Positions 1-64,000 of a stretch of 64,000 bases of DNA are shown piece by piece. This DNA comes from Chloroflexota bacterium. Lineage in GTDB: Bacteria; Chloroflexota; Dehalococcoidia; Lucifugimonadales; UBA3495. The first letter of the stretch is position 1. Every line of letters begins with the position of its first letter. Below the pieces are notes generated by a model. It worked only from the letters and a program-made list of their open reading frames with translations. It did no database searches and had not been told where the DNA came from. A program made the translations under genes and the position numbers. The stretch lies in NCBI GenBank assembly GCA_009837355.1, contig VXTR01000063.1, positions 1 through 64,000 on the forward strand. The letters run 5' to 3'.

Positions 1-2
1 GC

Positions 3-1100
3 TTGCTCACAGTCTACACCCCAACCGGCATCCCGACTTTTGAGACAGGCTCCTTCTGGCATTACAACACCTCCAAGCGGGGAGTTACCTTGAACCTGGA
101 GATGGAGGACGGGCGCCGGCTGTTCCAGCAAATGGCGGAGCAGGCGGATGTGATACTCGAGACATGCCGGCCCGGCTATCTGGCCTCCCTGGGGCTGGGG
201 TACGAAGATCTGGCAACCCGAAACCCCAGGCTGATTATGTGCTCACTGACCCCCTTTGGGCAGTCCGGGCCGTGGCGGGACTTCCAGACCAGCGACCTGC
301 TGCATCTGGCGGCTGGCGGACAGATGGCTCGGTGTGGCTACGACGAGGAAGTGGTACCAGGCGCTCCGCCCATCGCTCCCGGAGGCGGGCAGGCTTGGCA
401 CATCGGAAGTCACTACGCCTACATCGCCATTGCCGCGGCGCTGGTCAACCGGTCGGTTACGGCCCGGGGGCAGTACATAGACGTCTCGGTGCATGATGCC
501 TGCGCGCTCACGACCGAGGGCCACGTGAATCAGTACATTTACAAAGGAAGGGTGGTTCCGCGACGGACCGGAGGCGGCAACACCAACACCGGGCCCAACG
601 CCCAGGTGATCTGCCAGGATGGAAAATACGTGAATGTCGGTCAGGTTGCCCCGGAGCGGGTGCTGACGCTTGCGCCGTGGATTGATGAGCACGGCCTGGC
701 GGGCGACCTGCTGGATGAAAAGTACCGGGACCCGACGGTCGTCGCCGAGAGCCAGTCACACATTCGCGGAATTTTCGAGAACTTCCTCGCCAACATCCCT
801 CGGGACGAGGCCTACCACGGCTTGCAACGGCGTGGCTCCAACACGGGGGCGATCCGTTCCCCGGACGATGTCATGCAGGACCCTCACCTGGAGGACCGGG
901 GATTCTGGACAGACGTGGAATACCCGGAACTTGGCGAGACACTTCGACACCCAGGCCCAGGCGCCATCTTCAACGGCTCACCCTGGAGGATATCCCGGCG
1001 CGCACCTTTCGTCGGGGAGCACAACGAGGAAGTCCTGTGCGGGGAGTTGGGACTGTCAAAGGAGGAGTTGGCTGCTCTGGCTGAGAAAGGTACGGTGTAG
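3..1100 (+). CDS. Family III CoA-transferase (CaiB/BaiF), 5' end outside window
   Basis: Transfers CoA between acyl-CoA and a free organic acid in the cytoplasm. The frame is open to the window edge. The usual N-terminus (LEGIRVLDL-type Rossmann start, about 35-40 residues) is missing, so the real start lies upstream and the first in-window codon is not a genuine start. Visible family motifs are NTSKRGVTLNL, TPFGQSGPW, and IDVSVHDA, whose final Asp (residue 165 of the visible part) aligns with the catalytic Asp169 of formyl-CoA transferase. The C-terminal APFVGEHNEEVL motif is normal for the family. Substrate cannot be told. The gene ends about 90 bases before an insertion-sequence island. 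Confidence 0.9.
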   Translation: MLTVYTPTGIPTFETGSFWHYNTSKRGVTLNLEMEDGRRLFQQMAEQADVILETCRPGYLASLGLGYEDLATRNPRLIMCSLTPFGQSGPWRDFQTSDLLHLAAGGQMARCGYDEEVVPGAPPIAPGGGQAWHIGSHYAYIAIAAALVNRSVTARGQYIDVSVHDACALTTEGHVNQYIYKGRVVPRRTGGGNTNTGPNAQVICQDGKYVNVGQVAPERVLTLAPWIDEHGLAGDLLDEKYRDPTVVAESQSHIRGIFENFLANIPRDEAYHGLQRRGSNTGAIRSPDDVMQDPHLEDRGFWTDVEYPELGETLRHPGPGAIFNGSPWRISRRAPFVGEHNEEVLCGELGLSKEELAALAEKGTV

Positions 1101-1157
1101 CCGGGCCGGCCAATGTAGACCCCCCGAACTATGTACCAGTAGACAGGAGAATCTGTT

Positions 1158-1176
1158 GTTGTCCAGCGATTCCGTC
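1158..1176 (+). repeat. Left arm of 19-bp inverted repeat bounding the IS island
   Basis: GTTGTCCAGCGATTCCGTC matches the reverse complement of 6847-6865 at 18 of 19 positions. The pair encloses all insertion sequences in this region. It lies 14 bases outside the end of the first ISNCY-like element. Confidence 0.7.
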
Positions 1177-1190
1177 CTCTGTTTTGAAAA

Positions 1191-2753
1191 GCGAATATGT
1201 CACCCAGGTTAGTCTGCAGCCATCTGCGATTGGGTCAGGAGCAAGGCCTCGGCCTTGGCGCGCTCCTTGGCGCTGAGCAGTTTGGTAGGGGGGCTCTCGG
1301 CCCGGGCATATTTCCTGGTGGCCACTCGAGACATCCCCAGTTCCCTAGCGATGGCCCGCAGGGACAGTCCCCGGCTTTTGGCCCGCTGGACCGCCTCCCA
1401 TCGAGCCTGCTGGGTGGCATGGGCTTGCGGATGAGCTGGTGGCGCAGGGGTTTCCCCTTGGCAGCGGCCTTGGCCCGCCTCTCCACTGTGGACTCCAAGT
1501 CCGCCAGGAGCTTCCGCTGGGTCTCATCCAGGTGACGGCCAGCTTGGCTGTCAGGTTCGTCTGACCCCTGAGTAGAGGTGAAGTGGCCGGTGCCTCATCC
1601 CCACGATGCTGAGGTGGGCGGGTCCCCCTCCTGGAAATCGACGGTTTTCCCTGATACCGGATTATCAGCTCCCCGCCACACCGTTCCAGCACCTCCACCT
1701 GGAGCCCGGCGTAGCTGCGCCGTTCGGCCCCGGGCAGCAGTTGCAGCACCCGCCACTGGTAGTGAACCGTGTTGTCCCGGGCCATCTTGCGAGCGTGCCG
1801 GATGCTGACCGTCTCGGTGAGAGACAGGTCAGCGGGTATCGGCCGGTAGGCTGTCTCCGGCTGTTCCGCCGCCACGGCGAAGCGCCGGTTGAACCGGGGC
1901 AGGAATTCTTGCAGGACTTCATTGGCTTGGTCAATGGTGCTGGCTCCGGCCAAGCGCAGTTCGGTGACCAGCCGGTCCTGGAAGGTGGAAGCCATCCGCT
2001 CGACCCGTCCTTTGGCCTGGGGAGACATAGCGAAGATCTGCTGGATCCCCAACTCCCGCATCACCCGGGCGCACTGGGTGGACTAGTAGAGCATCGGCCC
2101 CTGGCGGGCGTTGTATTTGAAGGCGGCGTGGCGGTCGCTGTAGAGGGCCAAGGGAATTCCCCATTGTTCCACCAGCCCCTCCAGGAGAACAAGTTAGCCC
2201 CGGGTGTCCTCGCTGGGGTGAAAGACCGACTGGGCCACCACGCCGGTGGCGTCGTCCACCGCCAGCAGCAGCACGAACTTGGGGCCTCGGTCTTCCAGCC
2301 AGGGGTGGTGACTGCCGTCCACCTGGATGAGCATCCCCTCCTGGGGCATGCGCTTCCTCCGGAACCGGTGTTGCTGGGAACGGCGGCTTCTCGGGATGCC
2401 CATGCCAGCCTTGACCAGAATGCGCCGCACCGTGGGCCGGCTCAGGTCGATCCCTTCTCGCTCCCTGAGCAACTCAGTGAAGTGGCTGTGGTTGGCGCCT
2501 GAATAATGATTGCTGGCCAGCTTCACCACCGCGGCTGCCGCCTCTTCAGGCACGGCGTTGTGGGGCCTCCGTCCCCGGTTGCCGTGGGCGACAGCCGCGG
2601 GACCGTCCTTACGGTAAGCCGCCAACAGACGCTTGGTGTGACGCTCACTGATTCCCATGATCTCAGCGGCCTGGGCGATGGGAAGGTGGTGTTCCAGCAC
2701 GGTGTTGAGCACGTTGTTTCAATGTCACTTCCCTCATGGGGTGACATTTTCGC
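1191..2753 (-). mobile_element. ISNCY-like insertion sequence, copy 1 (decayed)
   Basis: Terminal inverted repeats are visible: GCGAATATGTCACCC at 1191-1205 and GGGTGACATTTTCGC at 2739-2753, 14 of 15 bases paired. The 1,563-bp element holds one transposase gene read leftward and now broken. No convincing target-site duplication is seen. It is a diverged sibling of the element at 3630-5205. Confidence 0.8.
1209..2712 (-). pseudogene. ISNCY-like DDE transposase, multiply disrupted
   Basis: The protein order is an N-terminal helix-turn-helix (AAEIMGISERHTKRLLAAYR), a DDE integrase core (IQVDGSHHPWL, LLLAVDDATG, MSPQAKGRVER), and a C-terminal resolvase-type HTH (GLSLRAIARELGMSR). Damage includes a TAA at 2194-2196 and a TAG at 2083-2085, both in the main frame. 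At least two frameshifts between about 1380 and 1560 separate the core from the HTH tail, which ends with TAA at 1209-1211. Compared with copy 2, about 20 bases are missing just after the ancestral ATG. It cannot make a full transposase. Confidence 0.85.
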
Positions 2754-2891
2754 TGAACAATTAGCCGGTGACCAAATCGTAAAACAGCAACAAGAATCGC
2801 CGCGAACTATAGGCCAGTTCGCCAGGGTCAATGACCACCGGTGGGCGCCACCACGGCGTTCATTGCCGCACTTCGATTTTGAGGTGCAGCG

Positions 2892-3481
2892 ATGGCGTAC
2901 CAGGAGGTGCTCCGAGAGGAGATACAGGAAGTGATCCGCCGGTGGCAGTCGGGAGCCAGCCACCGGCGGATAGCGGGAGGGACGGGATTGTCGCGGGCGA
3001 CGGTGCACAAGTATCTGTCGGCGGCGAAAGGGGAGGGGATTGACCAGGACGGTCCGGCGGCCAGCGAAGAGCAGTTGAGCCGGTTGGCTGGGATCAGCCG
3101 GGCTGGGCCGCGGCAGGTGGAGACGCCGGTTGAGGACAGCCTGGCGCCGTGGGCGACCAAATTTGCCAGTGGCTGACCGGGGACCGGTTGAAGGTGACGC
3201 GGATCCAGGAGCTGCTGGAAACGCGAGGCTGTACGGTGTCGTACACGTCGTTGCGTCGGTTCATCCGTAAGCGCAATTGGGGACGGCGCAGCGTCCCGAC
3301 GGTGCGGATGGCTGACACCGAGCCCGGCGAGGTGGCTGAGGCGGATTTCGGCCGGCTGGGGATGATCACCGACCCGGCCACGGGCAAGCGCCGGGTGGTC
3401 TGGGCGCTGATCATCGGGCTGGCGCACTCCCGGCATTGCTTCGTTTGGCCGACGCACCGCCAGCAGCTGGAGGACGTGTGA
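2892..3481 (+). pseudogene. IS21-family IstA transposase fragment
   Basis: The first 94 residues contain an HTH (RRIAGGTGLSRATVHKYLS). A one-base shift near 3150 moves the frame to a continuation reading LLETRGCTVSYTSLRRFIRK and the start of the integrase core (EVAEADFGRLGM, VVWALIIGLAHSRH). The match stops at about 200 residues, where IstA is usually about 400-500, and no istB follows. This is a dead 5' remnant trapped between the two ISNCY-like copies. Confidence 0.75.
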
Positions 3482-3629
3482 ACGGTGGAGAGAATATGTG
3501 CCGGCGGGGCGGCTTGGTCACTGATGTAGGGCGGTTGAGAACTGTACCACCCGCCGCTTTCCATAGGGCTGATTTTCATCCTGTGGAAGGTGTCGTTGGT
3601 CTACGATTCGGTCAGTGCCTAATTGATCA

Positions 3630-5205
3630 GGGAAAATGTCAGTCCCATGAAGGACGTGACATTGAACCAGCTAGAACAGACGAGACTCCACGTGCTCAAC
3701 TCAGTACTCGAACACCAGCTACCGGTGGCCCAGGCCGCCGAGATCCTGGGGGTGAGTGAACGCCATGCCTGGCGACTTCTGGCGGCCTATCGGAGGGAAG
3801 GCGCCGCCGCACTCGCTCACGGGAACCGCGGCCGTAAACCACGCAACACCGTGTCTGACGACGAGGCCAACGCGGTGGTCCAGCTGGCCAGCACCACCTA
3901 CGCCGGCGCCAACCACACCCACCTCACCGAGTTGCTCAGGGAAAGGGAAGGCATCGACCTCAGCCGGCCCACGGTGCGGCGCATCCTGACCCGTGCGGGC
4001 ATCTCCAGCCCACGTCACCGGCGTCCCCCAAACACAGGGTGCGCCGGCAGCGGATGCCCCAGGCGGGGATGCTGGTGCAGATCGACGGCAGTTTCCACCG
4101 GTGGCTGGGCGACGACGGTCCCCAATTCACCCTGCTGCTGGCGGTGGACGACGCCACCAGCGCCGTGGCCAGCGCGGTGTTCAGTCCCGAGGAGGACACC
4201 CGCAGCTACTTCACCCTGATGCAGGGTCTGATCGAACGCTGGGGACGGCCCATTGCGCTGTACGGCGACCGCCACGGCGTGTTCAAGTTTTCCGGCAGGC
4301 CCAGACACATCCAGCCACCGGTGGAGGCTACCCACTTCAGCAAAGCCATTGCCGAACTGGGCATCGGGCAGATTTTCGCCCGCTCGCCACAGGCCAAAGG
4401 TCGCGTGGAACGAGCGGCGGGAACCTTCCAGGACCGGCTGGTGACCGAACTGCGTCTGGCTGGGGCCAAGACCATTGACCAGGCCAACGCCGTGCTACGG
4501 GACTTCCTGCCCCGCTACAACACCCAGTTTGCCGTGCCGGCCGAAGTGTCCGATCCAGTCTACCGTCCGTGGTGCTCACCGCGGCCTCTGGAGCAGATCC
4601 TCTGCTTCAAGCACCCCCGCAAGGTGGCCAGGGACAACACGGTGAAATACAACTGGCGCACCCTGCAACTGCTACCCGGCACCGAGCGTCCCAGCTACGC
4701 CGGCGTCCAGGTGGAGGTCCTCGAACACACTGACGGCCGACTCCAAGTGCGCGACGAGGGTGAGATCATCCCCAGTCGACCCGCGCCCTCCAGGGCTGGC
4801 GCCCTGCGCGCTTCCCACGGCGCGCTGTCTCCCACGCCGGAGATCAGCCGCATCGTGAAACGCCTGGGCAACCATCGCCTCAGCCAACCCCAGCTGCGTA
4901 ACCTGACTAACCTCGAACCCGATCCCATAGTCGAAGATGACGACCATGTCGGCGACGCTGAACGCGAAACTCAGGCTCCGGAGGAACGACCGCTGTCGCC
5001 TCGCTAACTGGCGCTGTGGAAGGCCGTGCAGGAGGCCAAAGTCCAGGGCATATCCCTGCGCGAGATCGCACGACAACTGGGGATCTCCCGCAACACGTTA
5101 CGGAAGTACACCCGTGCCCTCACACAGCCCACCAACCGGCCTCACCACCGTGCTGCCAGGCGTCTGCCCCAATTGACTGCCAAACGATCGGACTGACAGA
5201 TTCCC
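3630..5205 (+). mobile_element. ISNCY-like insertion sequence, copy 2 (decayed)
   Basis: Ends are GGGAAAATGTCAGTCC (3630-3645) and GGACTGACAGATTCCC (5190-5205), 14 of 16 bases paired. The 1,576-bp element carries one rightward transposase gene related to copy 1 across its whole length but clearly diverged, so the copies are not a recent duplication. The IS1182-like element begins five bases beyond its right end. Confidence 0.8.
3647..5196 (+). pseudogene. ISNCY-like DDE transposase with frameshift and early stop
   Basis: The ATG at 3647 lies beside the left terminal repeat. The HTH (AAEILGVSERHAWRLLAAYR) is followed by a -1 frame change near 4030, after which the DDE core continues (LVQIDGSFHRWL, LLLAVDDATS, SPQAKGRVERAAGTF). 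A TAA at 5005-5007 then interrupts the C-terminal HTH (GISLREIARQLGISRN), which would otherwise run to TGA at 5194-5196 inside the right terminal repeat. Copy 1 reads through the equivalent of the frameshift site without any shift, so the change is probably inactivating rather than regulatory. Confidence 0.8.
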
Positions 5206-5210
5206 TTTGC

Positions 5211-6834
5211 ACGGCTTGTTGAGAAAGTCGCCGAAACGGCAGTAGTTTTACCGCAGCGCAGGCCTGAGGCGAAGGGTCAGCCAGATTATCCATCCGGAGC
5301 ACGATGACAGTGCAGTGAAAAACGCTGCTGCCTCAGCCACGTTGCGCCTGACATCCTGGGCAATGGCATCGGCGGGTGCCACCAGACTGGGCGGCCCGAC
5401 GCCGCGACCCAGTCTCCGCGCCATCTTTAGCACGTTGTGGGCCAGCGCGGCCATGTAACCCTCGCTGTCTACCTTCCATAGTCTTCTCAGCCGAGACTTT
5501 TCCCATCCCAAGCGATCAAGGGAGGCGAAGGTTCCTTCCGCGATGGTTTTCCTGTGGAACTGCTCCCGATGATAAGACGACGAACGATTACGCTCTTGTA
5601 TCTTCAAGTAGAGGGGATAATACATCGTAAGGCCGAGGCGTCTGCGTTTATGTCCCTCGGGGAGGCATGTTCTTTTGAAGGGACACGCCTGACACTCCTT
5701 CTGACGCGCGACGTACTCGTAGGTATGGTGCCGTGGGTGTAGACTCCCACGGCGCAGGATTTTGCCTTGGGGGCAAATCAAGTGATCGCCGTGATAAACG
5801 AAATCGCCGTTGGCTACCATGCTGGCCGCCTGCTTGGGATGCATGGGGATGTATTCCACGATGCCCCGCCCTTCCAAATGCTCCCTGAGTTCGCCGACGT
5901 TGTAGGCGGTGTCCGCCGCCAGCGATACTGGTTGTAGCGGGAGCCCATCCAAAAGGTCCTGAACCGCTTTCCACTCGCCGGTCGATGCATGGGTTATCCC
6001 TCTGGATACGATGAAACCGCCCCGATCAACGATAACGTTCTCCTGATAGCTCAACGCGGAAGGATTCCCTACCCGAGAAGTCCGCCACCGGGCGTCGGTG
6101 TCCACCGGACTGAGTGGCAACCGGCCTTTTGGATCTTGGAAATACCTGACTTCTTCGCGCTGGACACCGTCGTGGTCAACAGTATTCTCCTCAATCATGA
6201 ACAGACCGTTGACCTCGATGGCGCGTTCCTTGAACTCCGCTACAGACATCCCGCTGGGCGACAACCCATGGCTGCTCACGTTGGCCTTGACCAGGCTGGA
6301 GTCCACATATATCTCCGGCGACAGCATCCCCAGCCACAGCAACTCGTCGTTCAGACCGTCAAAGATCGCCGCGAAGCCATCCCGACCGATCCGGTCGATG
6401 AAGTGGCTGATGCTAGAATGGTCGAACACCGGATCGTCGATGGTCAGAAAACAAAACCATCTGTAGGCGATGTTCTCGGAGATGGCCGAGCACAATCTGC
6501 GGAAGGACGAGATGTTGTACAGCGAGCAGATCAGCAGTGCTCTCACCATCACCTCGGGATGGATCGCCGGCCTACCGAAGTCGGGACAGTAGCAGTCTTC
6601 CAGGGGCGCCACCAGTTTGGCGAAGTCCAGTTGCTCGTCGATGCGGATCAAAAGGTGATTGGGATCAATGAAATCCGGCAACTGTTTGGTGGTGAACTGG
6701 AACAACGTGGAATCCCTGCGGGACCGGTCCAAAGGCTCAATCATCGTCGTCCTCGTCAATACCCGATTGTCCCGGCATTGTATTCCAACTCACCGTTCCA
6801 CCCAAAGACAACCCCGACTTTTTCAACAAGCCGT
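5211..6834 (-). mobile_element. IS1182-like insertion sequence, apparently intact
   Basis: Inverted ends are ACGGCTTGTTGAGAAAGTCG (5211-5230) and CGACTTTTTCAACAAGCCGT (6815-6834), 19 of 20 bases paired. They enclose a single full-length transposase gene on the minus strand. No target duplication could be found. It is the only element here whose gene is uninterrupted. Confidence 0.85.
5248..6759 (-). CDS. IS1182-family transposase
   Basis: The 503-residue protein has an N-terminal domain of the IS5/IS1182 type (residues about 25-115, with RPAIHPEVMVRALLICSLY) and a DDE catalytic core. Plausible catalytic acids are D153 in IYVDSSLVKAN, D283 in SLAADTAYNVGE and E408 in TIAEGTFASLDRLGWEKSRLR. 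Cysteines 329, 356, 359 and 365 form the small Cys cluster common in this family before the last catalytic Glu. Length is normal and there is no internal stop, so the element may still be active. It lies wholly between the element's inverted repeats. Confidence 0.9.
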   Translation of the reverse strand: MTRTTMIEPLDRSRRDSTLFQFTTKQLPDFIDPNHLLIRIDEQLDFAKLVAPLEDCYCPDFGRPAIHPEVMVRALLICSLYNISSFRRLCSAISENIAYRWFCFLTIDDPVFDHSSISHFIDRIGRDGFAAIFDGLNDELLWLGMLSPEIYVDSSLVKANVSSHGLSPSGMSVAEFKERAIEVNGLFMIEENTVDHDGVQREEVRYFQDPKGRLPLSPVDTDARWRTSRVGNPSALSYQENVIVDRGGFIVSRGITHASTGEWKAVQDLLDGLPLQPVSLAADTAYNVGELREHLEGRGIVEYIPMHPKQAASMVANGDFVYHGDHLICPQGKILRRGSLHPRHHTYEYVARQKECQACPFKRTCLPEGHKRRRLGLTMYYPLYLKIQERNRSSSYHREQFHRKTIAEGTFASLDRLGWEKSRLRRLWKVDSEGYMAALAHNVLKMARRLGRGVGPPSLVAPADAIAQDVRRNVAEAAAFFTALSSCSGWIIWLTLRLRPALR

Positions 6835-6846
6835 TCCATTTAAACT

Positions 6847-6865
6847 GACAGAATCGCTGGACAAC
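6847..6865 (-). repeat. Right arm of 19-bp inverted repeat bounding the IS island
   Basis: GACAGAATCGCTGGACAAC is the reverse complement of 1158-1176 with one mismatch. It lies 12 bases outside the IS1182-like element. Confidence 0.7.
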
Positions 6866-7141
6866 CCTGAATCAGCGATCAAGCCGCCCGACCGGTACAT
6901 TTTCTCTCCGCCATTCACACCACAAACCAAGAAGCGCCTGCTGCTATAGCAGGGGCTTCCTGGCAGCTCTATCCAACATAGTTTCGGACACCCGACCGTC
7001 TTGCGGCGTAAGGGTTTTGGCTGCGATCGAAGGGATACCCCAATAGCTGACCATGCTTGCCAGACTTGGAAAGATTCCGGGGAGGGTTACGCCTTGCAAA
7101 TGCAAGGCGCGGTCTTGATAATGTGGACCAAAGGCTTACGG

Positions 7142-7219
7142 TTGCCCATTTGGGGCGGTAAACCCCTTATATTGCGACCTCCCAACGAAAAGTTCGCAGT
7201 ACGGCCCCTTTAGGCCCAC
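7142..7219 (+). repeat. Left diverged direct repeat flanking the ATPase-HNH module
   Basis: The core at 7177-7219 matches 9993-10035 at 32 of 43 ungapped positions, including identical blocks ACCTCCCA, GTTCGCA and TTAGGCCCAC. Weaker similarity extends left to TTGCCC. On the minus strand both copies read VGLxxPxCExxxGR, so they may be relics of one gene. Confidence 0.55.
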
Positions 7220-7480
7220 CGGAACAGTTGCTCGTGGTTTGCGGATGATCGCCGGGACGGTCGCTGAATTCCTCCCTGATTTTGCCCAAAGAACGAAGTC
7301 ACCCACATCTCCAATCGGTAGAGATGCGCAATCGATTTCACTTACACAATAGCGCTCCATCGCTGTTGTGATACCATACCGTTAGCCATTCTCCGAGGAA
7401 CGCGAGTCCCATCAACTGAAATCTTTGGGGAAAACCCCACAAAGGCCGCTTCAGCGCCTTGCTCTCCGTGGAGCGCTGCG

Positions 7481-7489
7481 TGTGATACT
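7481..7489 (+). promoter_or_regulatory. Possible extended -10 promoter of the Septu-like operon
   Basis: TGTGATACT fits an extended -10 (TGnGATACT) placed 24 bases before the ATG. The same GTGTGATACTC string precedes the membrane-protein gene at 46269. No good -35 is seen. A GGGAG ribosome site follows closely before the ATG. Confidence 0.35.
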
Positions 7490-7512
7490 CAGGACATGGC
7501 CGGGAGCACCAA

Positions 7513-8997
7513 ATGCGTTTTTTTGTGAAAAACCGCCGGGAGCCTACGCCGTCAAGCGATGAATATCCCTTTGTCGTCCTAAACAACGACAACTGGGATG
7601 ACTATCATTTTAAGACGATGTTCCACCCGGTGATCCACGCCAAACCGGGTTTGACGGTGGAGCTTCCTGAAGTCAAGATCCTGAAACGCGACCAGGGGTA
7701 TGGACGCACTGAGATCTCGCGGGTTTTCGACTCGCTCGACAATACGTATTGCTCGTTGGGGCAGGAATTGGCGTACTATGAGAACCTTCTTATGCTTGAA
7801 CCCAACGACAGGGAACAGTACTTGACAGCTTTGAGGGACGCAGCAACTGATCCCACCATTCGCAAGGATTTCGAAAATGAAGAGGGATTCAAAACCTCCC
7901 TGTTACGTTGGAGCTCAGCAGAACACGCGCTGGAAGCCGCCCAGAGCGTTCTTGCGGGCACGGAAGGAGAAAACGGAGAGTTTACATTTACTTTTTACAC
8001 TACTTTCGGTGATAACGAAATCTCCGCTAAATTCAGTTATTGTGAGGTACAAGGCCTTCCAGGTCGAATAAACACCATCATCGGTTATAACGGTACCGGG
8101 AAAACTCAACTACTCGCGAACCTAGCTCAAGTCGCTGGAGCGGACTCTCATCATCGCGACTTGCCAGATTGGATCACCACTTACGGGCGTATCTCTCCCT
8201 TGGCCCTCCGGTTTGGCAAGGTAGTTGCAATTTCATACAGCGCATTTGACACGTTCGCGATACCTGCCTCGCCGGATTCGCAAAAAGGTTTCGGCTACAC
8301 GTATTGCGGGCTTAGGCGAGTCAACGACCAAAACTCTAGCACCGGCTTGAAAGAAGTCTCGGAAATTGCCGAAGAAATGGCAACCGCAATTTCGCGAATC
8401 AAGATGCTTGTCCGGCACTCGGCTCTCGAACGAGCATTACGACCTCTCAGGGAAGAACCATCGTTCGCCCGCGCTGGCTGTGTACTCGATGTCTTGGCGG
8501 AGGACGAACGCTGGCGTGAGGAATTTAACTCGTTGAGTTCTGGTCACAAAATTTCATTCAACATTATCGTGCAGTTAGTGGCGGCTCTTCAACAAAGGTC
8601 TTTGGTTCTGATTGATGAACCGGAATCGCACCTTCATCCTCCGCTGCTGGCTGCCCTGATGAAAGGAATAACTAATGCCCTGGAAGCACATCGGTCATAT
8701 GCGGTTATAGCAACCCACTCGCCGGTGGTACTGCAAGAAATCGCGTCACGCTACGCCCGTGTGCTCAGCAGGAATGGTTCCCAGAACGCTTTCGAAGAGC
8801 CAGAAATTGAGACCTTCGGTGAGAATATCGGATTGTTGACCCGGCACGTGTTTAATTTGGACAATAGCCAGAGTGACTATGTAGGAGTGCTTCGCGAGCT
8901 CGCTAGCATATCCTCGCTGGAAGAAATCGAAGGATTGTTCGTACGAGGGTTGAGCTCTCAGGCTCGCGCTCTGATCATGCAAGCGCATCGCAAGTAG
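7513..8997 (+). CDS. AAA/ABC-type ATPase of a Septu-like defence module (PtuA-like)
   Basis: This 494-residue ATPase has Walker A GYNGTGKT at 191-198, an ABC-like signature LSSG at 341-344, Walker B LVLIDEPE at 364-371 and a switch His in IATHSP (H402). That order is typical of OLD/PtuA-like ATPases. About 150 residues precede the ATPase fold, containing WDDYHFKTMF and an acidic helical segment. They match no domain I can name. The ATG has GGGAG about seven bases upstream. The next gene, an HNH nuclease, starts on the base after its stop, so the two are surely co-translated. In Septu the ATPase is thought to gate the nuclease. Base composition looks more A+T-rich than the neighbours, as expected for a transferred defence cassette. 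Confidence 0.78.
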   Translation: MRFFVKNRREPTPSSDEYPFVVLNNDNWDDYHFKTMFHPVIHAKPGLTVELPEVKILKRDQGYGRTEISRVFDSLDNTYCSLGQELAYYENLLMLEPNDREQYLTALRDAATDPTIRKDFENEEGFKTSLLRWSSAEHALEAAQSVLAGTEGENGEFTFTFYTTFGDNEISAKFSYCEVQGLPGRINTIIGYNGTGKTQLLANLAQVAGADSHHRDLPDWITTYGRISPLALRFGKVVAISYSAFDTFAIPASPDSQKGFGYTYCGLRRVNDQNSSTGLKEVSEIAEEMATAISRIKMLVRHSALERALRPLREEPSFARAGCVLDVLAEDERWREEFNSLSSGHKISFNIIVQLVAALQQRSLVLIDEPESHLHPPLLAALMKGITNALEAHRSYAVIATHSPVVLQEIASRYARVLSRNGSQNAFEEPEIETFGENIGLLTRHVFNLDNSQSDYVGVLRELASISSLEEIEGLFVRGLSSQARALIMQAHRK

Positions 8998-9846
8998 ATG
9001 TACACTTTACCTATCCCTGCACGTAACGGTTTGGCCGACTACGATAGTGTGGTCGCTCGGCGTCACAACGCCACCAAAGATGCCCTGGCTCAACACCGAG
9101 GAGCCGTGGCAGGAGCGTTGGCCGACTATCTCAAATTCTCTGGAAATGGCTCTTCGCTTCAGCCCATTCCAGTCACGCCGGCGGTATCCCATGCATTGGA
9201 GACTAACTTTGATCTGCTCGACAGCAATGGCAGCCACTCAAGTATTCGCGATGAGATTCTAGGTTCAGCGCATAATGGTGCTTGCCCGTATTGTAATTCG
9301 GCAACCGTTGACACCCTAGACCACGTTTTACCGAAGACGGTGTACCCGGAATTCTCAGTGTTGGCGCAAAATTTGGTGCCATCATGCGGCACGTGCAACC
9401 GCAAGAAAGGCTCTACGTGTTTCCATTCGTCTGGGTTAAATCTGATGCATCCTTATTTCACAAAGGTCCCGAATGACGCGATATTGGTGGTCGACGTAGT
9501 GGTTACCAACCAAGAGGTTACATGGCGATTTTCGCTACAGCAAAGTGCCAGTATTGCGAACGATGATTTTGCACTTATAAATAATACGTTTACGTTGTTG
9601 GAACTAGCCGATCGTTACAGTGACGTTTCTGTCGGCGAAATAATCGACGCTATCAGTGGTTTTGATGACTTCTACGCGGACGGCGATCCAACCGCAGTCA
9701 GGGCATTCTTGCAAAAATTAGCTGTGGGTTCGCAGAATAGCCGCGGACCCAACTACTGGAAGACCGTTATATTGCAGGCACTTGCAGACAGTGACGCATT
9801 CTGCGCCGGAGCATACAGGACACTGATTGGGAAACCTAACGCCTGA
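8998..9846 (+). CDS. HNH endonuclease of a Septu-like defence module (PtuB-like)
   Basis: The 282-residue protein has a compact HNH fold. C96/C99 (CPYC) and C130/C133 (CGTC) form a likely structural zinc site. The core is LDHVLPK (D108-H109), N125 and CNRKKG (N134), matching the PtuB/HNH_5-type arrangement. The first 90 residues and the last 140 are mainly helical and unassigned. The ATG directly abuts the ATPase stop codon. PtuB-like nucleases cut DNA only with their ATPase partner, so an effector role is inferred from the pairing. A generic HNH restriction nuclease is the alternative. Confidence 0.78.
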   Translation: MYTLPIPARNGLADYDSVVARRHNATKDALAQHRGAVAGALADYLKFSGNGSSLQPIPVTPAVSHALETNFDLLDSNGSHSSIRDEILGSAHNGACPYCNSATVDTLDHVLPKTVYPEFSVLAQNLVPSCGTCNRKKGSTCFHSSGLNLMHPYFTKVPNDAILVVDVVVTNQEVTWRFSLQQSASIANDDFALINNTFTLLELADRYSDVSVGEIIDAISGFDDFYADGDPTAVRAFLQKLAVGSQNSRGPNYWKTVILQALADSDAFCAGAYRTLIGKPNA

Positions 9847-9866
9847 AGCTGCACTTTTGTGTAGCT
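9847..9866 (+). terminator. Hairpin immediately after the HNH gene
   Basis: AGCTGCAC-TTTT-GTGTAGCT forms an 8-bp stem with one G-U pair and a four-base loop, starting on the base after the stop codon. There is no T tract, so it may be a weak or Rho-assisted terminator. Confidence 0.45.
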
Positions 9867-9941
9867 CTGAGTGCTGAAGCCTATGAGATGGGTGCCTCCG
9901 ATGCGCCGATGGATCCGGAGTTCCTGTCGCGTTAGTCCACT

Positions 9942-10035
9942 TTGCCCGCCTAACCAGAATCAAACCTTTCATATTGGCGAAACTGTAGGGGAACCTCCCA
10001 CCGGAAGGTTCGCAACATGGTATGCTTAGGCCCAC
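9942..10035 (+). repeat. Right diverged direct repeat flanking the ATPase-HNH module
   Basis: Partner of 7142-7219 in the same orientation. The 43-bp core 9993-10035 is about 74 percent identical, and a roughly 10-base insertion separates it from the weaker upstream similarity. The interval 9867-10083 holds no gene I can support. Confidence 0.55.
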
Positions 10036-10083
10036 TTTACGAGGCGCTGACGTGCTGTTCTGTGTCACCCGAGACGGGGGTGT

Positions 10084-11229
10084 GTGGTTTTGATTGAATG
10101 GCTTGGCATCAGCCACCTTTTTGAGCTTTCCGGATTGGAAGCGATTGCGGGCTTTTTCACTCCGCTGGCAGTTTTTGCCGCGTTTTTCCTGGCGCAGCTG
10201 ATACTGCCGGGAAGGCGGGTTACCGGCTACGTCGTCAATCGGGAGACCGGCGAGCCGCGCAACTACCGGCTGAACGGCATCCTGGTGTTTGCAATCGCGG
10301 TGATTGTGTGGGCTTTCGAGCTTACCGGAATGCCCCGGGACTGGTTCTATCGTTCCTCGATATATGCGGTGGCCGGTGGGACGGTCTTTTGCATCATCTT
10401 CTCCATCTTCGCAATGCTGGGCCGCTCGCAGGGTGAGGCCAAGAACCCGTTCATTACGTTCTGGGATGGCCGTTCGCTAGAGTTATCCCTGTTCAGGGAG
10501 CGCTTTGACGTGAAGATGTACCTGTACGTCGTCGGCGGGACGATGCTGTCGCTGAACGCGCTGTCGGGCGCGGCGTATCATTACCAACGGTTCGGCGAGG
10601 ATTTCAATCCGGGCGTTTTCCTGTACGCGGCGTTTTTCACGTTTTACGTCCTGGACTACTTCATATTCGAGCGCGTGCAGCTGTACACCTACGACCTGAT
10701 CCACGAGCACCTGGGCATGAAGTTGATATGGGGCGGGCTGGTGATATACGGGTGGCTGTACATTCTCCCGCTGTGGGGCATGGCCGCTTATCCGAATCCC
10801 GGATTCTCGACGGGATGGACTTACGTCTGGCTCATCGGGTCGGCGGCGACGTTCCTGTTCGGGTGGAGCATTTCCCGCGGGGCGAACATGCAGAAGTACA
10901 CCTTCAAGCGGTGGCCAGACCGCAAGTTTCTAGGGTTAATCGAGCCCAAGTACATTGAAGCCGGCAACCGCAAGATTTTGTACAACGGTTTCTGGGGCCC
11001 GGCGCGGCATTTCAACTACATGGGCGAGGGATTCTTCTGCCTTTCAGTCGCGCTGGCGTTCGGCTACTTTGCCAATCCTTGGGCCTGGACATACTTTGTC
11101 TTCATCGTATCGCTGTTCACGTGGCGGCAGCGAGTTGACGAAAAGAATTGCGCCGAGAAATATGGCGCCGAGAAGTGGGCGGAGTATCGGGCGCGGGTGA
11201 AGTACCGGATTTTCCCCGGCATCTATTAG
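10084..11229 (+). CDS. ERG4/ERG24-type sterol reductase family membrane protein
   Basis: This 381-residue protein has eight to ten hydrophobic segments. It carries the C-terminal signature of the ERG4/ERG24 (C14/C24 sterol reductase) and isoprenylcysteine-methyltransferase-like superfamily: NYMGEGFF, the acidic stretch RVDEKNCAEKYGAEKWAEY, and the terminal RVKYRIFPGIY. The family uses NADPH to reduce ring or side-chain double bonds in the membrane. No other sterol or hopanoid gene is visible nearby, so the bacterial substrate is unknown and DUF1295-like reductases are an alternative. The start is GTG. No strong ribosome site is visible. It converges with the hydantoinase gene. Confidence 0.75.
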   Translation: MVLIEWLGISHLFELSGLEAIAGFFTPLAVFAAFFLAQLILPGRRVTGYVVNRETGEPRNYRLNGILVFAIAVIVWAFELTGMPRDWFYRSSIYAVAGGTVFCIIFSIFAMLGRSQGEAKNPFITFWDGRSLELSLFRERFDVKMYLYVVGGTMLSLNALSGAAYHYQRFGEDFNPGVFLYAAFFTFYVLDYFIFERVQLYTYDLIHEHLGMKLIWGGLVIYGWLYILPLWGMAAYPNPGFSTGWTYVWLIGSAATFLFGWSISRGANMQKYTFKRWPDRKFLGLIEPKYIEAGNRKILYNGFWGPARHFNYMGEGFFCLSVALAFGYFANPWAWTYFVFIVSLFTWRQRVDEKNCAEKYGAEKWAEYRARVKYRIFPGIY

Positions 11230-11245
11230 CCTGCGGCTGCGCAGG
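11230..11245. terminator. Small GC hairpin between convergent genes
   Basis: CCTGCG-GCTG-CGCAGG forms a perfect 6-bp stem just after the reductase stop codon. There is no T run, so a terminator role is tentative. Confidence 0.35.
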
Positions 11246-11293
11246 GTATCGGGTTTAGCAAGGCAGCGCGCCCTGAGCCAAGGTTGCAGTTAA

Positions 11294-14200
11294 TCACCCG
11301 GTTACGTAGCCGTTTTTCAAGTCCCATTGGGATGCGTCCTGGCTTCGGTTGATGGGTTGGCCGTAACCGCCGCCGCCGGATGACAGGCAGATGATGTGGT
11401 CGCCAGGGTTGACAAGGACACCGACTTCCTTGGAGCCGAGGACGCGGTCGGTTCCGTTGGACACTATCTTGTAGTGGTGAGGGAGGCCGTCGGCTGCGCC
11501 GAACAGGCCGAAGGGCGGCACTACAATGCCGTCGCCGGCGGTGTTGAGCAGGGCGGGTCCTTCGCCCTCGTACACCAGGTCACACACCGCGCCCAGGCCG
11601 CCGCGCCATTCGCCAACTCCACCAGAGTCGGGACGCAGCTCGTGGCGCTGGATGAAGAAGGGGAACCGCTCCTCCGTTACCTCGATGCTGGGTGAGCGGA
11701 TGCCGCCGGCGACGTTAATCTCGCCCACGTTGGACCAGCCGTCGCAGCCTTCGGAGGCTCCGCCGCCACCCCGGGCGAGGAAGAAATGCCAGATGAATTG
11801 GCGGCCAGTGCGCGGGTCGTGGCCGGTGATGGCGTAGCGCAGACGGCGGGAGAAGCCCGCGGACACGGCTGCGGGGATGGCAGGCGCGAGCGCCTTGAAC
11901 ACGGCCTCCACCACCTCTTCGGCGCAGTGGTTGGTGCTCATGCACACGGGCGCCGGCGGGTTGGCGTTGACGACGAGTCCGCGCGGGGCGATTATTTGAA
12001 CGGGGCGCATGGAACCCTCGTTGCGGGCCACGTCCATGGGCGCGAGGTACATGATGGCGGCGTGGGCCAGCGAGCGGGTGTTGGCATAGGCACTGTTGAT
12101 GAAGCCTTCGACCTGGGGACTTGACTCGCTGAGGTCGATGGTCATGGAATCGCCGGCGATGGTGACTTTTGCCCGGATGGGCACCAGCTTGCTGTCAAAC
12201 CCGTCGTCGTCCACGAAGGACTCGCCGTGGTACACGCCGTCGGGCCAACCGGAGATGAACCGGCGGACCTGCCGCTCGGTGGCCGCCAGAATCTCGGCCA
12301 CCACCACCATCAGACGGTCGGGGCCGTAGTCGGCGAGGAGGGATTCGATGCGCTGGGCGGCCAGCATCACCGAGCCGATTTGCGCGTTGAGGTCGCCGAG
12401 GAAGTTCTCCGACTGCCGGACGTTGGCGGACATCATTTGCAGCAGGTCGTAGCGGGGGACGCCCCGGTCGTAGAGCTTCAAAGGAGGTATGCGCAGGCCC
12501 TCCTGGAATATCTCGTTGGCGCCGGGGTTGTAACCGCCGTGAGTGCCGCCGCCCACGTCACTGTGGTGGGCGCGGTTGACGCCGTAGAACAGCAGCCGTC
12601 CGTCGTAGAAAAGGGGCCGGATGATGGTGATGTCGGGCAGGTGGCTGCCGCCGAAGTAAGGGTCGTTGAGGATGAACACGTCGCCGTCGTGGATGTCGTC
12701 GGCGAAGTAGTCGCGCACGGCGGCACCGGCCACGGGCAGGGCACTGATGTGCACCGGGATGCCCTCGCCCTGGGCCACCAGTTGGCAATCACCGTCCAGG
12801 ATGGCGGTAGAAAAGTCACGGCTGGAATTGAGGATTTGGGACATGGCGGTGCGCAGCATGGCCTCGGTCATCTCCCGGGCGATGGACTCCAGGCGGTGCT
12901 CCACAACGGCGAGGGTAATGGGGTCGGCGTCCGCGTCGACGGTTTCCGGCTGCGTATCCGGGGCCACCTGGGTAGCATCAAGATTCACGTGCAACTCCAC
13001 TCCGCCCATGGCGTCGACAGTGGCGTGGTCGCCGGGCCACACCAGGATGGTGGTGAAAGGCGATTCAAGGATGGCGGGGCCGGCGATTTCAGCGCCAGCC
13101 GGCAGGCCATCGGGGGCATAGGTTGGAGCGTCTTGCCATTGACCCAGATAAATGCGGCGGGAGCCGAGGGGGCTGGCCGTGTTCTCGCTCCCTTGACGGT
13201 CAAGCTGCGCCATCCTGGGGAGCTTGCCGACCGCTGCGACCCGCAACGTAACCAGCCGCACCTCCTGGTCCTGCTGGCTGTAGGAGTAGAGCTCCTGGTA
13301 CCTGTCGTGGAAATTAGCCGTCAGGCAGACGACGAACTCTGAAATCGATAAAGCCGGGTCCGGCAGCGGCACGGTTACCTCGTAGATTTGGTCCAGGTAG
13401 CGCATATCGGCGGAGTAGTTGATCTCAACCGCGTCGGCCGAGATCCCTTGAGTGAGCAGCTTGTCGCTTCCCTGGGCTGCCAGTTCGTCGAGGATGACCC
13501 GAAGCTCGTCCAAGTCCAGGCGGTCCAGGCTGACGGGATATGACCGGAAGAAGTCGTACTTGATGTCGGTGTTGAGCATTCCGTAGGCCGACAGCACCGG
13601 AGCCGAGGCGGGTATGTACACTTTTTCAACCTGCAGCTGCCGGGCAACCTCCGCAGCGTGCAGGCCCGAGGCGCCGCCGAATCCCATCATGGTGAATTCG
13701 CGGGGGTCAACGCCGCGCTGCACCGACATGAGGCGGATGCCCTCGGCGATGGAAGTGCAGACCACCTTGAACACGCCGAAGGCAGATTCAACGTTGGAAA
13801 GACCGAGCGGTGTGCCGACGTGTTCGGCCAGGGCCTGCTCTGCGGAGTCGCGGTCGAGGCTGGCCCGGCCCCCCAGGAAATTGGCGGCATCCAGGTAACC
13901 CAGGGCCAGGCCGGCGTCAGTAACGGTGGGATTGGCGCCGCCCTTGCCGTAGCAAGCCGGGCCGGGTTCGGCGCCGGCGCTGTCCGGGCCGACATGGAGG
14001 ATGCCGCCCTCATCCACGCGGGCGATGCTGCCGCCTCCGGCGCCCAGGGTATGGATGTCGATCATGGGGGCGGCAATCTTCCAACCAGCCTCGAATTTCT
14101 CGTTGGAGATGTGGGGAAAGCCGTTCTCGATGAGCGAGATGTCGGTGCTGGTGCCGCCCATGTCGAAGGCAATGACCTTTGGCTCGTCCAGCAATTGACC

Positions 14201-15028
14201 GAGGTATGCTGCGGCGCTGACGCCTCCCGCCGGGCCGGACAGAATTGCCCGCACCGCCATACGGCCGGAGTCGGCGATGGGAGCGACGCCGCCGTTGGAC
14301 TGCATAATCAGCACGTCCTTCAACTGCGGATACGCTTCGAACCGCTGGCCCAAGTTGACGAGATAGCGGCTAAACACCGGGCCGACGTAGGAGTTGATCA
14401 CGGTGGTGCTGAGGCGGTCAAACTCCTTGATTTGCGGAATCACCTCATGGGACAGGGAGGTGTACATATCGGGAAAGCGCTGGCGTATCAGCTCCCAGGC
14501 TCGCCGCTCGTGGGACGGGTTCAGGTAGGAGAACAGGAAACAAACGGCCAGAGCTTCGGCGCCCTCCCGCACCAGATACTCCAGGCTATCCACCAGCGCG
14601 TCCTCGTCCAGGGGGAGCTCCACCTTGCCGCTGGCGCGAACCCGCTCGGGAACGCCCACGCGGAGATAGCGCGCCGCCAACGGCTCTACGGGGGTCATTC
14701 GCAGGTTGTACCGGTCCTCTTTCAGGCCTTCCCGCATCTCCAGGAGGTCGCGGAAACCGTCGGTAGTGACGAGGCCGACTTTCGCGCCCTTGCGCTCTAC
14801 CAGCGTGTTGGTGGCGACGGTGGAACCGTGGATGACCAAGTCGGTTTCACTGAGCAATTGATCCAACGAAAGCCCGTGTGCCGCAGCGGCTTCCTGCAAC
14901 CCGGTCATGACGCCGATGGAGGGGTCATCCGGAGTGGACTGAGTCTTGAAGAAACGGGGCTGCTCGTCTTCGCCGGCCACGACGAAATCGGTAAAGGTGC
15001 CACCAACGTCTATCCCGATCTTGTACAC
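11294..15028 (-). CDS. Fused hydantoinase A/B (5-oxoprolinase-type) hydrolase
   Basis: A 1,244-residue fusion. Residues 1 to about 690 are HyuA-like (MYKIGIDVGGTFTDFVV nucleotide-binding start, GGTSTDISLI, MGFGGASGLHA). Residues about 700 to 1,230 are HyuB-like (RDFSTAILDGDCQLVAQGEG, DGDVFILNDPYFGGSHLPD). In most bacteria these are two genes; the fused order is as in eukaryotic 5-oxoprolinase and a minority of bacterial homologues. The family performs ATP-dependent opening of 5-oxoproline, hydantoins or related cyclic amides. The start is GTG with AGGAGG seven bases upstream. Substrate is not set by sequence, although the divergent NCS2-type base permease next door fits hydantoin or pyrimidine catabolism. 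Confidence 0.92.
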   Translation of the reverse strand: MYKIGIDVGGTFTDFVVAGEDEQPRFFKTQSTPDDPSIGVMTGLQEAAAAHGLSLDQLLSETDLVIHGSTVATNTLVERKGAKVGLVTTDGFRDLLEMREGLKEDRYNLRMTPVEPLAARYLRVGVPERVRASGKVELPLDEDALVDSLEYLVREGAEALAVCFLFSYLNPSHERRAWELIRQRFPDMYTSLSHEVIPQIKEFDRLSTTVINSYVGPVFSRYLVNLGQRFEAYPQLKDVLIMQSNGGVAPIADSGRMAVRAILSGPAGGVSAAAYLGQLLDEPKVIAFDMGGTSTDISLIENGFPHISNEKFEAGWKIAAPMIDIHTLGAGGGSIARVDEGGILHVGPDSAGAEPGPACYGKGGANPTVTDAGLALGYLDAANFLGGRASLDRDSAEQALAEHVGTPLGLSNVESAFGVFKVVCTSIAEGIRLMSVQRGVDPREFTMMGFGGASGLHAAEVARQLQVEKVYIPASAPVLSAYGMLNTDIKYDFFRSYPVSLDRLDLDELRVILDELAAQGSDKLLTQGISADAVEINYSADMRYLDQIYEVTVPLPDPALSISEFVVCLTANFHDRYQELYSYSQQDQEVRLVTLRVAAVGKLPRMAQLDRQGSENTASPLGSRRIYLGQWQDAPTYAPDGLPAGAEIAGPAILESPFTTILVWPGDHATVDAMGGVELHVNLDATQVAPDTQPETVDADADPITLAVVEHRLESIAREMTEAMLRTAMSQILNSSRDFSTAILDGDCQLVAQGEGIPVHISALPVAGAAVRDYFADDIHDGDVFILNDPYFGGSHLPDITIIRPLFYDGRLLFYGVNRAHHSDVGGGTHGGYNPGANEIFQEGLRIPPLKLYDRGVPRYDLLQMMSANVRQSENFLGDLNAQIGSVMLAAQRIESLLADYGPDRLMVVVAEILAATERQVRRFISGWPDGVYHGESFVDDDGFDSKLVPIRAKVTIAGDSMTIDLSESSPQVEGFINSAYANTRSLAHAAIMYLAPMDVARNEGSMRPVQIIAPRGLVVNANPPAPVCMSTNHCAEEVVEAVFKALAPAIPAAVSAGFSRRLRYAITGHDPRTGRQFIWHFFLARGGGGASEGCDGWSNVGEINVAGGIRSPSIEVTEERFPFFIQRHELRPDSGGVGEWRGGLGAVCDLVYEGEGPALLNTAGDGIVVPPFGLFGAADGLPHHYKIVSNGTDRVLGSKEVGVLVNPGDHIICLSSGGGGYGQPINRSQDASQWDLKNGYVTG

Positions 15029-15198
15029 CTGTAACCTCCTGGCTTTTGGACAACGAGAGTCGCGGGCGGTGCGGTCCTCTCCGCGTTCATACTAGGCTCT
15101 GAGCGCCCTTTGCGCAACGGCGGCGACGCGCCCTTGCGTTCCGAGGACATCAGGATATACTCTGCCGCCATAAGTCAATCGAATAGTGGGAGATTGCA

Positions 15199-16941
15199 TT
15201 GGCCGCAGCACCCGTTAACCAAGCCGTTCGATACGAACCGGATGAGAGTCCTCCTCTGCTGTTGAGCGTCGGCCTCGGCGCGCAGATTGCCATACTAATC
15301 GTTGCGCCGGTGGTCATCACTGTGGCGATAGTCTTCCGCATCGCGGATCAGCCCACGGAGTACCTGGCCTGGGGGGCCTTCGCCGCGATGTTTATCAGCG
15401 GCGTTGCCACCATACTGCAAGCCGTGCGGGTGTGGCGGATTGGCGCCGGGCACATCCTGATTATGGGAACCTCCGGGGCGTTCATCGCGGTTTGCGTGGG
15501 CGCCCTGATTAAAGCCGGGCCAGCCACTATGGCCAGCCTGATTGTGGTGTCGTCACTGTTCCAGTTTGCACTGGCGGCGCGTCTGGCGTTGCTGCGCCGC
15601 ATCTTCACTCCGGTGGTTTGCGGCACCGTGATAATGCTCATCGCGGCGACGGTGATGCCCATCGTATTCGACATGATGATGGACGCACCGGAGGGCGCAC
15701 CGGACATGGCAGCCCCGGTAGCGGCGCTGGTTACCATAGTAGTAATCGCAGCGCTGATACTGCGCGCGCCGCCGGTGCTGCGGCTGTGGGCACCCATCAT
15801 CGGCATCGGGGTCGGCTGCGTGGTGGCGGGAGCCTTCGGGTTGTACGACACGCAGTACGTCCTGGATGCCGCCTGGGTGGGTATCCCGGTCGGTTCGTGG
15901 CCGGGCCTGGATCTTACTCCTGGCCAGGAGTTCTGGGCGCTGCTGCCGGCCTTCGTCATCGTTACCCTGGTTGGAGCCATTGAAACCATCGGCGACGGCG
16001 TGGCAATTCAACGAGTCTCCCGACGGCAGGAGCAAGCCACCGACTTCCGCGTCGTGCAGGGAGCGCTCAATGCCGATGGCGTGGGCAATTTCCTCTCCGG
16101 CCTGGCCGGCACCCTGCCCAACACCACCTACTCGTCCAGCATATCCCTGGTTCAAGTTACCGGAGTAGCAGCCCGCAGGGTGGGTATAGTCATCGGCGTG
16201 GTCATCGCTGCCTTGGCGTTCTTCCCGAAAGTAGCCGCGGTGTTTATCGCCATACCCGGCCCGGTTGCCGCCGCCCTGATAACCGTTGTCATCGGAATCC
16301 TCTTCGTCCAGGGCATGAGGATTATCCTTGACGACGGTTTGGATTTCCGCAAGGCCACGGTGGTGGGAACAGCGTTCTGGCTGGGCACGGGCTTCCAGAA
16401 CCAGTGGATTTTCCCGGAGCTGTTGGGCGATGGTTTTGTGAGCGTACTGCTGGGCAACGGGATGACCTCCGGCGCTATCGTCGCAATCCTGATGACGCTG
16501 TTTATGGAACTGACCCGGCCCCGACGACGGCGATTGCAACTGGCGCTGGATAGCGAAGCCCAGCCCCGGATTGATGAGCTGCTGCGGCGGTTCGCGTCGG
16601 CCAACCGCTGGGATGACGCTGCCACGGCGCGGCTGACGGCGGCCGGCGAGGAAACGCTGGCGATCCTGCTGCAGGAGGAGGACGAGGTTACCGCCGGACG
16701 GACGCGTCGCCTGTCGGTTTCCGCCCGCATGGAGGATGGCGCGGCGGAGATGGAGTTCGTAACGGCGCTGGAAGGCGAAAACATGGAGGACCGGCTGTCT
16801 TATCTGGGCGACCTTCCGTCGATACCGGACGAGAACGAGGTGTCGTTCCGACTGCTGCGCCACTACGCTTCTTCCGTGCGGCACCAGAAGTACCACGGCG
16901 TTGACATTATCACGGTGTCGGTCGATGGGCCGCGGACATAG
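15199..16941 (+). CDS. NCS2 nucleobase permease with C-terminal soluble domain
   Basis: Residues about 20-440 form a uracil/xanthine permease-type transporter of 12-14 membrane segments. Visible family features include the helix-breaking GAIETIGDGVA segment and GTLPNTTYSSSISLVQVTG. About 140 residues follow, which NCS2 proteins usually lack. They read like a GHKL/RsbW-type fold: ELLRRFASANRW, an A-EE-L helix in TAAGEETLAILLQE, and a terminal LLRHYASSVRHQKYHGVDI. The start is TTG with GGGAG upstream; no ATG is available in the right place. It is divergent from the hydantoinase gene, so purine, pyrimidine or hydantoin uptake is plausible. The tail could be a sensor or an NTP-binding regulator. 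Confidence 0.85.
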   Translation: MAAAPVNQAVRYEPDESPPLLLSVGLGAQIAILIVAPVVITVAIVFRIADQPTEYLAWGAFAAMFISGVATILQAVRVWRIGAGHILIMGTSGAFIAVCVGALIKAGPATMASLIVVSSLFQFALAARLALLRRIFTPVVCGTVIMLIAATVMPIVFDMMMDAPEGAPDMAAPVAALVTIVVIAALILRAPPVLRLWAPIIGIGVGCVVAGAFGLYDTQYVLDAAWVGIPVGSWPGLDLTPGQEFWALLPAFVIVTLVGAIETIGDGVAIQRVSRRQEQATDFRVVQGALNADGVGNFLSGLAGTLPNTTYSSSISLVQVTGVAARRVGIVIGVVIAALAFFPKVAAVFIAIPGPVAAALITVVIGILFVQGMRIILDDGLDFRKATVVGTAFWLGTGFQNQWIFPELLGDGFVSVLLGNGMTSGAIVAILMTLFMELTRPRRRRLQLALDSEAQPRIDELLRRFASANRWDDAATARLTAAGEETLAILLQEEDEVTAGRTRRLSVSARMEDGAAEMEFVTALEGENMEDRLSYLGDLPSIPDENEVSFRLLRHYASSVRHQKYHGVDIITVSVDGPRT

Positions 16942-17476
16942 GCTAATCCTCGTTCGCCATTGCGAGGCGTCGGGACAGGAACCGGAGGCGGCTTTGACCG
17001 ACAGGGGGTTGCGGCAGGCGGAGGCGTTGCGGGATTTTCTGGTTGGGCAGCCAATCGACCTTATCGTAACCAGCGAGTACCTGCGCGCCCGGCAGAGTGT
17101 GGCACCACTGGCGAGGGCATTGGGTTTGACGCCGCAGGTTGACAGTCGGCTGAACGAGCGGCTGCTGGCCGCCACGCCTATTGAGAATTGGCGCGACGTA
17201 TTGCGAGGCTCTTTCGACGACCCGGACTTGCGGGGGCCCGGCGGGGAATCGGCCAGAGAGACGCTATCAAGGGCACAGGCGGCGTTGAACGAACTGCTGA
17301 ACGGCCGTTATCGTATGCCCGTGGTAGTCACGCATGGCAACCTGATGAGCCTGGTATTACACTCCCTGGATGGCTCGTTTGGTTATGCTGGGTGGGAGAG
17401 TCTTTCCAATCCCGATGTCTATCTGCTGGATAATATGAAACCGGGACAGTCGGCATTTCGCAGGAAGTGGAACTAA
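16925..17476 (+). CDS. Histidine phosphatase family protein
   Basis: The 183-residue protein has the RHC variant of the RHG motif (LILVRHCEA, catalytic His) and the second catalytic His in VVTHGNL, with the acid-containing ESARET in between. This is a phosphoglycerate-mutase-like fold acting on small phosphorylated substrates. The ATG at 16925 overlaps the end of the permease gene by 17 bases, so the pair is translationally coupled. Upstream in-frame starts lie deeper in the permease and lack support. True phosphoglycerate mutase activity is unlikely for so short a protein. Confidence 0.85.
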   Translation: MGRGHRLILVRHCEASGQEPEAALTDRGLRQAEALRDFLVGQPIDLIVTSEYLRARQSVAPLARALGLTPQVDSRLNERLLAATPIENWRDVLRGSFDDPDLRGPGGESARETLSRAQAALNELLNGRYRMPVVVTHGNLMSLVLHSLDGSFGYAGWESLSNPDVYLLDNMKPGQSAFRRKWN

Positions 17477-17496
17477 CCCCACGGAGAGGTATAACC

Positions 17497-18255
17497 ATGG
17501 CACGTTTGGAAGGCAAAGTGGCGTTAATCAGTGGCGGAGCGCGGGGGATGGGCGCATCCGAAGCGCGGCTGTTTGCTGCGGAGGGGGCCGCCGTGGTGAT
17601 TGGCGACATACTGGACACTGAGGGTGAAGCAGTGGCCGCGGCGATAAGGGCAGACGGCGGGCAGTGCCACTACTGCCGGCTGGACGTTACGCTGGAATCG
17701 GATTGGCAGGCGGCGGTATCGCAGACGGCGTCGCGGTTCGGGAAGTTGGACGTGTTGGTGAACAACGCCGGCATTGGCAGCAGTTCGTTCAAAATCCACG
17801 AAGAGCCCGTTGACCTCTGGGAGCGCACCATTGACGTGAACCTGAAAGGCGTGTTCCTGGGAACCCGCACGGCGATACCCGTCATGCAAGCGGCCGGCGG
17901 CGGCTCCATCATCAACATTTCGTCCCAGTTGGGGATCGTGGCGGCAGAGTACAGTGGAGCAGCCTACCAGACGGCCAAAGGCGGCGTGCGCATTTTCACT
18001 AAATCCGCCGCTTTGCAATACGCCTCCGACGGCATCCGGGTGAACTCGGTGCATCCGGGGCCGATAGTTACCGACATGACGCGGGCCCGGCGCGGCGATC
18101 CGGACCGCCTGGCCATGATGCTGTCGCGCATTCCCATGGGCCGTTATGGTGAGCCGGAAGAAGTGGCCAACGCCGTGCTTTACCTGGCCTCCAATGAGTC
18201 ATCCTTCGTAACCGGCAGCGAGGTGGTGGTGGACGGCGGCTGGACGGCGCAGTAG
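17497..18255 (+). CDS. Short-chain dehydrogenase/reductase (SDR)
   Basis: A classical SDR of 252 residues: cofactor motif SGGARGMG (residues 12-19), NNAG (89-92), catalytic Ser near 142, Tyr157 and Lys161 (YQTAK), and the C-terminal SSFVTGSEVVVDGGW. It oxidises or reduces alcohols/ketones with NAD(P). The ATG at 17497 is preceded by GGAGAGG and gives the normal MARLEGKVALISGG start. It is a close paralogue of the SDR at 49775. Substrate is unknown, and annotations such as 3-oxoacyl-ACP reductase would be guesses. It follows the phosphatase gene by 20 bases. Confidence 0.9.
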   Translation: MARLEGKVALISGGARGMGASEARLFAAEGAAVVIGDILDTEGEAVAAAIRADGGQCHYCRLDVTLESDWQAAVSQTASRFGKLDVLVNNAGIGSSSFKIHEEPVDLWERTIDVNLKGVFLGTRTAIPVMQAAGGGSIINISSQLGIVAAEYSGAAYQTAKGGVRIFTKSAALQYASDGIRVNSVHPGPIVTDMTRARRGDPDRLAMMLSRIPMGRYGEPEEVANAVLYLASNESSFVTGSEVVVDGGWTAQ

Positions 18256-18259
18256 CCAG

Positions 18260-19177
18260 TCAGGGCTTGGCTACGCGGGCAAAACGCTCCAATTGGGCGA
18301 TGAACTGCTCCGCGTTTTCGGCGCGGGGTTCTACCACCAGGTAGGTGATGCCAGCGCTGGCGTAGGCCGTCAAGTCAGCGGCGATTTGGTCGGGCGAGCC
18401 GCGCAGCGGAGTTCGAGCGTCGCCGGTAAATGGAGCATCGATAACGTCCAGGCCGGCGCGCAGGGAGATTGCATAACCGCCCATCGGCAAGCCGGCGTTG
18501 GCGCGCAATTCCGCGATGCGAGCGGCGACGCGGGCAACGTCGGCAGGGGACTGGCGGACGCCGTGCCAGCCATCGCCCAGGGCCGCGGCGCGGCGCAGGG
18601 CCGGCGGGCTGATGCCGCCGGTCCAAATGGGCGGGTGCGGCTTCTGCATCGGACGAGGCGATATCGACACGCCAGAAACGTCGTAGTGGAGGCCAGACAG
18701 CGTAGGAGCGGCTTGGCTCCAGAAAGCGCGCAGAATGGCAATATGCTCGTCGGTTACGCCGCCGCGCGCGTCAAAATCGGCGTCCAGGGCGGCGAACTCC
18801 TCGGCCATCCAGCCGACGCCGGCGCCGACGATTAGCCGGCCGTTGGATATGACGTCCAGCGTGGCGAGCATCTTGGCGTTGAGCACGGGATGGCGATAGG
18901 GCAGCACCAGGACGCTGAAGCCCAGGTGGACGCGCTGCGTAACCGCCGCCAGGTAGGACAGGGCGGTTATCGGTTCCAGGATCAGGTCGTCGGCAGCCAG
19001 GGGAAACCGGCCGTCGCTGCGGTAGGGATAGGCTGAGCGCAGGTCGGTTGGAATGGCGATGTGGTCGCTGAGGAAAATGCCGCGGTAGCCCAGGGCTTCG
19101 GAGCGCTGGGCCAGACTTGCCAGGGTTTCGATTTGGGCCAGGGGGCCGACGTTGGGGAGGATTACTCCGTACTGCAT
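18260..19177 (-). CDS. LLM-class (luciferase-like, probably F420-dependent) oxidoreductase
   Basis: A 305-residue TIM-barrel flavin/F420 enzyme: ILPNVGPLAQ start, LGYRGIFLSDHIAIP, LGFSVLVLPYRHPVL, the hallmark ISNGRLIVGAGVGWMAEEF, and the C-terminal GSPDQIAADL. Such proteins oxidise or reduce small organic substrates using F420 or FMN. The chosen ATG has AAAGGTG upstream. A longer open frame lacks family similarity and runs into the promoter region of the divergent ferritin-like gene. It converges with the SDR gene. Confidence 0.88.
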   Translation of the reverse strand: MQYGVILPNVGPLAQIETLASLAQRSEALGYRGIFLSDHIAIPTDLRSAYPYRSDGRFPLAADDLILEPITALSYLAAVTQRVHLGFSVLVLPYRHPVLNAKMLATLDVISNGRLIVGAGVGWMAEEFAALDADFDARGGVTDEHIAILRAFWSQAAPTLSGLHYDVSGVSISPRPMQKPHPPIWTGGISPPALRRAAALGDGWHGVRQSPADVARVAARIAELRANAGLPMGGYAISLRAGLDVIDAPFTGDARTPLRGSPDQIAADLTAYASAGITYLVVEPRAENAEQFIAQLERFARVAKP

Positions 19178-19204
19178 AGATGCACCTTTGCGCTGCGGTC
19201 GTGC

Positions 19205-19234
19205 TTGACGGTAGGCGCGGTAATCGGGTAGATT
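19205..19234 (+). promoter_or_regulatory. Sigma-70-type promoter for the ferritin-like gene
   Basis: TTGACG (-35) and TAGATT (-10) are separated by 18 bases and lie about 43 bases before the ATG of the diiron protein, in the gap between two divergent genes. Confidence 0.45.
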
Positions 19235-19276
19235 GGGGCTATTATTGCACTGATCCGGGCCAGGGAGGAACGACCG

Positions 19277-20374
19277 ATGACGATAATGCAGGACCGACCG
19301 CCTGCCGCAATGGAAGAGGCGGTTCAAAACGGGTTCAACCTGTCGTGGCTGCAGCAATTGAAGCAGCAAATTCCCGGCGCCGCCGAGGAATTGGCGAACG
19401 ATCCGACGCTAGCAGAGCACACGCCGGAATTGATGGACGAATCTCCCAACCAGACCCAGCGCACGCGGGGCGCGTTGCCGCGCCAGGGCGTGCCGCAATA
19501 CTCCGCTTACACCTTCCGGGACAAGAGCGAAGTTTGGGGCTACAACCTGACCAAGCTGTACCAAGAGGCGGTGTCGCGGCAGTGGTCATCGGCGACGGAT
19601 ATTCCGTGGGAAACGCTGAGGCCCTTACCCGACGACGTTGAGGCCGCACAATGCCAGTTGGCGACGTTCTTCGCCCAGGTTGAGTTCGTAGCGGCCGACG
19701 TGCCGGGCCGGTTCATCGCGCAGATGTCGCCGGACTATCACGAAGTGCGGATGTTCCTGTTGACCCAGGTGATGGACGAGTCCAGGCACATGGAAGTCTT
19801 CCGCAAGCGCGCTCTGGCCAACGGCGGCGGCCTGATGCGGATGATCGACTCGGTGAGCGACGTTACCGGCGGCAGCACCGACAACGCCCGGGAGTTCACC
19901 GAGATGTCCAGCCGGCTGCACATCGTTGGCGAGGGCAACGTGCTAACCCTGTTCCGGCTGGGCGAGCTGATGGCCTACAATGACGCTGAGAAAGCCATCT
20001 ACCGCAGGGCGGCGCAGGACGAAGCCCGCCACGTGGCTTTTGGCGTGCTCCACGCCCGCTACATGAACGAATGCACTCCGGAACGGCGGGAGGAAATCCA
20101 CGCCTACCTGGACGAAGCCGAAGATCGCCAGGCCACCGGCAACGGAGGGGAGAACCCGGCGGCCCGCAGCGCCAACCTGACGGCGGAATCGCTGGCTATC
20201 CTGCTGGGCGGCGGCGCGAAGAAGGCTGACGAAGGGCAGAAAATCCTGGCGGCCATCCGACAGCGACAGGTCAAGGAATACTTCCAGCGGCTGAAGTCCT
20301 GTGGGTTCGACGACCGCATCGAGAACGGGCGAGTGAATCCGGCGCTGCTGGAGGCTTACAAGGCGGCAGCGTAA
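19277..20374 (+). CDS. Ferritin-like diiron protein (R2/AurF-like)
   Basis: A 365-residue helical protein with a full carboxylate-bridged diiron site: E136 in FFAQVEF, E168/H171 in DESRH, E219 in VGEGN and E249/H252 in DEARH. The two ExxH pairs and paired single Glu residues match ferritin-like oxygenases and oxidases (ribonucleotide reductase R2, AurF, aromatic monooxygenase types). Length suits an R2-like enzyme rather than a storage ferritin. GGAGG stands eight bases before the ATG. The next gene is a paralogue lacking the metal ligands, so a catalytic/non-catalytic pair is a reasonable guess. Substrate is unknown. Confidence 0.82.
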   Translation: MTIMQDRPPAAMEEAVQNGFNLSWLQQLKQQIPGAAEELANDPTLAEHTPELMDESPNQTQRTRGALPRQGVPQYSAYTFRDKSEVWGYNLTKLYQEAVSRQWSSATDIPWETLRPLPDDVEAAQCQLATFFAQVEFVAADVPGRFIAQMSPDYHEVRMFLLTQVMDESRHMEVFRKRALANGGGLMRMIDSVSDVTGGSTDNAREFTEMSSRLHIVGEGNVLTLFRLGELMAYNDAEKAIYRRAAQDEARHVAFGVLHARYMNECTPERREEIHAYLDEAEDRQATGNGGENPAARSANLTAESLAILLGGGAKKADEGQKILAAIRQRQVKEYFQRLKSCGFDDRIENGRVNPALLEAYKAAA

Positions 20375-20486
20375 CGTCCGCGCCACCGAACGTGTCCGTA
20401 TCCGATTCCGTTCGGAAACCAACCTTTGCGCTGACGACGGCCCGCCGCATTGATACGACGGGCCGTTCCTCTTCCGGTGAGGCATT

Positions 20487-21716
20487 ATGACCACTAATAA
20501 CGACTCGCATAACGGCAGCAGTGGAACCGGTCCCAACCCCGAGATTACCACGGACGACAGCGACCCGACCGGTCGCTACCGTTCCTCGGCAGCGGGGCAG
20601 GTGCAACAGAATGTGGCGGATGCGGACGGCGACGTTTCACCTCCCGGAACTGAAGCTCCAGCGGACGCCGGGCCGTCGACAGAGGCCGAGGCTAAACCTG
20701 CGCCAACGGAGCGGTTCCAGTGGATGAAGGACACCCGCCAGTGGGGCGTGCGGGCGCCACTGACGCAGCACGGACTCACGGTAGAGTCCATCGCCATCGG
20801 GGTGTACGGCGAGATTCCCGACGAGAGCCGGGAAATGACTCGAATGCCCCGGGGTTCCGTTGCCACGCCGGGAATGCCGCGCCTGGACAACTATTCGGTG
20901 AACCGCAAGGACGAACTGTGGTCGGACAACGCCGCAACCCTGTACGAAGAAGCTATCCAGCGGCGCTGGAATGCCATGCAGGATATTGACTGGGACAGCC
21001 TACCCGAACATCCCCAGGACTTTGAACTGGCCTGGTGCCAGCTGTGTACCGAGCTGGGCCAGCACGCCACCGCCGAGATCGACACCATCGGGCAGTGGCT
21101 GCACCGGATGAACTACGCCTACATTGAACCCAAGATGTTCCTGGCAACGCAGGAGTTTGACTCGGCGCGGCATTTTGAAGCGATGCGCCACCGCGCTCTA
21201 TGCAACGGCGGGGCGTTGGGGCTGGAATCGCCTGGGATGATGAACCGGCGCATGGTGGAAACCCGGGCCGGCTGGCCGGAAGTGGCCGTATCGATGTACA
21301 TCGCGCGGGGCACGATGACGCTGCTGCTGTACCGCTTTGGCGCGCACTTTGCGTCCAACCCGGTTGACCGCAGGATTTTCAGCCTGTGCCTGCAGGACAA
21401 GGCGCGGCACATGGCTTACGGAATGGGGATGCTGAAGCTTACCGTGGCCGTGAAGGGCGTTGACTTCGGCGTGTCCCTGCGGCGAATACTCGGCTCTATT
21501 GAAAAGGACATGGCGGGAGAGCTGCGGGACACGGTGCTGTGGGAAGCGATGGCAATTATCTCTGGCGGTTCGGTGAGCGGCATGGCCGAGGGTATGGCAG
21601 CGGTGAGCCGGTTGCGGTCGGACTACGTGCGACAGTACGCGGCCCGGCTGCGCTGCGTCGGAATTGACAAGCAGGAACCTGCCCTGCATCCCGACCTGGC
21701 GGCAGTGTTGCAGTGA
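20487..21716 (+). CDS. Ferritin-like paralogue without metal ligands
   Basis: This 409-residue protein aligns with the preceding diiron protein from about residue 130. Shared blocks are DELWSDNAATLYEEAIQRRW and CQL, plus the segments around both former ExxH sites. The metal carboxylates are replaced: A194 for E136, S226 for E168 (DSARH), R274 for E219, and K305 for E249 (QDKARH). Both His (229, 308) remain. The first 75 residues are acidic, Pro/Ser-rich and probably disordered. It likely cannot hold a diiron centre, unless E189 or E197 substitutes at one position. A partner or scaffold role beside the active paralogue is inferred. It follows that gene by about 110 bases. Confidence 0.78.
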   Translation: MTTNNDSHNGSSGTGPNPEITTDDSDPTGRYRSSAAGQVQQNVADADGDVSPPGTEAPADAGPSTEAEAKPAPTERFQWMKDTRQWGVRAPLTQHGLTVESIAIGVYGEIPDESREMTRMPRGSVATPGMPRLDNYSVNRKDELWSDNAATLYEEAIQRRWNAMQDIDWDSLPEHPQDFELAWCQLCTELGQHATAEIDTIGQWLHRMNYAYIEPKMFLATQEFDSARHFEAMRHRALCNGGALGLESPGMMNRRMVETRAGWPEVAVSMYIARGTMTLLLYRFGAHFASNPVDRRIFSLCLQDKARHMAYGMGMLKLTVAVKGVDFGVSLRRILGSIEKDMAGELRDTVLWEAMAIISGGSVSGMAEGMAAVSRLRSDYVRQYAARLRCVGIDKQEPALHPDLAAVLQ

Positions 21717-21720
21717 TTCG

Positions 21721-22416
21721 TTGCTGATTTCCTCCGTCAGCCTGCTCCCCGATGACGTTGCCGCTTTCATCAGGCTGGCGGTGCTGTGCATCCTTGCCGC
21801 CGCCGCTGCCACCTGGGTCAACGGGTGGTTCCAGGCAGTAGCCGCTACGGTGTTCGGCGACCCGGCGCCGCGCGCGCAGGGCAGGCTGCTGGGCAGCCCC
21901 TGGCGACATCTGGACCCGGTGGGCCTGGCGCTGGCGGCGGTATCGGGCCTGGGCTGGGGCAGGCCGCTGCCGGGGGAACCGGGACGGCAGGGACGGTGGC
22001 CGTCGATAGCCATTGCAGCGGCCGGGCCGCTGGGGAATCTCAGCGTAGCCTTCCTGCTGGCGGCGCCGGTCAAGGCCGGTTGGCTGGCGTGGGCGATACC
22101 GTCGCCGGACAGCCTGACGCTGGTGATGACTGGGGGATTGAGGTCGGGAATCTCGGATATAGTCGGGTTGCTGATTATCTGCAACCTGTTGCAGGCCGTA
22201 TTCCAATTGCTGCCGCTGTCGCCGCTGGCCGGGTATAGAGCGTTGGCCGTGCTGCTGCCGGCGGGAGCGGCGGAAACGCACCGTCGTTTTCAGCGATTCG
22301 CGCCGATCCTGTTGGTAGCGCTGATTGCGTCCGACTACGTGCTGCGGCCGGGGATACTGTGGGCTACGGTGTTGCCGGTGGCGCAGGGGTTGGCGGGCCT
22401 GGCTACCGGGTTCTGA
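21721..22416 (+). CDS. Site-2-protease-like (M50) membrane protein lacking catalytic residues
   Basis: About 231 residues with five to six hydrophobic segments. It keeps the M50B frame: the FGDPAPRAQGR segment after helix one, SPWRHLDPVG, GLGWGRPLP, AGPLGNL and FQLLPLSPLAGYRAL. However, the HExxH zinc motif is NGWFQ (residues 34-38), and the third ligand Asp of PxDG is Ala170. It should therefore be proteolytically inactive, like iRhom-type pseudoproteases. The start is uncertain. A TTG four bases after the ferritin-like paralogue's stop was chosen; an earlier TTG at 21664 would overlap that gene. Confidence 0.65.
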   Translation: MLISSVSLLPDDVAAFIRLAVLCILAAAAATWVNGWFQAVAATVFGDPAPRAQGRLLGSPWRHLDPVGLALAAVSGLGWGRPLPGEPGRQGRWPSIAIAAAGPLGNLSVAFLLAAPVKAGWLAWAIPSPDSLTLVMTGGLRSGISDIVGLLIICNLLQAVFQLLPLSPLAGYRALAVLLPAGAAETHRRFQRFAPILLVALIASDYVLRPGILWATVLPVAQGLAGLATGF

Positions 22417-22421
22417 ATCCC

Positions 22422-23261
22422 TCAGGAGGTGGGCCCGAAACGCTCGGTGCGGATGACGGTTTCGGGAACGCCGACGGCCAGGAGCGCGTCGGCAGCGGTT
22501 TCGACAAAGCCAGTGGGGCCGCAAACGTAGCAAAGGGGCGACCCGCCGCCGTCGTTCATCGCGCCCAACTCGGCGATGCACTCTTCCAACATTGCCGAGT
22601 CAACGCGGCGGGCATAGCCAATCCACCCGGGCGGCTGCCGACGGGTCAACGAACATTGCACCGCCACGCAAAGGCTGCGCCGGCTGATGTCGTCCAGGAA
22701 CTTCCGGTAGATGATGTCCTCCGGCGAGCGCGCCGAGTACAGCAGCAGCGCCGGAACTTCCGGAGCCATGCGCGCCCGGTGCATCAGTATCGACTTCAGC
22801 GGAACGACGCCGGAGCCGCCGGCCACCAGCAATAGCGGGCCGCCCATATCGGGCGTCCAGGTGAAGGGGCCGCCGATGGGGCCACGGACTTCCAGCGTGT
22901 CGCCGGGTTGTACGACTTCGTGGAAGTACGGGGATACCTCACCGTCGGGAATCAGTTCGATGGTGAGGTCGATGCAGTCGGGTGCGTCGGAGGGCGATGA
23001 GGCTACGGAGTAGGAACGCTGGGCCTGGTAGCCGTCAGGAGCGGTGAGGCGGACGTCGTAATGCTGCCCGGCGAGGAAAGAGCGCGGCTCATCGAGTTTG
23101 AGGGTGAAGGTTTTGGCGCGGTACGTCTCGGTGGTTACACGCTCAACGGTGGCGGATTGCCAAGCGGAGGGCGATGACAGCGTGCCCCCGGGATTCCCGC
23201 CGGCGCCGGAGTTACCAGGCTGACGGGACGGCGATGACGGCCCAAGGTCTAGTCGCCCCAA
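22422..23261 (-). CDS. FAD/NAD(P)-binding ferredoxin-reductase-type oxidoreductase
   Basis: About 279 residues. The FAD-binding motif RSYSVASS lies in the N-terminal barrel, the nucleotide-binding GGSGVVPLKSIL follows, and the C-terminal CYVCGPTGFVE is typical of ferredoxin-NADP reductase/oxygenase-reductase modules. No 2Fe-2S domain is attached. The start is probably the TTG overlapping the last codons of the molybdoenzyme gene, since no in-frame ATG or GTG lies between that point and conserved sequence. Pairing with a YedY-like molybdoenzyme is common and suggests it passes electrons to or from that partner. Confidence 0.85.
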   Translation of the reverse strand: MGRLDLGPSSPSRQPGNSGAGGNPGGTLSSPSAWQSATVERVTTETYRAKTFTLKLDEPRSFLAGQHYDVRLTAPDGYQAQRSYSVASSPSDAPDCIDLTIELIPDGEVSPYFHEVVQPGDTLEVRGPIGGPFTWTPDMGGPLLLVAGGSGVVPLKSILMHRARMAPEVPALLLYSARSPEDIIYRKFLDDISRRSLCVAVQCSLTRRQPPGWIGYARRVDSAMLEECIAELGAMNDGGGSPLCYVCGPTGFVETAADALLAVGVPETVIRTERFGPTS

Positions 23262-23854
23262 TAGCGTTGTTCCTTCCAGGGGTCGCCGTACATATGGTAT
23301 CCGTACTGTTCCCAGAAGCCGGGGCGGTCTTCGGGCATAAAGCGGATGCCGCGCAGCCACTTGGCAGATTTCCAGAAGTAGAGATGGGGAACCACCAAGC
23401 GGGCCGGGCCGCCGTGTTCGGGGGCGATAGGCTGACCGTCGAACTCAAAGGCGACCATGCCTCGCCCTTCCAGCACGTCCCAAGTGGGCAAGTTGGTGGT
23501 GTAGCCGCCGTAGGAAAAGGCCATCAGGTAGGGAGCGGGGTCGGTTACACCGGCAGCGGCCAGCAGGTCGTCGATGGTTACGCCCTTCCAGGTGGTGTCC
23601 AGCTTGCTCCACTTGGTCACGCAGTGGATGTCGGTGTGGATTTCGGTTTCGGGCAGGCTGCGGAACTCCGGCCAGTTCCATTCTGCCAAGGGCTGACCGT
23701 CATCGCCGGCGAGGGTGAAGGTCCATTCTTCGAGAGAGATGCGCTGGGTGGGACCGGCGGTTAGAACCGGGAAGCCACGCTCCAGGTACTGGCCGGGCGG
23801 AATGGGGCGGGGCGGTGTTTCCCGGCGACGTCCGAAAAATCCTCGGGTTACCAT
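23249..23854 (-). CDS. Sulfite-oxidase-fold (YedY/MsrP-like) molybdopterin enzyme
   Basis: A 201-residue protein containing only the sulfite-oxidase-type molybdopterin domain. The Mo-ligating Cys78 lies in IHCVTKWS, followed by TWKGVTIDDLL, FSYGGYTTNLP and the C-terminal HLYFWKSAKWLRGI. There is no Tat twin-arginine signal, so the protein is probably cytoplasmic, unlike E. coli MsrP. The run of Arg near the N-terminus (GRRRE) is not followed by a hydrophobic stretch. It overlaps the flavin reductase gene by 13 bases. Physiological substrate is unknown; candidates are sulfite, sulfoxides or N-oxides. Confidence 0.85.
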   Translation of the reverse strand: MVTRGFFGRRRETPPRPIPPGQYLERGFPVLTAGPTQRISLEEWTFTLAGDDGQPLAEWNWPEFRSLPETEIHTDIHCVTKWSKLDTTWKGVTIDDLLAAAGVTDPAPYLMAFSYGGYTTNLPTWDVLEGRGMVAFEFDGQPIAPEHGGPARLVVPHLYFWKSAKWLRGIRFMPEDRPGFWEQYGYHMYGDPWKEQRYWGD

Positions 23855-23901
23855 GGGGGAGCAGCTCCTGACATTTTGTTGGTGAAACGGGATGAATGAA
23901 G

Positions 23902-23928
23902 GTTATAGAATCGGCATATTCATGTCAA
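23902..23928 (-). promoter_or_regulatory. Promoter candidate for the YedY-like operon
   Basis: Reading leftward, TTGACA is followed after 15 bases by TATAAC. The spacing is short, but both boxes are good. It lies about 50 bases before the start codon, back to back with the promoter for the MaoC operon. Confidence 0.4.
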
Positions 23929-23955
23929 ACGGACGCCTCCGGCTCAGTTAGCCGT

Positions 23956-23984
23956 TTGTGGAATCCCGCTCGTTTGGCTACAAT
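23956..23984 (+). promoter_or_regulatory. Promoter candidate for the MaoC/CoA-transferase operon
   Basis: TTGTGG and TACAAT are 17 bases apart and end 38 bases before the ATG of the hydratase gene. AAGGAG follows at ribosome-binding distance. Confidence 0.45.
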
Positions 23985-24022
23985 CTTTGTGACAATCAAC
24001 GCCCCCTGAAAGGAGCAGTTTG

Positions 24023-25093
24023 ATGCCCGACAGCCTGATTACCGACGAGATAAAAGCCCTGATCGGGATGGAATCCGAACCGGAACGGAATCGGTTCCCC
24101 ATCAGCGCGGAGATGGCCTACGACGTGGCTGACGCCATCGAGGACTACAATCCGCTGTACGTTGACCCCGACTATGGTGAAAACAGCCGTTTCGGCGGAC
24201 TGCTTTGCCCTCCGCTGGCGGCGTGGAAGGATATTGCGCCGCCGATTGGTTATTTCGGAGCGGGGCAGGAATGGCACTTTGAAGTGCCGCTGCCGTTCAA
24301 CAGTTACGGCCTGAACGGGGGCAGCGACTGGCAGTTCCTGGCGCCGGCGCGGGTGGGCAGTTGGATCAGCCGGCAGTTTCGCATCCTGGACATCTTTGAG
24401 AAGCAGGGACGTTCCGGACCGCTGGTGTTTATCGTGCGCGAGGAAACGCAGAGGGACCAGCATGGTCAGGAACTCAGCCGGGCCCGTCGGGTCAGCATCC
24501 ATCGCGCGCTGCCCGCCGGGGAACAGCCTACCGACGTGGCGCAGGTCGCTGCGGACTTGACCACCGTAGCCGTCGCGCCGCCCAACCCTGAGGTTATTCT
24601 GCCCAAGCCGGAACCGGCGGCTGGCACACAGCGGCGTTTCGAGGACGTGGCCGTGGGCGACGACTTGCCGGCGGTGGTAAAAGGGCCGATGACGACGACG
24701 CACCTGATACGGTGGGCCGCCGCCAACGGCAACTATGCCCGGATTCACTGGGACTTGCCCTTTGCCCAGCTCACACAGGGGCTGCCCAACGTGGTCGTGA
24801 ACGGGTCGCTGAAAAATCAGTACCTGGGGCAATTGCTGCTGGACTTTGCCGGCGAAGAGGGCTGGTTCAAGCGGTTTTACGTGGAGCACCGGGGCATGGA
24901 CTTTCCAGGCGACACGCTCACCGCATCGGGCATAGTTACCAGCAAGCGCGAAGTGGGCGATTACGGGTACGTGGACTGCGCCGTCGCGCTGCGAAACGAC
25001 CGTGGCGATCAGACGGCGTCGGGCACGGCGACGATCGTGCTGCCCAAGCGCGGGCAGGAACTGCCGTTGGCCTGGGAGGCGGAAGCGTGGTAG
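24023..25093 (+). CDS. Double-hotdog MaoC-like hydratase/dehydratase
   Basis: A 356-residue protein of two hotdog halves. The N-terminal FAS1-type dehydratase half is marked by AMAYDVADAIEDYNPLY and GLLCPPLAAW. The C-terminal MaoC half has HLIRWAAANGNYARIHWD, which carries the Asn/His-type catalytic region, and VVNGSLKNQYL. It would hydrate enoyl-CoA esters or dehydrate hydroxyacyl-CoA in the cytoplasm. AAAGGAG before ATG 24023 decides the start. It overlaps the next CoA-transferase gene by seven bases, giving an operon of one hydratase and two CoA-transferases suited to degrading an unusual organic acid. Confidence 0.87.
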   Translation: MPDSLITDEIKALIGMESEPERNRFPISAEMAYDVADAIEDYNPLYVDPDYGENSRFGGLLCPPLAAWKDIAPPIGYFGAGQEWHFEVPLPFNSYGLNGGSDWQFLAPARVGSWISRQFRILDIFEKQGRSGPLVFIVREETQRDQHGQELSRARRVSIHRALPAGEQPTDVAQVAADLTTVAVAPPNPEVILPKPEPAAGTQRRFEDVAVGDDLPAVVKGPMTTTHLIRWAAANGNYARIHWDLPFAQLTQGLPNVVVNGSLKNQYLGQLLLDFAGEEGWFKRFYVEHRGMDFPGDTLTASGIVTSKREVGDYGYVDCAVALRNDRGDQTASGTATIVLPKRGQELPLAWEAEAW

Positions 25094-26301
25094 CGCGGCG
25101 CATTCCGCAGTTGCTGCCGCTCAATGGAGTCAGGGTATTGGAGCTGGGCGGGCACGTGTCCGCCCCCTTCTGCGCCCGGCTGCTGGCGGACTACGGGGCG
25201 GACGTCATCAAGGTGGAGCAGCCGGGGATTGGCGACGAAGCGCGCCGGATGGGGCCGTTCGTGGGTGATGACCCGCATCCGGACAAGAGCATCCCCTTCC
25301 TGTACCTGAACACCAACAAGCGCGGCGTAACGCTGGACCCGGCGACGACGGCCGGCGCTCGACTGCTGGCGGAACTGCTGGGATCCGCCGACGTGGTGGT
25401 GGAGAATTACCCGCCGGGGGAAAAGCCGGCGCCAATGCTGGAGACGGAATACCTGGCCAAGCACTACCCTACGCTCATTGTTGCGTCCATCACTGCCTTC
25501 GGGCAGAGTGGGCCGTATCGAAACTTTGCGGCGACGGACATCGTCACTACCGCGTTCAGCGGGTTGATGTATCACTCGGGCGACTCGGACCGGGAACCGC
25601 TGCGAAACGCGCTGAACCAGTCCTTTTACGTGGCCGGCATCAACGGAGCGGTGGCGACGGCGGCGGCGCTGTTCCGGCGGATGGCCACCGGGCAGGGACA
25701 GACCATCGACGTGTCCACGGTGGAATGCCTGGCGTCCCACTTGGTGCAGGCGGTGCCATACTACAGTTACATGGGCGCCATCAAGGGCCGGCGGCCGGTG
25801 CGCGGGTCGGGATTTGAGGAGCTGATGCCGGCCAGGGACGGTTATGTAATACCGTCGGTGCAGGGTTCACAGCCGTGGAGTACGGTGGCCGAGCTGATTA
25901 GCGAGCCGGGGCTGCACGACGAGCGTTTTGCCTCCGGATCCGGGCGCATTGAGTACGGCGAGGAGATTTACGACTTGCTGATAAAGGGGCTGGCGCAGTG
26001 GGATCGAAAGGCGCTGCACCAGGCATCGGGAGAGCGACGGCTGGTGTTCGGCATGGCGCAGGACGCAGGGGACTTGCACGAGTGCCCGCATCTGCGGGAG
26101 CGGGAGTTTTTCCGGACAGTCAGCCATCCGGTGGCCGGCGAGGTGGATTACCCGGGCATGGGGCCCCGCTTGTCGGGTATGGAGTATGAGGTGACGCGAG
26201 CCGCGCCGCTGCTGGGTGAGCACAACGGCGAAATTTACGGCGACGAGCTGGGCCGTTCCGCCGAAGGGTTGGCGCAACTGCGGGCGCTGGGGGCGATATG
26301 A
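25087..26301 (+). CDS. Family III CoA-transferase (Glu at nucleophile position)
   Basis: A 404-residue protein with the full family layout: GVRVLELGGHVSAPFCARLLADYGADVIKVE, NTNKRGVTLD, TAFGQSGPY and TIDVSTVEC. At the position of the catalytic Asp169 of formyl-CoA transferase it has Glu213, a substitution seen in some relatives such as racemase-type members. The start is GTG inside the end of the hydratase gene. It overlaps the following transferase by four bases (ATGA). Donor and acceptor acids are unknown. It acts in the same pathway as its two operon partners by context only. Confidence 0.88.
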   Translation: MVARRIPQLLPLNGVRVLELGGHVSAPFCARLLADYGADVIKVEQPGIGDEARRMGPFVGDDPHPDKSIPFLYLNTNKRGVTLDPATTAGARLLAELLGSADVVVENYPPGEKPAPMLETEYLAKHYPTLIVASITAFGQSGPYRNFAATDIVTTAFSGLMYHSGDSDREPLRNALNQSFYVAGINGAVATAAALFRRMATGQGQTIDVSTVECLASHLVQAVPYYSYMGAIKGRRPVRGSGFEELMPARDGYVIPSVQGSQPWSTVAELISEPGLHDERFASGSGRIEYGEEIYDLLIKGLAQWDRKALHQASGERRLVFGMAQDAGDLHECPHLREREFFRTVSHPVAGEVDYPGMGPRLSGMEYEVTRAAPLLGEHNGEIYGDELGRSAEGLAQLRALGAI

Positions 26302-27677
26302 CGATGGCGAATGCTGGCCGGCCCCTGGAGGGCATCAGAGTGCTTGACCTGAGCCGGGTGTTTGCCATGCCGTACTGTGGCGCGTACCTGGCCGACCTGG
26401 GGGCCGAGGTTATCAAGGTAGAGACGCACCACAATGCGTTTGTGGACACCACCCGTACGCTGAACGGCCCTTATCCTGACAACAAACCGGGCGACCTATA
26501 TTATGAACGGGGCGGCACTTTTCACACGCTGAATCGGGGCAAGCTGAGCGTAACGCTGGACTTGCGCTCGGAGGACGCGCTGGAGGTGCTACGGCGTCTG
26601 GTGTCGGTGTCGGACGTGATGCTGGAAAACTTCACCCCGCGGGTGATGCGCCGGTTCGGGCTGGACTATCCCAACCTGAAAGCGGTCAAACCCGACTTGA
26701 TTATGGTCTCCAACACCGGCTATGGCCACTCCGGGCCGTGGACGAACTTCGGAGCAATGGCGACGGCGTTGGAGCCTACCCACGGCACCGGGGCGTTCAC
26801 GGGCTACCTTGACGTTGACGCCCACGGCAACACGTCGCCGGGGACGGTGCCCAACAAGATTGCCAACTCCTACACGGATTTTCTGGCCAGCTGGACGGCG
26901 CAGTTGGCGGTGCTGGCATCCCTGATACACCGGGCGCGCACCGGTCGAGGGATGTGGATTGACCTGGCGATGTACCAAGTAGGGACCTCGTTCATGGGCG
27001 AGGGCCTGCTGGATTTCGCCTTCAACGGGCGGCGGGCGCGTCGAATGGGCAACCGGCACGAAACGCTGTCGCCTCATGGATGTTACCCCTGCCTGGGTAA
27101 TGACCAATGGGCGGTCATCGCGGCCCGGGACGATGAGGACTGGCTGGCTTTGTGTGAAACCATGGGGATGGCGGACCTGGCCGGGGATGCGCGGTTTGTT
27201 GACCCGGTAACGCGCCATCGCAACCAGGACGCGCTGGACGCCATCATAGCCGGCTGGACTGCCAGCAAGAACAAGTACGAAGTGATGAACCTGCTGCAGG
27301 CCGCCGGGGTTCCAGCCGGCCCGGTGCTGGACGGCAGGGATATGCTGAAGGACCCGCACTTCCGGGCGCGGGGATATTTTGAGTCGGTGGAGCACGAAGC
27401 GACGACCGGGCTGGGGCGGCAGGAATACGTAAGCCGAGGCTGGCGGATGTCGGGCAGCGACGTGCGCATCCGCAAGTCCGCGCCGCTGCTGGGCGAGGAC
27501 AACCGCTACGTGCTGTCCCAGGTGTTGGGGCTGGACGACGGCAAAATCGCGGAACTGGAGGCTGCCGAAGCAGTGGGCCAAACTCTGGCCGGAGCGCAAA
27601 CCCCTTCTGCCGTACCACTGGCTCGGCAGGTGGAGCTGGGGTGGACGGTTGACTATGACGAGGAGTACCGGAAGTAA
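26298..27677 (+). CDS. Family III CoA-transferase homologue with Gln at nucleophile position
   Basis: A 459-residue protein with family motifs EGIRVLDLSRVFAMPYCGAYLADLGAEVIKVE, LNRGKLSVTLDL, NTGYGHSGPW and APLLGEDNRYVL. The motif that carries the nucleophilic Asp reads WIDLAMYQVG, placing Gln227 where Asp or Glu is expected. Either the alignment hides a shifted acid or this subunit does not form the acyl anhydride itself. Its C-terminal tail is about 50 residues longer than in the neighbour. ATGA overlap with the upstream transferase suggests a hetero-oligomer or coupled expression. Confidence 0.86.
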   Translation: MTMANAGRPLEGIRVLDLSRVFAMPYCGAYLADLGAEVIKVETHHNAFVDTTRTLNGPYPDNKPGDLYYERGGTFHTLNRGKLSVTLDLRSEDALEVLRRLVSVSDVMLENFTPRVMRRFGLDYPNLKAVKPDLIMVSNTGYGHSGPWTNFGAMATALEPTHGTGAFTGYLDVDAHGNTSPGTVPNKIANSYTDFLASWTAQLAVLASLIHRARTGRGMWIDLAMYQVGTSFMGEGLLDFAFNGRRARRMGNRHETLSPHGCYPCLGNDQWAVIAARDDEDWLALCETMGMADLAGDARFVDPVTRHRNQDALDAIIAGWTASKNKYEVMNLLQAAGVPAGPVLDGRDMLKDPHFRARGYFESVEHEATTGLGRQEYVSRGWRMSGSDVRIRKSAPLLGEDNRYVLSQVLGLDDGKIAELEAAEAVGQTLAGAQTPSAVPLARQVELGWTVDYDEEYRK

Positions 27678-27790
27678 TTGCCGGCAGATTGACGCTGTGG
27701 GCCGGGGCGGGTATCGTTGGCGGCAGTCAGAGTTGCTGACGGCGGATTGAACATTCCGTTTGAACGTCCCGGCGCCGGAGGTGTCCCCGT

Positions 27791-29554
27791 ATGGCTGTCC
27801 AGCGAAAACAGTACCAGGTTATCCGTGAGCCCAACGTTATGGTGCCCATGCGCGACGGCACGCGCCTAGCTACGGACGTGGTGCGCCCAGACGCTCCCGG
27901 ACGCTTCCCGGTGCTGATTAACCGTGGGCCTTACGGCAAGGACAGTTACCTGGACAATCCCGACCACTCAATCTGGTTCTTTCCCCGCAACGGCTACGTG
28001 CTGCTGAGCCAGGACGTGCGCGGGCGCTTCGACTCGGAGGGCGAGTACAACCCACTGTTCCAGGAAGCCCTGGATGGCTACGACACCGTGGAGTGGGCGG
28101 CTCGGCAACCCTGGTCCACCGGGCGACTGGCCACCACCGGGCAGAGCTACCTGGGCGCAACGCAATATACGCTGGCCGGCAAACGCCCGTTGCCGCCGCA
28201 TTTGCAGACCATGGCCGTGGTGTCAGCGTCGTCGGATTTTCACCAGTCGTGGGTTTATCACACCGGCGGCGCGATGGAATGGGGCTGGATGGTGCCCTAC
28301 GCCATCCTGAAAGGCCGCAACACACTGGCGCGGGGCGGCCATGCTGACCTGCTCGCCAAGATGGACGAGTACGTTATCGAGCCGGGCAACTTCGGGCAGC
28401 CGCTATCGGACGAATGGTATCGCCACCTGCCGCTGCGGGACTGGATTGGCCGCCTGAAGGAAGCGGCGCCGTACTTCCACGAATACTTTGACGAAGAGCT
28501 GGACGGGCCGTACTGGTGGGGACTGAACCTGATGCGGCAGGCCGGCAACGTCAAGATACCCATGTTTCACATCAGCGCATGGTACGACATCTTCCTAGAA
28601 GGAGCGCTGAACGCCTTCCAAACCATCCAGAAGCACGGCGGCAACGAACTGGCCCGGCGCAACCAGAAGCTGCTGATTGGCCCCTGGGCGCACCTGCGGC
28701 CATTCACAGAACCAACTACCGGCGGGGCTGGCAACATCGACTTCGGTTCCGAGGCGGCGATTGAGCTGCACGACTCCCTGTTACGGTGGTACGACTACTG
28801 GCTGAAGGGCGAGGAAACGGGCATCATGGAGGACGCGCCGGTGCGTCTGTTCGTGATGGGGGAAAACCGCTGGCGGGACGAAAATGAATGGCCGCTGGCA
28901 CGCACGCAGCACACACGGTGGTACTTCCATTCCGGCGGCAATGCCAATACCCGCGCCGGCGACGGCAGCCTGTCCACCATCCCGCCGGAGCCGGACGAAC
29001 CCGCCGACCGGTTCACCTACGACCCGTCAGACCCGGTTCCCACGCTAGGCGGCAACACGCTGATGATTGATTACGGCGTGTTCGACCACGGAGTTGCTGA
29101 AGACCGGCCGGACGTGCTGTCCTTCACCTCGGCGCCGCTGGAATTCGACCTGGAAGTAACCGGACCCATTTCGGTAACGCTATACGCCGCTACCACCGCC
29201 GTAGATACGGACTTCACCGCCAAGTTGGTGGACGTGCGGCCCGACGGCTTTGCGCAGAACCTGCAGGATGGCATCGTCCGCGCCCGCTACCGCACTTCAA
29301 CGCGAGAGCCGTCCCTGGTAACGCCGGGCGAGGTGTATCGCTACACCATCGACCTGTGGGCCACCAGCCACGTAATTAAGGCCGGACATCGCATCCGGGT
29401 GGACGTGTCCAGCAGCAACTTCCCTCGGTTCGACCGCAACCCCAACACCGGCGCGGCGCTGGGCGTGGACGCGCGGTTGGAAACGGCGCAACAGACGGTG
29501 CATCACTCGGTCCGCTATCCTTCGCACATCACGCTGCCGGTTATCCCGCGCTAG
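27791..29554 (+). CDS. CocE/NonD family hydrolase (S15-type serine esterase/peptidase)
   Basis: A 587-residue protein. The alpha/beta-hydrolase core carries Ser119 in GQSYLG, Asp266 in AWYDIFLEG and His301 in GPWAHL. The C-terminal third is the jelly-roll domain of X-Pro dipeptidyl peptidases and cocaine esterase (DRFTYDPSDPVPTLGG, ATTAVDTDFTAKLVDV, IRVDVSSSNFPRFDRNPNTG). No signal peptide is evident, so it probably works in the cytoplasm. It hydrolyses esters or amides, but the exact substrate cannot be inferred. It lies about 110 bases after the CoA-transferase operon, probably with its own promoter. Confidence 0.9.
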   Translation: MAVQRKQYQVIREPNVMVPMRDGTRLATDVVRPDAPGRFPVLINRGPYGKDSYLDNPDHSIWFFPRNGYVLLSQDVRGRFDSEGEYNPLFQEALDGYDTVEWAARQPWSTGRLATTGQSYLGATQYTLAGKRPLPPHLQTMAVVSASSDFHQSWVYHTGGAMEWGWMVPYAILKGRNTLARGGHADLLAKMDEYVIEPGNFGQPLSDEWYRHLPLRDWIGRLKEAAPYFHEYFDEELDGPYWWGLNLMRQAGNVKIPMFHISAWYDIFLEGALNAFQTIQKHGGNELARRNQKLLIGPWAHLRPFTEPTTGGAGNIDFGSEAAIELHDSLLRWYDYWLKGEETGIMEDAPVRLFVMGENRWRDENEWPLARTQHTRWYFHSGGNANTRAGDGSLSTIPPEPDEPADRFTYDPSDPVPTLGGNTLMIDYGVFDHGVAEDRPDVLSFTSAPLEFDLEVTGPISVTLYAATTAVDTDFTAKLVDVRPDGFAQNLQDGIVRARYRTSTREPSLVTPGEVYRYTIDLWATSHVIKAGHRIRVDVSSSNFPRFDRNPNTGAALGVDARLETAQQTVHHSVRYPSHITLPVIPR

Positions 29555-29604
29555 CCGACAACGGCAAAGACTTCTGCCGTCTATCGACGTAAGCTGAGTT
29601 CGAC

Positions 29605-30942
29605 ATGGAAATTGACAACCTCGTTTATGACCGGCCAGATTTGGGCAAGTTTCGGGTCCATCGCTCCAGCATGACCTCTCCGGAGATTTACGAGCTGGAA
29701 CAGCGGCGGATTTTCGACAAGTGCTGGCTCTACCTCGGACACGAGTCGGAAGTCCCCAGCCCCGGTGACTATGTCCGCAGGGTAGTTGCAGAGCGCCCCC
29801 TTTTCTTCGCCCGCAATCGCGACGGTGAACTGGTGGTGTTTCACAATACGTGTCCGCACCGGGGAGCGCTCATCTGCCGCACTGACCGGGGCAACGCTCA
29901 GGTGTTCCAGTGTTTCTACCATGCCTGGAGCTTCAACTCATCCGGCGAGCTGATCGGTATGCCCGACATCGATGGATACGGGCCGGATTTTGACCGCGCC
30001 AAGATGAGCCTCCGCTCGCCCCGCTTTGACAGCTACAAGGGGTTTATATTCGTCTGCTTTGACGCGGAAACGGAATCCCTGGTTGATTACCTGGTCGGCG
30101 CGGCGGAGTACCTTGACCTGGTGGCCGATCAATCCCCAGCGGGAATGCGCGTCATCCCCGGCTCGAATCGTTACACCATCAAGGCTAACTGGAAACTGCT
30201 GGCGGAGAACAGCATTGATGCGTATCATGCCCTGCCTACGCACCAAACCTACTTCGACTACATGGCTAACGAGGCTGGCAGCGACATCCCGTCCATCAGT
30301 AACCGCCGGGGCCTGGGCCGCGCCCTGGGCAACGGACACGGCGTGATGGAAAACGACGCCATCTATGGCCGGCCCATCGCCATGTGGCATCCTTACTTTG
30401 GCGAAGAAGCCAGACCCGAAATCCAGCGAATCAAGGACGACCTGATCGCCCGGCATGGGCAGGACAAGGCGCTGAGGATGTGTGAGAAAAGCCGCAACAT
30501 GGTGATTTTCCCCAACCTGGTGATCAACGATATCATGGCCGTTACCATTCGGGCTTTCCAGCCCACGGGCCCGGGCAGTATGGACGTAACCGCATGGGAG
30601 ATGGTTCCGACCGAAGAAACCGGCGACCTGCTGCGCCGCCGCCTGGATTCGTTCCTGACCTTCCTGGGACCCGGCGGGTTCGCTACGCCCGACGATGTCG
30701 AGGCCCTGGAATCTTGTCAACAGGGTTTCCGGTCAGGCGGCGTGGAGTGGTCGGACCTTTCCCGTGGATTCTACCGGAGCCCCCGAGGAGACGACGAATT
30801 GCAGATGCGCTCCTTCTGGCGTCGTTGGCAGTCTCTCATCGCCGAACTGCCCTACGTGGAACAGTACGAGCGCGGCCTGGTTCCGGGCGAACTGCCTGAA
30901 GTGGCGCCCTCCCCCGAGCTGTCCGCGGCGGCTGACAACTAG
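29605..30942 (+). CDS. Rieske ring-hydroxylating oxygenase, alpha subunit (copy 1)
   Basis: 445 residues. The Rieske 2Fe-2S ligands are C83/H85 (CPHRGA) and C103/H106 (CFYHAW). The mononuclear iron site has Asp205, His208 and His213 in ENSIDAYHALPTHQTYFDY, the standard D-x2-H-x4-H arrangement. The enzyme would dihydroxylate or otherwise oxidise aromatic substrates using electrons from a separate reductase, which is not encoded nearby. It is a tandem paralogue of the next gene: ends are almost identical, while residues about 214-330 diverge. A single beta-subunit gene follows both. Confidence 0.9.
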   Translation: MEIDNLVYDRPDLGKFRVHRSSMTSPEIYELEQRRIFDKCWLYLGHESEVPSPGDYVRRVVAERPLFFARNRDGELVVFHNTCPHRGALICRTDRGNAQVFQCFYHAWSFNSSGELIGMPDIDGYGPDFDRAKMSLRSPRFDSYKGFIFVCFDAETESLVDYLVGAAEYLDLVADQSPAGMRVIPGSNRYTIKANWKLLAENSIDAYHALPTHQTYFDYMANEAGSDIPSISNRRGLGRALGNGHGVMENDAIYGRPIAMWHPYFGEEARPEIQRIKDDLIARHGQDKALRMCEKSRNMVIFPNLVINDIMAVTIRAFQPTGPGSMDVTAWEMVPTEETGDLLRRRLDSFLTFLGPGGFATPDDVEALESCQQGFRSGGVEWSDLSRGFYRSPRGDDELQMRSFWRRWQSLIAELPYVEQYERGLVPGELPEVAPSPELSAAADN

Positions 30943-30969
30943 TACCGGGTGACGATAAGAGAGGCCAAC

Positions 30970-32295
30970 ATGGACGTGGACAATCTAGTCTATGACCGCC
31001 CCGACCTGGGCAGGTTCCAGGTGCATCGCTCGAGCATGACCTCCCAGGAGATTTATGAGTTGGAAATGCGCCGCGTCTTTGACCGCTGCTGGGTCTATCT
31101 AGGTCACGAGTCCGAAGTCCACAACCCCGGCGACTATGTCCGTCGCGTCGTCGCTCAACGTCCTCTTTTCTTCGCACGGGACCGGGAAGGCGAACTGCGC
31201 GTCTTCCACAACACCTGCCCGCACCGGGGCGCCCTAATCTGCCGTACCGAACAGGGTAACGCCTCGGTTTTCCAGTGTTTCTACCATGCCTGGAGTTTCA
31301 ACACGTCCGGCGAGCTTATCGGGATGCCCGACATAGATGGGTATGGACCGGACTTTGACCGTGCCGAGTTGAGCCTACATTCGCCTCGTTTTGACAGCTA
31401 CAAGGGGTTTATATTCGTCTGCTTTGACGCGGAAACCGAATCCCTGGTTGATTACCTGGCCGGAGCGGCGGAGTATCTTGACCTGGTGGCCGACCAATCC
31501 CCGGCGGGAATGCGGGTCATCCCCGGCTCGAATCGCTACACCATCAAAGCCAACTGGAAACTGCTGGCGGAAAACAGCATTGACGGTTACCACCTCATAC
31601 CAACGCACAAAACCTTTTTCGACTACATCGGCCACCGATCCAACGACGTCTTCAGCGACGGCACCAGCTTCGGCCGAGCCTTGGGCAACGGGCACAGCGT
31701 AATGGTTTCGGATGCAACCTACGGTCGTCCTATTGCCAAGTGGCACCCATACTTCGGTGTGAATGCTCGTTCCCAGATTGAGCAGATGCGAGATGACCTT
31801 ACTGTCCGTTTCGGGCCTGAAAGGGCTATCCAGGTGGCAGATACCAATCGACTGCTGCTCATCTTCCCGAACCTCATCGTCCAAGACGCAATGGCCATTA
31901 CCGTTCGGGTTTTCTATCCTACCCACCCTGCCGGTCTGGATGTAAGTGCCTGGGAGATGGCCCCTACGGAAGAGCCAGACAATATGCTCTACATACGAAT
32001 GCAGTCCTTTCTCAGTTTCTTCGGGCCGGGTGGATTCGCCACGCCCGATGACGTCGAGGCTTTGGAATCCTGCCAGCAGGGCTTCCGCTCCGGCGGTGTA
32101 GAATGGTCGGACCTCTCTCGGGGCATGACCCGCGCGCCTCGAGGGGATGACGAGCTGCAGATGCGCTCTTTCTGGCGTCGCTGGCACTCCTTAGTCTCCG
32201 AGAAGCCCTACACCGACAATTTCGAGCTGGGCTTCACTCCTGACCAAGCACCCGATTACTCCCAGACTTTTCCGCTTACGCCAGCGAGTGAATAA
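30970..32295 (+). CDS. Rieske ring-hydroxylating oxygenase, alpha subunit (copy 2)
   Basis: 441 residues starting MDVDNLVYDRPDLGRF. The upstream in-frame GTG is less likely because the ATG at 30970 mirrors copy 1's start and follows AGAGAGG. It keeps all cluster ligands: C83/H85, C103/H106, and Asp/His/His in ENSIDGYHLIPTHKTFFDY. The middle of the catalytic domain differs from copy 1, so substrate range probably differs. It lies five bases before the beta-subunit gene and may share it with copy 1. Confidence 0.9.
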   Translation: MDVDNLVYDRPDLGRFQVHRSSMTSQEIYELEMRRVFDRCWVYLGHESEVHNPGDYVRRVVAQRPLFFARDREGELRVFHNTCPHRGALICRTEQGNASVFQCFYHAWSFNTSGELIGMPDIDGYGPDFDRAELSLHSPRFDSYKGFIFVCFDAETESLVDYLAGAAEYLDLVADQSPAGMRVIPGSNRYTIKANWKLLAENSIDGYHLIPTHKTFFDYIGHRSNDVFSDGTSFGRALGNGHSVMVSDATYGRPIAKWHPYFGVNARSQIEQMRDDLTVRFGPERAIQVADTNRLLLIFPNLIVQDAMAITVRVFYPTHPAGLDVSAWEMAPTEEPDNMLYIRMQSFLSFFGPGGFATPDDVEALESCQQGFRSGGVEWSDLSRGMTRAPRGDDELQMRSFWRRWHSLVSEKPYTDNFELGFTPDQAPDYSQTFPLTPASE

Positions 32296-32300
32296 CGCCT

Positions 32301-32843
32301 ATGCTTTCCGAAGCTACTCCACCCATCCCGGAGTCTGTCTCCGGCTTGTTTCCCACGGCCGAGTCCCTGCTGATACAGCACGAGGTTGAACAACTGCTGT
32401 ACCGCGAAGCCCGGCTGCTGGACGACTGGAACTTAGACGAATGGCTGACACTTTACACACCAGACGCCCGCTACACGGTGCCCACCACCGACCTGCCCGA
32501 GGGAGACCCGGGGTCCGACCTACTGTTCATAGATGATGACCGCCGCCGCATGGCAGCCCGCGTCGTTCGGCTCAAAAGTCGCCACGCCCACCGGGAATAC
32601 CCCTGGTCGCGCACTCGCCGCTTCATTTCCAACGTTATGGTAACCTCGGTTGACGGCGACGAAATTGAGGCAACTGCGTCGGTGGCAGTGTGGCGGTTTC
32701 GAGCCGGCGAATCAGCACCTTATGTTGGCCGATATGATGTGCGGCTGCGCCGGATTGACGGCCGATTGAGGTTTTGCTACAAGAGGGCCACCCTGGACCA
32801 GGAAGAATTGTCTGACCACGGCGCATTGAGCATCATTTTCTAG
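32301..32843 (+). CDS. Ring-hydroxylating dioxygenase, beta subunit
   Basis: A 180-residue SnoaL/NTF2-fold protein. Beta-subunit features are an early EVEQLLYREARLLDDWNLDEWLTLYTPDARYTVP segment, a run of basic residues ending SRTRRFISNVMV, and the closing YKRATLDQEELSDHGALSIIF. Beta subunits stabilise the alpha hexamer and carry no redox centre. It is the only beta gene for two alpha genes directly upstream, in the same operon. Confidence 0.9.
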   Translation: MLSEATPPIPESVSGLFPTAESLLIQHEVEQLLYREARLLDDWNLDEWLTLYTPDARYTVPTTDLPEGDPGSDLLFIDDDRRRMAARVVRLKSRHAHREYPWSRTRRFISNVMVTSVDGDEIEATASVAVWRFRAGESAPYVGRYDVRLRRIDGRLRFCYKRATLDQEELSDHGALSIIF

Positions 32844-32854
32844 AGAGGGTTCAC

Positions 32855-33316
32855 ATGACCACCACCAACGATATTTTGAGCGCCGAACAACGGACGCTGC
32901 TGGTCGCCGCACTGAATCGCATCGTGCCGGCGCAAGGGGAGATGCCCGCCGCCGGGGATTTGGGCACCGCGGAGTTCGTGGAGTCGGTCGCCGCCGGCAC
33001 CAGCGCCAAGCGTAGGAGCCTGTTAGACGGTTTGCTGCGGATTGAACTGGCCGCTGCGGAACGGGGCGGAGCTTTTGCGTCGCTGCCCTCGGATGCTCAA
33101 ACCGAGACTCTGCTCGCAGTGCAAGCGACAGACCCGGAGTTTTTCCAGGAACTGGTTACCCAGACCTACCGAGGCTATTACACCAACGAAACCGTGTTCG
33201 ACTTGCTCAGCTATCGTGCGCCCAACCGGGAGGATTACGACCCCATCCCCTTTGACGAATCGATGCTGGAACCCGTGCGCCAGCGGGGTCAGGTGTGGGT
33301 TCCCACCAACGACTGA
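32855..33316 (+). CDS. Gluconate 2-dehydrogenase subunit 3-like protein
   Basis: The 153-residue protein resembles the small subunit family (Gluconate_2-dh3): LSAEQRTLLVAALNRIVPAQGEMPAAGDLG, then a helical region and ETVFDLLSYRAPNREDYDPIPF near the end. In the namesake enzyme this subunit accompanies a flavin subunit. Here no such partner is visible, and no Tat signal is present, so it may serve the Rieske oxygenase cluster it closes or be an independent adaptor. GAGAGGG precedes its ATG, 11 bases after the beta-subunit stop. Confidence 0.7.
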   Translation: MTTTNDILSAEQRTLLVAALNRIVPAQGEMPAAGDLGTAEFVESVAAGTSAKRRSLLDGLLRIELAAAERGGAFASLPSDAQTETLLAVQATDPEFFQELVTQTYRGYYTNETVFDLLSYRAPNREDYDPIPFDESMLEPVRQRGQVWVPTND

Positions 33317-33323
33317 CCCGACC

Positions 33324-34292
33324 TTAGGCCGCCATGGGCAACTCGAGCTGCGTCGGGGCTTCCGGGTCAAGTCCCATAAGGGGCGACTGGTCGTCCAACT
33401 CGGCAAATCCGGGCAGGGTAGCCGGCCGCAGGCTCTTGACCGAAGGCATCCGGGGCAGCTCCCAGCGCAGGCGAGCATCGTCCACCAGGGCCAGCACAGC
33501 GTTGGTGTAGTCCCGGGGCGCGTGCTCGCTGCCGTAGAGGCGAGCGTAGCCCGGCGCCAGATGGGGATAGGATTCCCGGATGAAAGGCATAAACCATTCC
33601 CGACTGCCCGGCCGGAGGAAGAGCAGGTTGCCGGAGAGGAACTGAGCGCGGTGGCGGGCCGCGGCGGCAACCAGGGCATCGATGCTGTCGGCGCCGTCGG
33701 AAAGGCCGGGCAGCAGAGGAGCGGCCAGCACACCGGCGGGTATGCCATGCTCAACCAGGTACTGCATCGTCTCCAGGCGGGCAACAGGGTGTGGCGCGCC
33801 GGGTTCGGTCTGACGCCACACGGTTTCGTCTATCGTGCCGACGCTGAAAACGACCTGGACGCCGGCCGCTTCGTTGAGGCGACGCAGAACGTCAACGTCC
33901 CGGCGGGCCAGGGTGCCCTTGGTGGTAATCGACGCCGGGTTGCGAAACTCGGCCATGACTTCCAGTATCTGCCGGGTCAGACGGTACTGGGCTTCGGCCG
34001 GCTCGTAGGGGTCGGAGGCAGTTCCGATAACGATGGGCTCGCCACACCATTTGGGCCGGGACAGCTCCTCGCGCAGCACGGCCGGGGCGTTGACCTTGGC
34101 GAAAATCTGCCGTTCAAAGTCCACGCCGGCGTCCATGCCCCAATACTGATGGGTGGAACGGGCGTAGCAGTAGCGGCAGGCGTGGCGGCAGCCGCGGTAT
34201 GGATTAATCGTCCAGCGGAAATGGTAATCCGGGGCGTTGACGCGATTGATAAGGGATTTGCAGCGTATTTCGGTGACCTGAGCGGCAACCAT
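33324..34292 (-). CDS. Radical SAM protein (SplB/COG1533-like)
   Basis: 322 residues with the 4Fe-4S/SAM motif at C35, C39 and C42 (CRHACRYC), preceded by WTINPYRG and followed by YARSTHQYWGMD. This is the Rv2578c/COG1533 subgroup related to spore photoproduct lyase. Later motifs include EPIVIGTASDPYEPAE and LEVMAEFRNPASITTKGTL. Function of this subgroup is unknown; DNA or RNA modification or repair is speculative. GGAGGG eight bases before ATG 34292 fixes the start, and a consensus promoter lies just upstream. It converges with the Rieske operon, eight bases apart. Confidence 0.87.
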   Translation of the reverse strand: MVAAQVTEIRCKSLINRVNAPDYHFRWTINPYRGCRHACRYCYARSTHQYWGMDAGVDFERQIFAKVNAPAVLREELSRPKWCGEPIVIGTASDPYEPAEAQYRLTRQILEVMAEFRNPASITTKGTLARRDVDVLRRLNEAAGVQVVFSVGTIDETVWRQTEPGAPHPVARLETMQYLVEHGIPAGVLAAPLLPGLSDGADSIDALVAAAARHRAQFLSGNLLFLRPGSREWFMPFIRESYPHLAPGYARLYGSEHAPRDYTNAVLALVDDARLRWELPRMPSVKSLRPATLPGFAELDDQSPLMGLDPEAPTQLELPMAA

Positions 34293-34308
34293 CAGTAAGC
34301 CCTCCGCA

Positions 34309-34322
34309 AACGAATGTTCGTT
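34309..34322 (-). promoter_or_regulatory. Palindromic operator candidate in leader of the radical SAM gene
   Basis: AACGAA-TG-TTCGTT is a perfect 6-bp inverted repeat located between the promoter and ribosome site, with a further TTCG-type repeat beside it. A repressor bound there would block transcription. Confidence 0.4.
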
Positions 34323-34335
34323 CGATTCGACTTCC

Positions 34336-34364
34336 ATTATAGTTCGCATGTTCGGCAGAGTCAA
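34336..34364 (-). promoter_or_regulatory. Consensus sigma-70 promoter of the radical SAM gene
   Basis: Read leftward, TTGACT and TATAAT are exactly 17 bases apart. The spacer contains two GAAC direct repeats (GAACATGCGAAC). The transcript would begin about 40 bases before ATG 34292. Confidence 0.75.
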
Positions 34365-34505
34365 TGTTCTGTTTGCGACGCTCTCTTCCTTTTCTATAAT
34401 ATCATATATTGTAAATAGCGATAATAGGCTATGCCGTGAAGGCCGAAGCCGGGAGCCTCAGGGCCGGCTATAATTGACCGAACCGAATGTCACAGGAGGA
34501 CTCCT

Positions 34506-35033
34506 TTGATTCGCAGCATTGACGGAAAGACACCGCAAATTCACCCCAGCGCCTTCATCAGCGAGGCCGCGTACATCGTAGGGGACGTTGTCATCGGCGA
34601 GGGGACCAGCGTTTGGCCAGGCGCAGTGATCCGCGGAGATTACGGCCGCATCATCATTGGCAGGAACTGCTCAATCCAGGACAATTGCGTGATTCACACC
34701 GACGACTATCTGGAAATGGGCGACAACGTGCTGATGACCCACGGGGCGGTGATACACGGCGGATACGTGGGCAACAACGTGATGATAGGCGTGAACGCAG
34801 TGTGCTTGGAGGATTGCCGGGTGGGCAACTACGTGCTGATTGGCGCCGGAGCCATTGTTACCGGGGTCCCCATTCCCGACGAGTCCCTCGTAATCGGCGT
34901 GCCCGGACGCATCAGGGAACTGCCGCCCCAGCATCGCCAGCGGCTGGAGAACCCCACCGCGCGCTACCAGGAAAACGCCAAACGATTCATTGCCGCCGGA
35001 CTGGGCCTGCAAGTGCCAGCGATGGAGAGCTGA
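34506..35033 (+). CDS. Gamma-class carbonic anhydrase family protein
   Basis: 175 residues forming a left-handed beta-helix of hexapeptide repeats. The three zinc/iron-binding His are H64 (CVIHTDD), H79 (LMTHGA) and H84 (VIHGGYVG), spaced as in Cam/CaiE-type proteins. The trimer would hydrate CO2 or act as a ferripyochelin-binding-like scaffold; catalytic loop residues of Cam are only partly present. The start is TTG, eight bases after AGGAGG, and a TATAAT at 34469-34474 may be its -10. It is divergent from the radical SAM gene. Confidence 0.88.
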   Translation: MIRSIDGKTPQIHPSAFISEAAYIVGDVVIGEGTSVWPGAVIRGDYGRIIIGRNCSIQDNCVIHTDDYLEMGDNVLMTHGAVIHGGYVGNNVMIGVNAVCLEDCRVGNYVLIGAGAIVTGVPIPDESLVIGVPGRIRELPPQHRQRLENPTARYQENAKRFIAAGLGLQVPAMES

Positions 35034-35064
35034 CGCTCAACCGGTGCGGATGATATGCGCGTTC

Positions 35065-38000
35065 CTACACAGAGCTGCCCTGATACTCGGAGCAACTTTC
35101 GCCGGTCAGCAGGTCTTTCTGTACCCGATCCTGCAACTCGTTGCAGAATCTCGTAGAGATGGTAGGTATCTCCATGAGCACCCTACGGTCTTCTTTCAGG
35201 TTCAATTCCAGATAGATCCTATCATCACCGGTGTATTCCAGCATAACGCGGATGGCTTGACGCAGGCGGTAACGGTCTTCGTCAGGCTTGTCGGTTTCGG
35301 TGAGCTTGATGAGTACGCCGGCGTCCCTCGCATCGCCGTTGCCATTTCCGTTGCCGTTGACTACCGGCGCCGGATTCTGGGGAGCGGTTCTGCTGCCGTT
35401 GCGGGGACCGTTTGATGAACCCCGCGCTCCGGTTCGACCGTTGGCGCGCGCCGGCGGCGGAGCAGCCGGCTGGTTGACATCGGTTGTGGCTGGCTGATCG
35501 GGCAACTCGTATTCCTGAGCTTCGTAGCACGCGATGGAGTAATCGTCGCCGCGGATTTGGAGACGCCCGGTTACCCGCGCGACGCGGCCCGTTTGCCAAA
35601 CGTGGGCAGTCTTGTCCAGGGAATCCGGCCAGACCATGGCTTCCACCAGGCCGCCCAATAGGGCCAGGTCAACGCGCAAAAACTTACGGTTGTCCCGGGT
35701 GTAGCGTTCAGATACGCCAGAGATGTGACCCAGCAGGGTTACGGTGCTGCTCAGCATATCCTCGCTGAGCTGGTCAACGGAGATGTAGGCGTCCCCGGGG
35801 TTGATAGACGCCAGCGCCCGCAGCGGGTTATAGGAGAGGGCTACCCCAAGGTATTCCTTTTCCAGCGTCGCTTTTTCCTGGGGAGTGTAGTCCGGCTGCC
35901 GCGTATCCAGTTCCAACAGGGTGCCACCGGCTCCGCTGTCCAGCTCGTCGCCGAACATTCCGACCTGACCGGAGTTCCGATTGCGGGTTTCCTGCTGAGC
36001 CACTGCCCAGATACGGTCAAGGCTGTCGATTACGGCAGCACGGGGGGCGAGGGAGTCGAAGGCTCCGGCTTTGGCCAGCCCTTCCAGGGTTCTACGGTTG
36101 AGGCCGGATACGTCAACGCGACGACAGAAGTCGCTGATAGATGCGTATGGGCCTCCAGATTCGCGCTCGGTTACGATAGGCGTTACGGCGACTTCGCCAA
36201 CAGTTTTGATGGCGGCCAGACCGATGCGCAGGGCGTTTTCCGGCTTTCCACCGGGTTTGTCCAGCGTGTAATGTACGCCGGAACTGTTGACGTCGGGCAG
36301 GCGTATTTCGATGCCCATGCGAGTGCATTCGGTAATTGACGCCACGTAGCGGTCGCCGTGGTCCAGGCGGCAGTTGAGCACCGACGCCATGTACTCGAGC
36401 GGGTGGTGAGTTTTGAAGTATGCCGTCCAGTAGGAAATCAGTCCGTAGCTGACGCTGTGAGCCTTGTTGAAAGCGTAGCCGGCGAAGGGTTCGATGAGGT
36501 TGAAGATCTCAACGCCCATCTGCTCGGTGTAGCCTTGCTGGACCGCGCCGGAAACAAACCGCTCACGCTCTTCCGCCATCAGCTCAGGAATCTTCTTGCC
36601 CATGGCCTTGCGCACGGTGTCGGCCTCGCCCAGGCTGTAGCCGGCAAAGTTCTGCAGGACGTGGAGGACCTGGTCCTGATAAACGATGACTCCGTAGGTC
36701 TCGTCCAGGAGTTCTTTCATGCTGGGGTGAGGGTAAGAAACCTTTTCCTGGCCGTGCTTGGAGCGTATGAAACGGTCAATGTGTTCCATGGGGCCGGGGC
36801 GATACAGGGCGATCATCGCGGCGATGTCGCCCAAGTCGGAGGGTTTCAGCTCCTTGATGTAGCGTTGCATTCCGGCGCTTTCCAGTTGGAACAGGTCCGA
36901 AGTGTTGCCGGTGCCCAACAGTTCGTAGGTCTCCTGGTCGTCAAGGGAGAGGCGGCTGAGGTCAATGCGGATGCCCCGTTCTTCGTCCAGCAGCTTGATG
37001 GTGCGGTCGAGGATAGTAAGGTTAGTCAGGCCCAGAAAATCCATTTTGAGCAGTCCGAGCTTGGCCACCGGGTCCATGGAGTACTGGGTCATCATCACCG
37101 GGCTGTTTTCGTCGCCGCGGGCTGGGCGCTGCAAGGGAACGGTTTCGGTGAGCGGCTCGTCGGCGATGAGGACGCCGGCGGCGTGGGTGCTGACGTGGTG
37201 TACGATGCCTTCCAGCGCCTGAGCGTTATCCACCAGGTTCTGGATGGCGCCGTCGCTCTGGTAGCTTTCCTGGAACTCGGGGTTGGCGGTGATGGCGTCG
37301 GACAGGGTGCGGGCTTTGAAGGGAACCATGCGGGCGATGCGGTCAACGTCTCCGTAGCTCATGCCGAGGCCGCGGCCAACGTCGCGGAGGGCGGCTTTGG
37401 GGCCCATGGTTCCGAAGGTGATGATTTGCGCCACCCGGTCACTGCCGTAGCGATCTATGACGTAGCGCAGCACCTCGTCCCGGCGGTCGTCCTGGAAGTC
37501 CATGTCTATGTCGGGCATTTCCTTGCGCTCGAAGTTCAGGAAACGCTCGAACACCAAGTTGTACTGCAGGGGGTCAATGTCGGTGATTCCAAGGCAGTAG
37601 AGAACGACGCTGGCGGCGGCACTGCCCCGCACGCCGAACAGGATTTCCTGCCGGCGCACGAAAGATATGATGTCCCACACGACGAGGAAGTAATTGGCGA
37701 AACTGGTTTGCCGGACGACTTCCAGCTCGTATTCCATGCGGGCACGTGCGGCTTCGTTGTTGCGGCCGTAGCGCTTGTTGAAACCCTCCCAGCACAGCCG
37801 CTCGAGGTACGCGTCGGCGTCCTCACCGTTGGGCGTGGGATAGCGCGGCAAGTGCATCTGCCCAAAGCCGAGGGAGACGTCGCATTGCTGGGCGATCTCG
37901 CCGGTGATATCCACGGCCTGGGGAAACTCCGGGAACAGCGCGGCCATCTCGCGCGGCGACTTGATGTAGTAGGAGGAATCCTCCATTCGCAGCCGTTTTT

Positions 38001-38688
38001 CGTCCTGGACATTGGTACCGGTCTGGATGCAGATGTATACGTCCTGGTACTGATAGTCGGACTGGCGAACATAGTGGGCATCGTTAGTGACGAGCAGGGG
38101 GATGCCGGTTTCGCGGTTGAGGCGTATCAGGCCCTCGTTAATCCGGGGTAGCTGCTCGATGTGCTCGTGGTGCTGCAATTCCAGGAAGTAGTTTTCGCCG
38201 AAAAGCTCACGATACCAGCCGACCTGCTGCTTGGCGGCATCGTAGTTGCCGTCGGCCAGCAATATCGGGACTTCTGCCGAGGGGCACCCCGAGAGGCAAA
38301 TCAAGCCCTCCCGGAGCTCGTGCAGCAGCTCCTTGTCGATACGAGGGCGGTAGTGAAACCCCTCTAAGTTGGATCGGGTCACCAGTTGGAGGAGGTTGCG
38401 GTAGCCGGTGTTGTTTTTGGCAATCACTACCAGGTGATTGGCGGTACGCTCGTTGGGTGAGCGGTCGTGCCGGCTGCCGTGGGCGACGTAAAGCTCGCAA
38501 CCGATGATGGGCTTGATACCAGCCTCTTTGCACTCGGAATAGAAATCGACCACGCCGTAGAGAGAGCCGTGGTCAGTGATACTCATAGCATCCATGCCCA
38601 GTTCCCGCGTGCGGTTGACCAAGTCGGGAATACGGCTGATGCCGTCCAGCATACTGTATTCGGTATGGGTGTGGAGGTGGGTGAACAC
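35065..38688 (-). CDS. dnaE: DNA polymerase III alpha subunit
   Basis: 1,207 residues, normal for DnaE. The PHP domain opens with HLHTHTEYSMLDG and ITDHGSLYG, keeping the His/Asp metal-binding set. The polymerase site has Asp393 and Asp395 in MPDIDMDFQDDRRDEV, and the fingers region includes RGSAAASVV and FGTMGPKAALRDVGR. A tandem HhH and an OB-fold segment (VTLLGHISGVSERYTRDNRKFLRVDLALLGG) follow. Residues about 1,080-1,135 are a Pro/Arg/Asn/Gly-rich linker (NGNGNGNGD), then a short C-terminal domain. It is the chromosomal replicase catalytic subunit. It stands alone, convergent with the carbonic anhydrase gene. Confidence 0.96.
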   Translation of the reverse strand: MFTHLHTHTEYSMLDGISRIPDLVNRTRELGMDAMSITDHGSLYGVVDFYSECKEAGIKPIIGCELYVAHGSRHDRSPNERTANHLVVIAKNNTGYRNLLQLVTRSNLEGFHYRPRIDKELLHELREGLICLSGCPSAEVPILLADGNYDAAKQQVGWYRELFGENYFLELQHHEHIEQLPRINEGLIRLNRETGIPLLVTNDAHYVRQSDYQYQDVYICIQTGTNVQDEKRLRMEDSSYYIKSPREMAALFPEFPQAVDITGEIAQQCDVSLGFGQMHLPRYPTPNGEDADAYLERLCWEGFNKRYGRNNEAARARMEYELEVVRQTSFANYFLVVWDIISFVRRQEILFGVRGSAAASVVLYCLGITDIDPLQYNLVFERFLNFERKEMPDIDMDFQDDRRDEVLRYVIDRYGSDRVAQIITFGTMGPKAALRDVGRGLGMSYGDVDRIARMVPFKARTLSDAITANPEFQESYQSDGAIQNLVDNAQALEGIVHHVSTHAAGVLIADEPLTETVPLQRPARGDENSPVMMTQYSMDPVAKLGLLKMDFLGLTNLTILDRTIKLLDEERGIRIDLSRLSLDDQETYELLGTGNTSDLFQLESAGMQRYIKELKPSDLGDIAAMIALYRPGPMEHIDRFIRSKHGQEKVSYPHPSMKELLDETYGVIVYQDQVLHVLQNFAGYSLGEADTVRKAMGKKIPELMAEERERFVSGAVQQGYTEQMGVEIFNLIEPFAGYAFNKAHSVSYGLISYWTAYFKTHHPLEYMASVLNCRLDHGDRYVASITECTRMGIEIRLPDVNSSGVHYTLDKPGGKPENALRIGLAAIKTVGEVAVTPIVTERESGGPYASISDFCRRVDVSGLNRRTLEGLAKAGAFDSLAPRAAVIDSLDRIWAVAQQETRNRNSGQVGMFGDELDSGAGGTLLELDTRQPDYTPQEKATLEKEYLGVALSYNPLRALASINPGDAYISVDQLSEDMLSSTVTLLGHISGVSERYTRDNRKFLRVDLALLGGLVEAMVWPDSLDKTAHVWQTGRVARVTGRLQIRGDDYSIACYEAQEYELPDQPATTDVNQPAAPPPARANGRTGARGSSNGPRNGSRTAPQNPAPVVNGNGNGNGDARDAGVLIKLTETDKPDEDRYRLRQAIRVMLEYTGDDRIYLELNLKEDRRVLMEIPTISTRFCNELQDRVQKDLLTGESCSEYQGSSV

Positions 38689-38793
38689 AGTTGGTAAATC
38701 CTGAGAGTCGTGATGTTATGTCGCCAATGCCGGCGGCTCAATAATAGCAGGCGGTATCGCCCTCTGCCAGCGAAAATACGGCCTTAAATGAGA

Positions 38794-38824
38794 CGGCTCG
38801 CCGACATATTCGACCGGCGAGCCG
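38794..38824 (-). terminator. Intrinsic terminator of the selenoprotein operon
   Basis: A 10-bp stem CGGCTCGCCG/CGGCGAGCCG lies about 25 bases past the last gene of the leftward operon. On that strand it is followed by CTCATTTAA. Confidence 0.6.
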
Positions 38825-38848
38825 CTGATTCTACAGGACGCAAAGGCG

Positions 38849-39925
38849 CTACTCTGGGATCTCAATCTTTTCAGTTACCACCCTGGTTACACCCCAGCCG
38901 GCCAACCAAGCGGAATGGCGTCCATCGCCGCCGGCGACTACGACCACGATGTCGTCGGCTTGCGGCGCGATGGGCACCATGGTGTCCGGCTTGCTGTCGT
39001 CAATCCAGGACGGGTAGTTGCGGTTACCCCAGTGGCCCAGCCCGGACAATTCCTCAATGGACATGCGGGCGTTGGCATACACGTACTCCCGCACGTCTTT
39101 CTTGCTGAGGCCATCGGCGGAAATTTCGGCGGCGTGTTCCGGGCTGAGCACCAGGGTAACCTGCGCCCCGGTGCCAATCTGGTAGTAGTTGGAGAAGCCG
39201 GTGGCGCGCGTGGCCTGCACCAACGTATTCAACACATCGATTCCCTTAGAAACCGTGGTTTCCATGATGGGGTAGAAGCCACGGATGGCGTGGAGGGTTA
39301 CCATGCTCTCATCAGGGTCCAGACCCAACTCTACGTGGCGGGGTTCCCAGGGACTGCGGGCTTCGTTTTCGGCGAAACAGAACGAGTAGCGGCCCGGCAT
39401 CGCCAGAGTCGCTTTGTCCATATCGCCGATGATGAGTCCGGCCACGTTGCGGACGAAGAGGCGCAGGGCGCGTCCGATGGTAGCGTTGGAGCGGTATCCG
39501 GGGCCGAATGCGCCGGAATCGGCATTGATGCCCAATCGCTCCGCGATAGGGCCGTTGACGATGACCACCGGCGCGGCGCCGCCCGTAGTAGCCTGGCAGC
39601 CGGCCAGGTTGAAGGGGTCCTGCAACGCAGCCTTGACGCAAGCGACGACGACGGGGAAATACTCCGGGCGGCAGCCGGCCATCACCGCGTTGACGGCGAC
39701 CTTTTCGATGGTAACCTCGGCGTTGGAGGGTTGAGCGACGCCAAGGGACAGCGACGGGTCTTCTCCCCAAGGGCCGAGCATACGGCGCACGGCGTCCTCG
39801 GTGGCTGGCATTACGGGCATTCCGTCGGTCCAGCCCTGTTCTTCGTAGTAGTCCTGGATGGCGTCGTAGGAGTCGGAAACCTCGATGCGGCGGGAGCTGA
39901 GGGCAGGGGTGTTGTTGGAAGTCAT
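38849..39925 (-). CDS. Conserved protein of unknown function linked to UGSC selenoprotein
   Basis: A 358-residue soluble protein with an N-terminal YYEEQGWTDGMPVMPATEDAV motif and a long Gly/Ala-rich middle (GCQATTGGAAPVVIVNGPIA, GAFGPGYRSNATIGRALRLF). I recognise a conserved family by its GWTDGxPV start but no established function. No metal or nucleotide motif is clear. A few Cys are present (in MAGCRPEYF, AGCQATTGG and SFCFAEN) but no CxxC. It is the last gene of the operon with guaB3, the UGSC selenoprotein and an EEP-family protein, nine bases after the latter, so a role with the selenoprotein is likely by context. Confidence 0.7.
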   Translation of the reverse strand: MTSNNTPALSSRRIEVSDSYDAIQDYYEEQGWTDGMPVMPATEDAVRRMLGPWGEDPSLSLGVAQPSNAEVTIEKVAVNAVMAGCRPEYFPVVVACVKAALQDPFNLAGCQATTGGAAPVVIVNGPIAERLGINADSGAFGPGYRSNATIGRALRLFVRNVAGLIIGDMDKATLAMPGRYSFCFAENEARSPWEPRHVELGLDPDESMVTLHAIRGFYPIMETTVSKGIDVLNTLVQATRATGFSNYYQIGTGAQVTLVLSPEHAAEISADGLSKKDVREYVYANARMSIEELSGLGHWGNRNYPSWIDDSKPDTMVPIAPQADDIVVVVAGGDGRHSAWLAGWGVTRVVTEKIEIPE

Positions 39926-39934
39926 AAAGTTACT

Positions 39935-40678
39935 CTACTTGTGGGAAGATAGCGTGGCAGCAACGCCGAAGTGGTCGGATAACCGCCGATCGCCGTCCAA
40001 ATTATCAATCGTTGTCAGCGTAGCGGCGGACAGATCGCCGCTGATAGCGATGTGGTCGATGGCGCGCCGACCGCGCAATCCGAGTCCGGCGGTGGCAATA
40101 GTCAAGCCCGACGGACGCGCGGCCTGCATAGTTTTCCGGAGTTCGGCGCGTACCGGCTGGGAGAGGGGAGGGTATGGTCGCCTGCGCTGACCGATTTGTT
40201 GGTTGAAATCGCCCAATAAGACCAGCGGTATTGGCGATCTGTCGGTCAGGATGGGCACCAACGCGTGCAGGTACGCCGAATGGTCTTGCCAAGGCTTTTT
40301 ATTTTTGGCGCCAACGTTCACGTTTGCATTGTGCCAAGGAATGCAGACACCGATGACCATGACCTTGCCAACAGGGGTTTCCATAGCCCCGGCAACGAAC
40401 CGTCCCGGTGGAAGCGTTTCGCTCCCGAAGTCGTCGACGTCTGACCACTGTTGCCGCGACCAGAGCAGAACTTTGCGCCGGTGGTTCGCTGCCCTTTTGC
40501 CGAAATCGGGCCTGGCCTCGATGATATGCCCGCCAAATCCTGAAAGGAGCCGGCAGTCGGTTTCAGTCAAGCAAACAATGTCCGGGGAGTGACGCTGGAT
40601 GCGTTTCAGAATTTCAGGGCTACGCGCCGAGAGGGGCGTAGCCCATTGTACGTTCCAGTTGACGACACTCAGCGCCAT
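39935..40678 (-). CDS. Endonuclease/exonuclease/phosphatase (EEP) family protein
   Basis: A 247-residue single-domain EEP fold: NWNVQW (metal/phosphate Asn), CLTETD (metal Glu), LLGDFNQQ (Asp/Asn) and the final catalytic SDHFG. This set is shared by exonuclease III, DNase I-like and phosphatase members. There are no membrane segments or signal peptide. It starts nine bases after the selenoprotein stop, where GGCGG-TTAG-CCGCC forms a small hairpin over that stop. Nucleic acid or phospholipid/phosphoester substrates are equally possible. Confidence 0.82.
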   Translation of the reverse strand: MALSVVNWNVQWATPLSARSPEILKRIQRHSPDIVCLTETDCRLLSGFGGHIIEARPDFGKRAANHRRKVLLWSRQQWSDVDDFGSETLPPGRFVAGAMETPVGKVMVIGVCIPWHNANVNVGAKNKKPWQDHSAYLHALVPILTDRSPIPLVLLGDFNQQIGQRRRPYPPLSQPVRAELRKTMQAARPSGLTIATAGLGLRGRRAIDHIAISGDLSAATLTTIDNLDGDRRLSDHFGVAATLSSHK

Positions 40679-40687
40679 TTGAGGCGG

Positions 40688-41227
40688 CTAACCGCCGTTG
40701 GTGAGCATTTCGGCGATCTGGCCGGCGTACTCGTGGGCCATCTGGCGAACCTCCGGGATGGAGCGAGTGGCCAGCGGGCTGGGCAGCGCCAATATCTGGA
40801 CGGTCGGCATACCCAGGGATGAGGCGCGCGCGTGGGCGGCCCTGGTAAAACTCTCGGTGATGACGCTCACGGAAGGAACGCCGCGGCTCTCGGTTACTAC
40901 TGTGTCGTGGAGACCCCACGCCGTGCAGCTCCCTCAATCCGCGATTCCGTGCACCACCGCGTCGCATTGGGCCACCAGCTCGTCGATGGTTTCGTCAGAA
41001 CAGGGGGCGCTGAAGCTGAATTTGCGCAGGTACAACACCTTCTCGACGGCGTACTCTTCCTCCAGAATCACCTGCAACTCCTGCAGGAAATTATCGGAGT
41101 GGTACTTACGGTTTTCCAGCAGGCCGATGGTCTTGCCGGCCAGGCCAGGAAGTCGGCCGGCAGCGTCCCGCTCGGCGGTCTTATGCTCCGGACGGGGGTC
41201 CAGAATCTGAATCGTTGCAGTGGTCAT
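40688..41227 (-). CDS. UGSC-type selenoprotein (in-frame UGA read as Sec98)
   Basis: Starting at ATG 41227 (GGAGG seven bases upstream), translation meets TGA at 40936-40934. The frame then continues without stop for 81 codons to TAG. The codons around TGA read GIAD-U-GSCTAWG, exactly the UGSC motif of a known family of selenoproteins and Cys homologues. Sec98 and Cys101 form a CxxC-like redox pair. The total is 179 residues including Sec. A matching SECIS hairpin lies directly after the UGA. The N-terminal part (GKTIGLLENRKYHSDNFLQ) looks like a Rossmann-type fold. The redox role is inferred. selA, selB, selC and selD are not in this window. Confidence 0.88.
40906..40936 (-). promoter_or_regulatory. 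Bacterial SECIS element
   Basis: After the UGA come 13 bases, then a 5-bp stem CGUGG/CCACG closed by the loop GGUCU. The loop begins 18 bases after UGA, the same distance and loop core as in E. coli fdhF. An outer GGAG/CUCC register could compete. Confidence 0.8.
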
Positions 41228-41276
41228 TGCTTTCCTCCATTCATTGACATTGATGGGCAGGATAACAGGGTTCGGG

Positions 41277-42413
41277 TCAGCCGAGCATCTGGTAGTGCTT
41301 GCCCTCGGTCTTGATGGCCGGCGCAATCACCATTTCCGTCTTGTGAAAATCCGGCACCGTATATGCGCCGCACATTCCCATGGCGACCCGCAGCGCGCCT
41401 ACCAGGTTCTGGGTGCCGTTAGTGACACTGGACGGGCCGTGGAGCAGCTGGCGCAGCGTGCCCTTGGTGCCCACGTTAATTCGGGTGCCCCGGGGCAGCT
41501 CCGGGTGGGCGTTTGCCATGCCCCAGTTGTAGCCCCGGCCCGGCGCTTCGGCGGCCTGGGCAAAGGGCGTTCCCAACATCACGCCATCTGCGCCGCTGGC
41601 CATAGCCTTACAGACGTCGCCGCCGGTGCGCAAGCCTCCGTCGGTGATGACGCTGACGTAGCGGCCGGTGCGCTGGAAATAGTCTTCACGGGCGGCGGCG
41701 CATTCCAACGTTGCGGTAACCTGGGGCACTCCGACGCCGGTAACCTCTCGCGTGGTGCAAGCCGCTCCAGGGCCGACGCCCACCAGCACCGCGTCGATGC
41801 CGGTTTCCATTAGCTCGCTGGCGACGTTGTAGCTGACGCAATTGCCAACGACCACGGGCACATTGAGGGATTCAATCAGTTCGGAGAAAATCAGGCCGCG
41901 GTAGCTGCTGGAGACGTGGCGGGCCGTGGTGACGGTGGACTGGACGACGATGATGTCGGCGCCGGCTTCCACGGCCAAGGGGCTGAACCGCTTGGTGGTC
42001 TGGGGGGTGAAGGCGATGGCGGCGACGGAGCCGGCCTGCTTGATTTCCTGCACGCGCTCGCCAATAAGGTGTTCTTTGACGGGTTCGCTGTACACTTCCT
42101 GCAGGTACTCGGTAACTTCGGACTGGTCCATGGAGATGATTTCTTCGAGGACGGAGTAGGGGTCCTCATACCGGGTGTACAGACCTTCGCCATTTAATGC
42201 ACCCAATCCGCCCATTTCGTGCATCAAGGTGGCAAATCGGGGGGAAACGGAGCCGTCCATAGCCGACGCGATGACGGGCGAGTCAAAAGAGTACTGCCCG
42301 ATGCTCATTTGAGTCGAGGTCATCTCCGGATTGATAGTCACTTCGCCGGGGACGATGGCAACTTCGTCAAACCCGTAAGACCTTTCCAATTCCTTGAGCA
42401 AACGCCTGGCCAT
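41277..42413 (-). CDS. guaB3: GuaB3-type IMP dehydrogenase-related protein
   Basis: 378 residues, a TIM barrel without CBS domains. The catalytic loop reads [20 protein letters not shown] with Cys219 in the place of the IMPDH nucleophile. Other family signs are [30 protein letters not shown] and [20 protein letters not shown]. GuaB3 proteins are IMPDH/GMP-reductase relatives common in Actinobacteria and Chloroflexi. GMP reductase activity has been reported for some, so assigning IMPDH activity would be unsafe. It heads the leftward operon containing the selenoprotein, 49 bases ahead of it. Confidence 0.9.
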
Positions 42414-42432
42414 TGTGTCACCTCATTACTCG

Positions 42433-42460
42433 CCGGGGGCGCCGTTTTTGACGCCCCCGG
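42433..42460 (-). terminator. GC-rich hairpin between clpC and guaB3
   Basis: A perfect 9-bp inverted repeat CCGGGGGCG/CGCCCCCGG with a 10-base loop lies about 40 bases after the clpC stop. There is no T tract on the minus strand, so it may attenuate rather than end transcription. Confidence 0.5.
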
Positions 42461-42500
42461 TGGTTTGTTCCTTGCCATTTGCCAAGTTCGGCATCTCTCG

Positions 42501-44975
42501 TTAAGCCGGGGCAAGGGCAGCCATTTCTTCCTTGCGAACTTTGATGCAGATTTTGCCGTCCTCGTCCAAATCCACTATGGCGGTATCCCCTTCGGCGATA
42601 TTCCCGCCCAGCAATTCGTCGGACAGCAGGTCCTCAACTTCGTTTTGAATCAAACGGCGCAGCGGGCGCGCTCCCAGCACTGGGTCAAATCCGTTGGCGC
42701 CCAAGTGCTCCCGAGCCGCCTCGGTCAACTCGATGCTGATGTCGCGTTCCTTCAGCTCCTCGCGCACCATGTTCATCATCAGGTCAACAATCTGATGAAT
42801 CTCGTTCTGGCTGAGCGCGTGGAACACGATGGTGGCGTCAAGCCGGTTGAGGAACTCGGGGCGGAAGAAGCGTTTGACTTCCTCCATAACCTTGTCCTTC
42901 ATCCGTTCGTAAGCTTGCCTGTCCGTCTGGGCCTCGTCGGCCTTCACTGCGAATCCCATTGAGGTGTCCCGCTTGATAAGGTCGGAACCCAAGTTGCTGG
43001 TCATCACGATGATGGAGTTGCGGAAGTCCACCCGGCGACCGCGGGCATCGGTGAGCTGGCCGGCGTCGAAGATTTGCAGCAGGATATTGAAAATCTCCGG
43101 GTGGGCCTTTTCGATTTCGTCCAGCAGGATGGCGCAGTAGTTCTTCTTGCGCACGCCTTCGGTGAGTTGGCCGCCTTCGTCGTAACCGACGTAGCCGGGA
43201 GGAGCGCCGATGAGCCGGGCCGTGGTGTGCCGCTCCTGGAACTCGGACATATCCAAGCGAATCATGTTGTCCTCGTGGCCGAAGAGGAACTCGGCCATGG
43301 CGCGAACCAGCTCGGTCTTGCCGACTCCAGTGGGGCCGAGGAACAGGAACACGCCAATGGGATGGCGGGGGTCTTTCAGCCCGGCCCGGGCGCGGCGGAC
43401 AGCCTTGGCGATGCCGACGATAGCTTCGTCCTGGCCGATGATGCGCTTGTGCAGCTCTTCTTCCATGTGCAGCAGGCGCTCGGTTTCTTCCTGGGCCAGC
43501 CGGGTAACGGGAATGCCGGTCCACATGCTGACCACTTCGGCAATGTCTTCTTCGGTAACCTGGGCGCGTTCCTTACTCTGATCGGCCTTCCACTCGCGCT
43601 CGAGGTTGCCCACGTTTTCCGAAAGGTGCAGTTCCCGGTCACGCAGTTCGGCGGCCACTTCATACTGCTGGGACGCGATAGCCTCTTCCTTTTCCTTCCG
43701 CACCCGCTCCAAGACTTCCATCGCCTCCTTCACTTCCTCGGGAGCGTGGCTGCCCCGCAGGCGGACGCGGGAGCCGGCTTCGTCCAGCAGGTCAATGGCC
43801 TTATCAGGAAGGAACCGGTCGGGGATGTAGCGAGTGGACAGGGTGGCAGCTGCCTTGACCGCCTCGTCGGTAATATCGACGTTGTGGTGGTCTTCGTACT
43901 GACCCTTGACGCCCTGCAGGATGTCAACGGTCATCTCGGCGTCGGGTTCTTCAACGCGCACGGGCTGGAGCCGGCGTTCAAGGGCCGGGTCTCGTTCCAC
44001 GTACTTGCGGTAGTCGTCCAGGGTGGTGGCGCCGATGCACTGGATTTCGCCGCGGGCCAGGGACGGCTTGAGGATGTTGGAGGCGTCCACGGCACCCTCA
44101 GCGGCGCCGGCGCCTACCAGGGTGTGAATTTCGTCAATGAACATGACGCAGTTGCCGGAGGTCTTGATTTCCTCGATGACCTTCTTAAGGCGTTCCTCAA
44201 ACTCGCCGCGGTACTTGGTGCCGGCGACCAGGGCGCCCATGTCCAGGGTAACCAAGCGTTTGCCCTGCAGGGTATCCGGCACATCGCCGCGGGAAATCTT
44301 CTGGGCCATGGCTTCCACGATGGCCGTCTTGCCGACGCCGGGCTCGCCCACCAGGACAGGGTTGTTCTTGGTGCGCCGACTCAGAATCTGGATAATGCGC
44401 TCAATTTCGGTGTCGCGGCCGACCACGGGGTCCAACTTTTCGCCCAAGGCTGCGTTGGTCAGGTCAACGCCCAGCTGGTCGAGCATCGGGGTCTTGGTGC
44501 TGGAGCGGGAGCTGCCGGAGCCACTGCCGCCGGAATTGCTGAGGATGCGATGGGTCTCGGCGCGGACTTTCTCCAGGTTGACGCCCAGGCTTTCCAGTAC
44601 ACCGGCGGCAACGCCTTCTCCTTCCCGGAGCAGGCCGATCAAGAGGTGTTCGGTGCCGATATAGGTGTGGTTCATGCGGCGGGCCTCATCCACGGCCAGC
44701 TCGACGACCTTCTTGGCCCGGGGGGTGAGTCCGATTTCGCCCTGGGCCGGGCGCTCGCCGCGGCCGATGATGAACTCCACGGCGGTACGGACCTTGGCCA
44801 GGTCAACGGTGAGGCCGGACAGGACTCGAGCGGCTACGCCCTCGGTCTCCCGCACCAGACCGAGCAGGATGTGCTCGGTGCCGATGTAGTTGTGGTTGAA
44901 CCGTTGCGCTTCTTCCTGGGCGAGGGAGAGAACCCGACGCGCCCGTTCTGAAAACTTCTCGAATCTGCTGCCCAT
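42501..44975 (-). CDS. clpC: ATP-dependent Clp protease ATPase subunit ClpC
   Basis: 824 residues. Two Clp-N repeats occupy residues about 1-145 ([15 protein letters not shown] and [15 protein letters not shown]). The first AAA+ module has Walker A GEPGVGKT (210-217). A UVR-like middle domain ([19 protein letters not shown]) follows, and the second AAA+ has GPTGVGKTE. It unfolds proteins for ClpP and takes adaptor-delivered substrates. GGAGAG precedes the ATG. Upstream are a likely operator palindrome and the terminator of the 5S gene. No mcsA/mcsB/ctsR genes sit alongside, unlike in Bacillus. Confidence 0.96.
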
Positions 44976-45035
44976 GAGTCTCTCCTGGGTTGAGGTGAGC
45001 CGATACCGCGGCGGTGTCCGGCGCTGGCGACGCCA

Positions 45036-45056
45036 TTTTACCGCATTTGGGTAAAA
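45036..45056 (-). promoter_or_regulatory. Operator candidate at the clpC promoter
   Basis: A perfect inverted repeat TTTTACC-N7-GGTAAAA includes a possible -10 (TAAAAT on the minus strand). It overlaps the T tract of the preceding terminator. It matches neither CIRCE nor the CtsR box. Confidence 0.45.
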
Positions 45057-45099
45057 ATAAAAGCGGCTACGTCACCGAAACGCATCTCGGTGCAGCCGC
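45051..45099 (-). terminator. Strong intrinsic terminator between 5S rRNA and clpC
   Basis: Read leftward, GCGGCT pairs with AGCCGC and, inside, CACCGA with TCGGTG, followed directly by TTTTATTTTT. This should stop 5S transcription before clpC. Confidence 0.8.
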
Positions 45100-45201
45100 C
45101 TGGGAAGAGCAATCACCCAGTTGCGATTTACCGGGCCCGCCGGCCGTTCCTTCGTGCGTCATCACGCCCACCCCGATTTTGCAATCAGTAACCGGAATGG
45201 C

Positions 45202-45222
45202 GGAGCGGCGGGAGGCCGCTCC
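45202..45222 (-). terminator. Hairpin just downstream of 5S rRNA
   Basis: GGAGCGGC/GCCGCTCC, an 8-bp stem with a 5-base loop, begins 25 bases after the 5S 3' end. There is no T run; it may act in processing or as a first pause before the stronger terminator. Confidence 0.4.
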
Positions 45223-45246
45223 ACTGCCGTTGTAATGCCGACACTT

Positions 45247-45362
45247 TCCGGCGGTGACCTATTTTCCCACTCCGTCACCAGAGCAGTATCGTCGGCGCTG
45301 GGGCGTTTCACTTCCGTGTTCGGGATGGGAACGGGTGGGGCCACCCCGCTTGAACCACCAGA
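45247..45362 (-). rRNA. rrf: 5S ribosomal RNA
   Basis: About 116 bases. The 5' end TCTGGTGGT pairs with the 3' end TCACCGCCGGA (helix I). The conserved internal stretches CCCGTTCCCATCCCGAACAC and GAAGTGAAACGC are intact. No 23S or 16S gene adjoins it: only about 690 bases separate it from a tRNA gene on the other strand. It has its own promoter and terminator, so it is a solitary 5S unit. Confidence 0.93.
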
Positions 45363-45376
45363 AAGCCAGCAGGGAC

Positions 45377-45405
45377 ATTATGCAACATTTCCCGTGGGTT
45401 GGCAA
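45377..45405 (-). promoter_or_regulatory. Promoter of the 5S rRNA gene
   Basis: Read leftward, TTGCCA and CATAAT are 17 bases apart, with the 5S 5' end 14 bases past the -10. The spacing supports a dedicated transcription unit. Confidence 0.7.
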
Positions 45406-45660
45406 GGGGAGCGGATGTGAAATTTGACAGGAACGACGGTGAGAAAGGAGGGAGAGGCGGTGAGCGGGAGGTTTCGTGGTGGTTGATTTTCATTGGGGTT
45501 GGCCTCCTTTGGTTGGTGGTTGGGTAGCCTGCCTGAGGTCGGTTTCCGGATTTCACTTCGGTCGTTGTCAGTCCCACGGCCGGGGGGTTCTTACGCACTT
45601 CCACATAGGTGTTTTTGTGACGGAGATCTCCGGCAGGTCCGGGGATCTGGGGCCCGTCAA

Positions 45661-45818
45661 TGGCCGCAGTGGTATCGCGCCGTGCCACACCTGGTCTTTC
45701 TCCCGGGCTGCAATTAGCCGGGATGGCAGCAGTGGCCGCTCCGGTGTCACGTCTGGTCTTTCTCCCTGGCAGGTAGCTAGCGCAGTTAGCCGGGATGGCA
45801 GCAGTGACCGCTCCGTCG
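45661..45818 (+). repeat. Tandem structured repeats, possible T-box-like relic
   Basis: Two units share CTGGTCTTTCTCCC (45691-45704 and 45753-45766), a 21-base block beginning TTAGCCGGGATGGCAGC (45714-45734 and 45786-45806) and CCGCTCCG. A third partial unit at 45661-45684 has GCAGTGGTATCGCG, which resembles the T-box antiterminator consensus. No synthetase gene follows. The rest of the gene-free stretch 45406-46005 shows only the REP-like palindrome. Confidence 0.5.
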
Positions 45819-45894
45819 TGCGATTTTAGGATTAGCTGACTGGTTGGTGGCCGTTGACGACCGTTGTGATGATGACCTCGTTGGCAGGCTGCGG

Positions 45895-45914
45895 ATTCCG
45901 GCTTGCGCCGGAAT
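45895..45914. repeat. REP-like palindrome
   Basis: ATTCCGGC-TTGC-GCCGGAAT, a perfect 8-bp stem followed by GACGATGGG, has the look of the widespread dRS3/REP-type dispersed repeats. A T-rich stretch (TTGTTTTT) follows, so it could also terminate rightward transcription. Confidence 0.6.
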
Positions 45915-46005
45915 GACGATGGGTTGTTTTTACACGTGCAGGGATATTATAGAACTAACGTTCCGGTTTGTCAAGCGGTGGGGGTCGGTGGAATTGGCAG
46001 CCCTA

Positions 46006-46014
46006 TGCTATACT
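46006..46014 (+). promoter_or_regulatory. Extended -10 promoter candidate for tRNA-Lys
   Basis: TGCTATACT (TGn plus TATACT) lies 38 bases before the tRNA 5' end. No clear -35 is present at the usual distance. Confidence 0.4.
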
Positions 46015-46052
46015 GATTTGGTAGGGATGAGGCGTTATCGTCCCCGCTGCCT

Positions 46053-46128
46053 GGGCCGTTAGCTCAGTTGGTAGAGCACCGGACTTTTAATCCGGGTGTC
46101 GTGGGTTCGACCCCCACACGGCCCACCA
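46053..46128 (+). tRNA. tRNA-Lys (anticodon UUU)
   Basis: 76 bases including an encoded CCA. Acceptor stem GGGCCGT/ACGGCCC, D-loop AGCTCAGTTGGTAGAGC, anticodon arm CCGGA-CTTTTAA-TCCGG (anticodon TTT) and T-arm GTGGG-TTCGACC-CCCAC are all standard. Confidence 0.97.
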
Positions 46129-46145
46129 GTTACCGTTCATCTTGA

Positions 46146-46172
46146 CGCCGGACGTCCGCCGACCGTCCGGCG
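46146..46172 (+). terminator. Terminator of tRNA-Lys
   Basis: CGCCGGACG/CGTCCGGCG, a perfect 9-bp stem with a 9-base loop, lies 17 bases after the tRNA. An A run rather than a T run follows, so function is likely but not certain. Confidence 0.5.
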
Positions 46173-46268
46173 CAAAAATCGCCGGATGCCGCTGCGAAAA
46201 CACGAGGCGGAAAATCGGGCGGGGTGTGATACTCGATTCTGCATCTTGCAGAGATTTGAGGAAGCATC

Positions 46269-47153
46269 ATGAACGCTGACAGCTGGGCCGCTTTCGTGTC
46301 CGCCGTCCTGGACGTGAACGAGGGACTGCGTGTGCTGACCCCGGTGGGGCTTTACGTCCTGGGCATGGCCATTTATGCGGTGTTCGTTTTCAAGTTTTAC
46401 CGTTTCATCGCGGCCCGGGATATGTTCGGGCTGGACCTATCCAAGAACGACGGCGCGAAGAATCCGGCGTTGATGGACTTTTTCCATCTCCTTTGGTACG
46501 GCGCCAAATATCTCATACTGTTCCCGGGTTTCGCGGCGTTCTGGTTCGCCGTGCTGACGCTCATCCTGATAATTCTTGCCAAGGACCAGGGGATGTCGCA
46601 CATACTGGTGGTCTCGTTGGCAACGGTGAGCGTCATCAGAATCATGGCGTACTACAACGAGAACCTCTCCCGGGACCTGGCGAAAATACTGCCCTTTGCG
46701 GTTTTGGGCGTGTTCCTCATCGACTCGTCCTTTTTCAACCTCAACGCGTCGCTGCAGCTGCTGTACGAAGTCAACGGATTCTGGGCAGCCATCGCCCACT
46801 ACACGATTGCGCTGGTGGCGCTGGAGTTCAGCCTGAGGGTGGCGTTCGGTTTGTATCGAGCGGTATTCCCGGCGGCTCGGCACCGCAAAGCCGACAGCGA
46901 CACGGCAGCCGTGCCGTCAGCTGAGCAGGAATCCGAAGCGTCCTCCGATGGCGTCGCGCCGGGCAACCGGGTGGACTGGCAACCGGCCTTGAATGGACAG
47001 CCGACGGGTCCGGGAACGTTGAGCCGCAATGAGAGCCTTTCACCGCCAGGGCAATCGCTCCGGGATGCCGAAGTGCAAGAGCAATTGCGCAGCCTGAAGC
47101 CGCAACCGGACCGGGTTGGCGCGACGCAGGGCGGAAACTCAAACTCCAAATGA
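46269..47153 (+). CDS. Uncharacterised multi-pass membrane protein
   Basis: 294 residues. About five to six membrane segments lie in the first 200 residues (for example VGLYVLGMAIYAVFVFKFY, FAAFWFAVLTLILIILA, LPFAVLGVFLI). About 90 residues of hydrophilic Pro/Ser/Gln-rich cytoplasmic tail follow. The loop ENLSRDLAKILPF after the third to fourth helix is the most distinctive segment. I do not recognise a functional family. GAGG precedes the ATG, and GTGTGATACTC about 30 bases upstream may be its extended -10, as for the Septu-like operon. Confidence 0.75.
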   Translation: MNADSWAAFVSAVLDVNEGLRVLTPVGLYVLGMAIYAVFVFKFYRFIAARDMFGLDLSKNDGAKNPALMDFFHLLWYGAKYLILFPGFAAFWFAVLTLILIILAKDQGMSHILVVSLATVSVIRIMAYYNENLSRDLAKILPFAVLGVFLIDSSFFNLNASLQLLYEVNGFWAAIAHYTIALVALEFSLRVAFGLYRAVFPAARHRKADSDTAAVPSAEQESEASSDGVAPGNRVDWQPALNGQPTGPGTLSRNESLSPPGQSLRDAEVQEQLRSLKPQPDRVGATQGGNSNSK

Positions 47154-47179
47154 GGAGATAATTAGATAGAGGGGATGCT

Positions 47180-47602
47180 ATGCGCGTGATGGTATTGGTG
47201 AAGGCTACGGAGGAAAGCGAGGCGGGAGTCATGCCCTCGGAGGAGCTCTTCAAAGCCATGGGAGAGTTCAACGCGGCACTGGTCGAGGCGGGCATCATGC
47301 TGGCCGGGGAAGGACTCAAGCCTTCGTCGGCGGGCCGGCGGGTCAGGTTTGACGGCGCCGACCGGACGGTGGCGGACGGGCCATTCTCGGCGGTGAATGA
47401 ACTAGTCGCCGGTTTCTGGCTGTGGGAAGTGAAGGATATGGACGAGGCGTTGGAGTGGGTAAAGCTCTGTCCCAACCCGATGCCGGGGCCCAGCGAAATC
47501 GAGATTCGCCCGCTGTATGAGATGGCAGACTTCGCCGATGCAATACCTGAAGAACTGCGCGACCGAGAAGACCGTCTGCGCCAGGAAATTGCAGACCGCT
47601 GA
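47180..47602 (+). CDS. YciI/DGPF-domain protein
   Basis: A 140-residue ferredoxin-like alpha/beta protein with MRVMVLVKATEES at the start, AGIMLAGEGLKPSS, the DGPF signature (VADGPFSAVNELVAGFWLWEV) and EIEIRPLYEM. Family members are small dimers often encoded near sigma factors. Enzymatic role is unclear, although a His-Asp chemistry is proposed for YciI. It follows the membrane protein gene by about 26 bases and may be co-transcribed. Confidence 0.88.
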   Translation: MRVMVLVKATEESEAGVMPSEELFKAMGEFNAALVEAGIMLAGEGLKPSSAGRRVRFDGADRTVADGPFSAVNELVAGFWLWEVKDMDEALEWVKLCPNPMPGPSEIEIRPLYEMADFADAIPEELRDREDRLRQEIADR

Positions 47603-47684
47603 TTGCAGGCAGTGGCGACGGGTTCATTGTGGTGGGCGCGCGGCTGCGCTGGCGCAAGTAGGCGCCCACCAGAGCTGGCGACTA

Positions 47685-48524
47685 TTACCGGTTCTCGCGA
47701 TTCTGACCGGTGGCCGTATCCACTGACACGCGCACGCCGTTGATGGTTCCGGTGACGGCGTTGCGCACGGCGTCGCCGGCGGCATCGCTCACGTCGTAAG
47801 CGGCGTCAACGGCGCCCCTGGCGGCGGCGGCGGCGGTTTCCTCGACGTTCTGGCCGGTAGTCCGGGCGGCGTCGATGGCACCGTTGACGGCAGAGACGGC
47901 CACCTGGGCCACGTCTTCGCCAGTTTGTGCGGCACTGCTGATCAGTTGCCGCGTGGTCGCGGTAGTGGCCTCCGTCACGTCGCCGGCGGTGCCGGCCACG
48001 GCGGTTACGACGCCGGCCACGGCAGCGCGAGCGGCGTTGGTGAGATCGCCGCCGACCTCGCGGGTGCCGGCGATGGTGCCGCGAGTTACCTGGACGACGG
48101 ACTCTTCGGCGGCGAGTCCGACTGAGGCTCCGCCGCGCAACGCACCTTCCACAGCTTGCTGGGTTGCCGTACCGAGTTCGGCGCCGGCGTCGCTGGAGCC
48201 GCGGATTGCGCCGACCACCACATCGTGAAGCATGGTGGTGGTTGCCGTGCCCACCATACCCACGCCCTGAATGACGCCGATGATGGAATCACGCACCACG
48301 GAACCGCCCGCGCCGCCAACATTGCCGACGGCTTGAAGCGTACCAACGATGGCATCTTGGGCCAGGTGTCCGGCGTCGCCGCCGAGGCTGCGCGCGCTGC
48401 GGAGCGTATTGGCTGTGGTGTCGCGGATGGTGTCGATGGCCACATTGCCGACACGGCCGGTGCCTTCCAACGTGCCGGTCAAAGCGTCTCTGACGGTGGT
48501 ACCAATCCTGCCCAGTATTGCCAT
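47685..48524 (-). CDS. Protein of twelve tandem 22-residue amphipathic repeats
   Basis: The 279-residue protein has a 12-residue start, then twelve uninterrupted 22-residue units, then three residues. Position 5 of the unit is Gly in 10 of 12 and position 14 is Gly in 9 of 12. Small residues and Val/Ile alternate with Asp, Arg and Thr. Units include DSIIGVIQGVGMVGTATTTM and DAIVGTLQAVGNVGGAGGSV. Twenty-two-residue (two times 11) periodicity is typical of surface-lying helices in apolipoproteins and LEA/synuclein-like proteins. There is no Pro, Cys, signal peptide or true membrane segment. GAGGAGG precedes the ATG. Coating of lipid or storage granules, or stress protection, is only a guess. 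Confidence 0.75.
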   Translation of the reverse strand: MAILGRIGTTVRDALTGTLEGTGRVGNVAIDTIRDTTANTLRSARSLGGDAGHLAQDAIVGTLQAVGNVGGAGGSVVRDSIIGVIQGVGMVGTATTTMLHDVVVGAIRGSSDAGAELGTATQQAVEGALRGGASVGLAAEESVVQVTRGTIAGTREVGGDLTNAARAAVAGVVTAVAGTAGDVTEATTATTRQLISSAAQTGEDVAQVAVSAVNGAIDAARTTGQNVEETAAAAARGAVDAAYDVSDAAGDAVRNAVTGTINGVRVSVDTATGQNRENR

Positions 48525-48550
48525 TGGGGGGCCTCCTCAACTTATCGTAT

Positions 48551-48579
48551 TTGGACTTCGTAATAAATGTTACCATAAT
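48551..48579 (+). promoter_or_regulatory. Promoter followed by an 11-C tract, upstream of the YihY gene
   Basis: TTGGAC and CATAAT are 17 bases apart. A run of 11 C (48583-48593) starts three bases after the -10, which is where transcription would begin. Such a tract can change length or cause slippage. Confidence 0.55.
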
Positions 48580-48641
48580 CTTCCCCCCCCCCCGCGCGTA
48601 ACATGGAGCGGTGGGAATTTACCGAAAAACAGGACTTGATT

Positions 48642-49667
48642 ATGCCATCCACTCGCGGGGGCGGTGGTGCCGGCCGTCGTCGCTACTCTGCTGTCCGCTA
48701 TCCCCACGGCCTGAGGGTTCGGTTTCAGCGACCTAATGGCCTGCTGGAAAGGCTGCTGTGGTTTCTGCGGCAGGCGTCGGCGCTGGAGAGGTTGATCAAT
48801 CGATGGCGTCCGTTGCTGGTGATAGAGGCGTCGCTGCTGGCAGTGATGAAACCCAACATACAGCAGTTGAGCGCCGGGGTCGCCTACTACGGAATCATGG
48901 CGATGATGCCCCTGCTGGTGGCCGGGATGCAGATAATCGCGGTGTGGCTGGGACAGGAGGGAGCCCGCGTCTGGTTCGGTGAGTTGTCGGCGCGAGTTTT
49001 CCCCGCGGAGCTAAACATTGTGGCCTTGCTCGGCGACCCCAACGCGGAAACGGTGGGCGTCGTCAGCAGCCTGGCGTTTCTGGGTTTGGCCTGGGGTCTC
49101 TTCAAGCTGTTCGGAGCAGTGAGCGCGATTCTAAATCTAACCTGGGGCATAGAGCAATCCAACACGGGATTCGCGGACAATCTCAAGGAGGTGATTGCAA
49201 TCGGCGCGGCCGCCACGGTCTTCCTGGTGTCCAGTATGCTGACCTGGCTGGTGGTTGACGATTTTACCGGTCAAGTTTTACGCGCGCTACGGCTGCTCCA
49301 GTGGGCGGACGCGGTGGCTTCAACTGCGGTAACCGGGCTGGTGAACCTAGTGGCGTGGCTGCTACTGATTCTGTCGCTGGTCATCATCTATCGCTACGTG
49401 CCGCGGCGGCCGGTGCGCTGGCGTTGGGCGGCGCTGGGCAGCCTGGCGGTTGCCGTAGCGCTGCAGCTGATGAACTATGGCTTCGCCATGTTGTTGTCTC
49501 ACGTCGCCCCGTCGCAATTCGTGCAGGGCATCCTGGCGTCGGCGCTGGTGATTCTGCTGTGGCTGTTCCTAGCGGCGAGGCTGCTGGCCTGGGGCGCGGC
49601 GATATCGGCGTACGCGCAAAGCGTATATGACCTTGACGGGCCAGCACCGGGGTCCGTCTTCAGGTGA
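48642..49667 (+). CDS. YihY/BrkB family membrane protein
   Basis: About 341 residues. A basic N-terminus precedes six membrane segments, with the family hallmark LSAGVAYYGIMAMMPLLV and later FKLFGAVSAILNLTWGIEQS and LLILSLVIIYRYVPRR. YihY proteins are inner-membrane proteins once misnamed ribonuclease BN; their function remains unsettled. The ATG at 48642 has AGGA eight bases upstream. The earlier ATG at 48603 lacks a ribosome site and would add 13 residues. It is driven by the promoter with the C tract. Confidence 0.87.
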   Translation: MPSTRGGGGAGRRRYSAVRYPHGLRVRFQRPNGLLERLLWFLRQASALERLINRWRPLLVIEASLLAVMKPNIQQLSAGVAYYGIMAMMPLLVAGMQIIAVWLGQEGARVWFGELSARVFPAELNIVALLGDPNAETVGVVSSLAFLGLAWGLFKLFGAVSAILNLTWGIEQSNTGFADNLKEVIAIGAAATVFLVSSMLTWLVVDDFTGQVLRALRLLQWADAVASTAVTGLVNLVAWLLLILSLVIIYRYVPRRPVRWRWAALGSLAVAVALQLMNYGFAMLLSHVAPSQFVQGILASALVILLWLFLAARLLAWGAAISAYAQSVYDLDGPAPGSVFR

Positions 49668-49774
49668 GACGCGCGATTCCGGTTGCGCCACCCGGTCAAT
49701 ACCGATAAAGTAGGCGCTATTCACCTGAACTTGACGCCGGTTCATTGCCGGCGCTACGAACCGGAGGTATCGCA

Positions 49775-50530
49775 ATGGCCAGACTGGAAGGCAAGGTTGC
49801 GCTCATCAGCGGGGGCGCACGGGGGCAGGGCGCCGTGGAGGCGCGGATGTTTGCCGAGGAGGGCGCCTCTGTCGTCATCGGCGACATCCTGGACGACGAG
49901 GGCCGGCAAACGGAGGCACAGCTGCGGGAGTTGGGCTACGAGTGCACCTACGTGCACCTGGACGTTACCAACGAATCCGACTGGGACGCTGCGGTGCAGG
50001 CGGCCGTGGGCGCTTACGGCAAGCTGGACATTCTGCTGAACAACGCCGGCATCCTCATCCGCAAGGGAATCGAGGACACCACCGCCGACGACTGGGACCG
50101 CATCTTTGCGGTCAACGCCAAAGGCGTATTCCTGGGCACGAAGGCTGCCATCCCAGCCATGAGGGAGAACGGCGGGGGTTCCATCATCAACATATCGTCC
50201 ACCGCCGGACTGGTGGGCAGCCCCAACGGGTCGGCCAGCTATACGGCTACCAAGGGCGCGGTGCGCCTGTTCACCAAGTCCACGGCCATCCAGCACGCCA
50301 GAGAGGGCATACGGTGCAACTCCATCCACCCCGGCCCGATTGAGACCGACATGATTGCGGACACGCTGAGCGATCCGGCCAACCTGGCCCTGCGGATGCA
50401 GCGGCTGCCGCTGGGTCGAGTGGGCAAGCCCAGCGAAATCGCCTACGGCGCGATTTACCTGGCGTCCGACGAGTCGTCCTTCGTAACCGGCTCCGAACTG
50501 GTCATCGATGGGGGAACTACCGCCGCATAG
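49775..50530 (+). CDS. Short-chain dehydrogenase/reductase (SDR)
   Basis: 251 residues. Cofactor motif SGGARGQG, NNAG at 89-92, Ser142, Tyr156 and Lys160 (YTATK), ending SSFVTGSELVIDGGTT. The ATG is set by CCGGAGG upstream. The first 45 residues are nearly the same as in the SDR at 17497, so they are paralogues, while the substrate-facing half differs. It is followed 11 bases later by a small carbohydrate-binding-like protein, probably co-transcribed. Substrate is unknown. Confidence 0.9.
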   Translation: MARLEGKVALISGGARGQGAVEARMFAEEGASVVIGDILDDEGRQTEAQLRELGYECTYVHLDVTNESDWDAAVQAAVGAYGKLDILLNNAGILIRKGIEDTTADDWDRIFAVNAKGVFLGTKAAIPAMRENGGGSIINISSTAGLVGSPNGSASYTATKGAVRLFTKSTAIQHAREGIRCNSIHPGPIETDMIADTLSDPANLALRMQRLPLGRVGKPSEIAYGAIYLASDESSFVTGSELVIDGGTTAA

Positions 50531-50541
50531 GAGGCGATGTC

Positions 50542-51063
50542 ATGCCGCGTTTTGCAGTTGACTTGAACACAGCCAACGGACGGGCGAAAGTAGGTGGCCA
50601 GTCCTGGCGCGTCGCTCCCGGCCTGGTTCCCGGCGAACCCAACGAGGGGTTGACGGCGCGGCTGCTGGCTACGTCGGCACGACTGGCCGACTACGATGAC
50701 TCGGGCTGGGACGTGTGCGACAACGTGCGGCAGAGCCTGTCGGAGGGCTTCACCTTCGCCTGGTATCGCATTGCGGTGACGCTGCCGGAGTCCATTGACG
50801 GCGTGAACGTCGCCGGTTACCGGGTCTGGTTTGAAACCAACTTCGACAACTACGGCGAGGTGTGGGTGAACGGCGAAATCGACCGGGCTTACGGCAGCAT
50901 CGTCGGCCTGAACACGTCGCACCGGGTGGAGATTGCGGAGGTTGGAGAGCCGGGGACGCGGTACGTCATCGCGTGCCTGTGCCTCAACGGGCCGCTGGCG
51001 GCGCCGCGGGGTGGCATCTTCATGCGCTTTGCGACGCTGGCGTTTGAGGCGACGGATAACTAG
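50542..51063 (+). CDS. Small beta-sandwich protein (glycosidase sugar-binding-like)
   Basis: The 173-residue protein resembles the N-terminal galactose-binding-like domain of family 2 glycosidases: YDDSGWDVCDN, FTFAWYRIAVTLPE, VWFETNFDNYGEVWVNGE and LNTSHRVEI. It has no catalytic domain and no signal peptide. A stand-alone ligand-binding or cupin-like role is possible. It ends before a bidirectional hairpin and converges with the dienelactone hydrolase gene. Confidence 0.65.
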   Translation: MPRFAVDLNTANGRAKVGGQSWRVAPGLVPGEPNEGLTARLLATSARLADYDDSGWDVCDNVRQSLSEGFTFAWYRIAVTLPESIDGVNVAGYRVWFETNFDNYGEVWVNGEIDRAYGSIVGLNTSHRVEIAEVGEPGTRYVIACLCLNGPLAAPRGGIFMRFATLAFEATDN

Positions 51064-51093
51064 CGCAAATCGTGTAGGTCAAATAACAACAAG

Positions 51094-51114
51094 GGGCGGG
51101 TTTGAAACCCGCCC
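51094..51114. terminator. Bidirectional terminator between convergent genes
   Basis: GGGCGGGTTT and AAACCCGCCC are separated by one base, so the outer pairs form a strong stem. It is followed by TTTG to the right and CTTG to the left, serving both flanking genes. Confidence 0.65.
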
Positions 51115-51143
51115 TTTGTGGTTATGGGTTGCGGTTTGGATCC

Positions 51144-51890
51144 TTACGACAGGTGCTTGGCGTAGAAGTCGAAGATGCGAGGCCAGGCCGCGTTGGACGC
51201 TTCCACGGCGTAGCTGGGCCGGTCAACGGCTACGAAGCCGTGGCCGGCGTTGGGGTAGATTTCGTATTCCCAGGACTTGCCAGCGGCCTTGATAGCAGCG
51301 TCGGTGGCCGCCACCTCTTCGACCGTGGGTCGAGCGTCGTCAGCGCCGAAGATGCCGAGCATGGGGCAGGACAGGTCGGCAACGAACTCGATGGGAGCGT
51401 GGGGCATGGCTGCCGTGGGAGGCTCGCTGTCGCGGGGGGTTACGCCGCCGCCCCAGCAGTCCACGGCGGCGTTGATGCCGGAGAGCTTGCAGGCGGCCAA
51501 GAAGACCTGGCGTCCGCCGGAGCAGAACCCGATGATGCCCACTTTGCCGTTGAAGTTGGACAGGTGGCGCAGGTAGCTGATGGCGCCCTGGGCATCGCCG
51601 AGGGTGCGTTCGTCGGGCATACCGCCCTTTTCGCGGATGCTGTTGCTGTTGGCGACAGGGTCGTCGCTGCCCTCGCGGTAGTGCAGGTTGGGCATGATGG
51701 CGATGTAGCCGTTGTGGGCGAACTTGCGGGCCATTTCCTTGCTGGCCTCATCCCAGCCGGGCATATGGTGGAACAGGTGGACGGCAGGGAAGGGTCCCGG
51801 ACCCAGGGGTCGGGCCAGATACGCGTTGATACCGTCGCCGTTGTGTCCTTCTACCCAGATGTGTTCGGCGGTCATTCCTTGGTAAGCCAT
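51144..51890 (-). CDS. Dienelactone hydrolase family protein
   Basis: 248 residues, alpha/beta hydrolase. The Cys nucleophile C123 lies in GIIGFCSGGRQ, the catalytic Asp is probably in GADDARP (184-185), and the His is H217 in NAGHGF. The Cys-Asp-His set is typical of DLH, which opens dienelactones from aromatic ring cleavage; related enzymes act on other lactones and esters. ATG 51890 follows GGAGG and gives the normal MAYQGMTAEH start. A Rieske oxygenase cluster elsewhere in the window could feed such a pathway, but no direct link is shown. Confidence 0.88.
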   Translation of the reverse strand: MAYQGMTAEHIWVEGHNGDGINAYLARPLGPGPFPAVHLFHHMPGWDEASKEMARKFAHNGYIAIMPNLHYREGSDDPVANSNSIREKGGMPDERTLGDAQGAISYLRHLSNFNGKVGIIGFCSGGRQVFLAACKLSGINAAVDCWGGGVTPRDSEPPTAAMPHAPIEFVADLSCPMLGIFGADDARPTVEEVAATDAAIKAAGKSWEYEIYPNAGHGFVAVDRPSYAVEASNAAWPRIFDFYAKHLS

Positions 51891-52028
51891 GTTTTGATTA
51901 CCTCCGATGTGGTGGTTTGGTTGGCGCTGGTGAAACCGTGCGTTATGCCGGACAAGGGACGTTGGCAGGTTACTATTGAGCGTGGCGGGTGTCAAACGGG
52001 CACGAGAAGGATGTCGTATGCCGAGACG

Positions 52029-52805
52029 CTATAACAAACCCGCCTGTGTCAGCAGGGCGCGCAGCATTCGGGCCATTTGCGCTTCGTGGTGCGGGGCGAA
52101 GGCTGCGAACTCCCGCAGGTTGCGGGCCGCTTCTTGGGTCGCGTTGAAACGGTCTCCCATCAGGTGGTAGTCGCCGGCCAGTTCACGGTTCCAGATTCGC
52201 AACTCGTCGAGGGTCAACTGGGGCTCGAACTGGAATCCGTAGGAAATGCCATGGCGAAAGGCCATGGGGAAGCGGACGTAGCCGCCATCCCGCCGGAGCA
52301 TGGTGCCTTCCGCTAGCAGAGTGCTGTCGGGCGGGACGGTGAACTGCTCGCCGTGGAGGGTTGGAACCAGTGGGATCTTGACTTCGCCAAACACCGGGTC
52401 AGCTGCGCCATCAGCGGTTACGTCAATCTTGCGGAGGCCGAACTGGTAGCCGCCGGTGGGGGCGACGGCGCCGCCCAGCGCGCGGGACAACAGCTGCGCG
52501 CCCAGGCAAATGCCGACGACGGGCGTCGGGGCTGCGTTGCCCAAATCTCCGGTGGCGGCGGCGCGCAGGTAGGCCATCTCCTGGCGCAGGGCCGGATAGT
52601 CGTCGTTGGCGGACATGGGGCCGCCGAGGGAGATTACCAGGTCAGCGTCGGACAGGTCCGGGGCGTCAAAGGCAGCGAAATCGGGCGCGCCGGCGAATAC
52701 TGGGACGACGGTCAGGGTGAAGCCGGCGTCTTGCAGGACGGCGGTGAAGTTGCCGCCGAGAGTTTCAACCGGGTAGTGTTGGATGATGACGGCGTGCCGG
52801 TTCAT
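52029..52805 (-). CDS. Class I glutamine-amidotransferase-like protein with altered triad
   Basis: 258 residues. The nucleophile C100 lies in VVGICLGAQLL, with an oxyanion GGPMSA before it. The usual catalytic motif near residue 190 is QFHPE, but here it reads FQFEPQ, so His becomes Glu194 and Glu becomes Gln196. H151 (LHGEQF) is conserved in GMP-synthase-like relatives but is not the triad His. Ammonia release from glutamine may therefore be lost or use another base. Its start overlaps the upstream Nudix gene by four bases. Confidence 0.82.
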   Translation of the reverse strand: MNRHAVIIQHYPVETLGGNFTAVLQDAGFTLTVVPVFAGAPDFAAFDAPDLSDADLVISLGGPMSANDDYPALRQEMAYLRAAATGDLGNAAPTPVVGICLGAQLLSRALGGAVAPTGGYQFGLRKIDVTADGAADPVFGEVKIPLVPTLHGEQFTVPPDSTLLAEGTMLRRDGGYVRFPMAFRHGISYGFQFEPQLTLDELRIWNRELAGDYHLMGDRFNATQEAARNLREFAAFAPHHEAQMARMLRALLTQAGLL

Positions 52806-53329
52806 CGTCGTTTGGCGCTAATTCGTGACAAGTCCGCCAACACCAGGCGGTCCGTGGGGAAGGCCAGCGGTTCCGGAGGGGCGTCGGGCGGGAACCAGGC
52901 TACATGGTCGAGGTCGTCGGAGGCGCGCAGCTTGCCGCCGGTCTGCTCGGCGTAGAACCAGACGCCTACCGTGAGCGAGGTTGGGTTGTGAAAGTTGGAA
53001 TGGACGGCGCAAACCTCGCCGATTGCCACGTCAATGCCGGTTTCTTCCAAGAATTCACGGCGGGCGGCGGCGCGGATGTCTTCGCCCCATTCCACGTAGC
53101 CGCAGGGGATGCACCATTGGCCGAGGTTGCCGCCGGCGGAACGGCGACCCAGCAGGATGCGGCCGGCGTCGTCCAGCAGCACCACAGCGACGCCGACGGC
53201 CGGGTTACGGAAGTGGACGAAGCCGCAGGATGTGCAGGTGGGTCGTGGCAGGCCACCGCGCGTCGTGGGCGTCAACGGTTTGGCGCAGCGAGGACAGTAC
53301 TGATAGTCGGGCGAAACTGACTTCGGCAT
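52802..53329 (-). CDS. Nudix hydrolase with N-terminal zinc ribbon
   Basis: 175 residues. C12/C15 and C32/C35 form a zinc ribbon as in NADH pyrophosphatase (NudC-like). The Nudix box runs 77-100 with REFLEETG, giving the metal-binding REUxEE. It hydrolyses nucleoside diphosphate linkages. The NudC-specific SQPWPFPxS motif is not seen, so the substrate may be ADP-ribose, NADH or another NDP-X. ATGA overlap ties it to the amidotransferase-like gene. Confidence 0.88.
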   Translation of the reverse strand: MPKSVSPDYQYCPRCAKPLTPTTRGGLPRPTCTSCGFVHFRNPAVGVAVVLLDDAGRILLGRRSAGGNLGQWCIPCGYVEWGEDIRAAARREFLEETGIDVAIGEVCAVHSNFHNPTSLTVGVWFYAEQTGGKLRASDDLDHVAWFPPDAPPEPLAFPTDRLVLADLSRISAKRR

Positions 53330-53338
53330 CGCTGCGTT

Positions 53339-54919
53339 TTACGTTGTCGCGTGGCCTCGGCGGAGGGCGCGGCCCGGCAGGGCGCGGGTGTTTTCGCCCT
53401 GTTCGATGACCACCTGGCCGTTGACGATGACGTATTCGATGCCCACCGGGTACTGCTTGGGGTCTTCCTTGGTGGCCAGGGCCTTTACCGTGTCCGGGTT
53501 GAACACCACGACGTCGGCCTTAAAGCCGTCGCGGAGAAGGCCGCGGTCGGGGATGCCGAGGCGCTGGGCTGGGAAGGAGGTCATCTTGCGGATAGCCTCG
53601 GGCAAGCGCAGGTGCTGCTCGGCGCGGACGAACTCGGCCAGGACGATGGGGAAGCAGCCGTAGGTGCGCGGGTTGGGATACTCGCCGAAGAGGATGGCGT
53701 CGGAGGCAATCATGCCGTAGGGGTGGGATACGAAGGCGTACAGCGTCTGGGCGTTGGTGCCCAGGCCGACGGTGCTGATGCCAAGGTTTTCGGAGAGAAG
53801 CAGGTCGAACAGGGCGTCCGCCGGTTCCTGGCCGCGCATTTCGGCGATGTCGGTGATGAGGCGACCTTCGTAGATGCGGTTTTCGGGGCGGGTGAAGTTG
53901 GTCAGCCAGTTGTTTTCCAGGCGGCTGGGCCTGATTTCCCGCTTCATGCGGGCGCGGTCGTCGGCGTCCTGCAGGGCGGCGATGAGGCGTTCCGGGCCGC
54001 CGTCCTTGGCCCAGTGGGGCAGGCCGATGGTGGGCGTAGTTCCGGAGTAGGGGTAGGTATAGCAGTCAAAGGTGCAGTCGATGCCTTCCGCGCGGGCGTT
54101 CTCCACCAGCTCCAGGTGCCCGAGGTGACTGCCCACGCCTGACACCGATTGCCGATAGTGGGTCAGATGCACCGGGATGCCGCTGCGCCGGCCGATGTCC
54201 ACCGCCTCGTGCCAGGGGGCGAGGTAGCCCTGGCTGAGCAGGCTCGCGCGGGTGTGGGTGTGGTAGTGGCCGCCCATTGACGCGGCGGTCTCGGAGAGGG
54301 CGACGAGTTCGTCGGTATCGGCGTAGGCACCGGGCGGGTAGTCGAGGCCGGTGGAAAGACCCCACGCGCCTTCTTCCATCGCCTCCCGCACCACCGATTG
54401 CATATCGGCGATTTCGACGGCGGTGGCCGGGCGTTGAGCCCAGCCGACGCTCCAGATGCGGACGGGGGAGTTGCCCAGGATATAAGCCATGTTGATGGCG
54501 ACCGTGCCGTCGTACTTGCCCAGCAGGTCGGCGACGGTGAGCCAGTCGGCCGGCATGGGCGGGTAGCCATTAAGCCCGGCGTCCAGCCAGATGTAACGAT
54601 GCAGTTCTTCCTGGGTCTTGAAGGGCGCGTGGGAAATGCCGTCAATGCCCACCAGCTCGGTAGTTACTCCCTGGCGCACCTTGGGGTCGTGATGGGGTTC
54701 GCCCAGGATGGTAAGGCCGGCGTGGGAATGGAGGTCGATGAAGCCGGGGCAGACGACGTGGCCAGTGGCGTCAATGACGCGGGCGGCGTCCCGGCGCAGG
54801 TGGGCGTCGTCGCCGCGGTGGATGGACACGGCGTCGCCGGAGATGGCAACGGCAGCGTGAAAGCCGGGGCTGCCGGAGCCGTCGATGACTAGTCCGTTGC
54901 AGATGAGAAGGTCAATCAT
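53339..54919 (-). CDS. N-acyl-D-amino-acid deacylase-like amidohydrolase
   Basis: 526 residues, a metal-dependent TIM barrel. The HxH motif is H64/H66 in CPGFIDLHSHAG, with GHYHTHTRASLL and GIPVHLTHYRQS supplying further metal-binding His, and a Cys/Asp-rich mid region (CTFDCYTYPYSG). The family removes acyl groups from D-amino acids; related dihydroorotase/hydantoinase enzymes share the fold. ATG 54919 gives the typical MIDLLICNGLVIDGSG start; the longer frame upstream is not conserved-looking. It lies nine bases after the Nudix gene. Confidence 0.87.
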   Translation of the reverse strand: MIDLLICNGLVIDGSGSPGFHAAVAISGDAVSIHRGDDAHLRRDAARVIDATGHVVCPGFIDLHSHAGLTILGEPHHDPKVRQGVTTELVGIDGISHAPFKTQEELHRYIWLDAGLNGYPPMPADWLTVADLLGKYDGTVAINMAYILGNSPVRIWSVGWAQRPATAVEIADMQSVVREAMEEGAWGLSTGLDYPPGAYADTDELVALSETAASMGGHYHTHTRASLLSQGYLAPWHEAVDIGRRSGIPVHLTHYRQSVSGVGSHLGHLELVENARAEGIDCTFDCYTYPYSGTTPTIGLPHWAKDGGPERLIAALQDADDRARMKREIRPSRLENNWLTNFTRPENRIYEGRLITDIAEMRGQEPADALFDLLLSENLGISTVGLGTNAQTLYAFVSHPYGMIASDAILFGEYPNPRTYGCFPIVLAEFVRAEQHLRLPEAIRKMTSFPAQRLGIPDRGLLRDGFKADVVVFNPDTVKALATKEDPKQYPVGIEYVIVNGQVVIEQGENTRALPGRALRRGHATT

Positions 54920-55007
54920 GGCGGCATGATAGCACAGCGCAGTTGCGCCGGCCGGCTGGCCGCCGTACACTGCCGCCATCACCCTTTTAGCACTATGGAG
55001 GCATTGT

Positions 55008-55790
55008 ATGAGCGAATTGGATGCTCGCTACGAGCGCGGGCAGGAAACACGGCGGATGTTTGGCGGCGGGCAAATTACAGGCGGCTCGTCGCCGGGCGCG
55101 TGGGACATTGCGCCGGACCTGGAGCGAATCCTGGGCGAGGCGCTGTTCGGCACCATCTGGAAGCGGCCGGCCCTGACGCCGGCGCAGCGGGAGATGATTA
55201 CGCTGTCCAGCCTGATTGTGCTGAACCGGGAAGTGCAGCTGCGCCGACATTTGGGCAACGCGCTGAACATCGGCCTGACGCCGGAGCAAGTTGTGGAGCT
55301 GATTATCCATGACACCTGGTACGGCGGGGCGCCGGCCGGCATCCAGGCCCTCACCATCTGCAAATCGGTGTTTGAAGAGCGTGGTATCGACTTTACGCCG
55401 GCCCGCATCCACGACCCCAACGAAGACCCGGACAGCCTGTTCCGGCGGGGCGACGAGTACCGCCGCAACTACATGGGCGGTGGCGGCTCGCGTTCTGATC
55501 CACCTACGCAGGCGGAGGCGGAGCTGGGCCGCATAACCGGCGAATATTACTGGGGCGCGACGTGGACACGGCCGGGTTTGGATCTGCCCAGCCGGTGCAT
55601 CTGCACGATGACGTGCCTGGCGACGCTGGGCCGAGAGGGGCCATTGCGCAGCCACATCCGGGGAGCGCTGAACATCGGCTTCACCCAGGACCAGATTATA
55701 GAGGTGTTCGGGCACATGACGCTGTACTCGGGCATCCCCTTCGCGCGCGGGGCCATGGACATCGCCAATGAGATCTTCGCCAACGGCTGA
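55008..55790 (+). CDS. Tandem carboxymuconolactone decarboxylase-domain protein
   Basis: 260 residues with two CMD/AhpD-like helical domains, residues about 40-125 and 175-255. Both keep the RxHxxxALNIG pattern (RRHLGNALNIGLT and RSHIRGALNIGFT). The second has Cys residues before it (SRCICTMTCLATLGREG); the first has none at the equivalent position (LNRE). It may be a gamma-carboxymuconolactone decarboxylase relative or a peroxidase-like protein with one active half. It is divergent from the amidohydrolase gene. Confidence 0.85.
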   Translation: MSELDARYERGQETRRMFGGGQITGGSSPGAWDIAPDLERILGEALFGTIWKRPALTPAQREMITLSSLIVLNREVQLRRHLGNALNIGLTPEQVVELIIHDTWYGGAPAGIQALTICKSVFEERGIDFTPARIHDPNEDPDSLFRRGDEYRRNYMGGGGSRSDPPTQAEAELGRITGEYYWGATWTRPGLDLPSRCICTMTCLATLGREGPLRSHIRGALNIGFTQDQIIEVFGHMTLYSGIPFARGAMDIANEIFANG

Positions 55791-55810
55791 CGCGTCCTAA
55801 CCCCAGGGTG

Positions 55811-55850
55811 GAAGAAGGGCCGGCTTCAATAGCAAATCCGGCCCTTCTTC
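55811..55850. terminator. Bidirectional terminator of convergent CMD and MFS genes
   Basis: A 13-bp perfect stem GAAGAAGGGCCGG/CCGGCCCTTCTTC with a 14-base loop. It overlaps the MFS gene's stop codon. Confidence 0.75.
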
Positions 55851-57108
55851 AGGCGCAAATGTGGGTGGACGTTCCCGGCGTGCGGGCTCCTCCGTCGCGA
55901 ACGAGTAGGGTGCCCATCGTCGCCGCTACCGACAGAGCCAGCATCAGCAAAAAAGCGCGGTCGTAACTGCCCCAGATGTCGAAGGCAAGGGCGCCGACCA
56001 ACGCGCCAAGGCCGCCGCTGACCTGGTGAATGCCCGATATGGTTCCGCTGACTCGGCCCAACCGAGCCGAGCCGAATATGTTCCCCGAGAAGATGACCGT
56101 CAGCGGCGCGGTCATCAGGAAGGTGAACCCGTAGAGCAGCGCGAATACTATTACCGCAGGGTGGGTCTGAGACCAAACCACCAGGGCAAAGATGCCGATG
56201 CGCATGACGAAACAGAGCAGGGTCGGGCGGCCCGGCCCCATGCGGTCCGCCAGGAATCCGGCGGTCAGCACTCCCAGCAGTCCCATCAACCCCATGAGGG
56301 CCAGCAGGTTGCCGGCCAGCACTGTGCCAATGCCGATATCCAGTGAGAACGCGACCACATGGGTGGCCACGAAAAAGTCCTGGAAGCCGCAGATGGCGTA
56401 GATTCCACCCAGCAGCCACAGCTGTCCCGACGTCAACAGCTTCGGCTGCTCCGGCGGCGGCGTTTCCGCCACCGGCGCTGCCGCCGCTCCGGGAGAACTC
56501 TCTCCACTCTCCGGCTGTGGGAGCGTTTCCTGATGGCGCGGCGCAGACCTGACGGCGAGCAGCACGATGGGGGCCAGAATGGCCAGGTTGGCCACGCCCA
56601 GCGCGGCAAAGGACGGCCGCCAGTCAAAGCGCGCCAGAGATTGGGCCAGCAGGCCAACTATCACCAACTGGCCCGTGGCGTTGCCCGACACCGCCACGCT
56701 GTTAGCCACGCCGCGCCGTTGTGGGAACCACCTCACTATCATCACGCTTACGATTGGGTTGGATATGGCGGAGTTGCCGAGGGCGAAGACCACGCCATAT
56801 ACCAGGAACAACTGCCACGGCGCTGAAACTACACTCATCAAGCCGATTCCGACTCCGCCGATGACTACCCCGGCCCCAGTAATCCAGCGGAGATCGTAGC
56901 GGTCGGCCAGACGACCGACAAAGGGCATCGCCAGCGCCGATACCAACATATACTCGGTGATGCCCAGGGACAGCACGGAACGGGTCCAGCCCAGATCCTC
57001 GGCCATGGGCTTGAGCATAAGCGCGAGGGCAGAGCGAGACCCTCCGTTGAAAAAGAGGATCGCGAACCCCGCCGTCAGAATTACCCAATGGTAGTTAGTC
57101 CCGCGCAT
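55849..57108 (-). CDS. MFS transporter (monocarboxylate/OFA-like)
   Basis: 419 residues and 12 membrane segments split by a Pro/Glu-rich loop (residues about 200-235). The MFS loop motif after helix two is VGRLADRYDLRW, and its counterpart after helix eight is AGFLADRMGPGRP. The start NYHWVILTAGFAILFFNGGSRSALALMLKPM is typical of the monocarboxylate porter/oxalate-formate branch. Substrate is likely an organic acid. It lies 36 bases after the zwf gene and may be transcribed with it. Confidence 0.88.
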   Translation of the reverse strand: MRGTNYHWVILTAGFAILFFNGGSRSALALMLKPMAEDLGWTRSVLSLGITEYMLVSALAMPFVGRLADRYDLRWITGAGVVIGGVGIGLMSVVSAPWQLFLVYGVVFALGNSAISNPIVSVMIVRWFPQRRGVANSVAVSGNATGQLVIVGLLAQSLARFDWRPSFAALGVANLAILAPIVLLAVRSAPRHQETLPQPESGESSPGAAAAPVAETPPPEQPKLLTSGQLWLLGGIYAICGFQDFFVATHVVAFSLDIGIGTVLAGNLLALMGLMGLLGVLTAGFLADRMGPGRPTLLCFVMRIGIFALVVWSQTHPAVIVFALLYGFTFLMTAPLTVIFSGNIFGSARLGRVSGTISGIHQVSGGLGALVGALAFDIWGSYDRAFLLMLALSVAATMGTLLVRDGGARTPGTSTHICA

Positions 57109-57144
57109 TGCAGAATCACCGCGCGATCCGAGGGTGAATCCAGC

Positions 57145-58650
57145 CTATACTACGTAGCCCACCTCGGCGCAACCGGGCAGCCAGCGGCGGCCATCAGCCT
57201 CAAGCAGCTCCTCGCCGTGGGGCGGCCCGCTCATTCCGGGAAGATAACGATAGGGGGCCGGGGCGCCCGGCAGGTCCAGGCTGTCAATTATCGGGTCAAT
57301 GATGCTCCAGGCCAGCTCGATCTCGTCGTTTCGGGTGAACAGGGCGGCATCGCCGGCGATAACGTCCAGCAGGAGGCGTTCGTAGGCGTCGGGTATGTCA
57401 ATGCCGGCGAAATCGTCGTGATAGTGGAACTCCAGGTCAACGGTTTTCATTTGCAGGCCGGCGTCCGGAACCTTGGACTGGAACTCCAAACGCATACCCT
57501 CGTTGGGCTGGATGCAGATTGACAACGTGTTGCCAGGTATGGCCACCTCATCCGGCACCGGAAACAGCATGTGGGGCGGCGAATGAAACTGCACCAGCAT
57601 TTCGGTGCTTTTCCGCGCCAGACCCTTGCCTGAGCGCAGATAGAACGGCACACCCTGCCAGCGCCAGTTGTCGATGTACAGCCGCAAGGCGGCGTAGGTC
57701 GGTGTCTGCGAGCCCGGCCCGACGCCGGGTTCCAGGTGATAGCCGTCGTACTGGCCGATGACCAGGCTGCGATGCAGTTCCCGCAGGGACATGCGACGCA
57801 CCGAGCGCAAAACTTTCGCCTTTTCGTTGCGCAGCGCGTCGGCCTCGAAAGCGTAGGGCGGGTCCATGGCAATCAGTGACAGCAATTGCAGCAGGTGATT
57901 CTGGAACATATCCCGCAGCACGCCGGCCTGGTCGTAGTATTCGCCGCGGTCGCCCACCAGAACATCCTCGGCAACTGTAATCTGCACCTGGTCAATGTAG
58001 TTGCGGTTCCAGACCGGTTCAAAGATGGCGTTGGCGAACCGGAACACCAGCAGGTTCTGTACTGTCTCCTTGCCGAGGTAGTGGTCTATGCGAAAGACCT
58101 GCTCTTCCCGAAATACCTGATGCACCTGAGCGTTCAGTCGTCGGGCGGTAGCCAGGTTGGAACCGAAGGGCTTTTCTACAACGATACGACGCCAGCCGTA
58201 GCTTTCGTCGGTCAGGCCGGCGGCGGCCAGGGCCGCAATAGCCGGCTCATACAACCCCGGAGCCAGCGCCAGATAGAAAAGACAGTTGATTTTGGAATCA
58301 GGGTATTCGGCCAAGTCGGCCACCCTCCGGCCGGCCTCGGCCAGTGAAGCGGGATCGGTTACGTCCGCCGCGACGTAGCACAGCCGGGCGGCAAATTCAT
58401 CCCATTCCGCCGTTGCCGCGTCGCCGGCGCTGCTCTCCTGGAGCCAATGCCGGAACGCGTCATCGGTCATCGCGTTGCGAGCTACGCCGACGACGTGAAC
58501 GTTGTCGGGCAGTCTTCCCTTGCGGTACAGGCTGAAAATTGCCGGTCCTAACTTCTGATGGGCCAAGTTGCCGCTGGCGCCGAGTATCACCAACGCGGTA
58601 GCGTCGGAGCCAGCGTCGTGGGCCAAGTTGGGTCCGGCGGTTGTTGTCAT
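57145..58650 (-). CDS. zwf: Glucose-6-phosphate dehydrogenase
   Basis: 501 residues, standard for Zwf. The NAD(P) site reads GASGNLAHQKLGPAIFSLY. The active site is RIDHYLGKE (187-195), with His190 binding substrate phosphate, and RIVVEKPFG comes before it. Two usually conserved Asp are Asn here: GASGN (usually GASGD) and FGSNL (usually FGxDL). Those positions touch cofactor binding or the fold and may affect NAD/NADP preference. It overlaps gnd by four bases and forms an operon with gnd and pgi. Confidence 0.95.
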   Translation of the reverse strand: MTTTAGPNLAHDAGSDATALVILGASGNLAHQKLGPAIFSLYRKGRLPDNVHVVGVARNAMTDDAFRHWLQESSAGDAATAEWDEFAARLCYVAADVTDPASLAEAGRRVADLAEYPDSKINCLFYLALAPGLYEPAIAALAAAGLTDESYGWRRIVVEKPFGSNLATARRLNAQVHQVFREEQVFRIDHYLGKETVQNLLVFRFANAIFEPVWNRNYIDQVQITVAEDVLVGDRGEYYDQAGVLRDMFQNHLLQLLSLIAMDPPYAFEADALRNEKAKVLRSVRRMSLRELHRSLVIGQYDGYHLEPGVGPGSQTPTYAALRLYIDNWRWQGVPFYLRSGKGLARKSTEMLVQFHSPPHMLFPVPDEVAIPGNTLSICIQPNEGMRLEFQSKVPDAGLQMKTVDLEFHYHDDFAGIDIPDAYERLLLDVIAGDAALFTRNDEIELAWSIIDPIIDSLDLPGAPAPYRYLPGMSGPPHGEELLEADGRRWLPGCAEVGYVV

Positions 58651-59564
58651 TGGGGGCCGGCCTCGCGGACGGCGTGGCCGCCGAACTGGTTGCGCAGGGC
58701 CGCGAGCAACCGCGCCCCGAAGGGTTCATCCTGACGGGAGCGGAACCGCTGGTACAGAGCCGCCGTGATGGTGGGCGTGGGGACAGCCAGCTCCACCGAC
58801 TCGTTGACCGTCCAGCGGCCCTCGCCTGAATCGTCAACGTATGCCGACAGGCTCTCCAAGCCGGGGTCGGCTTCCAGAGCCAGAACCGCCAAGTCGAGCA
58901 GCCATGACCGCACGACGCTGCCGTGCTGCCAAGTTCTGCCGATGGCCGTCAGGTCGAGGTCAAAATCGGCCTGCTTGGCTTGCAGCAGCTCGAAGCCCTC
59001 GGCGTAGGCTTGCATCAGGGCGTATTCCACACCGTTGTGCACCATCTTGGTGAAGTGTCCGGCACCGGTGGGCCCGACGTGGCTGTAACCCTTGTCCTCG
59101 CCGGGGGCCAAGGTTTGAAAGATGGGTTCCAGCCGGGCGAAAGTCTCCGCGTCGCCGCCCACCATCAGGGAATAGCCTTCAACCAAGCCCCAAACGCCGC
59201 CGCTGGTGCCGGCATCCAACAGATGAATGCCGGCCTGGGCCAGCATTTCGCCGCGGCGCATGGTGTCCTTGTAGTTAGCGTTGCCGCCGTCGATTACGGC
59301 GTCGCCGAGGTCCAGCAGGCTGGCCAACTCGCCAATCACGGCGTCGGTAACGGCGCCGGCGGGAAGCATGACCCACACCGCACGGGGCGGCGCGAGGCGG
59401 TTCACCAGGTCGGGGACGGAGACTACCGCCTTCGCGCCGGCCGCAGCTGACGACGCCATGGCATCGGCGTCCCGGTCGTACACCACCACGCTGTGCCCGC
59501 CGCTCAGCAACCGTTGAGTCATATTGGCGCCCATGCGGCCCAAACCGATCATTCCTATGTCCAC
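58647..59564 (-). CDS. gnd: 6-phosphogluconate dehydrogenase (short, GntZ-type)
   Basis: 305 residues, the short bacterial form rather than the 470-residue form. The start MIGLGRMGANM binds the dinucleotide. Substrate motifs are DAGTSGGVWG and GPTGAGHFTKMVHNGVEY, with catalytic Lys173, Asn177 and Glu180. The short form often prefers NAD. It decarboxylates 6-phosphogluconate to ribulose 5-phosphate. The stop overlaps the zwf start (ATGA-type), and it lies 17 bases after pgi. No phosphogluconolactonase gene is seen here. Confidence 0.93.
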   Translation of the reverse strand: MDIGMIGLGRMGANMTQRLLSGGHSVVVYDRDADAMASSAAAGAKAVVSVPDLVNRLAPPRAVWVMLPAGAVTDAVIGELASLLDLGDAVIDGGNANYKDTMRRGEMLAQAGIHLLDAGTSGGVWGLVEGYSLMVGGDAETFARLEPIFQTLAPGEDKGYSHVGPTGAGHFTKMVHNGVEYALMQAYAEGFELLQAKQADFDLDLTAIGRTWQHGSVVRSWLLDLAVLALEADPGLESLSAYVDDSGEGRWTVNESVELAVPTPTITAALYQRFRSRQDEPFGARLLAALRNQFGGHAVREAGPQ

Positions 59565-59581
59565 GATGTTATTGTCCCCTT

Positions 59582-61225
59582 TTACAGCATATCGGCCAGA
59601 CGGTGAATCGCGTCGGCGGGGTTGCCGTCCAGCCGGATTGATACGGCGCGGCGGCCGAGATTGCGCAACGCCTGCAAGTCGCCCAGAGCCTGGGCATCAG
59701 CCAGCGTTCCGAAACTGAACGGCCAGCCGGGAATGTCCAGGTCTGCAACATGTTCCTGGGTCAGTTGCAGGAAGATGCCAGAGTCGGGGCCGCCCTTGTG
59801 GAGCTGCCCGGTGGAGTGGAGGAAACGTGGGCCGTAGCCCGCCGTGGTGGCGATGCCGTGCTTGTCCATCACTCGGCGGCGCAGTTCGCAGATTGCGTCA
59901 CCGATTCCGTCGGCGTCGGGCAGATAGGCCATTATCGCAAGGTAGTCGCCGGGGCCGGATTCCGCCAAGATTTCCAGCAGACGGCCGGCATCATCTGAGC
60001 GCGTATCAGGCAGACGGCCCGCTGCCTGGTAGCCCTCCAGCACGCTGACGGTGCGGTCTTTCGCGCCCTGCACGTCCGGCTGGTCGAAGGGATGTATGCC
60101 CAGGATATGCCCGGCGATGGCGGTGGCGTACTCCCAGCGATAGAACTCGGCACCCAGGTCGTAGGCGCCCGACAGTTCCAGCCGCACCGTGGGATGGCCG
60201 GCGGATTCCAGCAGCAACATGGCCTGGTCGGCGGCCCGAGCGTCCGATGAATCGTCGTTGGCCAGGCGCAGTTGCACGAAAAGGCGATCGGCGCCGTAGG
60301 CATCAGACGATTGCAGGGGCTCGGCGGCCACCGGGATAATGCCAGTGCAGTTCTTGCCGGTGCTTTCAGCCAGCAGTTGCTCTACCCACAGCCCGAATCC
60401 GGCAATCTTCGGCGAGGCAACCAATGTCAACTTGTCTCGTCCCTCCTTGGCCAGGGTACCGATAACCGTACCCAACCACGCGCCGGGGTTGTCGGCGACG
60501 GGGCCGGCAGACAGACAGCGCTGCTGCATAGCCGCCGCCGGTTCCAGCAGACGCGCCAAATCCACGCCCGTGAGCGCCGCCGGAACCAACCCGAAATGCG
60601 AAAGAACGGAATAGCGGCCGCCGATGTCAGGGTCGTTGATAAAGGTGCGCCGGAAACCCTCCGACTGCGCCAGTCTCGCCAGCGCTGTGTCGGGGTCGGT
60701 TATCGCGATGAAATTGTCGCCGGCTCGTTCCACGCCGACGCAGGCCTCTACCAAGTTGCGAAAGTGCGCGTAAAAGGTCAAGGGCTCCGTGGTGGTTCCA
60801 GACTTGGATGACAGCACAAAGGTTGTGAAGGCCGGGTCGATGGCCGCCGTAGCCGTCGACACCCAAGCCGGCACGGTGCTGTCCAAGGTGAGCATCTGAG
60901 GGTAGCCGCCAGACACGGGAGAGCCGACGATCTGTCTAATGACCTCAGGACCGAGGCTGCTGCCACCCATTCCCAGCAGAGCAACGTACCGGAAGCCGGC
61001 ATCGCGTACCTCGGTGGCAAACTCGACCAGTTCGCCAGTTATTCCCCGGCTGTCCGTCGGCAGCGTCAGCCATGCCATGCGGTCGGCAATCTCAGCGGGG
61101 TCATCGTTCCACAGGGTGTGGTCGTGGGCTTTCAACCTAGCCGGAACGCGGCTGCCATCCAGTTGAGCGGCCACTCTGGACACCGACGGCGCATAGTCGC
61201 CAAGGTGATAAAGGTCGGTTGTCAT
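59582..61225 (-). CDS. pgi: Glucose-6-phosphate isomerase (type found in Tal-Pgi fusions)
   Basis: 547 residues with two SIS halves. The first has YVALLGMGGSSLGPEVIRQ and LSSKSGTTTE (140-147), where the sugar phosphate binds. The second includes KNCTGIIPVAAEPLQ, and a C-terminal segment GPRFLHSTGQLHKGG is the diagnostic active-site region. It resembles the isomerase half of actinobacterial transaldolase-isomerase fusions, but no transaldolase is attached. ATG 61225, with GAGG upstream, is preferred over ATG 61267, which has no ribosome site. It is first in the pgi-gnd-zwf operon. Confidence 0.9.
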   Translation of the reverse strand: MTTDLYHLGDYAPSVSRVAAQLDGSRVPARLKAHDHTLWNDDPAEIADRMAWLTLPTDSRGITGELVEFATEVRDAGFRYVALLGMGGSSLGPEVIRQIVGSPVSGGYPQMLTLDSTVPAWVSTATAAIDPAFTTFVLSSKSGTTTEPLTFYAHFRNLVEACVGVERAGDNFIAITDPDTALARLAQSEGFRRTFINDPDIGGRYSVLSHFGLVPAALTGVDLARLLEPAAAMQQRCLSAGPVADNPGAWLGTVIGTLAKEGRDKLTLVASPKIAGFGLWVEQLLAESTGKNCTGIIPVAAEPLQSSDAYGADRLFVQLRLANDDSSDARAADQAMLLLESAGHPTVRLELSGAYDLGAEFYRWEYATAIAGHILGIHPFDQPDVQGAKDRTVSVLEGYQAAGRLPDTRSDDAGRLLEILAESGPGDYLAIMAYLPDADGIGDAICELRRRVMDKHGIATTAGYGPRFLHSTGQLHKGGPDSGIFLQLTQEHVADLDIPGWPFSFGTLADAQALGDLQALRNLGRRAVSIRLDGNPADAIHRLADML

Positions 61226-61327
61226 CGCAACTGCCTCGCCATTCTCGGCCCTGCTATATTGCGTCATTCTAGCATATCCATTAGAAGTATAATCACTGCC
61301 AAACCATGTCACGAGCGAGCAAATCAG

Positions 61328-62230
61328 ATGCCCAATGTGAATCGACCCAACAGCCTGAACGAGTCCGCGGGGCCGAACGGACCCGCAGCCAGCGTGATCA
61401 CCCTCGGCGAACTGGACGTGCATTGCCTGGATTGGGGCGGCACGGGTAAGCCGATGCTGGCGCTGCATGGCCTGGCATCCTCCGGCCATTGGTATCGCAG
61501 GCTGGCCCCTTTGCTGTCGGACGACTACCGCATCATCGCGCCGGACCAGCGAGGGCATGGGGCGACTACGCAAGCGGCATCGGGCTACGACTGGCAAACG
61601 ATGGCCGAGGACGCCTTGCGCTTGCTGGACCATTTCGGCATTGAGCGGGCCGCCGTGCTGGGGCATTCCTGGGGCGGCCACGTGGCCAGCAATCTGGCCA
61701 TGCGCTTCCCCGAGCGTGTCAGCCGTTTGGTAATGATTGACGGCGGCTTTCAGGACGGCGGACTGCTGCCCAACCCGACGTGGGAGGCGTTCCGGCAGAG
61801 GTTGGCGCCACGCCTGGTAGCTGGGACTCGCGCCGAGTATCTGGACCGGCTGGAGGAAAACCTATCATTCTGCTGGGGCGACGACCTTGCCGACATCGCG
61901 CTGACCATGGTGTATGAGGGAGCAGACGGCCAGATGCGGGACAAGCTGCGCCCGGAGAATCACGCCCAGGTGTTGGCTACCATGTGGACCGAGCCGCCGT
62001 CGGTGGTGTTGCCGCAGGTGAAAGTTCCCACGCTGGCGGTAGCCGCCGGGCCGCGCGCCGACCGGGTCAACTCGGAGTTTTCGCGGCAACGGGAAGTGAT
62101 GGTGGCGGCCGCTGAAGCCGCGCTGCTCAACGGACGGGTGCATTGGATACCCGACACCATCCATGACATCGGCTATCACAAGCCGGGGGAATTGGCGGCG
62201 GTGATTCGTGAGTTCCTGACGGAGGACTGA
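61328..62230 (+). CDS. Alpha/beta hydrolase
   Basis: 300 residues. LALHGLASSGHWYRRLAPLL provides the oxyanion loop, Ser114 lies in LGHSWGGHVA, and a His occurs near the end (DTIHDIGYHKPGEL). The fold resembles epoxide hydrolases, haloperoxidases and lactonases. ATG 61328 gives a normal length. A TATAAT at 61288-61293 lies upstream, in the gap it shares with the divergent pgi operon. Substrate is unknown. It ends on the base before the convergent ABC gene's stop. Confidence 0.88.
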   Translation: MPNVNRPNSLNESAGPNGPAASVITLGELDVHCLDWGGTGKPMLALHGLASSGHWYRRLAPLLSDDYRIIAPDQRGHGATTQAASGYDWQTMAEDALRLLDHFGIERAAVLGHSWGGHVASNLAMRFPERVSRLVMIDGGFQDGGLLPNPTWEAFRQRLAPRLVAGTRAEYLDRLEENLSFCWGDDLADIALTMVYEGADGQMRDKLRPENHAQVLATMWTEPPSVVLPQVKVPTLAVAAGPRADRVNSEFSRQREVMVAAAEAALLNGRVHWIPDTIHDIGYHKPGELAAVIREFLTED

Positions 62231-64000
62231 TTAATCGGCTGCGGCCGGTGAAAGGCCGTCGGCGCCGATGACCTCGCCGCCGACGGGGGCGACGTCAACG
62301 CTGGGGCCGGACAGGCCGTAGTTGATGGCGTAGAGCTGGGCGTACACGCCGCCGGCTTCCAGCAACTCGTCGTGGCTGCCCACTTCGGCGACCCGGCCCC
62401 GGTCCAGCACAATTATCTTGTCAGCGTTGCGGATGGTGGACAGGCGGTGGGCGATGACGATGGACGTGCGGCCTTTCAGAATGCGGTTAAGGGCCTGCTG
62501 TATGAGCAGTTCGGTGTGGGTGTCGATGTTGGCCGTGGCTTCGTCGAGCACCAGGATACGGGGGTTACCTACGATGGCGCGGGCAAAGCTGATGAGCTGC
62601 CGCTGGCCGATGCTCAGGTTGACGCCCCGCTCGGCCAGTTCCGAGCCGTAGCCGTTATCCATCTCCATGATGAAGTCGTGGGCGCCCACGGCCTGGGCCG
62701 CAGCGACAATCTGCTCGTCGGAAACGTCCTCGTTCTGGTAGCAGATGTTTTCGCGGACGGTGCCGGAGAACAGGTAGGGCTCCTGCAACACCATGCTCAT
62801 CTGGTGCACCAGCGATTCTCGCTTCACGTCCCGCAGGTCGTAGCCGTCAACGGTGATTGCGCCGCCGGTTACGTCCGCCGAGCGATGCAGAAGGTTGACC
62901 AGGGTGCTCTTGCCGGCGCCGGTGGAACCGACCAGGGCCACGTTTTCGCCCGCCTTGATGTGCAGGTTAACGTTGCGCAGCACCTCGACGCCGGGGACAT
63001 AGTGGAAGTTCACCTCGTTGTAGCGAATTTCTCCTTGCACTTCGGGCAGCGCCACCGCGTCGGGCTTGTCGAGAATATCCGGCTCCAGGTCCAGCACCTC
63101 GAAGATGCGCACGCCGGCGGCCATTGCCCGCTGCAGCTGGCTGTATTGCATGGTGAGTTGGCGGATTGGCTCAAAGAACCGCTGTATCCAGAAGGCGAAG
63201 GCCACCAACGTACCGACTTCCAGGGCGTCCCGTTGCAGGAGCCAACCGCCGAACAGCACCACGCCCAAGCCGATACCCAATCCGATGAGCAGTTCCACCA
63301 GCGGCTGCAGCATTCCGGAGTAGCGGGCCGCTTCCAAGTTGGCGTCCAGGTATTCCTGGTTCAACGTGCGGAAGTGGGCCATGTTCTCGTCCTGGCGGTT
63401 CAGGCTCTGGACGACGCGGACGCCGGTGATGTTCTGGTTGTACTCACCGTTGACCATGGCAATGGCCCGACGGATGCGCATGAATGAATGGCGGGCGAAT
63501 CGCTGCCAGTACATCATGATCACCGTCAGCACCGGCACAACGAACATACACACCAACGCCAACTGCCAGTTGACGATGAGCATCAGTATGATGATGGCGC
63601 CCACCGTTACGAGCTCGGCCAGGGCCAACGCAAGCAACTCGAAAGTCTCCTGCAACTGCAGCACGTCGGACTGCATCCGGGACATGATGCGCCCGATGGG
63701 AGTGCGATGGTAGAAGGCGTTGGACTGGTTTTGCAGGTGGCTGAACATCCCGGAGCGCAGGTCATAGAGAACGTGCTGTCCGGTGCGGGAGATGAAAATG
63801 AACTGCAAACGGTTGGACAGGAAATGAATCACCGTAATGGCCATGAACGCGACGCCGATGACATGAACCCGACTGACTTCACCCTCTGCGATGGCCCAGT
63901 CGATGCCGTATTTAATCAGCAGTGGGATTGCGGCGTTAACCGTGGCGTACACCAGCAGCGAAGCCAGGGCAATCAGGGCATAGGTGCGGTAGGGCTTGAT
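62231..64000 (-). CDS. ABC exporter, fused permease-ATPase, N-terminus outside window
   Basis: The frame stays open to the window edge (reading IKPYRTYALIALASLLVY before the first in-window ATG), so the gene begins beyond base 64000. The visible part has five or six membrane segments of a type I exporter, then an ATPase with Walker A GSTGAGKST, signature LSIGQRQL, Walker B ILVLDEATANID and switch His in VIAHRLST. The MsbA/multidrug half-transporter form usually dimerises; a partner gene may lie outside. A short extra C-terminal tail follows the ATPase. Confidence 0.92.
   Translation of the reverse strand: MKPYRTYALIALASLLVYATVNAAIPLLIKYGIDWAIAEGEVSRVHVIGVAFMAITVIHFLSNRLQFIFISRTGQHVLYDLRSGMFSHLQNQSNAFYHRTPIGRIMSRMQSDVLQLQETFELLALALAELVTVGAIIILMLIVNWQLALVCMFVVPVLTVIMMYWQRFARHSFMRIRRAIAMVNGEYNQNITGVRVVQSLNRQDENMAHFRTLNQEYLDANLEAARYSGMLQPLVELLIGLGIGLGVVLFGGWLLQRDALEVGTLVAFAFWIQRFFEPIRQLTMQYSQLQRAMAAGVRIFEVLDLEPDILDKPDAVALPEVQGEIRYNEVNFHYVPGVEVLRNVNLHIKAGENVALVGSTGAGKSTLVNLLHRSADVTGGAITVDGYDLRDVKRESLVHQMSMVLQEPYLFSGTVRENICYQNEDVSDEQIVAAAQAVGAHDFIMEMDNGYGSELAERGVNLSIGQRQLISFARAIVGNPRILVLDEATANIDTHTELLIQQALNRILKGRTSIVIAHRLSTIRNADKIIVLDRGRVAEVGSHDELLEAGGVYAQLYAINYGLSGPSVDVAPVGGEVIGADGLSPAAAD

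Follow-up and report, generated by a model that had tools for sequence, protein, structure and literature searches.

The window analysed here is a stretch of 64,000 nucleotides from a Chloroflexota bacterium (contig VXTR01000063.1 of assembly GCA_009837355.1), on the minus strand of which lies a gene with an in-frame UGA codon (Table 1). Its frame opens at the ATG at 41227, runs through 97 codons to the UGA at 40936-40934 and continues for another 81 sense codons to a TAG at 40690-40688. With UGA read as selenocysteine (Sec), the product is a protein of 179 amino acids (...CDAVVHGIAD-U-GSCTAWGLHDTVVTESRGVPSVSVI...) containing the motif U98-G-S-C101. An earlier sequence-only reading of this DNA had given the coordinates and codon counts correctly, leaving the strand unstated. 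An Rfam scan of the window at the gathering threshold returned a 5S rRNA and one tRNA, and nothing else.

Table 1. Features of the UGSC locus in the 64,000-nucleotide window
Feature	Position	Strand	Basis or remark
UGSC-family selenoprotein gene, 179 aa, Sec98/Cys101	40688..41227	-	translation with TGA as U; PF24696 and NF041046 matches
In-frame UGA, selenocysteine codon 98	40934..40936	-	aligns with UGA in nearly all relatives, TGC in Cys homologues
Cys101 codon of the UxxC pair	40925..40927	-	conservation at least 90%
SECIS hairpin	40906..40920	-	CGUGG 40920-40916, loop GGUCU 40915-40911, CCACG 40910-40906
Shine-Dalgarno/ribosome-binding site, GGAGG	41234..41238	-	6 nt upstream of the ATG, from sequence
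Partner protein, 358 aa	38849..39925	-	no Pfam/NCBIfam model for its family; next to UGSC genes or fused with them at other loci
Exo_endo_phos (nuclease-like) gene, between the UGSC gene and the partner	39935..40678	-	PF03372, 2.7e-13
IMP dehydrogenase/GMP reductase-domain protein, upstream of the UGSC gene	41277..42413	-	PF00478, 4.6e-49

The protein matches PF24696 at 8.7e-50 (169.6 bits against a cut-off of 25) over residues 7-176 and 171 of the 172 model positions, spanning both flanks of the UGA, and it scores 132.3 bits against a cut-off of 125 with NF041046, the model named 'UGSC family (seleno)protein'. It is a new member of this known and functionally unexplained selenoprotein family, as its U-G-S-C motif had already suggested to the sequence-only reading. 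PF24696 is present in 80 of 118 genomes from the same genus, family and order, with exactly one internal TGA in every listed match; NF041046 was found in 32 of 301 genomes across the phylum, nearly all of its matches having one TGA. The first position of the motif is Sec in nearly all homologues and Cys in a few, and among the relatives examined none was seen to end at the TGA, an outcome that would have spoken against the sequence-only reading. The source genome (3.25 Mb) holds nine UGSC copies (loci L053-L061, on contigs C28, C89, C62, C7, C46, C38, C75, C33 and C64), with a single UGA in every copy and a partner gene for each.

Four distant orthologues share an AWGLHD signature with the window gene (L107, L109, L110 and L111). 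In the nearest, L107, a PF00478 protein is likewise encoded upstream; in L109-L111 the nuclease-like gene is missing between the two genes and the partner starts 63-115 nt past the UGSC gene. Past the UGA the window gene and L107 differ at 15, 14 and 36 first, second and third codon positions, respectively (80 codons), at 74% amino acid identity; this codon-position bias and identity show that the frame beyond the UGA is coding.

The SECIS hairpin and decoding of the UGA

The SECIS element consists of the UGA, an interval of 18 nt and a GGUCU loop on a 5-bp CGUGG/CCACG stem; the sequence-only reading had described its spacing, loop and stem length. The published bacterial SECIS model (Fig. 2 of PMC13188914) calls for a stem of 4-16 bp and a loop of 3-9 nt with a G at its first or second base, placed 16-37 nt from the UGA and folding at -7.5 kcal/mol or below; the window element lies within all of these bounds, with its 5-nt GGUCU loop, 5 bp, 18 nt and -12.8 to -17.7 kcal/mol. 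Its folding energy is not significant (z of -1.3 for a 55-nt piece and -0.5 for a 42-nt piece), a measure that is uninformative since the E. coli fdhF hairpin itself scores no better (z of -0.9).

Comparison with relatives bears the hairpin out. Across 31 distinct relatives six stem pairs are 91.9% paired, against only 16-55% in slid-window controls, and both sides change in five of the six pairs; 19 compensatory cells were observed compared with 3.4 in shuffles, and none of the 500 shuffles equalled that number. All 52 genes with a serine at the loop spell it AGT, a codon used for 32 of 600 serines in the rest of their sequence (Fisher p 5e-55). The SECIS loop forces the choice of codon at that serine, and the hairpin, judged by covariation and codon choice together, is conserved apart from any protein constraint. 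In a second set, gathered by searching from the partner protein without use of the UGA, 69 of 75 UGA genes show an NGU loop on a stem of at least 5 bp. The UGA, GGTCT and CGTGG/CCACG are retained exactly in all four AWGLHD orthologues, and a SECIS pattern search of the source genome found eight UGSC genes, with zero hits from reversed-pattern controls. Three clear Cys forms (L117 from Sphingomonas, L130 from Natrialba and L138 from Binatia) carry TGC/AGC at the loop codon, and in two of the three the stem is short or lost.

It could be supposed that the UGA is a true stop and that the gene encodes a truncated protein, is a pseudogene or contains a sequencing error, as the stop codon itself and the draft state of the assembly (89 contigs) would allow; such a reading is hardly credible, given the third-position bias and identity past the UGA, the occurrence of UGA at the same codon in scores of genomes, the eight other copies in the genome with one UGA each and the covarying SECIS element. 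Practically negligible is the reading in which UGA is generally a sense codon in this organism, with a reassigned code and no SECIS-driven Sec insertion. It would account for an in-frame UGA, but UGA is the normal terminator of ordinary genes, such as the neighbour at 41277-42413, indicating that the code is not reassigned, and the hairpin or its loop motif is lost where Cys replaces Sec. Moreover, the selenocysteine machinery is encoded in the same assembly: selA (456.8 bits), selB (354.8 bits against a cut-off of 242), selD (382 bits), which also carries an in-frame UGA, and a tRNA-Sec called SeC by ARAGORN, with the anticodon TCA (UCA). A lack of all sel genes, which the sequence-only reading had named as grounds for abandoning it, is thereby excluded. 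On the evidence of sequence and comparison, the codon-98 UGA is almost certainly read as selenocysteine by the SelA, SelB, SelD and tRNA-Sec of this genome, directed by the hairpin 18 nt downstream, which upholds the sequence-only reading.

Two observations on the machinery itself may be added. The UGA of selD lies near the N terminus in the context HCAG-U-AAK (L020 1478-1560, G000:C39), and a thioredoxin gene is found directly upstream of the tRNA-Sec gene (L004 91-421 and 433-529, G000:C56).

Predicted fold and relationship to GrdB and PrdB

The ocean-sampling paper considered a Trx-like fold likely for UGSC proteins and described their UxxC motif as characteristic of thiol oxidoreductases (PMC2398784), and the statement on the fold was repeated later (PMC13188914). 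On that basis the family could be a generic thioredoxin-fold thiol/disulfide oxidoreductase with an incidental neighbouring protein, a reading which we consider improbable. An AlphaFold2 model built with 48 relatives (pLDDT 94.3) has the elements E33-38, H44-58, E63-68, H78-87, E90-96, Sec98, H99-114, E119-124, H125-137, E144-148 and H157-175. It predicts a five-strand alternating alpha/beta sandwich domain rather than the published fold, with Sec98 placed at the tip of strand 3 and the start of a helix. The order of a thioredoxin fold (beta-alpha-beta followed by beta-beta-alpha) does not appear in this prediction, which alternates strand and helix five times without a strand-strand hairpin. 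Fold matches of the model in the PDB are response-regulator (REC), Rossmann-like and flavodoxin-like structures. One chain from the activation complex of methyl-coenzyme M reductase (8s7v_H) repeatedly ranks high in the lists, with Z of 9.9-11.0, a value within the range seen for common alpha/beta folds. Searching PDB sequences with the window protein and with the profiles of UGSC and of the partner gave chance-level rows only.

Profile homology likewise points away from thioredoxin and towards GrdB and PrdB, the Sec-containing subunits of glycine reductase component B and D-proline reductase, with which UGSC was compared because the UxxC context looked alike. PF07355 proteins from related genomes were read on past their own UGA and aligned for hhalign, which matched the UGSC and GrdB/PrdB profiles at 91-92% with a score of 50.3 and Sec on Sec; the score was 38.6 with Sec and Cys masked, compared with a maximum of 23.6 over 40 column shuffles and 21.8 for the reversed profile. 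Curated NCBI models recover the same relationship, TIGR01917 (GrdB) matching 29 of 48 UGSC family members (best 7.7e-7), GrdF 24, GrdH 15 and PrdB 12. The window protein by itself falls below the GrdB/PrdB models, so that the relationship rests on the family profile. By these profile comparisons, UGSC is remotely homologous to the Sec domain of GrdB/PrdB. No relation of UGSC to GrdB/PrdB was found in the literature searched, though it may have been published elsewhere.

The Pfam GRDB match at the PF07355 loci from related genomes (L082-L106) stops immediately short of the Sec UGA; the link to UGSC may have escaped that model for this reason, and PF07355 scans miss the active-site half of the GrdB/PrdB-like genes there. 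These relatives have many short PrdB-like UGA genes with a U-P-x-C motif.

The partner protein and a proposed mechanism

The gene for a 358-residue protein, for which no Pfam or NCBIfam model matches and which public records name 'hypothetical protein', accompanies the UGSC gene almost everywhere. In a first set it is beside or fused to a UGSC gene in 62 of 65 places (two loci were fetched twice, and all nine source-genome copies are included), and in a set seeded with the partner a UGSC gene is beside or fused to it in 74 of 80 loci, some of the exceptions being loci cut by contig ends; the two are always on the same strand. Natural fusions of the two occur in the source genome (L061) and in L062-L067, L070 and L072. 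The ocean-sampling paper mentions a fusion of UGSC to 'Unknown_1' (PMC2398784), which is probably the same partner family. The conserved pairing and the fusions are also at odds with a generic oxidoreductase whose neighbour is incidental. The pair occurs widely among uncultured bacteria from marine and soil settings, with Cys versions in haloarchaea.

The partner has the conserved motifs GW[TS]DGLPxxPPT, NAVMAGC and NGP and a G-rich stretch. Its comparison with the full GrdB profile was negative. That with GrdE/PrdA gave 0.1% in hhalign, beneath the shuffles, and PF09338, the pyruvoyl subunit GrdE/PrdA, is absent from the source genome; the chemistry of glycine reductase cannot simply be copied onto UGSC for these reasons. 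A model of the fused UGSC-partner protein has a pTM of 0.90, and the rows of a fold search with it cover the UGSC half only.

Several variants of the family were seen. The fusions in L062, L065 and L072 form a subgroup with the motif U-S-T-C and a GGTC loop instead of UGSC; that of L072 is preceded by an acetolactate-synthase-like frame, and a thioredoxin-reductase-like gene lies 3' of the fusion in L065 and L072. UGSC-like domains without Sec and Cys (e.g. GDTRSGS) occur in L066 (7388-7894), fused to a partner and adjoining a Sec copy, and in L180 (2062-2505), with a partner close by; they are possibly catalytically dead paralogues. UGA genes that read UGSS (L150 3263-3730 and L160 3399-3896) have no SECIS element at the usual position or with the usual loop, and are either genes with another SECIS placement or decaying copies; these variants show that a resolving Cys is not strictly required.

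A thioredoxin reductase gene stands beside or close to the pair in L065, L072, L074, L203, L204 and L206, of which L203 (Roseovarius), L204 (Variovorax) and L206 (Arthrobacter) are plasmid loci; L206 has a thioredoxin gene as well. None was found in 220 kb of control loci, nor in the 80 partner-seeded loci, so this adjacency is not universal. The commonest neighbour family is that of the tripartite tricarboxylate receptors (TctC), with 21 of 110 neighbours, and TRAP transporters, CoA-transferases, a CoA ester lyase and aconitase X are found as well. Genes resembling phosphosulfolactate synthase lie near Cys-form pairs in L202 (Natrinema) and L206 (Arthrobacter), a possible hint of a sulfonate-related substrate.

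In glycine reductase and D-proline reductase, bond cleavage is thought to run through a selenium-carbon intermediate, with electrons supplied by thioredoxin in the former and by a dithiol in the latter (PMC10298544). By analogy, we infer a complex, its chemistry and its substrate class, in which UGSC and the partner would together form a two-subunit enzyme that reduces a small carboxylate with electrons from thioredoxin, a proposal that is plausible and just short of being favoured. The partner would hold the small carboxylate substrate, the selenolate of Sec98 would attack it with cleavage of a C-X bond, Cys101 would resolve the selenium intermediate by forming a selenenyl sulfide, and the enzyme would be restored by thioredoxin or a different dithiol. 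The redox pair of Sec98 and Cys101 put forward in the sequence-only reading is conserved and plausible; its generic thiol-redox interpretation is sharpened towards a GrdB/PrdB-like catalytic subunit working with a partner.

Alternatively, UGSC could be a GrdB/PrdB-derived Sec subunit whose partner is a regulator or chaperone and not the substrate-binding subunit, in keeping with the lack of any known relative of the partner by sequence in Pfam, NCBIfam or the PDB and of any kinship to GrdE/PrdA. This is rather unlikely, because the strict pairing, the repeated single-chain fusions and the deeply conserved GWTDGLPxxPPT, NAVMAGC and NGP fit an enzyme subunit better. The overall explanation, a UGSC selenoprotein with a GrdB/PrdB-like domain, is in our judgement highly probable, its action as a partner-dependent enzyme considerably less so. 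That the pair represents an uncharacterised class of two-subunit selenoenzyme, combining the Sec domain of GrdB/PrdB with another substrate subunit in place of GrdE/PrdA for thioredoxin-fed cleavage in small carboxylates, is put forward more tentatively.

The UGSC family was already known; what is added is a testable function, the open annotation being turned into an enzyme hypothesis by the kinship to GrdB/PrdB, the constant partner and the occasional thioredoxin reductase. If it is true, the published fold assignment would be corrected, and one reason would be suggested for the retention of selenium machinery by uncultured Chloroflexota. In the literature searched, no paper treats both SAR202 and selenoprotein. 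Standard gene callers would truncate all nine UGSC genes of this genome, that of the window included, at the UGA.

Comparison with known systems

Compared with the UGSC family as represented by PF24696, NF041046 and the Global Ocean Sampling paper, the window gene is the same in its full-length match, its UGSC motif and its bacterial SECIS element, and it agrees with a family in which Sec is common and Cys forms are rarer. Its loop is GGUCU (Gly-Leu) instead of the usual AGUGU (Ser-Val), and a nuclease gene splits it from its partner; otherwise it is essentially as the rest of the family.

The E. coli fdhF element, whose geometry the sequence-only reading had called the same, reads UGA, 18 nt and then GGUC(U) in the genome records, so that the spacing and the loop letters do agree. 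The likeness of the stems is approximate only: the fdhF fold includes a bulged U, and its 4-nt GGUC loop closes on an A-U pair, whereas the window stem is an unbroken 5 bp without a bulged U, and the two proteins differ.

GrdB, GrdF and GrdH (TIGR01917, PF07355) and PrdB (TIGR04483) resemble UGSC in the Sec domain, the aligned Sec codon, the UxxC motif and the UGA with its SECIS element, and GrdB/PrdB is one of two subunits, to which UGSC with its partner may be likened. However, UGSC is without the N-terminal half of GrdB and without the pyruvoyl subunit GrdE/PrdA, to which its partner is unrelated in sequence, and many of its hosts, unlike the setting of GrdB/PrdB, are not anaerobic amino-acid fermenters.
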